From NCBI GenBank assembly GCA_019351955.1, contig JABBOE010000002.1, positions 1 through 64,000 on the forward strand: a stretch of DNA of 64,000 nt. Direction: 5' to 3'. The position numbers and the translations under genes were made by a program. The notes under the pieces were generated by a model. That model was given only the letters and a program-made list of their open reading frames with translations. It did not search any database and had not been told where the DNA came from. Source of the DNA: Pseudomonadota bacterium (GTDB taxonomy: Bacteria; Pseudomonadota; Gammaproteobacteria; Burkholderiales; Burkholderiaceae_C). This document shows, piece after piece, positions 1 through 64,000 of this stretch (its first letter is position 1; each line of letters opens with the position of its first letter).

Positions 1-14
1 ATCTCTGTGCTCCT

Positions 15-50
15 GTCTCAATCCCCGTAGGGAGGGAGGCATCCATCACA
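15..50. CRISPR. Possible terminal CRISPR repeat (single copy visible, array would lie left of the window)
   Basis: GTCTCAATCCCCGTAGGGAGGGAGGCATCCATCAC; the reverse complement ends in CCCTACGGGGATTGAGAC, resembling the 3' end of many type I/III repeats (small CCC/GGG stem plus GATTGAAAC-like tail). Only one copy is in the window. Confidence 0.3.
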
Positions 51-124
51 TCTCCATCTGAAAGAAATGCTGGTGGGTGGTGCGCGGGCGCGAGAGGGCG
101 ATAGGGGCGAACGCCGCGATCCGT

Positions 125-1993
125 TCAGGCCCCGAGCCAAGTTCGGCGCAGCCGTCGGGCGGCTGCGCTTGGTTTGTCGGCCAGGACGAGTTGCACCGCT
201 CCTGGCGCGGGTGCCGGGAGCGGTGCCTGGAGTTCGACCAGGCGTGCATCGCGCATGGCGTGCACCTTCCACACGCTGCCTTGCCTGGCGCGCGCGTACA
301 TGCGCTTGAGCGTCTCGGGGTTGGCCCGCTGGCCGTTGACTGCCAGCACGATGTCTTCGGGCGCAAGCCCCGCGTGCTGTGACCACGAATCGGTCAGCAC
401 TTGGCGCACCTTGGGCCATCCTTGCGCATCGTCCAACCGCAAGCCCAGGCTGGAGAGGGCGTCAGGCTCTGCGCGGGTCCAACGCACACCGGCAGCGGCC
501 AACAAGCGCTCCAGCGGCAGTTCGTGCAACCCCTCCACGTGGCGCGCGAAAAAGGCGCGCAAGTCCAGTCCGGTGGCTTCGTGCACCAGCGCGGGAAGCG
601 CATCTTCGGGAACGCCATGCTGGCTCAGCGGCGCTTGCGGGTGGCCATAGCGGCGCCACAAGAGTCGCATGACATCGTCCAAGGTGCGGCGGCTGCGGGT
701 GCGCAAGGTCAGGTCCAGAGCGAGAGCAAACAAGCTGCCAAGGACGTAGTAACTGACGCTGGAGTTGGGGGTGTTTTCGTCGGGCCGATAGAACTTGATC
801 CATGCGTCGAAGCTTGCCTCGGTCAGACTTTGCACGCGACGACCCGGCGTGCCCTGCACGGCATTGATCGCGCGACCGAGCAAGTCCAGGTATTGCTGTG
901 GCGTGATCAGATCGGCGCGGCGCAAGACGAGGTCGTCGTAGTAGGACGTAAAACCCTCGAAGAGCCAGAGCAGGCCCGTCGTGTTTTCGCGTTCCAGATC
1001 ATACGGGGTGAGGGCTTGCGGCCGGATCCGCTTGACATTCCAGGCGTGAAAATACTCATGGCTGCAAAGCCCCAGGAATTGCCGGTACCCTGCACTGCGC
1101 TGCGCTGACTCGGAAGGGTGGGGTAGATCGGACTCGCTGCAGATCAGGGCAGTGCTTGATGCATGCTCCAGGCCACCATAGCCGTTCGCACTGGGCGCCA
1201 CCAAAAATGAATAACGCGCAAACGGCGCGCGTGGCCGTTCTGGCTCGAACAGGGCGATCTCAGTCTCGCAGATGCGCCGCAAGTCCGCTGCCAGCCGGCG
1301 CGTGTCGATCTGGTCGTGCAGCCGATCGGCATGTGCAATGACCATTTCGTGCGGCGTGCCATGTGCGCGAAAACGCAGGCGTAGAAGCAGTCCAATCTCG
1401 AATGGGTGGTCGATCAGCTCGTTGTAGTTGCCCGCTTGGTAAAAGCCGAAACCACGCGCGTCCACGTCCACCGCAGCAAGCGCGGTGGCGACGCTCCAGT
1501 CGGGTTGCTGGGCCGGAGGCTCGACGCACAGCGTATGCGGCAAATGTTCATGTCCAGCCGCGGCCAGGAGCACGCTGGACGGATTGAAAAAGGCGCGCGA
1601 GGCGTCCAGAAATGCAGTGCGCACCGAAGCATCACGCGCATAGACCGTCCAGCGCAGAAGCAAGGCACCCTTGCAAGGCGCAGCGCGCCAGCGGTTCTTT
1701 GCCAGTTTGCGCAGCGCCACCGGCCTGCCCTTGCACATGGCCTCGACGCGCAGTACATGCCGGGCGAACTCGCGTACTAAGTAGCTCCCGGCAATCCACA
1801 CCGGGAGCCAGAGAAGTTGGCCATCAGGATCGGGATCGGCGAGTTCGAGGTCCACGGCGAACAGATGGGCATGCTGTGCATCCATGCGTATGGTGTAGGC
1901 GGGGCCAGCCCGCTGAGGCAGCGATGAGGACAGGGGTGGCCGGCTGGATCGCGCATCGCGGGCCTTTTTGTGCGCACGGGCGGGTATGGTCAT
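125..1993 (-). CDS. M61 family metallopeptidase with C-terminal PDZ domain
   Basis: Long ORF; HEYFH (HExxH) zinc motif in 'CSHEYFHAWNVKRIRP'; PDZ-like C-terminus 'AGLAPEDIVLAVNGQ'. Start set at internal MTIPARAHKK. Confidence 0.87.
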   Translation of the reverse strand: MTIPARAHKKARDARSSRPPLSSSLPQRAGPAYTIRMDAQHAHLFAVDLELADPDPDGQLLWLPVWIAGSYLVREFARHVLRVEAMCKGRPVALRKLAKNRWRAAPCKGALLLRWTVYARDASVRTAFLDASRAFFNPSSVLLAAAGHEHLPHTLCVEPPAQQPDWSVATALAAVDVDARGFGFYQAGNYNELIDHPFEIGLLLRLRFRAHGTPHEMVIAHADRLHDQIDTRRLAADLRRICETEIALFEPERPRAPFARYSFLVAPSANGYGGLEHASSTALICSESDLPHPSESAQRSAGYRQFLGLCSHEYFHAWNVKRIRPQALTPYDLERENTTGLLWLFEGFTSYYDDLVLRRADLITPQQYLDLLGRAINAVQGTPGRRVQSLTEASFDAWIKFYRPDENTPNSSVSYYVLGSLFALALDLTLRTRSRRTLDDVMRLLWRRYGHPQAPLSQHGVPEDALPALVHEATGLDLRAFFARHVEGLHELPLERLLAAAGVRWTRAEPDALSSLGLRLDDAQGWPKVRQVLTDSWSQHAGLAPEDIVLAVNGQRANPETLKRMYARARQGSVWKVHAMRDARLVELQAPLPAPAPGAVQLVLADKPSAAARRLRRTWLGA

Positions 1994-2175
1994 ATTCAGA
2001 GGAGCGATGCTTCGGGGGCGGGATGGGGTGGCGCGACGCTGGGCTGATTGTGCTGGCTGCGCCGCGCCAATGCGCGACAAATTTGCCGAGGACTCATATG
2101 GGGCGCGCCCTGTCCTGGAAAGGGCACGCTCCATGCTAATCTGCCAGCACCTAATAAAATACGACGAGGGAAACT

Positions 2176-2967
2176 GTGGAACGCGACGTGTTCAGCGAAA
2201 TTGCCATCCATGCTGGCTCCGGTTCTCCTTCGCTCGTCTACCAGCCCCAGGTGCAATACCCTGGCGGCGAGATTGTCGGCCTCGAAGTGCTGTTTCGCTG
2301 GCGTGCCGACACGGCCCCCAAGCGCCATTCGCCGCTGACGTTCCTGCCGCGCCTGTCGCCGTCGCAGACCAGTGAATTGTTCTTCTGGGTGGTTGACGAG
2401 GCGGTGTCGGAGGCGAGGGTGCTGTCGAACTGGACGGGGTGGCGCGGCTACGTGTCCGTGAACATTGAAGCGGACCAGCTTGGCGACCCCGACCTGGTTC
2501 GCCGCATTGATCAGGTTCTGCAGCGCAACCAGTGGCCGGCGGGGCGCCTGATCATGGAAGTCACCGAACGCCGTCCGATACCGGTATTCCCGAGCGTGCT
2601 GCGCAACATCAACGCTCTGCACCAGGCGGGCATCCTGATTGCAATGGACGATTTTGGCGAAGGCTACGCCTCCTTCGAATACCTCAAACGCTTGAGCCCT
2701 GCGCACATCAAGATTCCCGCGGGATTCACGACAGAACTGAAGTCGGACCTGCGCAACCAGGAAATTGTGCGCTCGCTTGTCGCCCTGGCCCAGCGGCTGA
2801 ACATCAAGGTCGTGGCCGAAGGCGTCGAATCGGCCGACAATGCCGAGGCTTTGCACAATCTCGGCTTGAGCGTGATGCAGGGCTACCTGTTTGGAGAGCC
2901 CCGCGAACTGGAAGATTGGGCGCAGTTCCTCAAGCAAACCGGCAAGATCGCCACAACCCCAGCCTAG
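2176..2967 (+). CDS. Stand-alone EAL-domain protein (putative c-di-GMP phosphodiesterase)
   Basis: EVL-type EAL signature 'GLEVLFRW', 'SVNIE', 'MEVTE', 'MDDFGEGYASFEYLKRL', 'AEGVES', 'MQGYLFGEP'; GTG start. Confidence 0.87.
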   Translation: MERDVFSEIAIHAGSGSPSLVYQPQVQYPGGEIVGLEVLFRWRADTAPKRHSPLTFLPRLSPSQTSELFFWVVDEAVSEARVLSNWTGWRGYVSVNIEADQLGDPDLVRRIDQVLQRNQWPAGRLIMEVTERRPIPVFPSVLRNINALHQAGILIAMDDFGEGYASFEYLKRLSPAHIKIPAGFTTELKSDLRNQEIVRSLVALAQRLNIKVVAEGVESADNAEALHNLGLSVMQGYLFGEPRELEDWAQFLKQTGKIATTPA

Positions 2968-2986
2968 GCCCTGGTTGACATGGAAT

Positions 2987-3841
2987 TCAGCTCCGGCATG
3001 CGGCCTGCAGCAGCGCGTCGAAACCCGGATACGTGGCGGGCGTAATGGCGGTCTTGATCGTAGTCCCGCTGCGTGACCTACCCTCTCGAAGCGCCGCAGT
3101 GAAACCGGGCACGTCGCGTACCCAACTGCTGCCAAGCAGCGTCACACCTCGCGCGAACAACGCATCGGGAAGGCATGCGGCGGTGGGTCCGATGAGCGCC
3201 AGTCGCCGTGCATTGCCACAGACCTCGAGCATGGCGTCGAGCGTATTGTTGAGGAGGATTGTGCCGGTCGACACCACCTTGTTGCACGTTCGCAGCGCGT
3301 TGCGGTCGGTGGTTACGCTGTAGCCTGGGTGAGCACCCGCGAGTTCCGGCCTCAGTTCGACGACCGTAATCTTCGCGCCCCGATCCCGAATGGGCGACAG
3401 CAGCGATGTGAACAGGCCGATCATGCCGATGGCGTCGCCAGGCTGCGGATCGAGTTCGCCGATCGAGTCCGTGCTTGCAGGTGGGCAATATCCGGCGCGC
3501 TGGTAAAGGCTGCAAGTGAGGGCGTTGGCTGCCGCGAAACCGAGGGCACGGGCCATGGCGTCGCCGTGCGCGTAGCCTTGCGCCAAGGCAAGGGCATCGG
3601 CGCCGACCAGCCCCGGCGCGCGTGCCTGCGCATGCAGGCGCGCAAGAGCGCCATCGAACAGCGCATAGGACATGCCCAGTGCTCCATCCTCGAGTTCCAC
3701 AGCGCAGAACTCGCCACGGTTGTCCGGCCCCTGTGCAGGCAGGGGCTGTGGAGGCAGGTGCAACGCGCGCACACGCGGCACCTTCACGGCCTGTGCGAAG
3801 CGTCCAAGCTGCTGGAGATAGGCGTGGGCGAAGGTCGTCAT
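2987..3841 (-). CDS. DUF364 (putative heavy-metal chelation / Rossmann-like domain) protein
   Basis: C-terminal 'DAIGMIGLFTSLLSPIRDRGAKITVVELRPE...STGTILLNNTLDAML' typical of DUF364; start MTTFAHAYL just downstream of the VWA gene stop. Confidence 0.7.
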   Translation of the reverse strand: MTTFAHAYLQQLGRFAQAVKVPRVRALHLPPQPLPAQGPDNRGEFCAVELEDGALGMSYALFDGALARLHAQARAPGLVGADALALAQGYAHGDAMARALGFAAANALTCSLYQRAGYCPPASTDSIGELDPQPGDAIGMIGLFTSLLSPIRDRGAKITVVELRPELAGAHPGYSVTTDRNALRTCNKVVSTGTILLNNTLDAMLEVCGNARRLALIGPTAACLPDALFARGVTLLGSSWVRDVPGFTAALREGRSRSGTTIKTAITPATYPGFDALLQAACRS

Positions 3842-3857
3842 GCGTGTCGTTGCGAGT

Positions 3858-5414
3858 TCAATGCTGACCTGGCGGCGCGCATACGGCGCGCGAGGCGGCA
3901 TCCCCGGGCAGTGTCGCGTTCGCATTTTCCGCACTGCGCAACGCGGCTGGAAAGTACATCGCGGTCAGGCGCTGCGAATGGACCGGAGCATCGGCATTGT
4001 GGCCGCCGAGCCGACGCCAGTCCCGTACCCAGTGGATGGCATCTGCGATTTCAAGAAAACCGATGGTCTCGCGGTCGCCCACGAGCACGCCTTGCACCCG
4101 AAGCCCCTGCTCGGCCTTGATGGCGCGTAACCGGTTGACCACAGGCGATGTGGCGCCGAATTCGCCGTCGCTTGCGATCAGCAAGTCGGCCTGCCGCCAT
4201 TGTTGCTGCGTGAGCCGATCCATTGCACGCTCCAGGGGGCCGCTGATCTCGGTGCCGCCATGGAAGGCTTGGCTGAGAATGCTCGTCAGCCGCGCGATGC
4301 CGTTGACGTCAAAGCCCAATTCGCATTCCTGGATCTCATCCAAGCCCCCGAAGGCAAACACATGGCAAGCGCGGCCCTGCGCATGCGCAGTGCGCATGGC
4401 CTCAAGCACCACGGCCTTCGCCACGGCCTCGGCTCCGCCTTGCATGGAGCCCGAGGTGTCCACGCAAACAAGGATGGGACCCATGGCCAAGCGCGGCGCG
4501 CGGGACGGTTGATGGCTGGGGCGTCGCGCGCGCCTGGCGTGGTCCGTCTCGACGGCGATGCGTCCGGCATCCTCGAAGGTCAGGAGTGTGCGTTCGGCGC
4601 GGCGGGCGTGCCAGACGAGGCGAAGCAGGGGGTGGTTGAGCAGCATGGCTTCGGCTGGCAACATGCGCGCGATGCGGTCCGAAGGCTGGACTCCGACGGT
4701 TTCGCCGGGCAAGTCGGGGACGGGTGCCTGGGGGCGGGCTGCGTCCGCCACATCCACCGTCTCCGCGTTGGCAACGGCTGTCTGTGCAAGCGCGTCGGGC
4801 TCGTCAGTCGGGCATGCGCGCCCGAGACGTCGGATCAAGGCGGCGAGTTCGGGCGCGCGATCCAGCAGACGGCGGATGCGCAGCACGTCCTGCCAGCCCG
4901 CACTGCGCAGCACACCGTGAAGCGCGTCCCACTGCATGGTCTTGTCGCCGTCGGGCCACAGACCCAGCACGTCAATCAACTCGTTGATCTCGCCGGAGCG
5001 CTGGCTCCAGTCCGCATGGAAAGCCGCGATGGCCATCGCCACTGCCGCTTCTTCGCTCGCGCCGCGGTCGCGGTAATCCACGATGAGATCGAGCTGAACG
5101 AGCGCGCTCATCAACACGGCTTGGGCCAGTTCAGGCTGATTCGCGCACAGGCGTGGGAGCTCCAGTGATTGCATCGCATCGAGCAGCGCGCGGGCAATGG
5201 TCGGAGCAGGCCAGGTCAAGGATGCGGCATCGGTCCCAACCCCGGCGATCAGCGCTTGCCGAAGCGTCGTCAGGCTACCCAGTCGTGGCTCCACGTCGCC
5301 CAGCGCGTTACTGAGTGCGCCGAGCCACATCGGACGTGGCAGCGCGTCTATTGCGGCAAGACGCTGCTCGGCGCTGGCGAACAGCATGGGGCAGGGGGCG
5401 ACCGGGCTGCTCAT
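3858..5414 (-). CDS. VWA domain protein (ViaA/CoxE-like)
   Basis: MIDAS motif DTSGS in 'GPILVCVDTSGSMQGG'; adjacent to a RavA/MoxR AAA+ ATPase. Confidence 0.8.
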   Translation of the reverse strand: MSSPVAPCPMLFASAEQRLAAIDALPRPMWLGALSNALGDVEPRLGSLTTLRQALIAGVGTDAASLTWPAPTIARALLDAMQSLELPRLCANQPELAQAVLMSALVQLDLIVDYRDRGASEEAAVAMAIAAFHADWSQRSGEINELIDVLGLWPDGDKTMQWDALHGVLRSAGWQDVLRIRRLLDRAPELAALIRRLGRACPTDEPDALAQTAVANAETVDVADAARPQAPVPDLPGETVGVQPSDRIARMLPAEAMLLNHPLLRLVWHARRAERTLLTFEDAGRIAVETDHARRARRPSHQPSRAPRLAMGPILVCVDTSGSMQGGAEAVAKAVVLEAMRTAHAQGRACHVFAFGGLDEIQECELGFDVNGIARLTSILSQAFHGGTEISGPLERAMDRLTQQQWRQADLLIASDGEFGATSPVVNRLRAIKAEQGLRVQGVLVGDRETIGFLEIADAIHWVRDWRRLGGHNADAPVHSQRLTAMYFPAALRSAENANATLPGDAASRAVCAPPGQH

Positions 5415-5437
5415 AGGCCAGGCGTTCGCTGCAGCTT

Positions 5438-6883
5438 TCAGGCGTCCACGAGGGGCTCGTGTTGCACAGGCACAGGTTCCGCGTCTTCAGCCGCGCCGAG
5501 TGGGAGGCGGGGAAGGGCAGCAAAGCCGGCACGAGCCTGCAATGCGCGCGAGCGCAGCTGTGCAATGATCGCCTCGGTGGCTTGCAGGTTGCTCTGCGCA
5601 GCCTTCAGTTGTTTGGCATCCAGCCATAGTGCGGCCCTGGCGTAGGTCTCCAGGTCACGCTCCACGCAAACCAGCTCCTGGGCATAGCCGTCGATGCGCC
5701 AGATGAGTTCATCGATCTGACGGGTGCGAGCCGCGATATGCAGGGGCCCATAGCGGCGTCGGCGGCTGGCCGTCATGCGCGGGGCCGCAGCACCGCCCTT
5801 GGCATCACCGACTTCCGCCGCCAGTTCGGCAGACGAAAAGCGAAGCCGTCCGGTTTCGTCATAATCAAGATCATTTGCCTGTTGCTCGACTAGCAGTTGG
5901 GCTTCGAACGCCTGCACGATGCGCATGAGCCGCGGAGGCGACCAGGCGTCATGCACGCCAAGGCGTGTTTGCAGCCACTGCAGCACGCGGGACTGGCCAG
6001 CGGCGTCGGGTGCGGTGCACCAGGGCAAAAGAAGCAGGTCCCAGACAGCCACGGCGGACCGCCCTTCCGAGGCCGCCACAATGCGCAGCAGCCAGACGAT
6101 TTTGACCCAGCGGCGGTCCGACACCGTTACACCCTCTTGAGCCAGGTGTGCGTGCAAGGCGGCAAGGACTTGCGTGACGTCTTCGGGCAGCGCGACACTT
6201 GAGGCGGCGCGCTGCAGTGCAGTGATCTCGCGGGCGCTCACACGAAGCCCCAATGGGGGATCGTGCCAAGGCGTTGCCGGGTCGAGTTGCAGCAGACGCA
6301 CGAAGCCCTCGGCGCTGACAGGTTGGACCTGCAGGCGCATGAGAAAACGGTCGAAAAATGCCTCGGCCACTTCGTCTTCAGGCACGGAATTGGTGGCGCC
6401 AATGACGCTGATCAGCGGGCAGCGCTGGCGGCCCGCGCCATTGTCGAACTCACGCTCGTTGAGTAGTGTCAGCAGAGCGTTGAGGATGGCGCTGTTGGCC
6501 TTGAAGACTTCATCGATGAAGGCGATATGTGCTTCGGGAAGAAAGCCGGCGGTGTGGCGTTCGTAACGATCCTGCTCGAGCGCGCGGATGGACAGCGGGC
6601 CAAACAGTTCCTCCGGCACGGAAAAGCGGGTGAGCAGCCGCTCAAAGTACCGCGCACCACGGAAGAGCAAATGCAAGCGACGCGCCAACTCGCTTTTGGC
6701 GGTGCCGGGCGGACCGATGAGCAAAGCGTGCTCACCGGCAAGCGCGGCCAGCAAGCAAAGCCGGCCGACACGTCCGCGCTCCACCAGACCGGCATCGAGC
6801 GCAGGTAGAAGCACGGTCAGGGACTGCCGAAGATCGGCTACGCAATCTTCATGCTGGTACGGCGCTGAAGTGGATGGGTCCAC
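5438..6883 (-). CDS. MoxR/RavA-like AAA+ ATPase
   Basis: Walker A GPPGTAKSELARRL, Walker B AFIDEVFK, 'NALLTLLNEREFDNG'; operon with VWA gene. Confidence 0.85.
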   Translation of the reverse strand: MDPSTSAPYQHEDCVADLRQSLTVLLPALDAGLVERGRVGRLCLLAALAGEHALLIGPPGTAKSELARRLHLLFRGARYFERLLTRFSVPEELFGPLSIRALEQDRYERHTAGFLPEAHIAFIDEVFKANSAILNALLTLLNEREFDNGAGRQRCPLISVIGATNSVPEDEVAEAFFDRFLMRLQVQPVSAEGFVRLLQLDPATPWHDPPLGLRVSAREITALQRAASSVALPEDVTQVLAALHAHLAQEGVTVSDRRWVKIVWLLRIVAASEGRSAVAVWDLLLLPWCTAPDAAGQSRVLQWLQTRLGVHDAWSPPRLMRIVQAFEAQLLVEQQANDLDYDETGRLRFSSAELAAEVGDAKGGAAAPRMTASRRRRYGPLHIAARTRQIDELIWRIDGYAQELVCVERDLETYARAALWLDAKQLKAAQSNLQATEAIIAQLRSRALQARAGFAALPRLPLGAAEDAEPVPVQHEPLVDA

Positions 6884-6982
6884 GGTAAATCCGCATGGCG
6901 GAATGTTTATGCGCCAATCGTATCAGCGCCCTGTGGTCCCTTCCGTCGCGCGATCCACGATGCTCATCGATGCCGTCTGCGC

Positions 6983-7645
6983 TCAACCCAAATGCTTGGC
7001 GAAAAAGGCGAGGCTGCGCTCCAGGGCGAGTTTGGCACTCGGCGCGTCAAAGCTGGCGCGGGCGTCGCAGTTGAAGCCATGGTCGGCGTCGTAGACGTAG
7101 AACTCGGCCTCGGGGTTGGCGCGGCGCACGGCTTCGCGGTCAGCTTCGCTGATATGAGCATCCTTCAAGCCATAATGAAACAGCAATGCAGCGCGCGCCT
7201 TCTCGCCGATGAGCTGCGCGTTGCGCCCACCGTAGTAGCTCACCGCCGGAAGGCCAAGGCGTGTGGCTGACAAGTAGGTCACGCTGCCCCCCCAGCAATA
7301 GCCGACCACGCCCACTTTGCCGGCGCTGGCGATGGCCTTCGCGGCCGCGTCCACGCTCGCCACCGCACGGTCGAAGCCAAGCGCGCCGACAAGCTCCAGG
7401 CCCTTTTGCATGCCGGCTTGGTCATAGCCCAGTTCCACGCCTTTTTCGATCGGATCAAACACTGCCGGGGCGATGGCGGTGTAGCCAGCCTGCGCGTATT
7501 TATCAGCGACGCTGCGAATGTGCGCGTTGACACCGAAGATTTCCTGCATCACAACGATACCGCCTTTGGGCTTTCCGGCCGGTTCGGCCAGATAGGCGCT
7601 CAAACGTTGTCCATCCGTGGTGTGAAGTTCAATGGTCTTGCCCAT
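6983..7645 (-). CDS. Dienelactone hydrolase family protein
   Basis: 'GYCWGGSVTYL' nucleophile Cys, 'IVVMQEIFGVNAHIR', 'YDADHGFNCD'. Confidence 0.88.
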   Translation of the reverse strand: MGKTIELHTTDGQRLSAYLAEPAGKPKGGIVVMQEIFGVNAHIRSVADKYAQAGYTAIAPAVFDPIEKGVELGYDQAGMQKGLELVGALGFDRAVASVDAAAKAIASAGKVGVVGYCWGGSVTYLSATRLGLPAVSYYGGRNAQLIGEKARAALLFHYGLKDAHISEADREAVRRANPEAEFYVYDADHGFNCDARASFDAPSAKLALERSLAFFAKHLG

Positions 7646-7737
7646 ATCGAGAGATCTCCGTCATGTTGACGCCCGCACGACGCGGGACCAGGTCGAGTAT
7701 TCTCGCGGCCTGCGCGAATGTGTGCAGATGTCACGCT

Positions 7738-8634
7738 TCAAGACCTCGTGTCCAGCACGTTTTGCGCACAGTCCAAAGCCTTGCGCGTGTAACCGTCACC
7801 GAACAGCAAAGCGTGGTTGAGCAGGTGGTAGAGCTGGTACAGCGACCGGCGCCGCGCGTATCCCGGGTGTAACGGGTAACGTGTGCGGTAGGCGGCCCAA
7901 AAGCGCGAAGGCGGATTGCCAAACAGCTCCACCATCGCGAGTTCAGCCTCGGCATCGGAGTGACTGACAGCCGGATCGAAGATGACGGGGGCGCCTGCAG
8001 CATCCATCGCCCAGTTACCGCTCCAGAGGTCGCCATGAATCAGACTGGGGCGTGGCATATGGCCATCCGCGAACAAAGCGGGCAAGGCGTCGCACACAGC
8101 ACCGACCGCCCTCACGAGAGCCGGGCACGCGGCGCGCGACATGAGCCGTTGGCGCATCGCATCAAGGCGCATGTCGCGCCAAAAGGCGATCCAGCAGCGG
8201 GCATGGTCGCTGTGCGTCCAGGCATTGACCTGTACGGTGGCGCCAAGAAAATTTGCTTCGCCCCAGCCGAAGCGGTCTTGCGGTTGCGCGTGCATGGTCG
8301 CCAGTTGCTCGCCAAATCGCGCACCGCAGCCGGCGTCGGCGGGCCTCAGATCGAGCCACTCCAGCGCCAGTAGCGAACCCCCGGAAGGCAGGTCTGCGAG
8401 CGCCGCAATCGTAGGCGTGCGGATGCTCCCATTGGCGGCAAGAGCGCGCAGGCCGACGGCCTCGGCGTGGAGCATCGCGGCGCGGTCTTCGGGTGCCGTT
8501 TTGAGAAACAGTCGAAGACCTTCCTGATCGCGCGCCAGCCAGGTTTCGCAAAAGCTGCCGGAGTGCAGCGGGCGTAGGGTCCAGGCCCCGCCGAATGCGG
8601 CGCGCAGCGCGTCGCAAATGGCCACAGTGGTCAT
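7738..8634 (-). CDS. Fructosamine kinase family protein
   Basis: '[14 protein letters not shown]', '[24 protein letters not shown]' motifs. Confidence 0.85.
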
Positions 8635-11564
8635 GCCGTGGCGTGTTGGTGCAGCAAACGTTCCAGGTAGCGGCCCGTGAGTGACGTCGGCTCCACCGCC
8701 AGCTGCTCGGGCGTTCCGGCGGCCACAATGCGGCCGCCGCCGGCGCCGCCTTCAGGACCGAGATCGATAACCCAGTCTGCGCAGGCGATCATGTCCAGGT
8801 TGTGTTCGATCACCACGATGGTGTTACCGGCATCGCGCAGCCGCAGCAGAACCTTGAGCAGCAAATCAATGTCAGCAAAATGCAGGCCCGTGGTGGGCTC
8901 GTCGAGGATGTACAGGGTGCGACCCGTATCGCGGCGCGAAAGCTCCAATGCAAGTTTGACGCGCTGAGCCTCCCCGCCAGACAGCGTCGTGGCGCTCTGC
9001 CCCAGACGGATATAGCCCAAGCCCACTTCCTGCAGGGTTTGCAGCTTGCGTGCGATGGCGGGCACCGCTCCGAACTGCTCCAAAGCCTGATCCACGGTGA
9101 GGTCGAGGACCTGCGCGATGTTCAGCCCGTGCCAGGTCACGTCCAACGTTTCGCGGTTGTAGCGCTTGCCTTGGCAGACGTCGCAAGGCACATAGAGGTC
9201 AGGCAAGAAGTGCATCTCCACCTTCACCAGCCCGTCGCCTTGGCACGCCTCGCAGCGCCCACCCTTGACGTTGAAGGAAAAGCGCCCTGCGTCATATCCG
9301 CGCTCGCGCGCCAGGTTCGTTTGGGAAAATAGCTCACGCAGTGGCGTGAACAGTCCTGTGTAGGTCGCGGGGTTGCTGCGCGGGGTGCGGCCCAAGGGCG
9401 ACTGGTCGACGGCGATAACCTTGTCGAGTCGCTCCAGGCCGCGCAGCGCTTCGAACGGCGCGGGCTCGGTATGGGCTCCGTTGAGTGCCGCCGCGCAAGC
9501 CGCATAAAGGGTGTCGTTCACGAGCGTGGATTTGCCTGAGCCTGACACCCCGGTCACGCAGGTGAACAGACCCAGGGGAATGCGCGCTGTGACGTCCTGC
9601 AGATTGTTCCCCCGTGCGCCCGCCAGCTCCAACCATCGTTCGTCGGGCCGTTGCCGCATGCCGCCGGGTTCGATGCGCTTGCGTCCCGATAGATACGCGC
9701 CCGTCAGCGAAGCAGCATCATTCGTGATGTGCGCAGGCGTGCCTTGTGACACCACGCGGCCGCCGAGCACACCGGCCCCAGGGCCCATATCGACGACGTG
9801 ATCAGCGGCGCGGATCATGTCCTCGTCGTGTTCCACCACCAGCACGCTGTTGCCCAGATCGCGAAGTCGCTTGAGCATGGCGATGAGGCGTTCATTGTCG
9901 CGCTGGTGCAAGCCGATACTGGGTTCATCAAGCACGTACATGACGCCGGTCAGGCCCGAGCCGATCTGCGAGGCCAGGCGAATGCGCTGCGCTTCCCCGC
10001 CAGACAGTGTGTCGGCACTGCGCTCCAATGTCAGGTAGCTCAGGCCGACGTCATTGAGAAAACGCAACCGGGTCGCGATTTCGCGCTTGAGGCGTGCAGC
10101 AATCTCAGCCTTGGCCCCTTCGAGTTGCAGCGCGTCGAACCAGCCTTGAGCCTGCGCGAGCGTCACACGGCCCAGCTCCGGCAGGGTCATGCCGCCGACC
10201 TGCACGAGCCGTGCCTCCCGCCTCAGCCGGCTACCGGCGCAGTCATGGCAGACATGCACACTGCGCAGGCGGGAGAGTTCCTCGCGCACGGCCGCGGTTT
10301 CCGTCTCGCGCCAGCGCCGCTCCAGATTGGGAAGCACGCCTTCGAAGGGATGTCGGCGGGTGATCGCCTTGCCTTTCGGATCCAGGCTGGTGAAAGGGAT
10401 CTGCGCCGCACCCGTTCCATACAGGAGGCGCTGGCGTGCCTCCTCCGGCAGCTTCTCGAAGGGAGTCGTCAAGTCGAAACCATCGTGTGCAGCGACTGCC
10501 TGCAGTTGCTCGAAATAAAAGCGGTTGCGCTTGTCCCATCCCCGGATGGCGCCACTGGCCACACTGAGCTCAGGATGCACGACCACAAGGTTCGGGTCGA
10601 ACACGTCCACATGGCCGAGGCCGTCACACGTTGGGCAGGCGCCCGCCGGGTTATTGAAGGAGAAAAGACGTGGCTCCAGATCCGGCAGTGCAGTGCTGCA
10701 GATGGGGCATGCGAAACGGCTGTTGAAGCTCTGCTCGGTGCCCGTATCCAGATCCAGGGCAAGGGCTCGACCGTCGCTCAGGCGCAGCGCTGCCTCCAGG
10801 CTTTCGGCCAGGCGCTGACGAATATCGCCGCCGATCTTCACGCGGTCGACCACCACCGCCACGTCATGGCGGCTGCCATCGTCGAGTGCGGGAAGGCTCT
10901 CGGCCTCGTAGAGCGCGCCGTCGACACGAAAGCGCACATACCCCTGCGCCCTCAACGCGCCAAGCAGCTCGGCGTGGCCGCCCTTGCGTGAGTCCACGAC
11001 CGGAGCGAGCAGCGCAAGCTTCTGCCCTGGCGGGCGCGACAGCAGTGCGTCCACCATCTGCGACACGGTCTGTGACAGCAATGCCTGATCCGGGTGGTTG
11101 GGGCAGTGCGGAATGCCCGCTCGCGCCCACAGAAGGCGCACGTAGTCGTAGACCTCGGTGACCGTGCCGACCGTGGATCGCGGATTGTGGCTGGCTGACT
11201 TCTGTTCGATGGAGATTGCCGGCGCCAAACCTTCGATCACGTCCACGTCAGGCTTCTCCATGCGCTGGAGGAACTGTCGTGCATAGGCTGAAAGGCTCTC
11301 CACGTAGCGTCGCTGGCCCTCGGCATAAAGAGTGTCGAACGCCAGCGACGATTTGCCCGAACCGGACAACCCGGTGATGACCACCAGCTGGTTTCGCGGG
11401 ATGTCCAGCGAAATGTTCTTCAGATTATGTGTGCGTGCGCCGCGCACACGGATCGTGCCGGTCTGGGTTGCGGTGCTCTCGAGCTCCGCGGTCTTCTCCG
11501 GGTTTGGCAGCGCTGGGCAGCCGGGTTCGGTGTCGATCATGGCGAAGCGGTTTTGGGCGTTCAT
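8631..11564 (-). CDS. uvrA: Excinuclease ABC subunit A
   Basis: 977 aa; '[62 protein letters not shown]', zinc-finger Cys pairs, two ABC signatures. Confidence 0.98.
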
Positions 11565-12191
11565 GGCGGCGATTCAGTGCAACGCATAACTATAGGCGCG
11601 CAAGCACCGTCGCGCAGTCAGATGGACGCCTGCGCGACGACGAGCGGGCGGTCGAGCCGCAAAGATCGATCGCGCGCAAATGAACGATCTGCAAAGCCCG
11701 CGCGATACGCTTCGCGGTAACCTGCTGGACTTTTTGACCTCGATGCGCGACAGGTTCCGCCTCTGAGGGCGGGGAAAGAAAGCGCGGATGCCACAGGTAT
11801 TCTTCGGGGGTTTGCACTTCGTTTTTTGAAAAACTGTACATTTAACCACTATCGAAGGATGGTTGCAGGCCCGGACCGCACCGTGAAGTGCATGGCGCGG
11901 TCATGCAGCCATGGGCAGGAAATCCCAAAGCTGCTGCGCATGACGCCGGCCGTGCACGGCGCCGGAGGAACGCCCGCCCTTGTCGCGCAAGCCGTGGCCT
12001 CGGGCCAAGGGCGGGATAATGTCAAGGCCAGGGCTCTGCAGTCGGGAAAGACGCAGCGAAATTTCTGGTTGGCTCTTGGCACCGAAGTAACGGTACGGGG
12101 CACACAGTTGTCTGGCGCGGGCCCGGTTTGAATTTCGCTAACGAGGCGCCGCCGCTTCCGCAGGATTGTTCGCATCTTTCATCTTTATCCC

Positions 12192-13463
12192 ATGTCCGAT
12201 ACCACGAGCAGCAACGCAGCCCCACCCGAAGCGTCTTCCGGCATGACACGACTGGAGCGCCGCGCCAGCATGACTCTGGCGTCCATCTATGGCCTGCGCA
12301 TGCTCGGGCTGTTCCTGATCTTGCCGGTCTTTGCCGTGTATGCCGAGCACCTGCCGCTGGGACACAACAAGACCTTGGTAGGTTTGGCGCTGGGCATTTA
12401 CGGATTGGGTCAGGCGCTACTGCAAATTCCCCTCGGTGCTGCAAGCGACCACTACGGCCGCAAGCCCGTCATGATTTTCGGCCTGACCCTGTTTGCGCTG
12501 GGCTCTTTTCTGGCGGGGTCCAGCGATAACCTTTACCTCATCATCGCGGGTCGCGCGGTCCAGGGTACCGGGGCAATCTCCGCGGCGATCTCCGCCATGA
12601 TTGCCGATGCCACGCGCGAGGAGCACCGTACCAAGGCAATGGCCATGGTGGGCATGACCATTGGCCTGAGCTTCATCATCTCCCTCGTGGCCGGCCCGGC
12701 GCTGTACAACCTCATCAGCGTTCCCGGCATGTTCATCCTTACCGGCGTGATGGCGCTCGCGGCAATCGCAGTGATCATCTGGGTGGTGCCCAGTGTGCCC
12801 ATGGTCACGCATTCGGAGGAACTCCAGGGCCACTGGGCGCGTGCGGTGTTCACGAGGCCACTCATCAAGCTGGATTTTTCGATCTTTGTTGTCAACTTTC
12901 TCCAAATTAGCATGTTCGTGGTCGTGCCGCTGGCGCTGGTGAAATATGCCGGCATTCCGCTTTTGCACCACTGGATGGTTTACCTGCCGGTAGCCGTGCT
13001 GTCATTCGCGCTGGCCATACCCGGCATCATCTGGGCCGAAAAGCACGGCCATATGAAGGCGGTGTTCGTTGGTGCCGTGGCGCTGCTCGTGCTGACCATG
13101 CTTGGCTTCGCCGCTGGGTACACCAGCGCGTTGGGCTTGATCGCGGCGTTGTTTTTCTTCTTCGTCGGGTTCAATGTGATGGAGGCGCTCCTGCCGTCGA
13201 TTGTCTCGCGTACTGCGCCACCCAGCCGCAAGGGTTTGGCCTTGGGAATCTACAACACCGGTCAATCGCTCGGCTTGTTTGCGGGCGGTGCGGTCGGCGG
13301 ATTGCTGGCCCAGCACTTCAGCAAGGAGGCGGTGTTTCTTGCAGCGGCCACGTTGGCTGGGCTGTGGCTTCTGGTTGCGCTTACGATCAAGCCGCCGGCG
13401 AAGCGGCACCAGGCCCAGACGCACACAGCTCAAGCGCGGCAGCGCCACGCCCGCGTGGGTTGA
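12192..13463 (+). CDS. MFS transporter
   Basis: 12-TM-like hydrophobic ORF, '[21 protein letters not shown]'; between uvrA and ssb. Confidence 0.88.
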
Positions 13464-13603
13464 GTTGTTTCGCGGTGGCGGATGGCGCCACCGCATTGGC
13501 GCGCTATCCTTGCTTCCGTTGCGGCGACGTGCTCACAGCGCGTAGCCACCATGCCCTGTCGCTCGGGCTTTTGATCGATTTTTATCTGCTTGCAGGAATT
13601 CCC

Positions 13604-14083
13604 ATGGCCTCCGTAAATAAAGTCATCCTTATCGGCAATCTCGGGCGCGACCCTGAAGTGCGTTACGCCCCCTCAGGGGCGGCAGTCTGCAACGTCTCCA
13701 TTGCCACGACCCGTCAGTGGAAAGACAAAGCGGGCGAGAAGAAGGAAGAAACAGAGTGGCATCGCGTCGTCTTCTACGACCGTCTGGCCGAGATCGCAGG
13801 TGAGTACCTGAAGAAGGGCCGCCCGGTGTACGTGGAAGGACGGCTCAAGTATGGTAAGTACACCGATAAGGATGGCGTCGAACGCTATACCACCGACATC
13901 GTTGCCACAGAGATGCAACTGCTCGGCGGTCGCGAAGGCGGTGGCGGCAGCGGTGATGAGGAGAGCTACACCCGCAGCCGTGAGGGCGCACCCACGCGCG
14001 CGCCATCTGCCGCCCGACCCGCATCTCCCGCACCCAAGGCCGCCGGCAATTTTGACGACATGGATGACGACATCCCCTTCTGA
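13604..14083 (+). CDS. ssb: Single-stranded DNA-binding protein
   Basis: [21 protein letters not shown]... and acidic tip DDMDDDIPF; true start internal to ORF 13364..14083. Confidence 0.97.
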
Positions 14084-14126
14084 GTCAGATATGGGTATGA
14101 ACTGATCGTTTGATCTGTAAGTAATG

Positions 14127-14168
14127 GACGGCGCTAGGACTTTTGGTCGAGCGCCGTCTCTATTTTGG
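14127..14168 (+). terminator. Rho-independent terminator after ssb
   Basis: GACGGCGCT (14127-14135) / AGCGCCGTC (14150-14158) perfect 9-bp arms followed by TCTATTTT. Confidence 0.8.
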
Positions 14169-14544
14169 GCAAGAATGACACTGATAAACGTATAAGAGTC
14201 TCGTATCGACTTGCCTTGTTGATCGCGCGGTGACAACAGGACGCCTTGGGCGGGTTGAACAAACAGGCTGTCGGCATGACGGTCATCGAGGGGATGACTC
14301 GGGCCAAGAGTTCCCGGAACTTCGCGCACTATTTCACGATATTGGCGGTATGCGGCGCTGCAACGGGCGTGCGTCATGCGAACGGGGCACTTGCCACCAG
14401 GTGCCGGCCAGTCTGGCGAACGCGCCGAGACGGCCAGAACGGTCTTGCGTGTTTATCCCCAGTCGGCTCCATCGACACGCCGAACATCAGCGGTCCTGGG
14501 GTCTGGGCATCGTTGCCCCATGATTGTCGGTTCAGTTTTGGCCC

Positions 14545-15183
14545 TCATGGCTTGCGCGCCACGGCATCGATCAGTGCCGAGCGTCCTGCGTGGGCATGGC
14601 CTTCGGCCAACTCCGCCTCGTGCTCGCGCAACAGCAGCCAATGGGCCTGGGGAAGCAGCTCACGCAACAGGGATTCGGTGTAGAGGTGCTCAAGCTTGCC
14701 GGGGCCTCCAGTGCGATAGTCGAGTTGCTTGGGGGTGTAGCCCTGGATCAGCAGAAGGCCGCCGGGTTTGAGGGTTTGCCAAATGCCGCCAAACAGCTGG
14801 CGGCGCAAGTCGGGGTCAGCGAACTGCACGAAGATCGCTGCGACGGCGTCGAATGCGGCTGGGGTCCACGTCCACGCGTCCGCGGCGGCGACGTGAAAAT
14901 CCACCTGCACGCCGCGCTGTGCCGCCCATTTGCGCGCTTTGTCGACCGCCACCGGCGAAATGTCGAATGCGGTGACCGCGTGGCCCTGCTCGGCAAGAAA
15001 GATCGCGTTGCGTCCTTCCCCATCGGCCACGCTTAGCACGCGGCTGCCTGGCGCAATGCGCTGTGCCTCGCGCTGAAGGAAGGCGTTGGGCTTATCCCCG
15101 AACAGCAGGCCCGGCTGGGCGAAGCGCGCGTCCCAGGTTGTGCGAGGGTCGTCGAAGGCGGGTGTCGATGCGGGAGTGTTCAT
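14545..15183 (-). CDS. Class I SAM-dependent methyltransferase
   Basis: 'RVLSVADGEGRNAIFLAEQGHAVTAFDISPVAVDKAR'; start MNTPASTPAF. Confidence 0.85.
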   Translation of the reverse strand: MNTPASTPAFDDPRTTWDARFAQPGLLFGDKPNAFLQREAQRIAPGSRVLSVADGEGRNAIFLAEQGHAVTAFDISPVAVDKARKWAAQRGVQVDFHVAAADAWTWTPAAFDAVAAIFVQFADPDLRRQLFGGIWQTLKPGGLLLIQGYTPKQLDYRTGGPGKLEHLYTESLLRELLPQAHWLLLREHEAELAEGHAHAGRSALIDAVARKP

Positions 15184-15215
15184 TGCGTTTCGTGTGCGTT
15201 GCCCGGAAGGATGAA

Positions 15216-15665
15216 TTATTTGAGCTTTTGTCCGCTGCCGTCGTAGACCGACACGTCGATCGGGATGCCGTTGCGCACGCTCTGTCCTACCGTGCAAAAC
15301 TCCTCGAACTGGCCGAGGATGCGGTCAACGTGATTCAAAGTTTCGCCTTTCGCCCCCATGCGGATCGCCACGTCGATGTGCAGAACGCGCAGGCGGCCAG
15401 CCTCATTGCGGCCAATTTGCGCGCGTGCGGTGGTGGTCATGCCTTGCGGATCGTTTTTGAACTTGGACAGTGCGAAGTACAAACTTGAGCTCATGCAGTT
15501 GCCCACCGCAGCCAGTAGCAGGTGGGCAGGAGACGGCCCAGCCCCCAAGCCGAGAGGTGGTGGTTCGTCCGAGAGCACATGTGGCGCGGTGGGGGTGAAG
15601 CTGATGTCGAACTGGTACCCCTCCTGCTGGGTCAGGACAACGGTTGGTGCGGATTCTTCAGACAT
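15216..15665 (-). CDS. OsmC family protein
   Basis: 'GPSPAHLLLAAVGNCMSSSLYFALSKFKND' and 'FCTVGQSVRNGIPIDVSV'; start MSEESAPT. Confidence 0.85.
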   Translation of the reverse strand: MSEESAPTVVLTQQEGYQFDISFTPTAPHVLSDEPPPLGLGAGPSPAHLLLAAVGNCMSSSLYFALSKFKNDPQGMTTTARAQIGRNEAGRLRVLHIDVAIRMGAKGETLNHVDRILGQFEEFCTVGQSVRNGIPIDVSVYDGSGQKLK

Positions 15666-16211
15666 GGCGCGCTCGGCAAGTATTGGCGAAGTGACAAAGC
15701 TTACGCAAATCCGTTGCAATGAGGATTGCGTTGGCGCAGGAAAGCAGTGCATCCCTTGCATGTCTTCGGGCCGGGTCGAGTGGTGTGCAAGAGTTTTGAG
15801 CGGAAATGCCCCTTGCCCAACAGTGGCGGTGTTCGCCCGGACGCACCGCCCGTAAAGCGCTAATCCAGGGGGCGCGCTTGGCGTGGCGGAGTTGGCGCGC
15901 GACGAGCGCCACCCTTGAGGGTGCCCAAGGTGGGCGACGTTGGCTGGCTAACACCTTGGGCCAGCTGACGGGGAATGGAAATGCCAGATGCTGCTGCCTG
16001 TATTGGCGAAGGTCGATCGCCATCGCCGCGGGTTCAAGTCTGGAACTGGCCTCGCCCTGGTGAGGGTTGCGTGGGAACGGGGTGCGCTTGGAGTATGCTC
16101 GACGAACGCTGCGCGCCGGTGCGAGATGACGCACAATCAAATTATCCTTTGCACCAATTTGGCTTTGGCCGTGCGGGGTTGCCGCACAATAGGCACAAGG
16201 AGGAATGCGTC

Positions 16212-17555
16212 ATGCCCCTGTCCAGCCGTCTCCTGCTGCAACCGGCCGAGCAGCGTTTGGCGAGCTTGCCATTGCCCTGCGCCCTTCAACTTCCCGGCGG
16301 GCAACGCATCGGCGCCTCTCAGCCTCGGTTGCGCCTCATCGTGCGCGACATGCGTGCGCTCATGCATCTGGCGCAAGGTGCGATTGGCCGAATGGCAGAA
16401 GACTATGTCGAAGGTCGGCTTGAGATCGAGGGGCGGCTGCGCGACCTGATGGCCGCCGCCCCTGCCCTGCTCGGCACCGACCCAACACGGGAGACCCAAA
16501 GCGTCCTGCTTCGCGTGCTGCAGGGCATACAGCGGGCGGTCTGGGAGCGCACCCACCATAGCCGGGAGAAGGACGCAGAGCAAATTCAGCACCACTACGA
16601 CGTCTCCGACGACTTCTATGCGCTATGGCTGGACCCCCGACGCGTGTACTCTTGTGCCTACTTTGCCGAGCCAGGAATGACACTTGCGCAAGCCCAAGAG
16701 GCCAAGCTCGACCTGATCTGCAAAAAGCTCATGCTCAAACCGGGTGAGCGCTTCATCGATATTGGCGCGGGCTGGGGTGGGTTGCTTCTGTGGGCGGCAG
16801 AGCACTATGGCGTGAACGCGACAGGCATCACACTGAGCAAGAACCAATGCGCATATGTCAATGGCCTGATTCAGGAGAAAAAGCTTCAAGGCCGCGTGCG
16901 CATGCTCCTGCAGGACTATCGCGACGTCGACGAGAGCAACCCGTTCGACAAGGTGGCTTCGGTGGGTATGTGCGAGCACGTCGGCCGGCCCAACCTGCCG
17001 AACTACTTCGGCAAGATCCTCCGGCTGCTCAACCCTGGGGGGCTGGTGATGAACCATGGCATCACCGCTGGCGGCACCGATAACCCGCAGCTCGCGGGCG
17101 GGATGGGCGACTTCATCGAAAGGTACATCTTTCCCGGTGGCCAGCTCGTGCATGCAAGTGCGATGCTGGAGTCGATGGCGCGTGGTGGCCTGGAGGCCCT
17201 GGACGCAGAGTGTTTGCGCCCGCACTATGCGCAGACGCTCTGGTGCTGGGCCGACGCCCTCGAAGCCCAGGTGGGCCAAGCGCGGAGGGTGCTTGGCGCT
17301 CGGGCCGACAAGATCATCCGCGCCTACCGTCTTTACCTGGCAGGGTCGGCCATGGGTTTCGAGCAGGGGTGGATGTCACTGTTCCAGATTCTCGGTGCCA
17401 GGCCTGACGGGCTGGTGGAGTCGCGCGACGGCGGGACCGGACTGCGCGGCCGCCAAAGCTTGTACCCGTTCAACCGGGCCTACATTTACACAAAGGGGAT
17501 GCCCGAACCCGAGGTTCGCATCCCCCCGGGTGCACAATGCCCCGCCACTGCTTGA
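16212..17555 (+). CDS. Cyclopropane-fatty-acyl-phospholipid synthase family methyltransferase
   Basis: 'HYDVSDDFYALWLDPRRVYSCAYF', 'GERFIDIGAGWGGLLLWAAEHYGVNATGITLS'. Confidence 0.92.
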   Translation: MPLSSRLLLQPAEQRLASLPLPCALQLPGGQRIGASQPRLRLIVRDMRALMHLAQGAIGRMAEDYVEGRLEIEGRLRDLMAAAPALLGTDPTRETQSVLLRVLQGIQRAVWERTHHSREKDAEQIQHHYDVSDDFYALWLDPRRVYSCAYFAEPGMTLAQAQEAKLDLICKKLMLKPGERFIDIGAGWGGLLLWAAEHYGVNATGITLSKNQCAYVNGLIQEKKLQGRVRMLLQDYRDVDESNPFDKVASVGMCEHVGRPNLPNYFGKILRLLNPGGLVMNHGITAGGTDNPQLAGGMGDFIERYIFPGGQLVHASAMLESMARGGLEALDAECLRPHYAQTLWCWADALEAQVGQARRVLGARADKIIRAYRLYLAGSAMGFEQGWMSLFQILGARPDGLVESRDGGTGLRGRQSLYPFNRAYIYTKGMPEPEVRIPPGAQCPATA

Positions 17556-17604
17556 CGCCGGCCCCAACCGTTCCTCGAATTGCATTGCCACCATCGCACC
17601 TGCC

Positions 17605-17934
17605 ATGCTCTACAAATTCAAATCTCAAGCTGATTCTGACCTGTTCATGAACCAGGCGCCAGCCGAGCGCATCTTGGCCATCATCGGCAAGGACCCCGCT
17701 GCGCAAGGCATCATTGAGCCAGCCGACATGGCCGAGGCTATCGCCAAGCTGGAGAGAGCCGTTGCCGAGGACGACGCGGCGAGGACAGCGAGCACGGAGC
17801 CGACACCGGGTGCGACGGAGCCCGCAGGGCCCGCTGGCGGGCACGCCATCACCTTGCACCAGCGTGCCTGGCCGTTCATCCAGTTGCTCAAACGCAGTCT
17901 CGCGGCCGACAAGCCCATCGTTTGGGGTGTTTGA
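17605..17934 (+). CDS. DUF1840 domain protein
   Basis: 'MLYKFKSQADSDLFM...ILAIIGKDPAAQGIIEPADMAEAIAKLE...HQRAWPFIQLLKRSLAADKPIVWGV'. Confidence 0.85.
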   Translation: MLYKFKSQADSDLFMNQAPAERILAIIGKDPAAQGIIEPADMAEAIAKLERAVAEDDAARTASTEPTPGATEPAGPAGGHAITLHQRAWPFIQLLKRSLAADKPIVWGV

Positions 17935-18140
17935 CCGGGGCTTCGGACGCTGGGCCCTGGGGAAATCCCGGGGGTTTTCCGAGGGCTGGCGTCAGCAACC
18001 GGTCAGGCAGGCCCGCAACAATCCTCACGACTCGTAACAAATAAGTCTAAATGTTACGTGGAGCTGACCCACCGGGTCGGCACTGACACCTGCGATGTGC
18101 GCATCATGCGGCAACGCCATCAGAACGAGGAGACGGTTTC

Positions 18141-19802
18141 ATGGCATCAATCACCCTGGACGCCGCGCCGCGGCCGATGACTGCCGAAGAGCGGAAGGTA
18201 ATTTTCGCATCTTCGCTTGGCACGGTATTCGAGTGGTATGACTTTTATCTGTACGGCTCGCTGGCGGCCATCATTGCCAAAAAATTCTTCGCTGGCCTGG
18301 ACCCAGGATCCGCCTTTATTTTTGCCCTCCTGGCATTTGCTGCGGGTTTCATCGTGCGGCCATTCGGTGCCCTGCTGTTTGGACGCCTGGGCGACATGAT
18401 CGGGCGCAAATACACCTTTCTTGTCACCATCCTCATCATGGGGATGTCCACATTCATCGTGGGCCTTCTGCCGAGCTATGCCGCCATCGGTGTGGCCGCG
18501 CCCATCATCCTTATTGCGCTGCGCCTGCTTCAGGGGTTGGCTCTGGGCGGCGAATACGGAGGCGCCGCGACGTATGTGGCGGAGCATGCGCCCCGCAGGA
18601 AGCGCGGCGCGTATACGTCATGGATCCAGACCACTGCCACGCTGGGTCTGTTCATGTCCCTGCTCATCATCCTGGGCGTCCGCACGGGCCTGGGTGAAGA
18701 GACTTTCAACGAGTGGGGCTGGCGCGTGCCCTTTCTTGCATCAATCTTGTTGCTTGGCATCTCCGTGTGGATCCGCCTCAAACTCAACGAGTCCCCTGCT
18801 TTCATCCGTATGAAGCAGGAGGGCAAGACGTCAAAGGCGCCGCTTACCGAAGCCTTCGGAAAATGGGCCAACCTCAAGTACGTCATTCTTGCCCTGCTGG
18901 GTTTGGTCGCCGGTCAAGCGGTGGTGTGGTACGGCGGACAGTTCTACGCGCTTTTCTTTCTGACACAGACCTTGAAAGTCGACGGCGTCACGGCCAACGT
19001 CTTTATCGGATTGGCTTTGCTGATCGGTACGCCCTTCTTTTTGGTCTTCGGCTCGCTGTCGGACAGGATCGGTCGCAAGCCCGTCATTCTTGCGGGATGT
19101 CTGATCGCCGCCCTGACCTATATGCCGCTGTTCCAGGCACTGACCAAAGCGGCCAACCCCGACCTTGCTGCGGCTCTGGCGAAAACCCCAGTCACGCTCG
19201 TGGCTGACCCGGCGGAGTGCTCGTTTCAGTTCAATCCCACCGGTACCGCAAAATTCACAAGCTCCTGCGACATCGCCAAACAGATGCTCGCCGCGTCCTC
19301 AGTGAACTACAGCACGGTTGCCGGAAGCGGTGTGGCCCAGATTCAGGTGGGTAGCCAGGTGATTCCCACCTTCAACGGCAAGGGCCTGTCGCCCACCGCG
19401 TTCAAGGAGCAGGAAGCCGCTTTGAAAAAGGACATTGGCGCAGCGATCAAGGCCGCGGGTTACCCCGCCAAGAGCGACCCCTCAAAGATGAACAAACCGG
19501 CGGTCCTCGCCATTCTTGTGCTTCTCGTCATCTACGTCACGATGGTGTACGGTCCGATTGCTGCTGCGCTCGTCGAATTGTTTCCCACACGGATCCGGTA
19601 CACGTCGATGAGCCTGCCCTATCACATCGGCAACGGGTGGTTTGGCGGGCTGCTCCCGACGATTGCCTTTGCACTCGTGGCGCAGAATGGGAACATTTAC
19701 TACGGTTTGTGGTACCCGATCATTGTTGCGGCGGCGACCTTTGTCATCGGCCTTTTCTTCCTTCCCGAAACCAAGGACCGCGACATCTACGCGCACGACT
19801 GA
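18141..19802 (+). CDS. MFS transporter, metabolite:H+ symporter (MHS)-like, with long extramembrane insertion
   Basis: 'SSLGTVFEWYDFYLYGSLA', 'GGEYGGAATYVAEHAP'; about 110-aa hydrophilic insert between late TM helices. Confidence 0.9.
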   Translation: MASITLDAAPRPMTAEERKVIFASSLGTVFEWYDFYLYGSLAAIIAKKFFAGLDPGSAFIFALLAFAAGFIVRPFGALLFGRLGDMIGRKYTFLVTILIMGMSTFIVGLLPSYAAIGVAAPIILIALRLLQGLALGGEYGGAATYVAEHAPRRKRGAYTSWIQTTATLGLFMSLLIILGVRTGLGEETFNEWGWRVPFLASILLLGISVWIRLKLNESPAFIRMKQEGKTSKAPLTEAFGKWANLKYVILALLGLVAGQAVVWYGGQFYALFFLTQTLKVDGVTANVFIGLALLIGTPFFLVFGSLSDRIGRKPVILAGCLIAALTYMPLFQALTKAANPDLAAALAKTPVTLVADPAECSFQFNPTGTAKFTSSCDIAKQMLAASSVNYSTVAGSGVAQIQVGSQVIPTFNGKGLSPTAFKEQEAALKKDIGAAIKAAGYPAKSDPSKMNKPAVLAILVLLVIYVTMVYGPIAAALVELFPTRIRYTSMSLPYHIGNGWFGGLLPTIAFALVAQNGNIYYGLWYPIIVAAATFVIGLFFLPETKDRDIYAHD

Positions 19803-20127
19803 CCCCGCCGTCTCGAAGGCCAGGTGTCGACGGCGTGACGGCCGCGTGGTGCGGAGCCTGGGCGGACAGCCAAGCCCACCGCGCGTGACGGGTGCCACGC
19901 TCCATCGACCGCTGTGTCCGCGGCGTGCCTGCGGGTCGTGGCCTGCAGACGCGATCGAGCTCGGACGCCTGGCTCTTGGGTTGGCAGGGCGTGAAGCGTT
20001 TGCATAGAAGTGCATCAATCGGGCCCAAACACCGTGCACCTCTTGGGTCAGGGGTGGAAGACATTGCGCGTCGTGCAGTAAGCCTCGCGGCAATGCTAGG
20101 GGGCGGCGCGGAACGTTGCAGCTTGAG

Positions 20128-20160
20128 CCGCAACGCGCGCGAGCCGAAAGGGCGTTGCGG
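20128..20160. promoter_or_regulatory. Inverted repeat in leader region of the respiratory FDH operon
   Basis: CCGCAACGC (20128-20136) / GCGTTGCGG (20152-20160), perfect 9-bp arms; GCAACG can alternatively pair with CGTTGC at 20114-20119. Confidence 0.5.
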
Positions 20161-20409
20161 ACAGCGTCGCAGTCTCGACCGGCCGGGGTGGTACACCACC
20201 TCAAGACGAGGCCAATCGCCACCCAGTTGGCCGGCCGCCCTCTCGCGTGTGCAGCGGATTCCGGCAACAGTTGGTTTCACGGCCGCTTGTGCTTGTGAAA
20301 ATCTGGCCTTGAAAGACGACGGATGCCGAACTAGAGTGAGTCCATTGGCGCTGTTCACACCCTACAAAAAACGCTTCGGTGGATCGCACGGTGCCGGAGG
20401 AGACAGGTG

Positions 20410-20661
20410 ATGAGCGTTCTCGACGCGCCCATAGCAACAGGTGCGGCTGGCGTCAGCAGGCGCGCGGTCTTGGTTGGTCTGGGTGGCGGGTCCGTCGTGG
20501 CGGGTGGAGCGGTGTTGGATGCCAAAGGCATCGCATGGGTCGCTCAGACCAGAGCCCATGGCATAGCGCGACCTGGCCAGCCCAAGCCCTTGCAAGCCGA
20601 GGTGACGGGCTACCACCTCACCGACCATATTCGTCGTTACTACCGTACCGCCAGACTCTGA
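20410..20661 (+). CDS. Formate dehydrogenase region TAT-target small protein
   Basis: SRRAVLVG twin-Arg leader; C-term 'GYHLTDHIRRYYRTARL' typical of the small FDH-linked TAT protein; directly upstream of FDH alpha. Confidence 0.8.
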   Translation: MSVLDAPIATGAAGVSRRAVLVGLGGGSVVAGGAVLDAKGIAWVAQTRAHGIARPGQPKPLQAEVTGYHLTDHIRRYYRTARL

Positions 20662-20815
20662 CGCGAAGGTTGTTTACCGGTGGGCCGCTCCCATGATGCG
20701 TGTCACCATGAACCAGCGATTGCGACGATGGTGCCGTGCCGCGCGCAGCCTGCAGGGCCTTGGCAAGGGTGCGGGCCCGGCGTGACCTGCGAGGTCAGTT
20801 CAAGGAGATCGTTCC

Positions 20816-23800
20816 ATGCTGCTCATGCGCAAATCACCGCCCGATGGTGCCCCAGTTGGATCTGCTGCAGACAATCCGTGGGTTGCCCAACTCAGGCAAG
20901 GTCTTGAGCATGCGCTGCCGACCGTGGACCGGCGGACGTTTCTGCGGCGCTCAGGCCTTGGCCTCGGGCTCGCCGCCGGCGCCGGGTTGATCGGTTCCCA
21001 ACTGCGTCTGGTGGAAAAGGCGGACGCCGCCGATGCGCCAGCCCCCGGATCTCCAGGAAGTGGGCGCATGGTGACGCGCCGGACCGTGTGCACGCACTGT
21101 TCGGTGGGCTGCGCAAGCGACGCGATGGTGGAGAACGGCGTGTGGGTGAGGCAAAACCCCGTCTTCGAATCACCCATCAACATGGGCGCGCATTGCGCCA
21201 AGGGCGCTGCACTGCGCGACCATGGCCGCGGTGACCACCGCTTGCGCTACCCGATGAAGCTCGTTGACGGCAAGTACCAGCGGATCTCCTGGGACAAGGC
21301 GCTGCAGGAAATCAGCGACAGGCTCCTGGAAATCCGCAAGGAAAGCGGCCCGGATGCGCTGTTCGTCGTCGGATCGTCCAAGCACAGCAACGAGCAGGCC
21401 TATCTGCTGCGCAAGTGGGTATCGTTTTGGGGCACCAACAACTGTGACCATCAGGCACGCATCTGCCATTCCACGACAGTAGCCGGAGTAGCCAACACGT
21501 GGGGCTACGGCGCGATGACCAACTCATACAACGACATGGCGAATTCGAAAGTGGCGCTGTACATCGGCTCGAATGCCGCTGAGGCCCACCCGGTATCCAT
21601 GCTGCACCTGCTTCACGCGAAGGAAAACGGCTGCAAGGTCATCGTGGTGGACCCGCGCTTCACGCGTACGGCGGCCAAGGCTGACAAGCACATTCGTATC
21701 CGCTCGGGGACCGACATTCCCTTCCTGTTTGGCGTGCTCTATCACATCTTCGATAACGGATGGGAGGACAAGGACTACATCGCCGCCCGCGTCTGGGGAA
21801 TGGACCAGGTCAAGCAGGACGTGATGGCAAAGTGGTCTCCCGACAAGGTGCAGGAGGTTTGTGGCGTGGACGGCAACACGACCCTGATGGTGGCGACGTG
21901 GCTGCACGAGAACCGCCCTGGTACCGTGGTGTGGTGCATGGGTCAGACGCAGCACACCATTGGCCACGCCATCGTGCGCGCATCGTGCATTCTCCAGTTG
22001 GCGCTTGGCAACGTTGGCAAATCCGGAGGTGGCACGAACATCTTCCGGGGTCACGACAATGTGCAGGGCGCGACCGATGTCGGTCCGAATCCCGACTCGC
22101 TTCCCGGCTACTACGGGGTGATCGATGGCGCGTGGAAGCATTTCGCCAGCGTGTGGGGTGTGGATTACGAATGGATCAAGGGGCGCTTTGCGCCGGGCAT
22201 GATGACGAAACCCGGCATGACGGTCTCACGCTGGATCGATGGCGTGCTGACCCCCAACGACATGATCGATCAGGGCCCGAATCTGCGCGCGCAGATTTTT
22301 TGGGGGCATGCCCCCAACTCGCAGACGCGTGGCCTGGATATGAAAAAGGCCATGGATAAACTGGATTTGCTCGTGGTGATCGACCCCTATCCGTCGGCCA
22401 CTGCAGCCATGGCGGCCATGCCAGGCGAGCCAAAGGACCTCAATCCCAAGCGCGCGGTCTATCTTCTGCCCGCGGCCACCCAGCTCGAGACATCGGGTTC
22501 AGTCACGGCCTCCAATCGCTCGCTGCAATGGCGTGAGCAAGTGGTCGAGCCCCTGTTTGAGTCGCGCACGGACCACATGATCATGGTGCAGCTGGCCGAC
22601 AAGCTCGGATTTGGCAAGGAATTGGTGAAGAACTACAAGATGGTGCCGGGAAAGGGTGGCATGCTGGAGCCCGAAACCGAATCAATCCTGCGGGAGATCA
22701 ATCGGGGCGTGTGGACCATTGGTTATACGGGTCAGAGCCCTGAGCGTCTAAAGGCGCATATGCGCAACATGCACGTGTTCGATGTCAAGACGCTGCGTGC
22801 GCGCGGCGGGATTGACGCTGAGACGGGATACAAGCTTGATGGCGAGTATTTCGGCCTGCCGTGGCCTTGCTACGGCACGCCGGAGTTGCGCCACCCAGGT
22901 ACTGGAAATCTGTACGACACCTCGCTCAACGTGATGCAGGGCGGGGGAAATTTCCGTGCCAATTTCGGCGTCGAGCGCGATGGACAGTCCCTGCTGGCGG
23001 CTGACGGATCGGCCTCTAAGGGCGCGGACATTCAAACCGGATATCCCGAGTTCGACGCCACCTTGCTGAAAAAGCTCGGTTGGTGGGACGAACTGACGGA
23101 TGCCGAGAAAAAGGCAGCAGATGGGAAGAACTGGAAAACCGACTCATCGGGCGGGATCATCCGCGTCGTCATGAAAAATCATGGCTGCTATCCATTCGGC
23201 AATGCCAGGGCTCGCGCGGTCGTGTGGAACTTCCCGGATCCCATCCCCCAGCACCGTGAGCCGCTGTATTCCGTGCGCCCAGACATGGTGGCGCAATATC
23301 CCACCTACGACGATAAGAAGGTGTTCTGGCGTTTGCCCACGCTGTTCAAGACAGTGCAGGAGCAGAACATCGACATTGTCAAGAAATTCCCCCTCATCCT
23401 CACCTCAGGACGGTTGGTCGAATACGAGGGTGGGGGCGATGAAACGCGGTCGAATCCCTGGCTCGCCGAGTTGCAGCAGTTTGCCTTCGTGCAGGTCAAT
23501 CCGGCCGTGGCCAACGACCGCAATATCCGGGAGGGCGATGACGTGTGGGTCAGCACGCCCACGGGAGCGCGCATCAAGGTGCGTGCGCGTATCACCGAAG
23601 CGGTGGATCGCAGCACAGTGTTCATTCCCTTTCACTTTGCCGGGCACTGGCAGGGAACGAACCTTCGCCAGTACTACCCCGAGGGCGCCGCGCCCATCGT
23701 GCTGGGCGAAGCGGTCAACACAGCCACGACCTATGGCTATGACGCGGTGACGATGATGCAGGAAAGCAAGACCACTGTGTGCCAACTCGAGCGCGCATAA
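20816..23800 (+). CDS. Formate dehydrogenase major (alpha) subunit, Tat-exported, Mo/W-bisMGD, Cys-containing
   Basis: TAT motif DRRTFLRRSGLG; [4Fe-4S] 'VCTHCSVGCASD...HCAKGAALRD'; active-site 'NNCDHQARICHSTTVAGVANTWG' with Cys in the Sec/Cys position. Confidence 0.94.
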   Translation: MLLMRKSPPDGAPVGSAADNPWVAQLRQGLEHALPTVDRRTFLRRSGLGLGLAAGAGLIGSQLRLVEKADAADAPAPGSPGSGRMVTRRTVCTHCSVGCASDAMVENGVWVRQNPVFESPINMGAHCAKGAALRDHGRGDHRLRYPMKLVDGKYQRISWDKALQEISDRLLEIRKESGPDALFVVGSSKHSNEQAYLLRKWVSFWGTNNCDHQARICHSTTVAGVANTWGYGAMTNSYNDMANSKVALYIGSNAAEAHPVSMLHLLHAKENGCKVIVVDPRFTRTAAKADKHIRIRSGTDIPFLFGVLYHIFDNGWEDKDYIAARVWGMDQVKQDVMAKWSPDKVQEVCGVDGNTTLMVATWLHENRPGTVVWCMGQTQHTIGHAIVRASCILQLALGNVGKSGGGTNIFRGHDNVQGATDVGPNPDSLPGYYGVIDGAWKHFASVWGVDYEWIKGRFAPGMMTKPGMTVSRWIDGVLTPNDMIDQGPNLRAQIFWGHAPNSQTRGLDMKKAMDKLDLLVVIDPYPSATAAMAAMPGEPKDLNPKRAVYLLPAATQLETSGSVTASNRSLQWREQVVEPLFESRTDHMIMVQLADKLGFGKELVKNYKMVPGKGGMLEPETESILREINRGVWTIGYTGQSPERLKAHMRNMHVFDVKTLRARGGIDAETGYKLDGEYFGLPWPCYGTPELRHPGTGNLYDTSLNVMQGGGNFRANFGVERDGQSLLAADGSASKGADIQTGYPEFDATLLKKLGWWDELTDAEKKAADGKNWKTDSSGGIIRVVMKNHGCYPFGNARARAVVWNFPDPIPQHREPLYSVRPDMVAQYPTYDDKKVFWRLPTLFKTVQEQNIDIVKKFPLILTSGRLVEYEGGGDETRSNPWLAELQQFAFVQVNPAVANDRNIREGDDVWVSTPTGARIKVRARITEAVDRSTVFIPFHFAGHWQGTNLRQYYPEGAAPIVLGEAVNTATTYGYDAVTMMQESKTTVCQLERA

Positions 23801-23819
23801 CCCAAGAGGGGCATTGACC

Positions 23820-24458
23820 ATGGCACGCATGAAATTCATCTGTGACGCGGAGCGCTGCATCAACTGCAATGGTTGCACCACGGCCTGCAAGAACGAGAAC
23901 GAGGTGCCTTGGGGCGTCAACCGACGGCGCGTCGTCACCATGAACGAGGGCGTGCCTGGCGAAAAGTCGATCTCGGTGGCCTGCATGCACTGCTCGGATG
24001 CACCATGCATGGCGGTTTGTCCGGTGAGCTGCTTTTACCGCACACCGGAGGGCGTCGTGCTCCACGACAAGGACATCTGCATCGGTTGCGGCTATTGCTC
24101 CTATGCGTGTCCGTTTGGCGCACCGCAATTCCCGGCCAACGGCGAATTCGGCCTGCGTGGCAAGATGGACAAATGCACCTTCTGTGCGGGTGGCCCTGCG
24201 CCGAACGGTTCGGAGGAGCAGTTCAGGGAATATGGGCGCGACCGCCTGGCCGAAGGCAAGCTGCCGATTTGTGCCGAAATGTGCTCGACCAAGGCATTGC
24301 TTGCGGGTGATGGCGAGGTGATCGCTGACATCATGCGCGAGCGTGTCTTGCATCGCGGCGGCGGAGCGGAACTGTGGGGTTGGGGCACGGCCTACGGGAC
24401 AGGCACGCAGGGTCAAGGCGGGGCAACGCCACAACCCCCTCAAGGGGCGCAATCGTGA
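23820..24458 (+). CDS. Formate dehydrogenase beta subunit (4 x [4Fe-4S])
   Basis: 'CINCNGCTTACKNENEVPWGVNRR', 'CMHCSDAPCMAVCP', 'CIGCGYCSYACPFGAPQFP'. Confidence 0.94.
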   Translation: MARMKFICDAERCINCNGCTTACKNENEVPWGVNRRRVVTMNEGVPGEKSISVACMHCSDAPCMAVCPVSCFYRTPEGVVLHDKDICIGCGYCSYACPFGAPQFPANGEFGLRGKMDKCTFCAGGPAPNGSEEQFREYGRDRLAEGKLPICAEMCSTKALLAGDGEVIADIMRERVLHRGGGAELWGWGTAYGTGTQGQGGATPQPPQGAQS

Positions 24459-24688
24459 AGATGATCCGGCCCTTGGTGGCTTGCGCTTTGCTTCTGGCCC
24501 TTCTCGATGCGTGCAGCCAGAAGCCGCAGACCTTGACGCAGACGGGCGCGCCGCAAGCTCAGGCGCCCTGGATGGGCGCCAAGCCCGCCTTCACCGAACA
24601 GGGTTGGAAGCCGGGCGACAAGGCCAGTTGGCAGCGCGAGATCGACCGCCGTGCGCAGGATCAGAATGAATACGTGCGCATGCGCTAA
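24455..24688 (+). CDS. Small lipoprotein within FDH operon
   Basis: GTG start overlapping fdh beta stop; lipobox 'LLLALLDAC|SQKPQ'; about 77 aa. Confidence 0.65.
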   Translation: MKMIRPLVACALLLALLDACSQKPQTLTQTGAPQAQAPWMGAKPAFTEQGWKPGDKASWQREIDRRAQDQNEYVRMR

Positions 24689-24698
24689 ATGCGAGGGC

Positions 24699-25877
24699 AT
24701 GATGTCCCGATTACGGATGGCCTTGACGACGGGTTGCATGGCGCGGCCCTTGGTTTCGTTGCTGCTCGCCGCCGCTCTTGCACTGAGCGGGGGCCTCATT
24801 GCGAGCCCGGCCTGCGCCGCCGCAGCTTCATCAGCGGCGATGATGGAGCGCGCGGCGCCGCCCGGCGCGGCTCGCTTGCCGGGATACCTTCGGCAAAACA
24901 ACGCGGAGCGCGCGAAGGTGCAACCCGGCAACAATGCGCCCATGTGGCGCGACATCAAACAGCACACCGGCTTCAGCAGCCTGCCAGACCCAGAGGCCGG
25001 GGTGCTAATCCAGCCGCAGGCTGCCTATCCCGGTTCGGCGTTCACCTCGGCGGGCGAGGCCTGGCGGCAGACGCGCAACCGGCTACTCATCCCGGTAGGA
25101 GGTTGGCTGTTGATCATCGCCGCGGCGGGTATCGGTGTGTTCTACATGCTGCGCGGCAAGATACGGCTGGAGCACAAACCCACTGGGCGCAAGATCGAGC
25201 GTTTCACGCCGTTTGAGCGCTTCATGCACTGGGTGCTGGCGTTCTCGTTTATTGCGCTGGCCGTGTCGGGCATTGTCATCATGTTCGGCAAGTTTTTTCT
25301 GCTGCCCATCCTGGGTTCGGCATTCTTCGGCTGGCTGACTTACGCGCTCAAGACCATTCACAATTTTGTCGGGCCGTTATTCGGTTTGTCGTTGGTGATT
25401 GTGTTGCTGACGTTCGTGCGCGACAACCTGCCCAGCAAGAAAGATCTGGCCTGGCTCGCTAAGGGCGGCGGTTTGTTTGGCGGACGGGAAGCGCCGTCGG
25501 CGCGGTTCAACGCCGGAGAAAAAATCTGGTTCTGGGTCGGCGTGCTGTTCTTCGGTTTGCTGGCGGTGGCGTCAGGTCTGGTGCTCGACAAGCTGGTGCC
25601 CAATTTTTCCTACACCCGCGGCGCGATGCAGGTGGCGGAAATCGTCCATGTTTCGACCACCATTCTGCTGATGGCCATGGCGTTCGGGCACATCTACATC
25701 GGCAGCATCGGCATGGAGGGCGCACTCGACGGCATGCGCACCGGCTATGTGGATGAGAGCTGGGCGAAGCAGCACCATGCCTTGTGGCTGGATGACATCA
25801 ACGCCGGCAAGATTCCTGCGCAGCGAAGCGGCCAAAGCGTGCAAGCCCCGGTGCCGATGGTCAAGCCCAAAAGTTGA
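24699..25877 (+). CDS. Formate dehydrogenase gamma subunit (cytochrome b556)
   Basis: N-terminal signal and periplasmic extension, 'RFTPFERFMHWVLAFSFIALAVSGIVIMFGK', 'HVSTTILLMAMAFGHIYIGSIGMEGALDGM'. Confidence 0.92.
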   Translation: MMSRLRMALTTGCMARPLVSLLLAAALALSGGLIASPACAAAASSAAMMERAAPPGAARLPGYLRQNNAERAKVQPGNNAPMWRDIKQHTGFSSLPDPEAGVLIQPQAAYPGSAFTSAGEAWRQTRNRLLIPVGGWLLIIAAAGIGVFYMLRGKIRLEHKPTGRKIERFTPFERFMHWVLAFSFIALAVSGIVIMFGKFFLLPILGSAFFGWLTYALKTIHNFVGPLFGLSLVIVLLTFVRDNLPSKKDLAWLAKGGGLFGGREAPSARFNAGEKIWFWVGVLFFGLLAVASGLVLDKLVPNFSYTRGAMQVAEIVHVSTTILLMAMAFGHIYIGSIGMEGALDGMRTGYVDESWAKQHHALWLDDINAGKIPAQRSGQSVQAPVPMVKPKS

Positions 25878-25886
25878 GGAGTATTC

Positions 25887-26225
25887 TTGATGAAGCGTGC
25901 CTATCGCATGGTGGCCGTCTGCCTGCTGGGACTGGGCAGGCCGGCTTGGTCTGAGCTGCCGCCGCCCAGCGCCGCGATGAAAGCCAAGGCGGATGAAGCG
26001 GCAGCCAAAGCGAAATGGAGCGACAACGTCGCGGCCTACCAACTCTGCGAGGCGCAGAACAAGGTGGCGAGCTTTTACTACGCGCAGGCCAAGGACCAGG
26101 ACAAGCCGACCTCGCCACCGGTGGACACCCCGCCATGCGTCGATCCCGGCCCGTTTACCGCGGTACCGCCAGACACCGCCGCGTCCGCCGATCGGTCTGC
26201 GGCATCCGCAAAAGAATCGAACTAA
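25887..26225 (+). CDS. Small secreted conserved hypothetical protein, FDH-linked
   Basis: Signal-peptide-like N-term, 'WSDNVAAYQLCEAQNKVASFYYAQAKDQ...PPVDTPPCVDPGPF'; short spacing after fdh gamma. Confidence 0.65.
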   Translation: MMKRAYRMVAVCLLGLGRPAWSELPPPSAAMKAKADEAAAKAKWSDNVAAYQLCEAQNKVASFYYAQAKDQDKPTSPPVDTPPCVDPGPFTAVPPDTAASADRSAASAKESN

Positions 26226-26421
26226 ACGGTTGAGCAGTGCCGGACGTCAGGACGTGGCGAAGACGGCCCCAAAGGTGGACAGCACATAGGGCTATGTCGC
26301 GCAGGGTCTGCGCCAGCACCGTCGTGCAGGCGTAGGCTCTGTCGCTTATAAAGAGAAAAGACGACGGCGCCATCATTCGCCGCCAAACCCCTGCCCGACC
26401 AACAAGTTCATTGCCTTGACC

Positions 26422-27315
26422 ATGCCCACGCCTTCGATCACCTCGCCTTCACCCGCTGTCGACCGGGCGAGGCTCTCCCAGGGTCCGCTGCTGAGTGACG
26501 CGCGCGTCGACCTCACGCGGGGAGTCGAAGTGCGCAACGAATACGGTGAATGCCAACAAGTGCATATCCCCGCTGAGCGCCCGCTGACGCTCTATTTGGA
26601 CAAAGTTGAGATCGTCACGCTCATGACAGTAGGAGCTGCCCCCGAGTTGTTGGCGCTCGGCTACCTGCGTAACCAGCGCCTCGTGCGATCCCTCGCCGAA
26701 ATTGCCTCTGTGCAAGTCGATTGGGACGTCGAGGCCTGCTCCATCACGAGCTGTGGTGGCATCGCCGGTCTGGAGCGGCGCAGTGCTGCCAAGCGGATTG
26801 TGACGACCGGCTGCGGCCAGGGCACCGTGTACGCCAGCCTGATGGACGAAGTGGACACTCTTGCGCTCGATCCGGACACACGCCTTCGGCAACGCGAGCT
26901 CTACAGCCTGCTGGAGGTCATGCGGATGCGCGACACTATCTACAAGACTGCTGGCTCCGTGCATGGCTGTGCCTTGTTTGCAGGTGGCGAGCTCTTGATG
27001 TTCACTGAGGACGTCGGCCGCCACAACGCGGTGGACGCCATCTCGGGCTGGATGTGGCTGCACGGTGTGGCGGGCGCCGGCAAGGTTTTTTACACCACCG
27101 GCCGCCTCACTTCGGAGATGGTCATCAAGTGCGCGCTCATGGGCGTGACGATCCTCGTGTCGCGTTCGGGTGTGACGCAAATGGGCTACGACATCGCCGC
27201 ACGTCTTGGACTCGCGTTGTTTGCGCGCTGCGCCAACCGGCACTTTCTGCAATACACCGCGCCGGATCGTTTCATCGCCGAGCCGATTCCAAGGCCGCAG
27301 CCTTTGCCCACATGA
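26422..27315 (+). CDS. fdhD: Formate dehydrogenase accessory sulfurtransferase FdhD
   Basis: 'RPLTLYLDKVEIVTLMTVG', 'MRDTIYKTAGSVHGCALF', 'EDVGRHNAVDAISGWM', 'TTGRLTSEMVIKCALMGVTILVSRS'. Confidence 0.93.
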   Translation: MPTPSITSPSPAVDRARLSQGPLLSDARVDLTRGVEVRNEYGECQQVHIPAERPLTLYLDKVEIVTLMTVGAAPELLALGYLRNQRLVRSLAEIASVQVDWDVEACSITSCGGIAGLERRSAAKRIVTTGCGQGTVYASLMDEVDTLALDPDTRLRQRELYSLLEVMRMRDTIYKTAGSVHGCALFAGGELLMFTEDVGRHNAVDAISGWMWLHGVAGAGKVFYTTGRLTSEMVIKCALMGVTILVSRSGVTQMGYDIAARLGLALFARCANRHFLQYTAPDRFIAEPIPRPQPLPT

Positions 27316-27956
27316 ACGCCCCAACGCTCACCAGCACAACGGGTGAACTGCGTCTCGCAGTCATCCTGCAACGCGATCGCCTGCAAAGCGCATGGCAGCG
27401 CTGGAGCTGGAGCGTGCGTGATGTGTTGCAGGCCAATCACGGGGGCCCGATGCCTCGCTGCCTTGTGTGGAACACAGCCAGTTCACAATGGCTGTTTGGC
27501 AGCTACTGCCTTGAACTTCACCGTGACGAGGGTGAGGGCTACCACCTCAACCTTACCGCGCCCAGTCCATCGTGGTTCGTCTGGTGGACGGGGCCCGCCG
27601 ATCCCGATTGCGATGATCCACGCGTTCAATCCGGTGGATTGCCTGCGGTGCAGGCCATCACGCTGTCGTACAACGAGGCAGCCCGCTGGATGGACGCGGG
27701 CGAAACCGTGGAAGTCGTGCCGCTGCCTGGAGCGGTGGCGAACTGGCTGGCTGCGTTCGCCACCATGGCTTACAGGCCGGAGCCGCGAAGGCGTGTACGG
27801 CCGCAAAGCTTCCTTGCGCCACAGGAGCGCGACGCCACGATGGCGCGGGGAGCACCCGAGAATGGGCCTCAACCGGAGCCCAGGGCCGGCACTTCAGACG
27901 ATCGCGTAGGCGACATGGGCGGGATGGCTGCGGGGCGCAAAAGGATCCACATATGA
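27312..27956 (+). CDS. DUF3305 domain protein
   Basis: ATGA-type coupling with fdhD; 'LAVILQRDRLQSAWQRWSWSVRDVL', 'LELHRDEGEGYHLNLTAPSPSWFVWW'. Confidence 0.8.
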   Translation: MNAPTLTSTTGELRLAVILQRDRLQSAWQRWSWSVRDVLQANHGGPMPRCLVWNTASSQWLFGSYCLELHRDEGEGYHLNLTAPSPSWFVWWTGPADPDCDDPRVQSGGLPAVQAITLSYNEAARWMDAGETVEVVPLPGAVANWLAAFATMAYRPEPRRRVRPQSFLAPQERDATMARGAPENGPQPEPRAGTSDDRVGDMGGMAAGRKRIHI

Positions 27957-28564
27957 AACTCCCAGACCGTGAGGGCGTTGGTCATGCAGCGGGCTTTCTC
28001 GCACGCTGGTCGCGCCGCAAACTGCAGGCGCAAACGCGGCGCATGGAGGATGGCGCGACTCGCGCAACCGGGGTCACGCCTGTTAATCCGTCGCCTCCGC
28101 GTGCGGTCCAAGCACAGGCTGTGGGCGAAGCCGCGGCGCGAGAAATGCCAACAATGGAAGAGCTGGAGTCGCTCGATCACAGTGCCGACCTGCGGCGTTT
28201 CATTGCGCGGGAGATTGACGAATCGGTGCGCTGCGCGGCCCTGCGCAAGATGTTTCAGGACCCGCGATTTAATGTGATGGATGGGCTCGACACCTATATT
28301 GGCGACTATAACGCCGCCAGCCCACTGCCTGCGAGCATGTTGGATCGTCTTCGCCACGCTGCATCCGAGGCCGTGGATCTCCATGCCGATGAGGAGCCGT
28401 CTGGGCAGGAAGCGTCGCACGCGGCTTGCGCGCATCATGGGAGTGTGACCACACAGGCGTCACCTGCGGACGATGGCGCCGCGCCTGGTGCAGGCCCTGC
28501 ACGCGCTGTGGAGCGGACGGTGTCGCAGCCACTGCTTGAGCATCCCGAGGTGCCGGACGCATGA
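27953..28564 (+). CDS. DUF3306 domain protein
   Basis: 'FLARWSRRKL...MEELESLDHSADLRRFIAREIDESVRCAALRKMFQDPRFNVMDGLDTYIGDYN'. Confidence 0.82.
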   Translation: MKLPDREGVGHAAGFLARWSRRKLQAQTRRMEDGATRATGVTPVNPSPPRAVQAQAVGEAAAREMPTMEELESLDHSADLRRFIAREIDESVRCAALRKMFQDPRFNVMDGLDTYIGDYNAASPLPASMLDRLRHAASEAVDLHADEEPSGQEASHAACAHHGSVTTQASPADDGAAPGAGPARAVERTVSQPLLEHPEVPDA

Positions 28565-30768
28565 AAACCCTGGTGTGTGATTGCAACCACAGCATGCCCC
28601 TGGACTTCGCTGCGCTGTCCAATGCCATCGGTGAACCCCTGACCCCGCACAGCCAGCTCTGTCGACGCGAAATCGCCCAGTTCCAGAGTGCTGCGCGTGG
28701 TGATGAGCCTCTACTTGTGGCCTGCACGCAGGAGGCACGGCTATTCACCGCAGTCGCCGCGCAGACCGACGGCGTTCCGCCGCCCGACGTGCGCCCCATG
28801 CGTTTCGTCAACATTCGCGAAACGGCCGGCTGGAGCCGACAGGCTCCAGCTGCCGGGCCGAAAATCGCGGCACTACTCGCTGCGGCCAGACTTGGCGAGC
28901 CCGAGCCAGTGCCCACGGTCAGTTACTCGAGCCAAGGCCACTGTCTCGTGATTGGCGACACCGAATCCCTCAGCCTTGCCGTGAGCTTGCTGTCCAACGC
29001 GTTTCGTCTCACGTTGCTGGAAACGGGACCTGCCAGCGGCAAGGGGCAATCGGGTGGCTTGCCGCTGGACCGCGAGCAGATTTTGCATGCAGGGCGCGTG
29101 CACGCTGTGCGGGGGTGGCTAGGCGCCTTCCAAGTCGAGTGGCAGAGTTCGAATCCCATTGATCTGGATATCTGCACGCGCTGCAGCGCGTGCGTCAAGG
29201 CCTGTCCGCAGGGGGCCATCGGGTGGGATTACCAGATTGATCTGACGCGTTGTACGGCTCAACGAGACTGCGTACGCGCCTGCGGCGCCATTGGCGCGAT
29301 CAATTTCGACCGACCGCCTCAGTCCCACATGGACACGTTCGACCTGGTGCTTGATCTTCAGCCCCAGCCTGCGATTGGTCTGCATCAAGTTCCACAAGGC
29401 TATTACGCGCCGGGTAGCGATCCACTGGAGCTGGCGCGCGCCGTGGGTGAGCTGCGCGACCGCGTCGGCACGTTCGAGAAGCCGCGCTTTGTCCACTATG
29501 ACCCCAAGCTCTGCGCCCACACGCGCAATGGGCTGCTGGGGTGTAATGCCTGCGTGGACGTCTGCTCAGCCGAGGCGATCTCCAGTCGCGCCCGCTTGCG
29601 CGCTGACCAGCCACAACGGCCGGTCAGCTCGGTCCAACCACCACGCGCGGAGACATCCCGCTTCCTCAACCAGATCGAGGTTGAGCCACATTTGTGCGTG
29701 GGCTGCGGGGCGTGCGCGACGGTGTGCCCGTCGGGCGCGCTCGCGTTTGCGTGGCCGCGCCCCGCCGACATGGGGGCGCGGCTCAAGGTTCTGCTCTCGA
29801 CGGGGCGGCGCGCCGGGTTCGAACGCCCGGCACTGCTGTTGCACAGTCAGGAGCTGGGTACGCAACTCCTGGGTGAGCTCGGTCGCCTGGCTGCAGGCAA
29901 TGGCGATGTGCGGGGCGTGCCTGCGCATGTCGTGCCCGTTGCGTTGTGGCATGTTGCCTCGGTTGGCCTGGATCTCTGGTTGGCGGCGATTGCCTGGGGG
30001 GCGGCTGAAATCCTCGTGCTTGCGAGCGGTGAGGAGGCGCCCGCCTATCTCGACACGCTGCGCAGCCAACTCGCCCTCGGCCAGACCCTTTTGCATGGCA
30101 TGGGCTACGCCGGAACGCGCCTAGCCTTGTTGCAGACACACGATCCCCTTGAGCTTGACGCGCAGTTAGGCGCCTCGCGCCCGCAAGGTCCGGTGCCCGA
30201 AGCCGTTGCCGGGTTTGCAGCCTTGGCGCAAAAGCGGGCGACACTGGAGCTGGCGCTCGACCACCTTTTGCGTCATGCCCCGCTGCAAGCCGTGGGGCGC
30301 GGTGAGCAACCGATTGTGCTGCCGCACGGAGCGTTTGCCCCGTTCGGGGCCGTTCGCGTCGATACCGCGCGCTGCACCCTTTGTTTGAGCTGCGTCGGTG
30401 CCTGCCCCGAAGGGGCCCTCCTTGATAATCCTCAGGCACCGCAGCTGCGTTTCGTCGAGAAGAATTGCGTGCAGTGCGGCCTGTGCGTCAAGACATGCCC
30501 CGAAGACGCCATCCGCCTTGAACCCCGCCTGCAGTGGGGGCCGCAGCGCAGCGAACCGCTCTCCTTGCATGCTGCCCAGCCCTGGCGGTGCATACGCTGT
30601 GGCGCTCCTTTCGGCACAGTGCCGGCAATCGAGCAGATGCTGGTCAAGCTCGCAGGCCATCCCGCGTTTTCCGGCGCGGCTGCCGAACGCCTGAAAATGT
30701 GCGGCGACTGCCGCGTGATCGACATGCACACCGCTGCCGACACCACCATCGACGACCATTCGCATTGA
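28561..30768 (+). CDS. Poly-[4Fe-4S] cluster protein (735 aa) of FDH locus
   Basis: Ferredoxin-type motifs CTRCSACVKACP, CNACVDVCS, CVGCGACATVCP, CTLCLSCVGACP, CVQCGLCVKTCP plus terminal CIRCG...CGDC. Confidence 0.85.
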   Translation: MKTLVCDCNHSMPLDFAALSNAIGEPLTPHSQLCRREIAQFQSAARGDEPLLVACTQEARLFTAVAAQTDGVPPPDVRPMRFVNIRETAGWSRQAPAAGPKIAALLAAARLGEPEPVPTVSYSSQGHCLVIGDTESLSLAVSLLSNAFRLTLLETGPASGKGQSGGLPLDREQILHAGRVHAVRGWLGAFQVEWQSSNPIDLDICTRCSACVKACPQGAIGWDYQIDLTRCTAQRDCVRACGAIGAINFDRPPQSHMDTFDLVLDLQPQPAIGLHQVPQGYYAPGSDPLELARAVGELRDRVGTFEKPRFVHYDPKLCAHTRNGLLGCNACVDVCSAEAISSRARLRADQPQRPVSSVQPPRAETSRFLNQIEVEPHLCVGCGACATVCPSGALAFAWPRPADMGARLKVLLSTGRRAGFERPALLLHSQELGTQLLGELGRLAAGNGDVRGVPAHVVPVALWHVASVGLDLWLAAIAWGAAEILVLASGEEAPAYLDTLRSQLALGQTLLHGMGYAGTRLALLQTHDPLELDAQLGASRPQGPVPEAVAGFAALAQKRATLELALDHLLRHAPLQAVGRGEQPIVLPHGAFAPFGAVRVDTARCTLCLSCVGACPEGALLDNPQAPQLRFVEKNCVQCGLCVKTCPEDAIRLEPRLQWGPQRSEPLSLHAAQPWRCIRCGAPFGTVPAIEQMLVKLAGHPAFSGAAAERLKMCGDCRVIDMHTAADTTIDDHSH

Positions 30769-30776
30769 GGTTGCCC

Positions 30777-31418
30777 ATGCCCTCCGCTCCCTCTGCGCTC
30801 ATGCCCGCGCCCGCTGATGCGGCTGGCGCCGAGGATGCGGATCGTGCCAGGGTGTGGAACGTGCTCGCACTCCTGTACATCGCGCCGCCCGATGACGTGC
30901 TGTTGCGCCATCTGGCCGGAGGGATGGACGTGCAGGGGCGCAGCGGCGAGCCCAGCGCGCTGCAGGCCGCTTGGGACGCGCTTGCCAACAAGGCGCGCCT
31001 TGTGAGTCAGGAGATGGCGCGTGAGGAATTTGAAACGCTTTTCGGTGGCATCGGCCGCCCGGCGGTTTACGTCTACGGTTCGTTTTACCTGGCTGGCGCC
31101 CTCCACGAAAAACCGCTTGCGCGCTTACGCAGCGACCTGCAGGCGCTCGGCCTCGCGCGGCGGCAGGACGTGGGTGAGAGCGAGGACCACTTCGCGATCC
31201 TCGCCGAGATCATGTGTTTTCTGAGCACGGCCAACATCCCGGGTCGTCAGGATCTCGCGCGCCAGCGTGAGCTGTTCAAAACGCACATCGAGCCCTGGGC
31301 CTTGCGCATGTGTGACGCCATCCTTGAGCACCCAGCGGCTGATTTTTACCGCAAGGTGGCCGAATTCACGCGTGCGTTCCTGGCCGTTGAGCAGGTTGGT
31401 TTCGATTTGCTGGACTGA
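30777..31418 (+). CDS. TorD/DmsD-like molecular chaperone
   Basis: 'EEFETLFGGIGRPAVYVYGSFYLAG', 'ESEDHFAILAEIMCFL', 'PWALRMCDAI'. Confidence 0.85.
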   Translation: MPSAPSALMPAPADAAGAEDADRARVWNVLALLYIAPPDDVLLRHLAGGMDVQGRSGEPSALQAAWDALANKARLVSQEMAREEFETLFGGIGRPAVYVYGSFYLAGALHEKPLARLRSDLQALGLARRQDVGESEDHFAILAEIMCFLSTANIPGRQDLARQRELFKTHIEPWALRMCDAILEHPAADFYRKVAEFTRAFLAVEQVGFDLLD

Positions 31419-31752
31419 CGCGGTCGACAAGGCTCACGAAACTGGGACTGGCATGCGTCGATGCCGCGTGTCTCGGCAGGGCTTTGCGGTGCCTATCCTG
31501 ATCCTTTGCGGCTGTGCGCCGCCCGCGGGCCTCGTCACAAGCAAAGCCTCACAAACCGACCCGGCTCGGTCGCTGCTGTTGCCCCACGCAACGGTGCTGC
31601 GCCGCTCGTGGTGGGCACGAAGGTGCGTGCGCTCGAAGCAGCGCACGCACAGGCGGGATCGGGGGGGCTCAGCGCATCGCCTTTCGCGTGGTTTGCCGCG
31701 TGCACTGGCGCGAGCAGCCATGGTCACGCTGCGGAGCACATGGGCGGGCATC

Positions 31753-32895
31753 TCAGAGAGCGACTGCCGCGGACCGATCTGCCAGGCATGGAGCGTGGAC
31801 GAGGTGTCCATGCCACAGACCATGCAGGCTGCGTGCAGCGACCACCAGCCAGATGCCTAGAAGGGCTGAGGTGAGGGCTGCGGCGAACACTGTGAAGGCG
31901 CGCAAACCCGTGTGCACACCCAAGCCGTAGGTGGCCGCGATGAAGACGCCGACGGGGAAGGTGAACCCCCACCATCCCAGATTGAAGGGCAAGCCCCTCC
32001 GTGCCTGCACGGCCGTCAGTAACGCTGCGGTGAGCAGCCACCAAAGGCCGAACCCCCACAGGACCAGTGCGCCGACCACGCCCAGGGGCTCGGCAAGCGA
32101 TGCCAGAGGTGCGAGCGGCGTGCCGACGAGCGCGCGTTCGGCAGCGACGCCCAGCGTTTGCAACGCGAGCGCGCCGGTCCCAAGAGGGCCAAGAGTTAAC
32201 CAGGTCGACACGGCCATCTCCTGCGGTGGAAGCTTGTGCACCGCCAAGCGGAAGTAGAGCAAGGTGAGAATGCCCAGTGCGAGCGGCACGGACATCCCCC
32301 ACAGGGCATAGCCCGCGACAACCAGGTCCCGAGCCTGCGGCAGAGGTAGGTGATTGGCCAGCAGGCCGGCACTGGAGGCCGCAACTTCAGCAGGCACGAT
32401 TGGCAGGAGCCATACGCCCGTCATACGGTCCAAACCGTGTTCTTGTGCGCAGAACATCATCAACGGAACCAGCCAACCCACGGCCAGGCTCAGGGCGACG
32501 TCCAGCCACCAGAGCTGGACAGCCGCTTGCGGCGCCCAGGGCCATTGGGGAAACATGGTCGCGAGACCGTTGATCAGCGGAATCAGTGCCATGGGCAGGG
32601 CTCCGAGGAACATGGATTGCACCGGGTGGCGCAAAAGGGGCAGCGCATAGTGCCGGAAAAATATCCAGCGCGTGGTAAATAGCGTGAAGAAGAAGATGAA
32701 AATCGCGGCGTCGGCCCAGAAGAGAACGTGCACGAGCAGCATGCGCCCGGGAAAGTCCAGGGGAAACTGGGCCAGCAAGGTGAAGACGATGCCCGTACCC
32801 ATGTTCAACGTGAACCAATTGGGTGTGAACTGCCGGATGAGTTCTCGAGGATGGGCAAGTGCCTGCAAGGGAAGAAATCGGTGCATGGGACGGCT
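31753..32895 (-). CDS. TDT family transporter (TehA/SSU1-like)
   Basis: Ten-TM-like ORF; 'FTPNWFTLNMGTGIVFTLL' typical; divergent from LysR gene. Confidence 0.8.
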   Translation of the reverse strand, partial: SRPMHRFLPLQALAHPRELIRQFTPNWFTLNMGTGIVFTLLAQFPLDFPGRMLLVHVLFWADAAIFIFFFTLFTTRWIFFRHYALPLLRHPVQSMFLGALPMALIPLINGLATMFPQWPWAPQAAVQLWWLDVALSLAVGWLVPLMMFCAQEHGLDRMTGVWLLPIVPAEVAASSAGLLANHLPLPQARDLVVAGYALWGMSVPLALGILTLLYFRLAVHKLPPQEMAVSTWLTLGPLGTGALALQTLGVAAERALVGTPLAPLASLAEPLGVVGALVLWGFGLWWLLTAALLTAVQARRGLPFNLGWWGFTFPVGVFIAATYGLGVHTGLRAFTVFAAALTSALLGIWLVVAARSLHGLWHGHLVHAPCLADRSAAVAL

Positions 32896-33101
32896 TTCCA
32901 AATTGAACTGATGATCAGGGATGCTAGACTAATTAAACAATAAAAACTAATGAAAAGAAGTGTGATGAACGATAAAAGAGATTGATTGATTGATCGTCGT
33001 CGGGAACGAAGCGCACTTGGCGGTGGGACCTACAGGTGTCGCCGCCAGCCGCGGGGTGACCCTGATGTCGACGTCTCGGGCCGCGCCGTTTCCCGCTATC
33101 C

Positions 33102-33989
33102 ATGCTTGCACGTAAATACCGCTACCTCCTGGCCTTGGCGCAAAGCCGTCACTTTGGACGCGCTGCCGCGAGTTGCCATGTCTCGCCGTCGACGCTTTCG
33201 GCGGCCGTTCGCGATCTGGAGAGCGAGTTGGGGGTAGCCATTGTTGAGCGTGGGCGCACGTTCTCGGGCTTCACGGCTGAAGGCCTGTCGGTGGTGGACT
33301 ATGCCCGTCGCATGAGCGCAGTGGAGGCGGATTTTCGGTTGCACCTGAGCAAGATGGGTGGCGGGCTGAGCGGGCGGCTTTCGCTTGGGGTGATTCCCAC
33401 CGCGCTGACCGTTGTTGCGGGGCTCTCGGTGGCCCTCGCGCGGCGGCATCCGCAGCTCCGCTTGGAGATCCTCTCGCTCAATACCGAGGAGATACTGCGT
33501 CGGGTACAGGCCTTTGAGCTGGACGGCGGGATTGTCTACAAGGAATCCAGCGACGTGGAGGGTCTGGATTTCATGCCCCTCTGGCAGGAGCGGCACGTGC
33601 TGATTGCAGGTCAGCGTATGGCAGCTTCGCTGCGCGAGACCATGAGCTGGAGCGAGGCTGGGCAGCTGCCGCTTTGTCTGCTGACGCCCGACATGCAAAA
33701 CCGCAAGACCATCGACCGTGTCTTCGACGGGCTGGGCGCGCGTCCGCAGCCCGGCCTGGAGACGAATTCCATCGTCAGCATGCTGGCGCACGTCGGAAGC
33801 GGGTCGTGGTGCGCCATCCTTCCGGGGAGTGTGCTGGACGTCGTGGGTACCCCCAAAGGTGTGAAAGTCGTGCGCCTGGTCGAGCCAACGGTGACGTGGG
33901 AGACCGGGTTGATCACCTTGGCGCGCGAACCTCGCCCAGTCGGCGTCGAGGCGCTGCTGTCCGCAGCCCGCAACGCTCGGGAACGCTGA
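33102..33989 (+). CDS. LysR family transcriptional regulator
   Basis: N-term HTH 'RKYRYLLALAQSRHFGRAAASCHVSPSTLSAAVRDLESELGVAIVERG'. Confidence 0.92.
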   Translation: MLARKYRYLLALAQSRHFGRAAASCHVSPSTLSAAVRDLESELGVAIVERGRTFSGFTAEGLSVVDYARRMSAVEADFRLHLSKMGGGLSGRLSLGVIPTALTVVAGLSVALARRHPQLRLEILSLNTEEILRRVQAFELDGGIVYKESSDVEGLDFMPLWQERHVLIAGQRMAASLRETMSWSEAGQLPLCLLTPDMQNRKTIDRVFDGLGARPQPGLETNSIVSMLAHVGSGSWCAILPGSVLDVVGTPKGVKVVRLVEPTVTWETGLITLAREPRPVGVEALLSAARNARER

Positions 33990-34169
33990 TGGCAATCAGA
34001 ACCGCCCACTTCCGAGGCGATCGCCCGCGCGCTTCCGAAGCGCACGTTTGCCATTTTTGGCCCATTGCGCGTCGTTTGTTCGGAAAAATCGCATAAGTCT
34101 TCGGAAAGAATCGTGACCGTAGCAGGGATCCCCATATGGATTGTCTTCATCAAATTCCGGTATAAAGAC

Positions 34170-34195
34170 CTAGACCCCCGATATCGGGGGTCTAG
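34170..34195. promoter_or_regulatory. Perfect 26-bp palindrome upstream of OFA transporter
   Basis: CTAGACCCCCGATATCGGGGGTCTAG, identical to its reverse complement; just downstream of a TATAAA-like -10. Confidence 0.75.
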
Positions 34196-34223
34196 AAAAC
34201 ACTCGGACCCATGAGGAGACACG

Positions 34224-35867
34224 ATGTCTGAATCCCTAGCAAGGCCTATGCCGGCGAGCGGGTTACTTGACCGCGAACGCACCGTTGCCGGTGCACGATT
34301 CAACCGTTGGCTGGTGCCGCCAGCGGCTCTTGCCATCCATTTGTGCATCGGCATGGCGTATGGCTTCTCCGTGTTTTGGCTTCCGATGACCAAACTGTTG
34401 TCAAACACGGACGAGGCGACGTGCAAGGCGCAAGGGCTGATGGCCGAGATGTTCAGTACGACTTGTAACTGGACCGTGCCTTCAGTGACGCACACGTTCG
34501 AGATGTTCATCGCCGTCCTCGGCATTGCTGCGGCGCTGTGGGGTGGCTGGCTGGAGCACGCCGGTCCCCGCAAGGCCGGTTTCATCGCCGCATTGTGTTG
34601 GGGCGGTGGCCTCGTCATTGGCGGCATTGGCGTGTCCACGCACCAGCTTTGGCTGCTGTGGCTGGGCTGCGGGATCATTGGCGGGGTTGGGCAGGGACTG
34701 GGCTACATCAGCCCGGTGTCGACGCTGATCAAGTGGTTCCCTGACCGTCGGGGCATGGCCACGGGCTTTGCCATCATGGGGTACGGAGGTGGTGCAATGA
34801 TCGGAGCGCCGATTGCTGTGGCGCTGATGAAACATTTCGGCGGCGGCGACAGCTCGCAGGGAGTGGCCATGACCCTGATCGTCATGGGCATTTTGTATTT
34901 CATCGTGATGTCGGCTGGTGCATTCGGCATTCGCATCCCGCCCAGCGGCTGGAAGCCAGCGGGCTGGGATGAGGCGTCAAGCGGCTCCAGAAAGGCGATG
35001 ATTACCCCCCATCACGTGCATTTGGATGTGGCCTGGAAGACACCCCAGTTCTGGTTGATCTGGGGTGTGCTGTGCCTGAACGTGACAGCCGGGATCGGGG
35101 TGATTTCCATGGCCAGTCCCATGTTGCAGGATGTGTTCGGTGGGCACCTGATCGGGCTGGATTCGCTCACGGCGCTGACCACGGCGCAAAAGGCGGCTGT
35201 TGCGGCGTCCGCGGCCGGCCTGGTGGGCTTGATCAGCCTGTTCAACAGTCTGGGACGGTTGTTTTGGGCCAGCATTTCCGACCATATCGGTCGCAAGATG
35301 ACGTACTCCGTGTTCTTTATCCTGGGCATGGCGCTATACATCAGCCTTCCCACGCTGGGCCATTTGGGCATGGCAGGTCTCTTCGTCATTGGCGTGTGCC
35401 TGATTTTGACGATGTACGGTGGAGGCTTCTCAACGGTGCCGGCTTATCTTGCTGACATTTTTGGCACCCAGATGGTCGGGGCGATTCACGGGCGGCTGCT
35501 GACGGCGTGGTCCGTGGCGGGCATCGCGGGACCCTTCCTGATTGCCGCCATCCGGCAGACGCAGATCAACGCCGGGGTGGCGCACAACCTCGTGTATGAC
35601 CGAACCCTGTATATCCTGGCGGGTTTGCTCCTCGCAGGGCTTGTCCTCAACCTCCTGGTGCGCCCGGTTGACGCCAAGCACAACATGACGGCCGAGCAAC
35701 TCGCGCGCGAAAGGGCACTTCAGCACGAGGATCGCACCGCGGGTGACCCCGCGCATGCAGCGCGCGGCCCGTTTGGGCTCTCCGGGGTTTTGGCCTGGGC
35801 CGCAATCGGCATCCCCTTCCTCATCGGTGTCTATATCGCGCTGCAGAAGGCCGCCGTCCTTTTTTGA
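34224..35867 (+). CDS. OFA (oxalate/formate antiporter) family MFS transporter
   Basis: 'IHLCIGMAYGFSVFWLPM', 'GGIGVSTHQLWLLWLGCGIIGGVGQGLGYISPVSTLIKWFPDRRGMATGFAIMGYGGGAMIGAP'. Confidence 0.92.
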   Translation: MSESLARPMPASGLLDRERTVAGARFNRWLVPPAALAIHLCIGMAYGFSVFWLPMTKLLSNTDEATCKAQGLMAEMFSTTCNWTVPSVTHTFEMFIAVLGIAAALWGGWLEHAGPRKAGFIAALCWGGGLVIGGIGVSTHQLWLLWLGCGIIGGVGQGLGYISPVSTLIKWFPDRRGMATGFAIMGYGGGAMIGAPIAVALMKHFGGGDSSQGVAMTLIVMGILYFIVMSAGAFGIRIPPSGWKPAGWDEASSGSRKAMITPHHVHLDVAWKTPQFWLIWGVLCLNVTAGIGVISMASPMLQDVFGGHLIGLDSLTALTTAQKAAVAASAAGLVGLISLFNSLGRLFWASISDHIGRKMTYSVFFILGMALYISLPTLGHLGMAGLFVIGVCLILTMYGGGFSTVPAYLADIFGTQMVGAIHGRLLTAWSVAGIAGPFLIAAIRQTQINAGVAHNLVYDRTLYILAGLLLAGLVLNLLVRPVDAKHNMTAEQLARERALQHEDRTAGDPAHAARGPFGLSGVLAWAAIGIPFLIGVYIALQKAAVLF

Positions 35868-35918
35868 AGTAAGGTCTGAGAGTCGGTCTCGCATTCCCGG
35901 CTCCTCGTTCCATGCACA

Positions 35919-35946
35919 ACGAGGCCGGCATCGACGCCGGCCTCGT
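35919..35946 (+). terminator. Strong stem-loop between OFA transporter and FDH beta gene
   Basis: ACGAGGCCGGC (35919-35929) / GCCGGCCTCGT (35936-35946), perfect 11-bp arms with 6-nt loop; no clear U-tract. Confidence 0.5.
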
Positions 35947-35965
35947 CACTTCACAAGACTCCCCC

Positions 35966-37819
35966 ATGCCCAGCCCAGCGCCCACAAACACTCCTCGAGC
36001 GGTCGAGCCCGAGCAAAGCGCCGCGCGCGCGCAGCCCGTGCGTTTCATGCGCGTGACTCCGCGCGGTGGTCTCGTCAGCCCCGAGGCTAGGCAAGCAGTC
36101 AAGGCGGCCAGCGGCGACTTGGCGTCGCGTCCTGACTTGCTGATCGAGCACCTGCACCGCCTAGTGGACGCCGAGGGTGGGTTGCGTCCGTCGCGTCTTG
36201 CAGCCTTGGCCGAGACGTTGCGCCTGTCCACCAGCGAGGTGTATGAGGTGGCAAGTTTCTACGACCACTTGCGCCTGTTGCGCGAGGATGAGCCCGCGCC
36301 GAGAGCGACCGTACGCGTGTGTACCAATCTGAGTTGCGCGCTCGCCGGCGCGGATGCCTTGCTCCACGCGCTGCAACACCGCTGCGGTGTCGATGTCGCA
36401 GTTGAAGGCGCGTCGTGCATGGGCCTGTGCACACAGGCGCCAGGTGTGCTTGTGGGGCGCCACGCGCTCGGCAACGCCACGCCCGAGGCGGTGATTGCCG
36501 CCCTGCCCGAGGCGTCTACTCCCGCCAGGCCGCCGGCAGCCGCCGTGTGCTACGCGGAGTATCGTGCCGGAGGCGGTTACCGCCTTCTCGAGGAGTGTCA
36601 TGCCGCAGTGCGCGCGCCGGAAGAAATCATGGCGCAACTCGAAGCCGCGGACTTGCGCGGGCTGGGCGGCGCCGGTTTTCCCTCCGTGCGCAAATGGCGC
36701 ACGCTCGCCCAGCAACCGAGCCCGCGTCTGATCGTGCTCAATGCAGACGAAGGCGAAGTCGGCACTTGCAAGGACGGCCACATTCTCCGCACAGACCCTC
36801 ACCGCGTGCTCGAAGGCATGCTCGTTGCAGCGTGGGCGGTGGCTGCCGGCAGGATTTGGATTTACCTGCGCGACGAATACGCTGCCGAGAACACTTTGCT
36901 GCACCGCGAACTGCAGGCCCTTCATGAAGCGGGTCTCGTGCGCTATGGCGGCGTGGACGTCGGTGGCCCTGAGGACGATGAACCGGGAGCGGACGCCGAG
37001 GTGCGTGCGCGACCGCCGCGTGTGGCCCTGCGCCGAGGTGCGGGCGCCTATATCTGCGGCGAGGAGTCCGCGTTGATTGAGTCCCTTGAAGGCAAACGTG
37101 GCATGCCACGCCTGAAGCCGCCCATCGTGGCCATCAGTGGGCTCTTTGGCAAGCCGACGTTGGAGCATAACGTGGAGACCCTCTGGTGGGTTCGCGATAT
37201 CGTGCAAGGTGGCGGTCAGGCGTGGGCCGCATTGGGCCGGCGCGGACGCAAAGGCGTGCGACGCTTCACCGTCTCCGGGCGCGTGACCAGACCTGGCGTC
37301 TACCTGGCGCCGGCCGGCATCACCGCGCGCGAACTGATCGAGGAGCATGCGGGGGGAATGGCTCCGGGCTGGTCGCTCTATGGCGTGTTGCCCGGTGGGG
37401 CGTCAGGGGGCATCCTCAACGCGAATCAGGCTGATCTGCCGCTGGACTTCGGCACCCTTGACGCCGAAGGTTGCTTCATCGGGTCGATGGCGGTCGTCGT
37501 TCTGGGCCAGCGGGAGGGCCATGTCGACATGGCGCGCGAGGCGGCTACCAACTTGATGCAGTTTTTTGCCCACGAGAGCTGTGGCCAGTGCACCCCGTGC
37601 CGCGAAGGCACCCACCAGATGCTTGCGGCGATGGCTTCACCAGCGTGGGATGCAACGCACATCGCTGGGTTGACCCGGATCATGCGCGATGCCTCGATAT
37701 GCGGACTCGGTCAAGCCGCGCCGAATCCAACCGACAGCGTATTGCGGCACTTTCCACAGGAGGTCGGTTTGCAAGGCACGCTTGCAGGAGGCGCGGACAA
37801 GAGCGAGCCGCGCGGATGA
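35966..37819 (+). CDS. NAD-dependent formate dehydrogenase beta subunit (NuoE-NuoF fusion)
   Basis: N-terminal NuoE-like [2Fe-2S] region 'CTNLSCALAG...GASCMGLCTQAPG'; NuoF region 'LRGLGGAGFPSVRKW', 'GAGAYICGEESALIESLEGKRGMPRLKPP', 'ESCGQCTPCREGTHQM'. Upstream start at 35912 is possible. Confidence 0.9.
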   Translation: MPSPAPTNTPRAVEPEQSAARAQPVRFMRVTPRGGLVSPEARQAVKAASGDLASRPDLLIEHLHRLVDAEGGLRPSRLAALAETLRLSTSEVYEVASFYDHLRLLREDEPAPRATVRVCTNLSCALAGADALLHALQHRCGVDVAVEGASCMGLCTQAPGVLVGRHALGNATPEAVIAALPEASTPARPPAAAVCYAEYRAGGGYRLLEECHAAVRAPEEIMAQLEAADLRGLGGAGFPSVRKWRTLAQQPSPRLIVLNADEGEVGTCKDGHILRTDPHRVLEGMLVAAWAVAAGRIWIYLRDEYAAENTLLHRELQALHEAGLVRYGGVDVGGPEDDEPGADAEVRARPPRVALRRGAGAYICGEESALIESLEGKRGMPRLKPPIVAISGLFGKPTLEHNVETLWWVRDIVQGGGQAWAALGRRGRKGVRRFTVSGRVTRPGVYLAPAGITARELIEEHAGGMAPGWSLYGVLPGGASGGILNANQADLPLDFGTLDAEGCFIGSMAVVVLGQREGHVDMAREAATNLMQFFAHESCGQCTPCREGTHQMLAAMASPAWDATHIAGLTRIMRDASICGLGQAAPNPTDSVLRHFPQEVGLQGTLAGGADKSEPRG

Positions 37820-37932
37820 CGCCAATGGAAGGACGAGGGCAGCGAGGCATCGCATCGGTGTGCCTTGCTGCCTTTCGTGGACTGGCATCGTCATGCCGTG
37901 TTGCACAACCCCTACCCGATGAGGACTGAACC

Positions 37933-40764
37933 ATGGACATGACACCTCCCGCTGTCGCCTTCACACTGGACGGCAAGACCCTGCTCGCACACGCCGGGGA
38001 GACCATCTGGGCAGCAGCCCAGCGTCACGGGGTCGAGATTCCCCACCTGTGTCACCACGACCCTTTGCGTCCGGTTGGCAACTGCCGCGCCTGCATGGTG
38101 GAGGTCAATGGCGAGCGCGTGCTCGCGGCCTCGTGCTGCCGCAGCGTTGAGCCGAATATGCAGGTGAGCGCGCGCAGTGAGCGGGCACTGGCTGCCCAGC
38201 GCGGCGTGCTGGAGTTGCTCGCTGCCCGCCAGCCCAAGCGGGTCGACCGCATTGATAATGAACTGGACCATTGGTGCCAGCGCCTGGGCGCCGACCGCAG
38301 CCGCTTTGCTTCAGCTTTTACCGGCGCCCACGCCGAGGCCGCCCATTGGCCCGTGTCCCCGCGTGCAGACGATTCCCACCCGGCCATCAGTGTCAACCTT
38401 GATGCATGTATCCAGTGCACGCGCTGTCTTCGCGCGTGTCGTGAGGAGCAGGGCAACGACGTCATCGGTTTGGCCGGCAGGGGAGCCTCGGCGCAAATCG
38501 TGTTCGACCAGGCCGCGGCGATGGGTGAAAGTACCTGCGTGGCATGCGGCGAGTGCGTGCAGGCTTGTCCCACTGGCGCACTCGCGCCAGCCAACGGATC
38601 CTGGGCCAGCCTCAGTACGCGGCAGGTGGATTCGGTCTGCCCGTATTGCGGCGTGGGGTGTGCGCTCACTTACCATATGCAGCCTGACGCCCAAGGCCAT
38701 GAACACATCGCTCGAGTCGATGGGCGCGATGGGCTCGCTAACCAAGGGCGCCTGTGCGTCAAAGGACGCTTTGGCTTCGACTATGTGGCCAATCCAGCCC
38801 GTCTGACCACCCCACTCATCCGCCGCGAGGGCGTGCCCAAGGACCCGGAACAGGTGAGGCTGGCCGACTGGCGTGCCGTGTTCCGCGAGGCCACTTGGGA
38901 CGAGGCGCTGGAGCACGCCGCCGGCGGGTTATTGCGGTTGCGTGCGCAACACGGGGGCAAGGCCTTGGCCGGGTTCGGGAGTGCCAAGGGCAGTAACGAG
39001 GAGGCGTATCTTTTTCAGAAATTGGTCCGCGCTGGCTTCGGCACCCACAATGTGGACCACTGCACCCGGTTGTGCCATGCATCCAGCGTCGCTGCCCTGC
39101 TTGAAGGCATTGGCTCGGGCGCGGTGAGCAACCCGGTCATGGACGTGCTGCACGCCGACGTGGTCCTGCTCATTGGCGCCAATCCAACCGTCAACCACCC
39201 GGTGGCCGCCACGTGGATGAAAAATGCCATGGCTCGCGGAACGCGCTTCATCCTGGCCGATCCACGACGCACCGAATTGGCCCGCAAGGCGTGGATGACC
39301 CTGCAGTTCCGCGCCGATACGGACCTGGCCCTGCTCAACGCCATGCTGCACGTGGTGTTCGCGGAAGATCTGGTCGATACCGCCAGCGTGCAGGAACGTT
39401 GTCATGCCGAGGATGTTGAGGCCATCCGTAGGCACGTGGCTCCGCTCAGCCCCGAGGCCATGGAGCCCATATGCGGCGTCGCCGCAGCGGACATTCGTGC
39501 CGCTGCTCGGGCATTTGCCACCAGCAAAGGATCGATGATTCTCTGGGGCATGGGCATATCCCAGCATGTGCACGGCACGGACAATGTGCGCGCACTCATT
39601 GCGCTATGCCAACTGACGGGGCAGATTGGTCGTCCCGGCACGGGGTTGCACCCGCTGCGTGGACAAAACAATGTTCAGGGCGCCAGCGATGCCGGGCTGA
39701 TTCCCATGATGTTTCCAGACTACGTGCGTACCCAGGACGCGGGAGTGCTGGATCGCGTGGAGCACTACTGGGCATTGCCGCAGGGGAGCCTAAGCCGCGA
39801 GCCGGGCCTGACCGTGGTCGAGATTGTCCACGCAGCGCTGGCCGGCACCATCCGCGGCATGTACATCGAGGGCGAAAACCCAGCGATGAGTGACCCTGAT
39901 GTGCACCACGCCCGCCAAGCGCTAAGCGGCCTGGAGCATCTGGTGGTGCAGGATATCTTTCTCACGGAGACGGCAGCGTTGGCCGATGTGGTGCTGCCCG
40001 CATCGGCATGGCCCGAGAAAACCGGCACGGTGACGAACACGGACCGCTTGGTCCAGCTTGGCCGCAAGGCGCTGGCCCTTCCGGGGCAGGCGCGTGCGGA
40101 CCTCTGGATCATCCAGGAAATGGGCCGGCGCCTCGGCGTGACGCCCATCGCGGAGGTCGATATGCTCGGTGGTGATGCGGGTGTGGGCGCCGTGTTCGAG
40201 GAAATGCGTGGCATGATGTCCTCCATCGCCGGCATCTCGTGGGCGCGCCTTCAGCGCGAAGGCGCCGTGACCTATCCTTGCCCGGCAGAAGATGAGCCGG
40301 GGCAGCGTGTGGTGTTTATTGACCGCTTTCCGACCTCCGACGGCCGTGCCAAGTTGCTGCCCGCGCCGCTTGCGTTTGCGGACGAGCGGCCCGATAACGC
40401 CTACCCGTACGTGTTGATTACCGGGCGCGAGTTGGAGCACTGGCACACGGGGGCGATGACCCGCCACGCCAGTGTCCTCGACGCACTGCAACCGGCGCCA
40501 ACCGTCAGCGTACATCCCATCCTGCTCACCAAGTTGGGGTTGAAGCCAGGAGATGCGCTGCATGTTCAGTCACGCCGTGGCGCCATCGAACTGGCCACCC
40601 GCGCGGACGATGCGATGCCGCTAGACGCCGTGTTCATCCCTTTCGCCTATGCTGAGGCCGCTGCAAATCTGCTCACCAACGCAGCTCTGGATCCATGGGG
40701 CAAGATTGCCGAGGTGAAGTACTGTGCGGTGCGCTTGGGCAAGGCGGCAGCGCCAACCCAGTGA
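37933..40764 (+). CDS. NAD-dependent formate dehydrogenase alpha subunit (NuoG-like N-term plus Mo/W-bisMGD)
   Basis: N-term [2Fe-2S] 'CHHDPLRPVGNCRACMVEV'; ferredoxin motifs; 'CPYCGVGCALTYH'; active site 'NVDHCTRLCHASSVAALL'. Confidence 0.93.
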   Translation: MDMTPPAVAFTLDGKTLLAHAGETIWAAAQRHGVEIPHLCHHDPLRPVGNCRACMVEVNGERVLAASCCRSVEPNMQVSARSERALAAQRGVLELLAARQPKRVDRIDNELDHWCQRLGADRSRFASAFTGAHAEAAHWPVSPRADDSHPAISVNLDACIQCTRCLRACREEQGNDVIGLAGRGASAQIVFDQAAAMGESTCVACGECVQACPTGALAPANGSWASLSTRQVDSVCPYCGVGCALTYHMQPDAQGHEHIARVDGRDGLANQGRLCVKGRFGFDYVANPARLTTPLIRREGVPKDPEQVRLADWRAVFREATWDEALEHAAGGLLRLRAQHGGKALAGFGSAKGSNEEAYLFQKLVRAGFGTHNVDHCTRLCHASSVAALLEGIGSGAVSNPVMDVLHADVVLLIGANPTVNHPVAATWMKNAMARGTRFILADPRRTELARKAWMTLQFRADTDLALLNAMLHVVFAEDLVDTASVQERCHAEDVEAIRRHVAPLSPEAMEPICGVAAADIRAAARAFATSKGSMILWGMGISQHVHGTDNVRALIALCQLTGQIGRPGTGLHPLRGQNNVQGASDAGLIPMMFPDYVRTQDAGVLDRVEHYWALPQGSLSREPGLTVVEIVHAALAGTIRGMYIEGENPAMSDPDVHHARQALSGLEHLVVQDIFLTETAALADVVLPASAWPEKTGTVTNTDRLVQLGRKALALPGQARADLWIIQEMGRRLGVTPIAEVDMLGGDAGVGAVFEEMRGMMSSIAGISWARLQREGAVTYPCPAEDEPGQRVVFIDRFPTSDGRAKLLPAPLAFADERPDNAYPYVLITGRELEHWHTGAMTRHASVLDALQPAPTVSVHPILLTKLGLKPGDALHVQSRRGAIELATRADDAMPLDAVFIPFAYAEAAANLLTNAALDPWGKIAEVKYCAVRLGKAAAPTQ

Positions 40765-41804
40765 TGGTTCCGGCCGCGCTCGGGAGTGGCCGATCACGCG
40801 ATGGCACGCGCATCGGTTTGGCATTGGGCAGTGGCTCGGCCCGGGGCTTGGCCCATCTCGGCGTGATCAGGGCTATCGCCGATGCCGGGCTGCACATTGA
40901 CTGCATCGCGGGCACCAGCATGGGGGCGCTCATTGGAGCGATTGTCTGCGCTGGCAAACTTGACATGCTGGAGGCCACGTTCGCGCAGTTCGACCGGAAA
41001 AGGACCCTGTCGTTTTTCGACGTGGTGCTGCCGCGATCGGGTTTGATTGATGGCGCCAAGGTCAGTGAACTGGTACGCGCGCATGTTCATGCCGACGTCA
41101 TCGAGGCACTGCCCCTGGCATTCGCGGCGGTGGCGACCGATATCGCCAGCGGCGAGGAAGTCGTGATTCGCTCCGGCGACGTGATCGAGGCCGTGCGCGC
41201 CAGCATTTCGGTCCCAGGCATCTTCACCCCGGTGCGCACCGACGGGCGCATCCTGGTCGACGGCGGGCTGACCAACCCGGTACCGGTCAGCGTGGTCCGC
41301 TCCATGGGAGCCGACGTGGTGATCGCCGTGGACCTGAACGACCAAATCGTGCCAGGAAAAAATTTCAAACCCCTGCGACGCGAAGCGCCCGGGGGGCAAG
41401 GCATGGGCGACGCAGCGATGACGCGACTGGTTCGCAATTACCGGCAGACGATGGCGGATCTCAAGGCACGGTTGCTCGCCCGCGATGCTCCGGCGGCGGC
41501 GCAGATTTCGCGCTGGGCGGTCAAGGAGGACCCGTTGCCGAACATCTTTGACGTGTTGTTGGCATCAATCAACGTGATGGAGACACGGATCACCAAAACG
41601 CGCCTGGCGCTTGATCCGCCGGATGTGCTGATCCAACCCCCGCTCGGGCATATCCGGTTTCTCGAGTTTGGGCGCGCCGAAGAGATCATTGCCATTGGCT
41701 ACCAGAGCGCGGCGGACGCGCTGTCGCAATGGCTTGCGCAGCAGGGCACCGGCTCCAGCGAGGGCTCCCCTGCGCCTGCTGTGGGGGAGTCCTTGAGCCG
41801 GTGA
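40764..41804 (+). CDS. Patatin-like phospholipase family protein
   Basis: 'GLALGSGSARGLAHLGVIRAIADAGLHIDCIAGTSMGALIGA' (GxSxG) and 'DGG' dyad 'ILVDGGLTNPVPVSVV'; GTGATG overlap with FDH alpha stop. Confidence 0.92.
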   Translation: MVPAALGSGRSRDGTRIGLALGSGSARGLAHLGVIRAIADAGLHIDCIAGTSMGALIGAIVCAGKLDMLEATFAQFDRKRTLSFFDVVLPRSGLIDGAKVSELVRAHVHADVIEALPLAFAAVATDIASGEEVVIRSGDVIEAVRASISVPGIFTPVRTDGRILVDGGLTNPVPVSVVRSMGADVVIAVDLNDQIVPGKNFKPLRREAPGGQGMGDAAMTRLVRNYRQTMADLKARLLARDAPAAAQISRWAVKEDPLPNIFDVLLASINVMETRITKTRLALDPPDVLIQPPLGHIRFLEFGRAEEIIAIGYQSAADALSQWLAQQGTGSSEGSPAPAVGESLSR

Positions 41805-42072
41805 GTGGAGGCACACTCCGGCGCGTCTCGACGCGGTTGACCAGATGCGCGGCAAGCCCGTCCGTGAGAATCGGCAAGGGTGAAAGACGGGGACACGCCC
41901 GCATCGCTGTGACGTGCCCGCTGTGGTCATGCCGCCAGCAGCAGGAAAACGCCAAAGCGACGCAGGCGCCGCCCAATGGTACGCCTGAGCGCTACAGGAA
42001 GCACCGCCCCAGCCTCGCAAGCTGCGGCCGCCGGCCAGGGGCAGGGATGTCAATGATCTGGGGGCGAAACCG

Positions 42073-42096
42073 CGTTATGATTTGCCAAGCATATCG
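42073..42096. promoter_or_regulatory. ModE-box-like inverted repeat upstream of modE-like gene
   Basis: CGTTATGATTTGCCAAGCATATCG; 24 bp, CGTTAT...ATA(T)CG halves like the E. coli modA operator. Confidence 0.6.
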
Positions 42097-42137
42097 TGAT
42101 GATGCTGGACATTGCAGAACCAGGCAAAACGCGATCC

Positions 42138-42653
42138 ATGAGCGTCCCCAACGACACCACTCCCCGTCCGAAAGTCCGTCTCGAAATCAAACAGGGCACG
42201 GCGATCGGGCCAGGCAAGGCCCGGTTGCTCGAGGCCATGGCGCGCACCGGCTCGATTTCAGCTGCTGCCCGGGAGCTCGACATGAGTTACCGGCGTGCCT
42301 GGCTGCTTGCCAGCAGCCTGAACCAGGCATTCAAGTCGCCACTGATCGAAGCCAGCAAAGGGGGAAGCGGCGGTGGTGGAGCGCTGCTGACGCCGCTCGG
42401 ATACGAAGTCCTTCGGCGCTACCGGCGCATGGAATACAGGGCTTTGCGCGCCATCGAGTCTGACATGCGAGCCTTCAATGCCCTGCTGCGTGAGGGTGAC
42501 GATGACCCGTCCGCGCTCGATGTCGCCGCTGATGTGGCCGACGAGCTTGGCAGTGATGGCCTTGCGCGGGGTATGGACCAGCCGCTTGGCGCCGCAACCG
42601 TCAGCGCGAAGCGCGGCCGGCTGCGAAAGGGCGCTGCGCTTCCCAAGGGTTGA
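42138..42653 (+). CDS. ModE-like wHTH molybdate/tungstate regulator (single domain, no TOBE apparent)
   Basis: 'KQGTAIGPGKARLLEAMARTGSISAAARELDMSYRRAWLLASSLNQAF' ModE N-terminal signature. Confidence 0.85.
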   Translation: MSVPNDTTPRPKVRLEIKQGTAIGPGKARLLEAMARTGSISAAARELDMSYRRAWLLASSLNQAFKSPLIEASKGGSGGGGALLTPLGYEVLRRYRRMEYRALRAIESDMRAFNALLREGDDDPSALDVAADVADELGSDGLARGMDQPLGAATVSAKRGRLRKGAALPKG

Positions 42654-42902
42654 CGCGTTCGCGCGACAGCACATCGCCGCGAGCGCGCCGCTTGGCCGAT
42701 TGGCCCCCATCGGTCTCTCGATGCATAAATGTCGCGCGACGTCACCGGCGCGCCAAAGCTAGACCGTCTCCGGCACGAGCAGCGCCACGGCAGCCGCACG
42801 ATGAGCCCAACCGGAGCGGGCTGCGCCTGCGTTCCGGCAAGCGGCAATCCGAACCGGACGCGTCGCGGCCACCCCTTGGAGCATGACTGCTCTGCAATCG
42901 AA

Positions 42903-42922
42903 CGCTATGGTCGGATATAGCG
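42903..42922. promoter_or_regulatory. Inverted repeat in modE-modA intergenic region
   Basis: CGCTAT-GGTCGGAT-ATAGCG. Confidence 0.4.
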
Positions 42923-43009
42923 ATTTCGAGACGAACATATGCATGTGCGAAAACGTCGACCACAACGTCGTTCGCAAAAAGGGTCGAGCGATAAGCGAGA
43001 TGTTCCTTC

Positions 43010-43033
43010 CGTTATAGTTAGCAAAATATAACC
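43010..43033. promoter_or_regulatory. ModE-box-like inverted repeat upstream of the ABC transporter
   Basis: CGTTATAGTTAGCAAAATATAACC; GTTATA-N10-TATAAC with 24-bp layout of ModE operators. Confidence 0.65.
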
Positions 43034-43105
43034 AATGATCGGGCCGCATGTTCACTGTGGCTGGATGTGCATCCTCGCTGGCCTTTCCAACCCATGGAGT
43101 ATTCG

Positions 43106-44038
43106 ATGCAACGATTCACGAAGGGATCCCGCTTCCTGGCCGCCGTTACCCTTGCAAGCGCCTGTGCGGTTCCCGCAGCGCAAGCGGCGAAGCCCGTGCT
43201 TTCGGTGGCTTATGCAGGTTCGATGGGCGCATTGATGGACAAGGGCTTGGGCCCAGCGATTACAAGGCAGACCGGTGTGCAGTACCAGGGCGAGGGCGCT
43301 GGCGCCTTTGGGCTCGCACACTTGATTGCGGCCAAACAGTTGAACCCTGACGTGTTCGTGTCGGTGACCCCGGGTCCGATCAGGGTGCTGCAAAAGGCGG
43401 GGTTGATTGGTGTGGCGGTACCGGTGGCCAGCACCCAGATGGTCATCGCATACAGCCCCAAGAGCCGCTTTGCCAAGGACTTCATGGCCGCCACGGCTGG
43501 TAAGGCAAAGTGGTATGAGGTGCTGGAGAAGCCGGGATTGAAATTTGGTCGCACCGATCCCACCGTGGACCCCCAAGGCCGAAACATCGTGTTGACCATG
43601 CTGCTGGCCGAGCAGTACTACAAGGAGCCGGGATTGGCCGACAAGGTTCTGGGTGGCGTGTTCAACACGAGACAGATCTTTACCGAGCCTTCGCTCTTGT
43701 CGCGGCTCGAATCGGGTCAACTTGACGCCACTTCTGGGTACCGCAGTGCCGTCATCTCGCATGGGTTGCCCTATGTCAGACTTCCGGCCCAGATCAATCT
43801 GAGTGATCCCGCCATGATCGACACCTGGTACAGCAAGGTGCATTTCAGTATTGCGCGGCCCAATGGCAACAGCGAGAACGTGTCTGCGCAACCGATGGTG
43901 TTCTATGCCGCCGTGCTGAAGAACGCCCCCAACCCCGAGGCAGGCGAGGCCTTCGTCAAGCTCATGACCAGTGCAAAGGGGCAGACGATGTTTAAGGCAT
44001 ACGGGTATGGCGAACCCAAGGGTGGCAATCTTCAGTAA
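43106..44038 (+). CDS. Molybdate/tungstate ABC transporter substrate-binding protein (WtpA-like)
   Basis: Signal peptide; 'LSVAYAGSMGALMDKGLGPAITRQTGV', 'GRTDPTVDPQGRNIVLTMLLAEQYY' resembling the WtpA 'TDPxxDPxG' motif. Confidence 0.8.
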   Translation: MQRFTKGSRFLAAVTLASACAVPAAQAAKPVLSVAYAGSMGALMDKGLGPAITRQTGVQYQGEGAGAFGLAHLIAAKQLNPDVFVSVTPGPIRVLQKAGLIGVAVPVASTQMVIAYSPKSRFAKDFMAATAGKAKWYEVLEKPGLKFGRTDPTVDPQGRNIVLTMLLAEQYYKEPGLADKVLGGVFNTRQIFTEPSLLSRLESGQLDATSGYRSAVISHGLPYVRLPAQINLSDPAMIDTWYSKVHFSIARPNGNSENVSAQPMVFYAAVLKNAPNPEAGEAFVKLMTSAKGQTMFKAYGYGEPKGGNLQ

Positions 44039-44096
44039 ATCGATGGGGTGGGTGACAATGGCGCCGCCGCCTTTTTTCTCTGCCCGACCTGTCCCC

Positions 44097-44930
44097 ATGT
44101 CCATCCTTCCCCTGGATTCCGCCGCCGCCGCTGATTTCGGTGGATATCGCCCGAACGCGGGCGAGGCGCGGCGCGCCTGGGTGGTGGCTGCGCTCGGCTT
44201 CGCCGGCCTAGCTTTTCTTGCGGTTCCATTTTTCGGGTTGTTCATCAGCACGCCCTGGAGTCAGTTGCAACTGCAGCATGGTGATCTCTCGTCCTTGAGG
44301 GTGTCGGTGATCTACACCCTCGTGGCGGTGACGCTTGTGGTGATCTTTGGCACGCCTGTGGCATGGTGGCTGGCGAGGTATGAGTTTCGCGGCAAATGGG
44401 CGCTGGAACTCCTCGTGCTGCTGCCGCTGCTGACGCCGCCGCTGGCCATGGGCCTTCTCCTGTCCATGAGTTACGGGCCCTACAGCTGGGCGGGACAACC
44501 GCTCGCCCAGCTCGGGCTCAGTCTCACCAACACGACGAATGCATTCGTGCTTGCGCAAATTTACGGCAGCGCACCTTACTTCATCGTGGCCGCGCGCTCG
44601 GCCTTCGAAGGCGTGCCGCGCGAGCTCGAACAGATGTCGCTCACGCTTGGGCAATCGCCCTGGCGCACGTTCTGGCGCATTACCGTGCCACTGGCCAAGC
44701 TCGGGCTCGGCGCGGGGGTGGCACTGGCCTGGGTGCGGGCGCTCGGTGAGTTCGGCATCGTGCTTATCGTCGCGTACTACCCCCAGGGCATTCCAGTCAA
44801 GCTCTGGGTCAATCTGCAGGACACGGGGCTTTCGGCGGTTTATCCCCTGCTATGGTTGTTTTTCGTGATTGGCCTGCCTTTGCCGTTGTTGATGGGTGCG
44901 CTATCGCGGCGCAATTCCATGCGGCATTAA
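44097..44930 (+). CDS. modB: Molybdate/tungstate ABC transporter permease
   Basis: 'ALELLVLLPLLTPPLAMGLLL', EAA-loop region 'EQMSLTLGQSPWRTFWRITVPLA'. Confidence 0.88.
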   Translation: MSILPLDSAAAADFGGYRPNAGEARRAWVVAALGFAGLAFLAVPFFGLFISTPWSQLQLQHGDLSSLRVSVIYTLVAVTLVVIFGTPVAWWLARYEFRGKWALELLVLLPLLTPPLAMGLLLSMSYGPYSWAGQPLAQLGLSLTNTTNAFVLAQIYGSAPYFIVAARSAFEGVPRELEQMSLTLGQSPWRTFWRITVPLAKLGLGAGVALAWVRALGEFGIVLIVAYYPQGIPVKLWVNLQDTGLSAVYPLLWLFFVIGLPLPLLMGALSRRNSMRH

Positions 44931-44937
44931 ATGCTCC

Positions 44938-46017
44938 ATGCGCGTTGATCTTTCCATCACACACCCCGTCGTACTTTCCGCGCAATTCGAGGTGCGTGGT
45001 TTCACCGTGTTGCTAGGGGCGAGCGGAGAGGGCAAGAGCACGCTGATCAAGGCGCTGGCCGGTCTGGTGCCGAGTACAGGCGAGCCCTTCAATGGGCTGC
45101 CCCCGCAGCGCCGGCCCATTGGCTATCTGCCCCAGGGCTATGCGCTGTTTCCGCACCTCAAGGCATGGGAAAACGTTGCCTTTGCGCTCGGTGGCACACT
45201 CAAGGAGCATCGCCGCGTTGCACTTGATCTTCTCGGCGCCATGAATCTTGCGCATCATGCGGAGAAGCGCCCGGCGCAACTCAGCGGCGGACAGCAGCAG
45301 CGCGTGGCGTTGGCCCGGGCATTGGCCCGCAAGCCCCACATCCTGCTTCTCGACGAACCCACATCGGCGCTGGACGCGAGCACGCGAGACGAAGTCATGG
45401 CCGAGCTCATCTCGCGCATGCACCAGCTCTCGGTTCCCGTGTTGGCCGCAACCCATGATGCAAGCCTGGCCGCAATGGCCGATTGGATGGCGTTGATGGC
45501 GGGGCATCGGGTGGTGCAGCAGGGTGTTCCGCGGGAGGTGTTCGCACACCCGGCCAGCATTCAGGCCGCCGCACTCCTGGGTTTTCGCAACCGTTTCGTG
45601 GGCACCGTGTTGCGGCAGGAGGAGCACAGCGGCTACACCCTTTTGCGATGGGATGCCGCAGGTTCCACGCTGCGTGTGCCGCTGCTTCCGCAGGCCGTCC
45701 CAGGCTGCCTCGTCGATTGGGTGGTGGCCGCGGATGACGTGCGCCTGCCGCCCCTCAAGCTCCAGGAGCAGCGCGCAAGCGAAAACCCGGTGCACGGTCG
45801 CATCGAGCATCTGGTGGTGCACGGCGCCAATACCACTGCGGCCTTGCGCTGCGGCGACGCGCTGTTATGGCTGACAGCCCCTTATCGATTGGCCGACCAC
45901 CATCATCTGGCTCTCGGGGACCCATTGAGCGTGGATTTGCGCACTTCGCATATCCGCGGTTGGTTGCGTGAGCCGGTCGCTTCGGGGGCGCACGCAGCGC
46001 AACGCGGTGCGCTCTAG
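44938..46017 (+). CDS. modC: Molybdate/tungstate ABC transporter ATP-binding protein
   Basis: Walker [12 protein letters not shown], signature [17 protein letters not shown], Walker [12 protein letters not shown]-like C-term. Confidence 0.88.
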
Positions 46018-47186
46018 CCTGGAGTTTGGGGCGCCAGGGAAGCCAGTGCCTTGATGAGTTGGTCGACGTCGCTCAGCGTATGGGCCGCTGAAAGGCTCAG
46101 GCGCAGACGGGCCGTTCCCTCGGGCACGGTGGGCGGGCGGATCGCGGGCGCCCAAAACCCCTTTTGCCACAGGGCCGACATCGCTGCGAGCGCGGACGCG
46201 TTGTCGCCAATGATGATGGGCTGAATCGGCGTCTTGGAGGCGGTGAGTTGCCAGCCTGAAGGAAGCACCGCGGCACAACCGGCGCGCAAGCGTCGATTCA
46301 GGTCCTGCAGCGTTTGCCGCCGCCACTCTTCTGCGGCGATCAACTTGAGACTGATGCGCAAGGTTTCAGCAATGAGGGCGGGCGCCGCAGTCGCAAAGAT
46401 GTAGCTGCGCGCGCGCTGCATGATCCATTCCACCAGGTCATCCTCGCCGGCGACAAAGGCGCCAGCCACGCCTGCAGCCTTGCCGAGCGTCGCCATGACG
46501 ATCAGGCGCGGGCTGCGCAGTCCGAACATTGCCGCCGTACCGCGGCCTCCTTCGCCGAGTACGCCAAACCCGTGCGCGTCGTCGATGAGGAGTAGCGCAT
46601 CAAACCGGTTGGCCAATTCAAGCAGCGCGGGGAGCGGCGCAATATCGCCGTCCATGCTGAACACGGCGTCAGTCGCAATGAGCTTGCGCCGCGCCGAGCT
46701 TGCTGCCAGCAGTCTGCCGAGCGCGTCCACATCCGCGTGCGGGTACACCTGCACGTCAGCGCGCGACAGCCGCGCACCGTCGATCAGGCAGGCATGGTTG
46801 AGGGCGTCTGAAAACACCGCATCACCGCGCCCGACGAGCGCCGGCACAATGCCCACATTTGCTGCGAAGCCGGCATAGAAATACAGCGCCCGCGGCAAAC
46901 CCACAAAGGCGGCAAGTTCGGCCTCCAGCGCCTCATGCGCACTGCTGTGGCCGCACACGAGCGGGGACGCGGTCGCGCCCACGCCGAAGCGTGCGGCCGC
47001 TTCGCATGCTGCTTCAATCAAGGCCGGGTGTTGGGCGAGCCCCAGGTAATCGTTGCTGCAAAACGCCAGCATTTCGCGACCGTCAACCGTTAGGCGCGCG
47101 CCGTCGTAGCGCTGCACGACCCGGCGCCGTCGACGCAGGTGCGCGGCGTCGAGCGCATCAAGATCGGCTGTGAAGTCAGGAGTCAT
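46014..47186 (-). CDS. bioF: 8-amino-7-oxononanoate synthase
   Basis: '[18 protein letters not shown]', '[21 protein letters not shown]', '[18 protein letters not shown]'; next to bioD/bioA. Confidence 0.95.
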
Positions 47187-47296
47187 GAAACATTCGAAAG
47201 GGCAAAGTCTTCAAGGATGAACCGGGCAGCCGGCCGGCATCGCTGGATGGTTCGGATGCGCACGCCTAGGCGCCGTGCTCAGGCGTCGAGTGTCGA

Positions 47297-47971
47297 TCAT
47301 GTCGGCAATTGGAGGAAAACCGCCGCCCGCGCGCTGTCCGGCGGGGCCATGTGCGGAATGACACCCAGGCAAGGCGCGCGCAGGCGTGCGCGCAGCGTGG
47401 TGATGTTGTCCTCGGCGCGCAGCATGTCGGAGTCGATGCGATTGGCGATCCACCCCGTGAACGGAAGGCCGCGCGCAAAGATGGCCTCTTGGGTAAGCAG
47501 CGCGTGGCTCAAGCAGCCCAGCTTGATGCCGACCACCAGAACGACCGGCAGACGCAGTTCGCGCGCGAGATCGCCCCCGTCTTCGATGCTCGACAGCGGC
47601 ACCAAAAATCCTCCGACCCCCTCGACCACCACCGCGTCGGCGCTTCGGCGCAAGTCTGCCACTGATTGAGCAATGTGCGCCAAATCGATCCGCACCCCTG
47701 CGCGCTGCGCAGCCAGGTGTGGGGATACGGGCTCGGCGAGGTGGTAGGGATTGTCGAGCGCGCCTGGCACTTGCACCGTGCTTGCTGCGCGAAGGTGTGC
47801 CACATCGTCGTTGACGCCTCCCGCCGGATGGCCGGCGGCCACTGGCTTGGCGCCCACCACGCGCGGGAACCTAGCGTGCAACGCATGCAGCAGCGCGCAC
47901 GCGGCGAGGGTTTTGCCAATTTCGGTATCCGTGCCGGTGACAAACCAGGCGGGGGCCAAGGTGTCCATCAA
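47297..47971 (-). CDS. bioD: Dethiobiotin synthase
   Basis: 'WFVTGTDTEIGKTLAACALLHAL', 'VVVEGVGGFLVPL'. Confidence 0.95.
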   Translation of the reverse strand: MMDTLAPAWFVTGTDTEIGKTLAACALLHALHARFPRVVGAKPVAAGHPAGGVNDDVAHLRAASTVQVPGALDNPYHLAEPVSPHLAAQRAGVRIDLAHIAQSVADLRRSADAVVVEGVGGFLVPLSSIEDGGDLARELRLPVVLVVGIKLGCLSHALLTQEAIFARGLPFTGWIANRIDSDMLRAEDNITTLRARLRAPCLGVIPHMAPPDSARAAVFLQLPT

Positions 47972-49329
47972 GGTAAGAGCGGGCTAGGGGCTTGCGGATG
48001 CGTAGGGGTCCTGAGGACCGTGGCGAGCGCGGCAAGCGCGGCATCGCGCAGGTGCGTGGCAGCGTCGTCATCGATGACATACGGTGGCATGAAATAGATG
48101 GTGTTGCCGATAGGCCGCAGTAGGGCGCCATGCTTCAAGGCGGCTGCGGCGTAGTGCCTTGCGAAATCTGGAGGCGCGCGGTCGACATCCCAGGCCCAGA
48201 TCATGCCCAGACGGCGGGCATGGGTCAGTCGTGGATGCGCGGTGAGCGGGGCAAACAACGCATCGAGCGTCGTGGCGCGTTCGCGGTTGGCAATCAACTG
48301 CGCATCGTCCAGCAGCTCCAGCGTGGCAAGCGCGGCACTGCACGCAAGCGGGTTCCCCGTGTAGGAGTGCGAATGCAGAAAGCCAAGCGCCACGTCATCA
48401 CCGTAAAAGGCGTGGTAGATGCTATCGGTGGTCAACACCACCGATAGCGGCAGATAGCCGCCCGTGAGTCCCTTGCTCAGGCAGACGAAATCCGGCCTCA
48501 CGCCCGCCTGTTCGCATGCGAGAAAGGTGCCGGTACGGCCCATGCCCACGGCGATTTCATCGGCAACCAGATGGACGTCAAAGTGCGTGCACAATTCGCG
48601 GGCGCGCGTCAGATATTCCGGGGCAATCATGACAAAGCCCGCGGCGCATTGCAGGAGCGGCTCGACAATGAGTGCGGCCGTCTCGTGAGCGTGGACCTCA
48701 AGGTGGGCCTCAAGCGCACGCACGCAGTGCACAACCCATTGCGATTGCTCCATGCCCGTTGGTCGCGCGCGCGCATCCGGTACAGGCACCGTGGCCGACA
48801 CGCGCAGCAGCGGGCCGTAGTTCGCGCGAAAGAGTGGGATGTCGGTGACCGACAGTGCCCCTACAGTCTCGCCGTGGTATCCGCCGGCCAGGCCGATAAA
48901 GCGATTTTTTTCGGGCCGGCCAACGTTGCGCCAATAGTGCGCGCTCAATTTGAGCGCGATTTCCGTGGCTGACGCGCCATCGCTGCCATAGTGGGCGTGT
49001 GACAGGCCCGTGCGCGCGGCCAAGGCTTCGGAGAGTTCGACCACAGGCGCATGGGTGAGACCCGCGAGCATCACGTGTTCGATCCGATCCATCTGCGCGC
49101 GAATGGCCGTCTTGATATGCAGCTGGTTGTGGCCAAACAGATTCACCCACCAGGAGCTGATCGCATCGACGACGCGCCGACCCTTTGCGTCAGTCAGCCA
49201 CACGCCTTCGCCGCTGACGATTTCCAGCGGTGGCGCCTGCTCATGACGCTTCATCTGCGTGCAAGGGTGCCATACTGCGCGCAGGCTGCGCGCGGGAATG
49301 TCCAAAGTGGCGGGCAAGGGTTTATTCAT
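47968..49329 (-). CDS. bioA: Adenosylmethionine-8-amino-7-oxononanoate aminotransferase
   Basis: 'WHPCTQMKRHEQAPPLEIVSGEGVWLTDAKGRRVVDAISSWWVNLFGH', 'DEIAVGMGRTGTFLACEQAGVRPDFVCLSKGLTGGYLPLSVVLTT'. Confidence 0.96.
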   Translation of the reverse strand: MNKPLPATLDIPARSLRAVWHPCTQMKRHEQAPPLEIVSGEGVWLTDAKGRRVVDAISSWWVNLFGHNQLHIKTAIRAQMDRIEHVMLAGLTHAPVVELSEALAARTGLSHAHYGSDGASATEIALKLSAHYWRNVGRPEKNRFIGLAGGYHGETVGALSVTDIPLFRANYGPLLRVSATVPVPDARARPTGMEQSQWVVHCVRALEAHLEVHAHETAALIVEPLLQCAAGFVMIAPEYLTRARELCTHFDVHLVADEIAVGMGRTGTFLACEQAGVRPDFVCLSKGLTGGYLPLSVVLTTDSIYHAFYGDDVALGFLHSHSYTGNPLACSAALATLELLDDAQLIANRERATTLDALFAPLTAHPRLTHARRLGMIWAWDVDRAPPDFARHYAAAALKHGALLRPIGNTIYFMPPYVIDDDAATHLRDAALAALATVLRTPTHPQAPSPLLP

Positions 49330-49418
49330 CAGCTGCATGATGCAAAGTGGTGATGATAGGAACACCGCGAGGTCTTGTCCGGGAAGCCATCGCGGGGGAG
49401 CGATTGGGAGGGGGCCAC

Positions 49419-49464
49419 CGGCACCAGCTGCCGGGCGTGCCATTGCGCCCGGCAGCTGGTGCCG
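49419..49464. repeat. Perfect 19-bp-arm inverted repeat upstream of bioA
   Basis: CGGCACCAGCTGCCGGGCG (49419-49437) / 8-nt loop TGCCATTG / CGCCCGGCAGCTGGTGCCG (49446-49464). Confidence 0.9.
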
Positions 49465-49838
49465 AGGGATATGGATCGCCGCGCTGCGCGCCCGGTGCCC
49501 GCTTCGACGGCGCCAAGCATGCGGGGCGTAGCGACCCCTCCAGGGCGCACGTTCGGCACACTGGGTGCTTTTTGCCACATGGATCAAAGGCCGCGAGCGT
49601 GCGGGCTGCTCCATGCCTTGGCTTGCCAAGGGGATCTGGGCGCGACTGCGCCGAAGCAGCACCCATCATTGCGCCCGGCACCAAGCTCAGAGCAACGCAT
49701 GGAAGTTCGCACTCTTTGTTGTTGTCGAGCTCGACTTGCCTGCTCCGGTTACGAGGGCATCGCAACGGTCGTTTGCAGCCATGGGTGTGCAGTGCTTCAA
49801 TGGAGGCGCCGGCGCCATGCCGGGTTTTTGCCCAAACC

Positions 49839-51089
49839 ATGTGGAAGCTCACCGGTCCCATCCAGCACATCAGCAGCTATCACGCCGAACTGACCCGCAT
49901 TCGCCGTGATTTGCATGCGCATCCCGAACTCGGGTTTGAGGAGACGCGAACGGCCAGTGTTGTCGCCGCAGAGCTGTCCAGCTATGGCGTGGACGAGGTC
50001 CACGCCGGCATTGGCCGCACGGGCGTAGTCGGGGTCGTGCGCGGGAGGCTCAACGTCGAGGCCAGCCTCGACGGGCCATTGAACGGGGCAGCCGATTCCT
50101 GCGTGCGCGCGGTGGCGCTGCGCGCCGACATGGATGCGCTGCCCATCAAGGAGGACAGCGATTTCCCCTGGCGTTCCGGTCGCAGTGGTGTAATGCACGC
50201 TTGCGGCCATGATGGTCACACCACGATGTTGCTTGGTGCCGCGCGCTACCTGGCGGCCACACGGAATTTTGCCGGCAGCGTGTATTGCATCTTCCAGCCC
50301 GGTGAAGAGGGACTGGGAGGCGCCAAGGCCATGATGGACGACGGTTTGTTCGAGCGCTTTCCGGCAGACTGGATCTTCGGCATGCATAACTGGCCGCAGT
50401 TGCCTTCTGGAAAGATCGGCCTCGCGCCGGGCGCGATGATGGCGGCGGCGGACCGCATCACCATCAAGGTCACCGGTGACGGTGGCCACGGCGCCCATCC
50501 TGACATGACCATCGACCCCGTTCTTGTGTCAGCTCACATCATCACGGCGGTGCAGAGCATTGTCGCGCGCAACGTCAACCCGCTGGACGATGCTGTCGTC
50601 AGTATTTGCGCACTGCAGGGCGGCGATCTGTCGGCCATGAGTGTGATTCCGCGCCAAGTCACCCTGGTGGGAACGGTGCGCACTTTCCGCGCCGAGGTCC
50701 AGGCTTTGATCGAAAAGCGCCTGGGCCACATCGTGCAATCCGTGGCACAAGCCTTCGGGGCCAGCGCAGAGATGCACTACGAGCGCATCTACCCAGCCAC
50801 CATCAATACCCCGCAGGCGGCGCATTATGCCGCCGAGGTTGCCGCCGAGCTTGTGGGCGACGCCGCCGTGGTGCGTGATCTGCCGCCCAGCATGGGGGCC
50901 GAAGACTTTGCGTTCATGTTGCAGGCCAAGCCGGGCGCGTACCTGCGCTTGGGGCAGGGATCCGGGGCCGGGGGCTTTCTTCACACGCCGCGCTTCGACT
51001 TCAACGACGCCGTCCTGCCCTTGGGGGCGGCGCTTTACGCGCGCCTGGCGGAAAAGGTGCTGAGCCAGCCAATAGGCGCGATGCTCTAA
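49839..51089 (+). CDS. M20 family amidohydrolase / aminoacylase
   Basis: 'RRDLHAHPELGFEETRTA', 'ALRADMDALPIKED', 'HACGHDGHTTMLLGAARYL', 'PGEEGLGGAKAMMDDG'. Confidence 0.92.
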   Translation: MWKLTGPIQHISSYHAELTRIRRDLHAHPELGFEETRTASVVAAELSSYGVDEVHAGIGRTGVVGVVRGRLNVEASLDGPLNGAADSCVRAVALRADMDALPIKEDSDFPWRSGRSGVMHACGHDGHTTMLLGAARYLAATRNFAGSVYCIFQPGEEGLGGAKAMMDDGLFERFPADWIFGMHNWPQLPSGKIGLAPGAMMAAADRITIKVTGDGGHGAHPDMTIDPVLVSAHIITAVQSIVARNVNPLDDAVVSICALQGGDLSAMSVIPRQVTLVGTVRTFRAEVQALIEKRLGHIVQSVAQAFGASAEMHYERIYPATINTPQAAHYAAEVAAELVGDAAVVRDLPPSMGAEDFAFMLQAKPGAYLRLGQGSGAGGFLHTPRFDFNDAVLPLGAALYARLAEKVLSQPIGAML

Positions 51090-51189
51090 TCGGATTTGCC
51101 TTGCACCATCGCGCAATTGCCTCTAGTCTTGGCGAGCCGGACCAGTGCGTTGCGTCGGCGGTGATGTGCGCGTCATTAAAAGGATTGCC

Positions 51190-51435
51190 ATGCACCTGCT
51201 TGCGTTTCTTATCATCGGCGCCATTGCCGGCTGGCTTGCCGGGCTCATGACCAAGGGTGGTGGATTCGGATTGCTCGGTGATATCGTGGTTGGTGTCGTC
51301 GGAGCCTTCCTCGGCGGATTTTTGTTCCGCATGCTGGGGCTTTTTCCAGGTGGGGGCCTCATCCCCAGCCTGATTGTGGCAACCGTTGGCGCTGTCGTGC
51401 TGTTGTTCTTGATCCGGCTGATCAAGCGGGCCTGA
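51190..51435 (+). CDS. GlsB/YeaQ/YmgE family membrane protein
   Basis: 'LLAFLIIGAIAGWLAGLMTKGGGFGLLGDIVVGVVGAFLGGFLF' typical. Confidence 0.88.
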   Translation: MHLLAFLIIGAIAGWLAGLMTKGGGFGLLGDIVVGVVGAFLGGFLFRMLGLFPGGGLIPSLIVATVGAVVLLFLIRLIKRA

Positions 51436-51517
51436 CGATTTGTGCGCGTCCTCGACGCAGATCGTCGGGCGATGCCACAATTCGACAGGCCATCACGTCT
51501 CAGCACCAAGAGGGGGT

Positions 51518-52792
51518 TCAGGCGAGAAACACCCGGGCGAACTTGCGCTTGCCAACCTGAAGCACGATGGTTCCGGCGGGAAGCTTCAATGTGCGGTCTT
51601 CCACGAGCGTGCCGTCCACCCGCACCCCATGCTGGGCGATCATGCGCAGCGCTTCGGCGGTGGAGGGCACCAGCCCCGCCTGTTTGAGCGCGGCGGGAAG
51701 CGACAACCCGCCTTCAGGCAGGGCCAGCCGTATGTCGGGGATATCGTCGGGCACACCACCGCGGGCACGCAGTTCGAAATCCGCCTGAGCTGCGGCAGCG
51801 GCTTGCGCTGAGTGAAAGCGAGTGACGATCTCCTGTGCGAGCAGGACCTTCGCGTCCTTGGGGTTGCGTCCCGCGTCGACTTCGGCCTTCAGTGCCGCAA
51901 TTTCGTCCAACGGGCGGAATGACAGCAGTTCGTAGTACCGCCACATTAACGTGTCACTGATCGACAGCAGCTTGGCGTACATGCTGGCAGGCGCCTCTTG
52001 GATGCCGATGTAGTTGCCCTTGCTCTTGGACATTTTCTCGACACCGTCCAGTCCCTCAAGGAGCGGCATGGTCAGGATGCACTGCGGCTCCTGCCCATAC
52101 TCCTTCTGCAACTCGCGACCCACGAGAAGGTTGAACTTCTGGTCAGTTCCGCCGAGTTCCAGGTCACTATGCAGTGCAACCGAGTCGTAGCCCTGCATCA
52201 GCGGATAAAGGAGTTCGTGCATCGCGATCGGCACGCCGGCCTTGAAGCGCTGGGTGAAATCATCACGCTCGAGAAGCCGAGCCAGGGTGTACTTCGCCGC
52301 AAGGCGAATCATGCCGTCGGCCCCCAACAACTCGCTCCATTCGGAGTTGTAACGAATCTCCGTTCGCTCAGGGTCGAGCACCAGGCTGGCCTGAGCGTAA
52401 TAGGTCTGCGCATTGGATTTGATCTGCTCGATCGTCAGTGGCGGACGGGTGGTGTTGCGCCCAGAGGGATCGCCGATTCGCGACGTGAAGTCGCCAATGA
52501 GGAAAATCACCGTGTGGCCCAGATCTTGCAACTGTCGAAGCTTGTTGAGCACGACTGTATGACCGAGGTGGATGTCTGGAGCCGTTGGATCCAGCCCAAG
52601 CTTGATGCGCAGCGGCTTGCCCGTGGCGGCGCTGCGTGCAAGCTTGGCCTCCCATTCGGATTGCACCAGGAGCTCTGAGCATCCGCGCTTGGTGATGGCC
52701 AGGGCTTGTTGCACCGCCTTGGCGAGTGGCCCCACGGACTGCGTAGGGCTTGCAAGCGAAGCGTCAGGATTGTGAAAAGAGGAATCAGTCAT
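51518..52792 (-). CDS. tyrS: Tyrosyl-tRNA synthetase
   Basis: '[29 protein letters not shown]', '[20 protein letters not shown]', '[13 protein letters not shown]', C-terminal S4 domain. Confidence 0.97.
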
Positions 52793-53086
52793 GGCTTTTG
52801 GGGGATTTTTGCTAGAGACGGCTGTTAAACTTGGGCTCGCCCTGCATCCTGAATCGGGTCGCGGATCGCGCATCGCCAAGTTTTTCCATGCGCGTTCGCA
52901 CCTCAGTCATGCAGTGTATTGGAGGCGTTCGCACGCGCCGTCGCCCATGCTTGATCGCGGAGACGGCGCGTTGGCCCAGATGTCGCGCTTGCGCGGCGGG
53001 CTGCTTAAGGAATGCGTTCCACCCCATCCGCCCTGGCCGGCTCATGCCGGCTGGTTGTTCCGCCACTCGACGAACAAGGAGTGTGC

Positions 53087-54547
53087 ATGACTTTTTTTGC
53101 CCAAACCCCCAGCCGGCTTCGCGGCCGTATCGCTGCGCTTCGCGAAGCGGTCGAGCGCTACCCGGGCCGCGTTGCGGCTGCCGTTGGCTCGACGTTGCTA
53201 CTGTCCAGCGCGACAGCTTTCGGCCTTGCCGAATATGGTCCACAGCCCCAGCTTCCCCCAGCCACGACGCTGAGCATTCCCTTGGCCATCGACGTCGCGC
53301 CACAAGTGCAGGCCCTGGATGACCAGCCGCAGCCGGTCTATACGACCGCCCATGTGCGCGCGTCCGACACGGTGGAGTCGTTGCTGCGCCGTTTGCAGGT
53401 GACCGATCCGGCGCAATTAAGGGGCCTTGTTGCCAGTGCCGATCTGCGCGCCCTGCTCGACGCGTCAGGCCGGGTGGTGACGGCGAAGGTCAATTCGGTG
53501 GGCCAACTAGTGCAGCTGCAGGCGAGATTGCCGCAAACTGCGCAGACTCGACCCGAGAAGTCCTCGCAAAGCGCTGGAGTGGGTCACGCCCAGGTGCCGC
53601 GCCGTGAGACCTGGCGTCTGCTCACCCTCACCAGCCAGCCCGGCGGGGGCTTTGCCAGCACGGTGACGCAGGAGAGTGCGCAGGCACAGCTGCGCATGGC
53701 AACCGGCGTGGTGCAGTCCACGCTGTTCGCTGCGGCCGACGAGGCGCACATGCCCGATGCCGTAGCCACGCAATTGGTGAACCTTTTTGCTGGAGAGGTG
53801 AATTTCCGCCGCAGCTTGCGTCCAGGCGACCGTTTTACCGTCGTGTGGCGGCAATATGACGCTGGTGGCCAGACTTTGCGTGTGGGGCGCATCCTCTCGG
53901 CCCAGATCACCAATGGTGGTGTCACGCACGCTGCTGTATGGTTTGATCCGCGGGACGACAAAAAGGCCGCGGGTTACTACAAGCCCGACGGCCGCAGTCT
54001 GACGCGCGCGTTTCTGCTCTCGCCCTTGCCCTATGACAGGCTTACCTCGGGCTACGGCTGGCGCATCAGCCCCATCTTCCACAAACCCGAGTTTCACGAA
54101 GGCATCGACCTGGCGATCCCCGTGGGCACGCCCGTGCGCACGATTGCGGACGGGCGTGTGGTCTACGCGGGCTGGGGCACAGGCTACGGAAAGTACGTCA
54201 AGGTGGTGCACCCCGACGGTTTCGCCACGATCTACTCCCATTTGAGTCAGTTCGAAGTGCACGTGGGCGAGCGCGTCAAACAGGGCGAGGTGGTGGCACG
54301 ATCCGGCAACACGGGCTGGTCAACCGGGCCGCACTTGTACTTCCAGTTTTTCGTTGACGGCAGACCGGTGAACCCGTTGACGATCGCGCACTATTCGCCA
54401 AAGGGAAGTGCTGTTCCAGCCGATTTGCGCAGCGCCTTTTTCGCGCAGACATCCGACCCTGCGAAGATGTTGGCCCTCGTTCCTGGGCCCGAGGTCGCCA
54501 GCGGTGCCAACCAGGCGCCTGCCCAAGTCGCGCTGCGCAACGGGTGA
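53087..54547 (+). CDS. M23 (LytM) family protein with altered HxH motif (HLY)
   Basis: 'HEGIDLAIPVGTPVRTIADGRVVYAG...IYSHLSQ...GPHLYFQFFVDGRPVNP'; paralogue of the next gene. Confidence 0.88.
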   Translation: MTFFAQTPSRLRGRIAALREAVERYPGRVAAAVGSTLLLSSATAFGLAEYGPQPQLPPATTLSIPLAIDVAPQVQALDDQPQPVYTTAHVRASDTVESLLRRLQVTDPAQLRGLVASADLRALLDASGRVVTAKVNSVGQLVQLQARLPQTAQTRPEKSSQSAGVGHAQVPRRETWRLLTLTSQPGGGFASTVTQESAQAQLRMATGVVQSTLFAAADEAHMPDAVATQLVNLFAGEVNFRRSLRPGDRFTVVWRQYDAGGQTLRVGRILSAQITNGGVTHAAVWFDPRDDKKAAGYYKPDGRSLTRAFLLSPLPYDRLTSGYGWRISPIFHKPEFHEGIDLAIPVGTPVRTIADGRVVYAGWGTGYGKYVKVVHPDGFATIYSHLSQFEVHVGERVKQGEVVARSGNTGWSTGPHLYFQFFVDGRPVNPLTIAHYSPKGSAVPADLRSAFFAQTSDPAKMLALVPGPEVASGANQAPAQVALRNG

Positions 54548-54550
54548 GGC

Positions 54551-56035
54551 ATGGGGCCCCCCAAGCGCTCACGCAGGTATCGCACAACCCTGCGAGCAGC
54601 GCAAAATGGAGCGAGTGCCGCGGTTTGTCTTTTGCGCGCCGTGTTTCGTGCACACCCAGGGCGCACCGCGTTCGCAGCTGGTGTCGTGCTGATGGGGGCA
54701 GGCGTTACTGCCTATGCCATTGCTCCTGATTCGCATGACCCGGCCCTCCGCCCCGCAACGCTCCTAACCATCCCTCTGCAAACGGACGCCGCGGCGCAAG
54801 CCGAGGTCCTGGATGAACAGCCGGTGGTGTTGCACGACAGCACCCAGGTCGATCGAGACGACACAGTGCAGACCCTTCTGCGGCGCTTGGGCGTGACCGA
54901 CCCTACAACGCTGCATATCCTCAGCAGGGACGCCCACATGCGCGCTCTCGTCGCGGGGGGCAACACCGGTTCTGAAGTGGTGGCCGAGGTTGACAGCACC
55001 GGGCAGCTACGCAAGCTTGAAGCCAGCTTGGTGCCCAGCGTTGGGGGATCCACTGCCCCCATCGGTCATGCGGCGCAAGGCCAGGTGCTGCGTCTTGCCG
55101 AGTTCGCGTCGCAGGGCAAGCGGCTCGCACTTGCACCATCTGCGGCAGGCTGGACCACGCGCCTCGCACCGCTTGACCTGCGCACGCAGACAGCCATTGC
55201 CGCAGGGGAGATCGGGAGGACCGTCGCCGAAACCGCGCAAAGGGCTGGCTTGGCGCAGCATGTGATGACTCAACTTCGCCAGATCTTCGCCGACCGCCTC
55301 AATGCCGATCACGATTTGTCTGCCGGCGAGCACTTCGCCGTAGTCTATGAGGTGTTCACGGCGAATGGCCGCACGGTAGGTACGGGGCGCGTGCTTGCCG
55401 CTGAGCTCACCAGCCATGGCAAGCGGTTGCAGGCGCTGTGGTTTGCTCCACGCGATAACCCAGGGCAAGGTGGCTACTACACCCCGCAAGGCCACGGCCT
55501 GCAGCGCGGTTGGCTTACGTCGCCACTGGCAGTCAGCAAGGTCACGTCGCCGTTCGGCATGCGCTTTGACCCTGTGGTCAAGCGCACGCAGTTACACGAG
55601 GGCGTGGACTTCCACGCGACGGTGGGCACGCCGGTGCGCACCGTCGCAAGCGGCCGCGTCGTCAAGGCCGGTAAGGAATCCGGCTATGGCAATGTCGTGA
55701 AAATCGATCATCCCGGCGGGTTCGAGACGGTGTACGCGCACCTGAGTCGGATTGACGTGCACGCGGGCCAACACGTCACAGGCGGCCAGGTCATCGCCAA
55801 GTCGGGCGATTCCGGCTGGTCAACGGCTCCGCACCTGCACTTTGAACTCCATGTCAGGGGCCGACTTGTGGATCCGCTGAAGATTGCCGCCTATATGCCG
55901 CCAAGCCCATCCCTGCCCGCCGGTGAGCGAGCCGGGTTTTTCGCCGCGACCGCCGTATTGAGCACCCAGTTGGCTGCGGCAATGGGAGGCGCATCGCGCC
56001 TGGCCAGCGCGGCCCCAGTTGCTGAATTCGACTAG
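54551..56035 (+). CDS. M23 (LytM) family metallopeptidase with intact active site
   Basis: 'HEGVDFHATVGTPVRTVASGRVVKAG...VYAHLSRID...APHLHFELHVRGRLVDP'. Confidence 0.9.
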   Translation: MGPPKRSRRYRTTLRAAQNGASAAVCLLRAVFRAHPGRTAFAAGVVLMGAGVTAYAIAPDSHDPALRPATLLTIPLQTDAAAQAEVLDEQPVVLHDSTQVDRDDTVQTLLRRLGVTDPTTLHILSRDAHMRALVAGGNTGSEVVAEVDSTGQLRKLEASLVPSVGGSTAPIGHAAQGQVLRLAEFASQGKRLALAPSAAGWTTRLAPLDLRTQTAIAAGEIGRTVAETAQRAGLAQHVMTQLRQIFADRLNADHDLSAGEHFAVVYEVFTANGRTVGTGRVLAAELTSHGKRLQALWFAPRDNPGQGGYYTPQGHGLQRGWLTSPLAVSKVTSPFGMRFDPVVKRTQLHEGVDFHATVGTPVRTVASGRVVKAGKESGYGNVVKIDHPGGFETVYAHLSRIDVHAGQHVTGGQVIAKSGDSGWSTAPHLHFELHVRGRLVDPLKIAAYMPPSPSLPAGERAGFFAATAVLSTQLAAAMGGASRLASAAPVAEFD

Positions 56036-56058
56036 GAGCCGAAGGAGCTCGCCAGCGC

Positions 56059-57225
56059 ATGACCACGTTGCGCAACGCGCCGCCGAGGGCGGTTGATTTG
56101 TACATCGGCTTGATGTCTGGCACCTCGCTTGACGGGGTGGACGGCGTTTTGCTGGAACTTGCACGAAGCCCAGAAGCGACGCAGGAATTGCGGTACCCCT
56201 CGGCGAGCGATTTGCGCGTGCGCGCGCATGCCCACCAGGTTTTTCCAGGCCAATTGCGCGCCGATCTGTTGGTGCTGACCCAGTCGTCCCCCGACGAGAT
56301 TCATCGAGCGCAACGCGCTGCCATTGAGCTTGTGGATGTCTATGCGCAGGTGGTCACCAAATTGCTGAGTCAGGAAGCGCTCGTGGCCACCGCTGTGCGT
56401 GCGATTGGCGCACACGGGCAGACGGTGCGGCACCGACCGGACCGTGGCTATAGCGTCCAGATCAATGCTCCGGCGCTACTGGTCGAGCGCACCGGAATCG
56501 CTGTGGTTGCCGACTTTCGCAGCCGCGATATTGCTGCTGGTGGACAAGGGGCACCGTTGGTGCCGGCCTTTCACCATGCTGCGTTTTGGCAGCCCGGTGA
56601 GGCGTTGGCCGTGCTCAACCTTGGTGGCATCGCGAACCTGACCTTGATTGACCAGGCTGGCCGCACGGTCGGCTTCGACTGTGGTCCGGCCAACACCTTG
56701 CTTGACGGGTGGGTCCAGAAACATCTCGGCGGCGAATTCGATGCAGGTGGAACCTGGGCCGCCGGTGGGGGCGTCTCGGCTGCCCTGCTGCATGACCTGC
56801 TTGCCGAGCCGTATTTCGCCGCTTTGCCGCCCAAGAGCACGGGACAGGAACTCTTTAACCTGGCGTGGTTGCAGCGCGCACTTGCTTCGCATGCCGCACT
56901 GGAACCGCAGGACGTGCAGGCCACCTTGGCGGCACTCACGGCCACGACCGTGGCGCAGGATTTGCGGCGTCACCTGCCCCAGGCGCGCACCCTGCTCGTG
57001 TGTGGCGGCGGATCGGAAAACGCGGATTTGATGCAGCGCTTGCGCCGACTTCTGCCGGGCGTGGACGTGGTGAGCTCGGCCGCACGCGGCATGCCACCTC
57101 AGCAGGTCGAGGCGGCAGCATTCGCGTGGCTCGCGGCTCAAACGCTAGCCGGTCTGCCGGGCAATATCCCCGCGGTCACCGGTGCTGCGGGTCCGCGTGT
57201 CCTTGGTGCCGTTTACGCGGCTTGA
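56059..57225 (+). CDS. anmK: Anhydro-N-acetylmuramic acid kinase
   Basis: 'YIGLMSGTSLDGVDGVLLEL', 'AIGAHGQTVRHRPD', 'VLNLGGIANLTLI', 'GFDCGPANTLLDGW'. Confidence 0.96.
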   Translation: MTTLRNAPPRAVDLYIGLMSGTSLDGVDGVLLELARSPEATQELRYPSASDLRVRAHAHQVFPGQLRADLLVLTQSSPDEIHRAQRAAIELVDVYAQVVTKLLSQEALVATAVRAIGAHGQTVRHRPDRGYSVQINAPALLVERTGIAVVADFRSRDIAAGGQGAPLVPAFHHAAFWQPGEALAVLNLGGIANLTLIDQAGRTVGFDCGPANTLLDGWVQKHLGGEFDAGGTWAAGGGVSAALLHDLLAEPYFAALPPKSTGQELFNLAWLQRALASHAALEPQDVQATLAALTATTVAQDLRRHLPQARTLLVCGGGSENADLMQRLRRLLPGVDVVSSAARGMPPQQVEAAAFAWLAAQTLAGLPGNIPAVTGAAGPRVLGAVYAA

Positions 57226-57242
57226 CTACGCAGCGGTGAAGC

Positions 57243-57623
57243 TCACGCGGAAAAGGACGAGCCGCACCCGCAGGTCGTGGTGGCATTCGGGTTCTTGATC
57301 ACGAACTGCGCGCCTTCCAGCCCTTCCTTGTAGTCGATCTCGGCGCCGGTGAGATACTGCAGGCTCATGGCGTCGATCAGCAGGGTGACGCCATGCTTCA
57401 CCATCTGCATATCGTCCTCATTGACCGCTTCATCGAACGTGAAGCCGTATTGGAAACCCGAACAGCCGCCACCCTGCACGAACACGCGCAACTTGAGATC
57501 GGCATTGCCTTCTTCGTCAATCAGCTCCTTCACCTTGGCTGCAGCACTGTCCGTGAACAGCAACGGGCCAGGCATTTCCGTGGTCGTGGCAAGGGCGTTC
57601 GTGTCTTGCATGAGTGCGCTCAT
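57243..57623 (-). CDS. erpA: Iron-sulfur cluster insertion protein ErpA
   Basis: '[21 protein letters not shown]', '[23 protein letters not shown]'. Confidence 0.95.
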
Positions 57624-57702
57624 GGCAATCTCCTAATCAATGTGCTCATTCTAGGCCGCAGACCAATCCGTGCGGCGCCTTGGCTCAAAACACCCACAAG
57701 GT

Positions 57703-58764
57703 TCAGGGAAGCAGTGCCGGTCCCTCCAAGCCAGCCGTCTCGGGCAGGCCGAACATCAGATTCATATTTTGCACTGCCTGGCCCGAGGCGCCCTTGGTGA
57801 GATTGTCCTGCACGACCAGGATCATCGCCGTGTCGGGCATGGGCCTGTGTACCGCCAGACGCAGGACGTTGGCGCCCCGCACGCTGCGCGTCTCCGGGGC
57901 ACTTCCCGAAGGCAGGACGTCAACGAATGGTTCGTCGGCGTAAAAACTCGCATACAGCCCCTGAAGGTCGGATTTGGCACCTTGCGACGTCAGTCGAGCA
58001 TACAGCGTGGCGTGCATGCCCCGGATCATGGGCACCAGATGCGGCATGAACAGGCAGTGCACGCGCTCGTCATCGTCGGCCAGCCCTGCAATCTGGCGCA
58101 GTTCCTGGTTGATTTCCGGGCCATGGCGGTGGCCGCTCACGCCGTAAGCCTTGAAGTTGTCAGCAGCCTCTGCAAAAAGGAATCCCACTTCGGCCTTGCG
58201 ACCAGCACCGGAGACGCCTGAGGCGCAGTTGGCGATGAGATGTCCGGCGTCGATCAGGCCGGGCGTACGCAGCAGCGGCGCCAGACCCAACTGCACGGTG
58301 GTCGGGTAGCAGCCGGGGTTGGCGACAATGCGCGCCTGGCGGATGGTTGGCCTGTTGAGTTCGGGCAATCCGTACGCAGCTTCCTGGAGCAGATCCGGGC
58401 AGGCGTGCGGCATGCCATACCAGCGCTCGAACGCTCCTACGTCCCGCAGGCGGAAATCGGCTGCCAGGTCGATCATGCGCACGCCAGCCTCGAGAAGGCC
58501 GCGTGCCTGGCTCATGGCAACCCCATGCGGAGTTGCGAAGAACACCACGTCGCACTGCGCCAGGGGCGCGGCGTCGGGGCTCGAAAAGTGGAGGTTCGTA
58601 TGCCCACGCAGGCTGGGAAACATCTCCGCCACGGCCAAGCCCGACTCTTTGCGTGATGTGATTGCCACAAGCTCGGCATGGGGATGGCGCACGAGCAAGC
58701 GCAACAGTTCAACGCCCGTGTAGCCCGTGCCCCCAACAATTCCGATCCGCACCCTTTCCATCAA
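57703..58764 (-). CDS. argC: N-acetyl-gamma-glutamyl-phosphate reductase
   Basis: '[18 protein letters not shown]', '[20 protein letters not shown]', '[16 protein letters not shown]'. Confidence 0.95.
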
Positions 58765-58914
58765 TTTGCCTCCGCATTGCAGGCTTCGATGTTAATGCGC
58801 GCAGGCGCCTCACGCAGGACGGGCCAGGGGCATTCATCCTGTCGGGCTGGCCGGTCAGCGCCCAATTCGAATGACCGCGGGGAGCGATTCTTGAAGAAAG
58901 GCTCGCGTCCGACC

Positions 58915-58977
58915 AATAAACAAAGGCCCATCTTTTGGACGGGCCTTTGCGGATTGCGCCAGCTCGGGCTGGCGCAA
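58915..58977 (-). terminator. Tandem hairpins downstream of rpsI (second is a rho-independent terminator)
   Basis: TTGCGCCAGC-TCGG-GCTGGCGCAA (58954-58977) and AAAGGCCC/GGGCCTTT (58922-58929 / 58941-58948); minus-strand reading ends GGGCCTTTGTTTATT. Confidence 0.8.
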
Positions 58978-58993
58978 CGCTCCATTGCGAAAC

Positions 58994-59386
58994 TCAGCGC
59001 TTGGAGAACTGCTTGCGGCGACGCGCGCCGTGCAAGCCGACTTTCTTGCGCTCCACTTCGCGGGCGTCACGTGTCACGAAGCCGGCATTGGACAGTGCCG
59101 ACTTGAGTGCTGCGTCGTAGTCGATCAGCGCACGGGTGATGCCGTGGCGTACCGCTCCGGCTTGGCCGGATTCGCCGCCACCGCGCACATTCACCTTGAT
59201 GTCGAACAGCGCTTCGTTTTGCGTCAAGACCAACGGTTGCTTGACCACCATGATCGACGTCTGGCGACCGAAATATTCCTGAAGCGCCAAGCCATTGACA
59301 GTGATATTGCCGTTGCCTTTTTTGATAAACACGCGGGCCACAGAACTCTTGCGGCGGCCGGTGCCGTAATTCCAATCTCCGATCAT
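58994..59386 (-). CDS. rpsI: 30S ribosomal protein S9
   Basis: '[26 protein letters not shown]', '[19 protein letters not shown]'. Confidence 0.98.
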
Positions 59387-59395
59387 GGCCGCTCC

Positions 59396-59824
59396 TTAAA
59401 GGTCCAGGCTCTGCGGTTGCTGCGCGCTGTGCGGATGTTCCGCGCCGGCGTAGACCTTGAGTTTCTTAATCATGGCGTAGCCCAGTGGGCCCTTGGGCAG
59501 CATGCCCTTGACCGCCAGTTGCAAGGCGCGCCCGGGATGCTTGGCCTGCATGTCCTTGAAGCGGGTGGCGTAGATGCCGCCAGGATAGCCCGTGTGACGG
59601 TAATAAATCTTGTCTTCCGCCTTGTTGCCGGTGACGCGCAGTTTGGAGGAGTTGACAACGATGATGAAGTCGCCGGTGTCTACGTGAGGCGTGTAAATGG
59701 GTTTGTGTTTGCCGCGAAGGCGACGTGCCACTTCGCTGGCGACACGGCCGAGGACCTTGTCCGTCGCGTCAATCACAAACCATTCATGCTTCACTTCGGC
59801 CGGTTTGGCGCTGAAGGTTTTCAT
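59396..59824 (-). CDS. rplM: 50S ribosomal protein L13
   Basis: '[58 protein letters not shown]'. Confidence 0.98.
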
Positions 59825-60179
59825 GGATGTTGGTGCTGCTTGAAGCTTGTGGCCTTTTTGTCCCGCTCTTGGTGACGCTGGCGGGCGCTCCCGTATCTGC
59901 TCGCGGCTGTCTGAAGTGCCGGCCTGAAAGATCCCGGGGAGGGCGTGACCTTCCATTCATGCGGCAAACCACGAACTACTGTTCCGGCGGCCCAAAAAAC
60001 CGGAGCCTTTGATTCTAGCCAGAATACGTCGTGCCTGCCAAGCTTTTGGCGCAGCATGGGAGCGGAGACCGCTCCATGGGGAAAACCCCTTTGCTTGCTT
60101 TGTGGGCTATTACGCCTATATTTGTTGCGTTGCAGCAAATGAGCGATCACTCCGTCCCCGGACTTTGCTCTCCAATCCA

Positions 60180-60836
60180 ATGATGACATCCCGAGACTTC
60201 CCATCGTTCGAGGGCGCGGTGCAGCCACGCCACGAACTCGATGTATTGCCGTATTTCAACCGGCGCAGTCAGCCGGTGGTTCCCATTCGTTCCATCGGCG
60301 TCGAGCACAAGCCGGAGTTGTTTGCCCATTTTCTTGCGCTTGGCGAGGAGGACCGGTATCTGCGGTTTGGGTCTGTGGCCAGTGACGCGCAGATTTGCGC
60401 CTACGTCAATCGTATCGATTTCGAGCGTGACGAAGTCTTTGGCGTCTTCAACCGCAAGCTCGAACTGGTTGCTGTGGCGCACATTGCCGTGTCGTGCGCG
60501 CCCGAAAAAAGCTGCCAGGCCGAGTTTGGCGTTTCCGTGCTTCCGGCGGGTCGGGGCAAGGGCATTGGCACACGGCTATTTCAGCGCGCAGCCATGTTTG
60601 CACGCAACCGTGGCATCCAGGCCATGACGATGCAGTGCCTGACGCAAAACACGGCAATGATGGGCATTGCGCGCCGCGCAGGCATGGAAGTGCACGTGGC
60701 GGGCAGCGAGACCGAAGCGTATCTCGAGGTGCCGCATCAAAGCCTATTGAGTCATCTGGACGAATGGGTCGAAAACGCCACGGGCCAGCTTGATTTTGTG
60801 ATCAAGCTTGGATTGCACCGCCCACACCCGGCGTAG
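60180..60836 (+). CDS. GNAT family N-acetyltransferase
   Basis: 'AEFGVSVLPAGRGKGIGTRLFQRAAMFARNRGI' acetyl-CoA-binding motif. Confidence 0.82.
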   Translation: MMTSRDFPSFEGAVQPRHELDVLPYFNRRSQPVVPIRSIGVEHKPELFAHFLALGEEDRYLRFGSVASDAQICAYVNRIDFERDEVFGVFNRKLELVAVAHIAVSCAPEKSCQAEFGVSVLPAGRGKGIGTRLFQRAAMFARNRGIQAMTMQCLTQNTAMMGIARRAGMEVHVAGSETEAYLEVPHQSLLSHLDEWVENATGQLDFVIKLGLHRPHPA

Positions 60837-60967
60837 GGTCGAGCGCTTTTCTGAGGCGGTTGTGCCGCAGGTCCGGTGCTTGGGCCGCCATCCACCGGCA
60901 CCCGGCCGCTGGGCGCCGCCCGCGCGGTGGCGCGCCCGGCATCGGCGACAAAGGCCCTGGGGGCGAT

Positions 60968-61888
60968 TCAGGGGTGCGTACGGCCACTGGCGAGCCGTAA
61001 TGCTGCTCCCAGGGCAGCCCAGGTCGCCGGGTCGAAAGCCAGGCCCAAATGTCCCGCCTTCGCGACATGCACGGGCACGGCGCCTGGAAGCAAGGCGGCC
61101 TGCTCAGGGTAGACGAGTTGGTCGCAGGCACTTGAGACGCACCATATCGGCGGCTGCCTCATGTGGCTTTCCCGGGACTGCAGACTCTGTAGCCAGGGGC
61201 TGGCCGGTCGCATCTGCAAAGCGTTGAACGTGGCGCCCCAGCGCGCGATCCAGGCTCCCCCATGTGGGGAGCCGACCGTAACCATGCCAGCCACGCGCTG
61301 CGCATGGGTTGCATCTTCGGCCAGCCATGCGCGCACCGCGAGCCCGCCCATGCTGTGCGCAAGGATGACCGGCGCACGGCCAGTGGACGTCGCAAGCTGC
61401 GTGACGGCCGCGTCGATGATCCGGGCGTAGGAGGCGATATCGCCAAACATGGGCTCCAAGTTGACCGCCACCCAAGGCGTACGTTGGGCTTCCAGCCGCG
61501 CCAGCAGAGGATTCCAGAAGCCGCGGTTGCACAAATACCCGTGCACCAAGACCACACCGGGGCCGTTCTGTGGAGTGCCTGGGGAGTCAGGCCGGGTTCG
61601 GGCGCGCCATGGCTGCAGCCAGATGAAGGCGCGCATCTGGAGCCACGACTCGGTAATCCACACCCGTGCCCGAGCCGTGCCCCGACAACAGGGTGTGGCG
61701 TGGCGGGCGCACCAGAGCGACAGTAGTGCCACGTGCAAGCTCGTGAGCGCCAAGTACGCGAGGGGCAGGCCGAACAACGCAAGCAGAACACCTTCAGCTC
61801 CATGCCCGAACGCAGCAAGAACAGCACCCGCGAACCCGAGCAACACAAGTTGGGCGAGAAGCAGGCGGCGTAGCCAGATGGCTGTCAT
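60968..61888 (-). CDS. Alpha/beta hydrolase (lipase/esterase-like)
   Basis: 'VVLVHGYLCNRGFWNPLL' and 'VILAHSMGGLAVRAWL' (GxSxG-type elbow HSMGG). Confidence 0.85.
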   Translation of the reverse strand: MTAIWLRRLLLAQLVLLGFAGAVLAAFGHGAEGVLLALFGLPLAYLALTSLHVALLSLWCARHATPCCRGTARARVWITESWLQMRAFIWLQPWRARTRPDSPGTPQNGPGVVLVHGYLCNRGFWNPLLARLEAQRTPWVAVNLEPMFGDIASYARIIDAAVTQLATSTGRAPVILAHSMGGLAVRAWLAEDATHAQRVAGMVTVGSPHGGAWIARWGATFNALQMRPASPWLQSLQSRESHMRQPPIWCVSSACDQLVYPEQAALLPGAVPVHVAKAGHLGLAFDPATWAALGAALRLASGRTHP

Positions 61889-61901
61889 GAGCGCCGGGTC
61901 A

Positions 61902-63320
61902 TCAGCGCTTCATCAGGGCCATCAGGCGCGCGAAGGTCTGACCATAGGGCGGGCGCACGAGCGCCGTCCCGGCCACGCGTGGCTGATACAACACAGGCTT
62001 GAGTTTGGTGAACGTCTCAAAACCCAAGCGCCCGTGGTAATGGCCCATGCCCGAGGGGCCGATTCCGCCGAAGGGCAGATCGTCTTGCGCCACATGGAAC
62101 AGTGTGTCGTTCACAGTCACGCCGCCAGCGTGGGTCGCGCGCAGTGCCTGTCCTATGCGGCGTTTGTCGCGGTCGAACCAGTACAAGGCCAGCGGGCGTG
62201 GGCGGGTGTTGATGTACGTGATGGCCTGCTCGATGTCGTCGTAGGGGATCAGCGGAAGCCAGGGGCCGAAGATCTCGTCCTGCATCAACGCAATATCGTC
62301 CGGGGGGTCAATGAAGAGGGCTGGCGCCAGTCGGTGCTGCAGATCCATGTGCTGCGCGCCTGCGAACAACGGATGCAGCTTGACGCCAGCCGCACGCGCA
62401 TGCGCCTGCAGAGTCGTGAGACGGTTGTAATGGCGCATGTCGATGATGCTGCAATAGTCAGGGCTGCGCAGGCCTTGCGGGTAGAGGCGGCGCGCTGCGC
62501 GTTCGCATGCTTGGGCGAAAGACTCGAGCGCGTTGCGCGGCAGCAGCACGTAGTCCGGCGCAACGCAAGTTTGCCCGGCGTTGACGAGTTTGCCGTAGAC
62601 AATTCGGTCCGCGGCAAGCTGCACATCGAACGCAGGGGTCAGCACGGCAGGCGACTTGCCACCGAGTTCCAGGGTGACCGGGACGAGGTTGACACTTGCA
62701 GCCGCCATCACGCGCTTGCCTACGGCCGTGGAGCCGGTGAACAGCAAATGATCGAAGGGCAGGCTGGAGAACGCCGCAGCTTCGTCGGCTCCGCCGGTAA
62801 AGATGACCAGTTCGGCCGGGTCGAATGCCGCACGCACAAGGCGCGAAAACTGAGCGCCGAACGCAGGGCTGAACTCGGAAAGCTTGATCATCGCCCGGTT
62901 ACCAGCGGCGAAGGCGCTGGCTAGCGGGCCGATCGCCAGGTAAAGCGGGTAATTCCACGGCGCGATGATGCCCACGAGCCCAAGCGGCTGCGGCAGCAGT
63001 TGTGCGTGCGCCGGCCAGAACCAGATGGAGGTGGATGCGCGGTGCGGGCGCATCCACCTTGCGCCATGACGCAGCGCGTGGCGGATGGCACCCAGCGACG
63101 GCACGATGTCGAGCACTTGCGTTTCAGCAGCCGAGCGGTGGCCAAAGTCATCGGAGATCGCTTCGCACAGCAATGTTTCGTTGTCCCGGATGAGCGCGGC
63201 CAAGCGGCGCAGACGGTCGCGGCGTATTGACCATGGGGGATAGGGCTCGGCGCGGCTGGCCGCGTGCAGGTGCTCGTAGGCAGCTTGTAAATCCGAGGAA
63301 AACAGGGGAGGTCTGTCCAT
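61902..63320 (-). CDS. Aldehyde dehydrogenase (coniferyl aldehyde dehydrogenase-like)
   Basis: 'GIIAPWNYPLYLAIGPLASAFAAGNRAMIKLSEFSP', 'TLELGGKSPAVL', 'VNAGQTCVAPDYVL'. Confidence 0.92.
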   Translation of the reverse strand: MDRPPLFSSDLQAAYEHLHAASRAEPYPPWSIRRDRLRRLAALIRDNETLLCEAISDDFGHRSAAETQVLDIVPSLGAIRHALRHGARWMRPHRASTSIWFWPAHAQLLPQPLGLVGIIAPWNYPLYLAIGPLASAFAAGNRAMIKLSEFSPAFGAQFSRLVRAAFDPAELVIFTGGADEAAAFSSLPFDHLLFTGSTAVGKRVMAAASVNLVPVTLELGGKSPAVLTPAFDVQLAADRIVYGKLVNAGQTCVAPDYVLLPRNALESFAQACERAARRLYPQGLRSPDYCSIIDMRHYNRLTTLQAHARAAGVKLHPLFAGAQHMDLQHRLAPALFIDPPDDIALMQDEIFGPWLPLIPYDDIEQAITYINTRPRPLALYWFDRDKRRIGQALRATHAGGVTVNDTLFHVAQDDLPFGGIGPSGMGHYHGRLGFETFTKLKPVLYQPRVAGTALVRPPYGQTFARLMALMKR

Positions 63321-63455
63321 TCCGATTCCTCATTTGGTGATTCGCCTTATCCTAAACGGCAGTGTGAACCCCCGCTTCGCAGATGGCTACGCGCCGGGGC
63401 GATAAGGCATGGCCCACGCGCTACGCCCACACATGTCCATGACTGAGTTCAGCCG

Positions 63456-64000
63456 ATGCCCATTCCTTTTCTGCCCCTGTCCGTTCACGTGCTCGAACGC
63501 GGATGGCTTTCTGCTAACAGCATATTGTTTTTCGACGACGACGACACGGCAAGCGTGGTGGACACGGGCTACGTGCTGCATGCGGCGCAGACCGTGGCGC
63601 TCGTACGGCTTGCGATGGGCAGCCGCAAGCTTACGCGGATCGTCAATACGCACCTGCACTCCGACCACTGCGGCGGCAACGCTGCTTTGCAGGCCGCAGC
63701 GGGCGGGGCGGCCTGCTGCACCATCACGGTGCCAGTCGGCGAACTTCAAGCGGTCAACGCCTGGGATGAGGACGCGTTGAGCTTCCGGGCGACCGGCCAA
63801 CACGCAGCCGGCTTCTCCGCAGCAGACAGTATTGCTGCAGGTGACACTTTATGCTTGGGTGGGCTGCGCTGGCGTGTGTATGCCGCCCCCGGCCACGATC
63901 CGCACGCACTGATACTCTTCCAGCCCGAGGCCCGGGTTCTCATCAGTGGTGACGCCCTGTGGGAGCACGGATTTGGGGTCATCTTTCCCGAGATGGTTGG
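63456..64000 (+). CDS. MBL-fold metallo-hydrolase (partial, runs off window)
   Basis: Direct translation from ATG 63456: MPIPFLPLSVHVLERGWLSANSILFFDDDD...IVNTHLHSDHCGGNAAL...APGHDPHALILF...LISGDALW. Confidence 0.88.
   Translation, partial: MPIPFLPLSVHVLERGWLSANSILFFDDDDTASVVDTGYVLHAAQTVALVRLAMGSRKLTRIVNTHLHSDHCGGNAALQAAAGGAACCTITVPVGELQAVNAWDEDALSFRATGQHAAGFSAADSIAAGDTLCLGGLRWRVYAAPGHDPHALILFQPEARVLISGDALWEHGFGVIFPEMV

Follow-up and report, generated by a model that had tools for sequence, protein, structure and literature searches.

A perfect palindrome beside a formate-gene promoter appears to be one species' version of a leader hairpin kept in shape across Thiomonas

What is the role of a perfect 26-bp palindrome that overlaps the start region of a transporter promoter? 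The question is raised by CTAGACCCCCGATATCGGGGGTCTAG (34170-34195), located in a window, i.e., the whole analyzed stretch of DNA, of 64,000 nucleotides (contig JABBOE010000002.1 of assembly GCA_019351955.1). The original prediction, made from the letters alone, described this element as equal to its own reverse complement, placed right after a TATAAA-like -10 element and 28 bp before an ATG, and very unlikely to have arisen by chance; two roles were suggested for it, that of an operator bound by a dimeric repressor and that of an RNA stem within the 5' UTR. This description proved accurate: by direct check, the 26 bp are exactly self-reverse-complementary, and they lie 3 nt downstream of TATAAA (34161-34166) and 28 nt upstream of the ATG at 34224. 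The improbability of the 26-mer is likewise borne out, as no other perfect palindrome of the window is as long (runner-up: 20 bp), those in 20 shuffled windows do not exceed 18 bp, and about 0.002 perfect 26-mer palindromes are expected per window by a rough estimate. The element stands out less when regarded as a hairpin with a stem of 11 bp and a loop of 4 nt: the best fold over 40 nt ranks about 55th among 12,793 windows. The search for further genomic copies that had been suggested returned a single copy in the 3.87-Mb assembly with up to three mismatches allowed; 27 other Thiomonas genomes contain no copy at the same tolerance, and no exact copy was found in the GTDB contigs searched. Elsewhere in the window, a perfect 19-bp inverted repeat with an 8-nt loop (49419-49464) forms the most stable 40-nt fold and overlaps long open frames on both strands, and two perfect 18-bp palindromes (AATCTGCGCGCGCAGATT, TTGGGGGCATGCCCCCAA; 22280-22317) lie 2 bp apart within a long + strand open frame (20786-23797).

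The palindrome is situated between a gene for a LysR-family regulator and genes for a transporter and an NAD-dependent formate dehydrogenase (Table 1), of which the gamma-type and beta-type (NuoF-like) parts are fused into one 635-aa protein (35912-37819). The transporter had been called an OFA transporter: membership of the MFS at family level holds, whereas none of the closest subfamily models (lactate SfMCT, oxalate/formate) reaches its curated cut-off. "OFA" thus serves as a label for the family, with a substrate presumed from genomic context. A LysR homologue is encoded upstream of the transporter in several, not all, Thiomonas loci, and, judging from the sequences, the LysR protein would more likely act at the CAGGGATCCCCATATGGA box than at the palindrome. 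Between 34079 and 34113, i.e., about 67-88 bp before the predicted transcription start, the window also carries two TTCGGAAA-type repeats (TTCGGAAAAATCG, TTCGGAAAGAATCG), which are conserved within the window's clade, with TTCGGAATTTTTCGC-like words in other clades; these repeats are possible candidates for LysR recognition sites.

Table 1. Features of the transporter promoter and its neighboring genes in the window
Feature	Position	Strand	Remarks
LysR-family regulator	33102..33989	+	probable regulator of the transporter promoter
CAGGGATCCCCATATGGA box, centre about -41	34123..34140	+	sequence-conserved; candidate activator (LysR) site; common to gene X promoters
-10 box TATAAA	34161..34166	+	kept in both Thiomonas and its sister genus
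Perfect palindrome / hairpin	34170..34195	+	arms 34170-34179 and 34186-34195 flanking GATATC 34180-34185
Predicted transcription start	34173	+	7th base past the -10 hexamer, ± 2, by spacing rule; within the left arm
Loop GATATC	34180..34185	+	counterpart of the relatives' 7-nt loop C-N-R-U-G-Y-A/C, one base shorter
Shine-Dalgarno GAGGAG	34213..34218	+	not part of the hairpin
MFS transporter, oxalate/formate/lactate group	34224..35867	+	from family models
Fused gamma/beta-type NAD-dependent formate dehydrogenase subunit (thioredoxin-like 2Fe-2S + NuoF-like)	35912..37819	+	
Formate dehydrogenase alpha-like molybdopterin subunit	37933..40764	+	

The transporter is present in 26 of 28 Thiomonas genomes, and its leaders allow a comparison across the genus; many of the compared loci come from metagenome-assembled genomes, and the genus was recognized as Thiomonas from the leader L003 (genome G033), which is the same as L077 of T. 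delicata DSM 16361. In 20 Thiomonas leaders, the window's included, a stem of 8-10 bp with a loop of 6-7 nt follows shortly after TATAA. The stems themselves vary widely, from CTAGACCCCC/GGGGGTCTAG in the window to CTTGGCCCCC/GGGGGCCAAG in L033, GCCATGGC/GCCGTGGC in L041, GATCTCGGC/GCCGGGATC in L044 and CCGCTAC/GTAGCGG in L051, and the half-sites of the palindrome differ even where the flanking genes of two species share 92-95% DNA identity. With the register set on the loop by script, a choice that favors structure, 131 of 144 cells in the inner 8 pairs of the 20 leaders hold standard pairs (91%), compared to 31-49% for slid partners, and both-side changes number 39, compared to 10.5 after shuffling (maximum of 20 among 2000 shuffles). 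This register was scripted because MAFFT, when mixing the window's clade with others (also in a test with L033), shifts its hairpin by several columns; for the same reason, the formal counts exclude that clade. Folded as single sequences, the leaders of the window, L033 and L032 reach z values of -6.4, -4.0 and -3.0, respectively, with upstream controls at -0.8 to -0.1, and several other leaders fold weakly alone (z -0.5 to -2). Conservation in orthologous promoters, on which the original prediction had been made to depend, is thus absent at the level of sequence and present at the level of structure, in 20 covarying leaders. From this comparison, it is quite probable that the shape of the hairpin, and not its sequence, is kept across Thiomonas, and the palindrome appears to be the window species' version of this leader hairpin.

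An independent test that avoids the loop-based register is provided by alignment A2, which holds 16 distinct leaders from outside the window's clade (MAFFT, gap-free). Given no structure, RNAalifold predicts from A2 a stem of 9 bp that closes a 7-nt loop (-14.55 kcal/mol), with both-side changes at 8 of the 9 pairs; column shuffles of A2 fold at -0.12 ± 0.41, and upstream of the -10 box the program returned 0, i.e., no fold, for all windows of 39 nt. Within the inner 8 pairs, 88.3% of the cells are paired compared to 71.3% after shuffling, and the covariation score amounts to 0.552 compared to 0.222; none of 500 shuffles reaches the pairing or covariation values of A2, and slid versions of the alignment attain at most 54% paired cells and a covariation of at most 0.18. 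Despite the relatedness of the leaders, which inflates such counts, the effect size and the slid controls make a chance origin of the covariation very unlikely. The comparison of strands gave 8 G-U cells and 6 A-C cells, numbers from which the selected strand is not distinguishable.

The loop adds a further conserved component. Its consensus is C-N-R-U-G-Y-A/C, and positions 1, 3, 4 and 5 have entropies of 0-0.85 bit, compared to 1.0-1.9 for most stem positions. With respect to the 7-nt-loop set, the window's own copy matches in position and stem and partially in loop (GATATC, one base short), and a covariance model built from A2, i.e., from the other clades (R1), gave no score for the window's own hairpin. 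Its assignment is therefore based on where it lies, on its architecture and on the sisters L033 and L032, which bridge it to the set with loops reading CGATATC and (C)CATGTC, respectively. The window's 26-mer is a perfect even palindrome because it has one C fewer than L033, and a 7-nt loop of the CGATATC type would have lost this base. Moreover, pairs 8-10 are perfect in both the window and L033, despite a position upstream of the predicted +1, which fits either template-switch homogenization acting on a selected hairpin or a slightly more upstream start. Template-switch mutation may account for part of the window copy's perfection, perhaps by correcting the arms.

Is the hairpin confined to the transporter? 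When run across the genus, R1 found a transporter leader outside its training set (L145, a perfect GCCGCGGC/GCCGCGGC stem with the loop CCATGCA, 42 bits), as well as hairpins before a second gene, gene X, at three loci (G168:C46, G160:C167, G158:C74). Gene X encodes a 199-aa membrane protein, which is unrelated to the transporter, occurs in a subset of Thiomonas and has no match in Pfam or NCBIfam; its loci include L173/L175 (G168:C46:31124-31720) and L163/L179 (G158:C74), and it is sometimes placed between LysR and transporter. Before gene X, the same upstream box, TATAAA and hairpin (e.g., GGCGGAAAC-CCATGCA-GTTCCCGCC) recur as a module, and the spacing and much of the sequence of the CAGGGATCCCCATATGGA box are kept in both gene types; the module is absent from two copies of gene X in G167 and from one in G171. 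The gene X leader is about 150 nt long and places the hairpin about 100 nt from the start codon, so that occlusion of the ribosome site by masking of the Shine-Dalgarno sequence is unlikely there.

A second model (R2), which combines box, -10 element and hairpin and was built without the window's clade, recovers these module sites mostly at E values of 1e-13 to 1e-22, the sites having belonged to its training set. In the window's genome, its sole match at E<=0.1 is the transporter promoter (34115-34192, E=0.02), a match driven mainly by the promoter half. Hairpins with the loops CGATGCA/CCATGCA are also present upstream of the LysR gene in L039 (about 90-125) and L045 (124-166); their stems are unlike those of the transporter leaders and not clearly at a -10 box, and they are noted as a lead. 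Outside the transporter, LysR and gene X loci, R1 matches of about 22-32 bits were discarded: where inspected (e.g., L159, L164, L165, L174), they had no such promoter and are regarded as chance or coding-like.

When mapped on a maximum-likelihood transporter tree, the hairpin occurs on either side of the deepest Thiomonas fork, which separates L003 and L051-L054 from the window's clade and a large clade. Five Thiomonas lineages (L034-L038) are without the 7-nt form, and other forms occur there and in the sister genus, in which TATAA is followed by weak hairpins with z mostly about -1 (L057, L059-L064, L004). Inspection of distant transporter genes (Dyella, Halomonas, other Burkholderiales) revealed no obvious common hairpin. 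Shared ancestry followed by sequence turnover would be the simplest reading of this distribution, in which the tree leaves losses unproven.

The position of the stem relative to the transcript provides a clue to its putative function. With +1 predicted from the -10 box alone (7 bases past the hexamer, about 34173 in the window), the stem begins within or 0-4 nt past this start in 16 of the 20 leaders and at 7 nt in three, L045 being unscored. An RNA starting at the predicted +1 of the window retains about 7 pairs (GACCCCC/GGGGGTC) and still has a stable fold. Transcription would thus begin in or just before the left arm, giving an mRNA that opens with a stable stem. The reading favored here, with moderate confidence, is that the transporter/formate-dehydrogenase mRNA carries an RNA hairpin at its 5' end or at most a few nucleotides from it, which pairs up this end and thereby most likely slows 5'-end-dependent decay; the specific mRNA-stabilizing mechanism is proposed more tentatively. 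The loop possibly adds recognition by a protein or small RNA, and induction is probably governed by LysR acting at the upstream box. Counting against this reading are the lineages L034-L038 without the 7-nt form, the weak hairpins of the sister genus, the leaders that fold weakly alone and the lack of an R1 score for the window's hairpin. Of the two roles originally suggested, the RNA stem in the 5' UTR is therefore the one supported, by a hairpin that is held by covariation in 20 Thiomonas promoters with unrelated stem sequences.

A different emphasis would be placed on the loop: a trans-acting factor, either an RNA-binding protein or a small RNA, might read C-N-R-U-G-Y-A on any stem, turning the hairpin into a post-transcriptional switch of a formate regulon and not a generic stabilizer. 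The higher conservation of loop positions 1, 3, 4 and 5 relative to the stem points in this direction, as does the recurrence of CCATGCA, CCACGCA and CGATGCA on unrelated stems before gene X and perhaps LysR. However, the window's clade has a deviating loop (GATATC/CGATATC), the likeness of the loops may partly reflect shared descent, the promoter of gene X may have arisen as a duplicate of that of the transporter, and the factor itself is hypothetical, with no known candidate. Such a loop-reading switch is considered possible but rather improbable, and the extended proposal of an RNA-level formate regulon in Thiomonas, in which a dedicated factor recognizes this loop at the mRNA 5' ends of transporter and gene X (perhaps also LysR), is a little more doubtful still. 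The hairpin might also be a functionless product of mutation, in which template switching keeps homogenizing an inverted repeat. Template switching is documented to yield perfect stems and multi-base compensatory changes (PMC8794818), and the perfect pairs 8-10 of the window and L033, upstream of the predicted +1, would be explained; yet the genus-wide fixed position after the -10 box, the conserved loop, the recurrence before a second gene and a helix that stops at 8-9 pairs in most clades make such an origin improbable as the whole explanation.

A DNA-binding dimer would need conserved half-sites. The palindrome keeps no sequence, its arms differing between close relatives and changing together, so the operator for a dimeric repressor that the original prediction had put forward is disfavored, despite a perfect dyad that overlaps the promoter start region: neither its own genome nor the congeners contain a further copy at up to three mismatches, and the sequence-conserved candidate site is a different one, the CAGGGATCCCCATATGGA box upstream at 34123-34140. 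An operator at the palindrome is accordingly judged very improbable. Least credible of all is a role as terminator or attenuator, or as a stem that masks the ribosome site. A terminator-like match does exist on the minus strand (TCTAGACCCCC..GGGGGTCTAGG TCTTTATACC), but its T-run is the -10 box, whose adjacency to the stem is lost in relatives, and no convincing minus-strand gene ends there; an intrinsic terminator was rejected since the + strand has no T-run after the hairpin and the minus-strand match is not conserved. Masking is countered by a Shine-Dalgarno sequence outside the hairpin and by the distance to the start codon before gene X. A search of the window for Rfam families and riboswitches gave none above the gathering score.

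If the favored reading of a 5'-terminal RNA hairpin is correct, a perfect palindrome leads to a testable, genus-wide leader RNA element tied to formate uptake and oxidation in sulfur-oxidizing bacteria. The locus is also a clean case in which a sequence search reads "not conserved" while structure is conserved, and one in which selection and template-switch mutation are separable by experiment. A loop-recognizing factor, if real, would define a new class of loop-coded leader element.

Several known systems offer comparisons. The ompA and papA mRNAs of E. coli carry 5'-terminal stem-loops that stabilize the message (Emory, Bouvet and Belasco 1992; Bricker and Belasco 1999, via PMC3997798). In these messages structure counts over sequence, and the stem is located at the 5' terminus or directly beside it, as is predicted here; pairing kept independently of sequence is found in the Thiomonas leaders as well. 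The Thiomonas element differs in that its 7-nt loop is better conserved and that it is coupled in a fixed manner to a single promoter type, and the evidence for it is comparative. A stem-loop in the 5' UTR of H. pylori vacA stabilizes its mRNA, the level of which drops 2-6-fold upon disruption (PMC4843948); it resembles the Thiomonas hairpin in lying in the leader near the promoter and outside the ribosome site, but gene and sequence are unrelated, and the Thiomonas evidence is comparative only. In Cupriavidus necator, a formate-inducible promoter and NAD-dependent formate dehydrogenase genes are under LysR-type control by FdsR (PMC7057948, in its available part). LysR-type control of such dehydrogenase genes in a beta-proteobacterium is the presumed common feature, the likeness being drawn at the level of the LysR family; unlike in Thiomonas, a leader hairpin is not described for the FdsR promoter in that part of the source. 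Finally, compensatory changes can also arise by template switching, with no need for selection (PMC8794818), and the RNA hairpins made in this way share with those of Thiomonas arms that changed together, multi-base compensatory changes and perfect stems. In contrast to the function-based systems, template switching is a mutational route, and it could coexist with selection in the Thiomonas hairpin.
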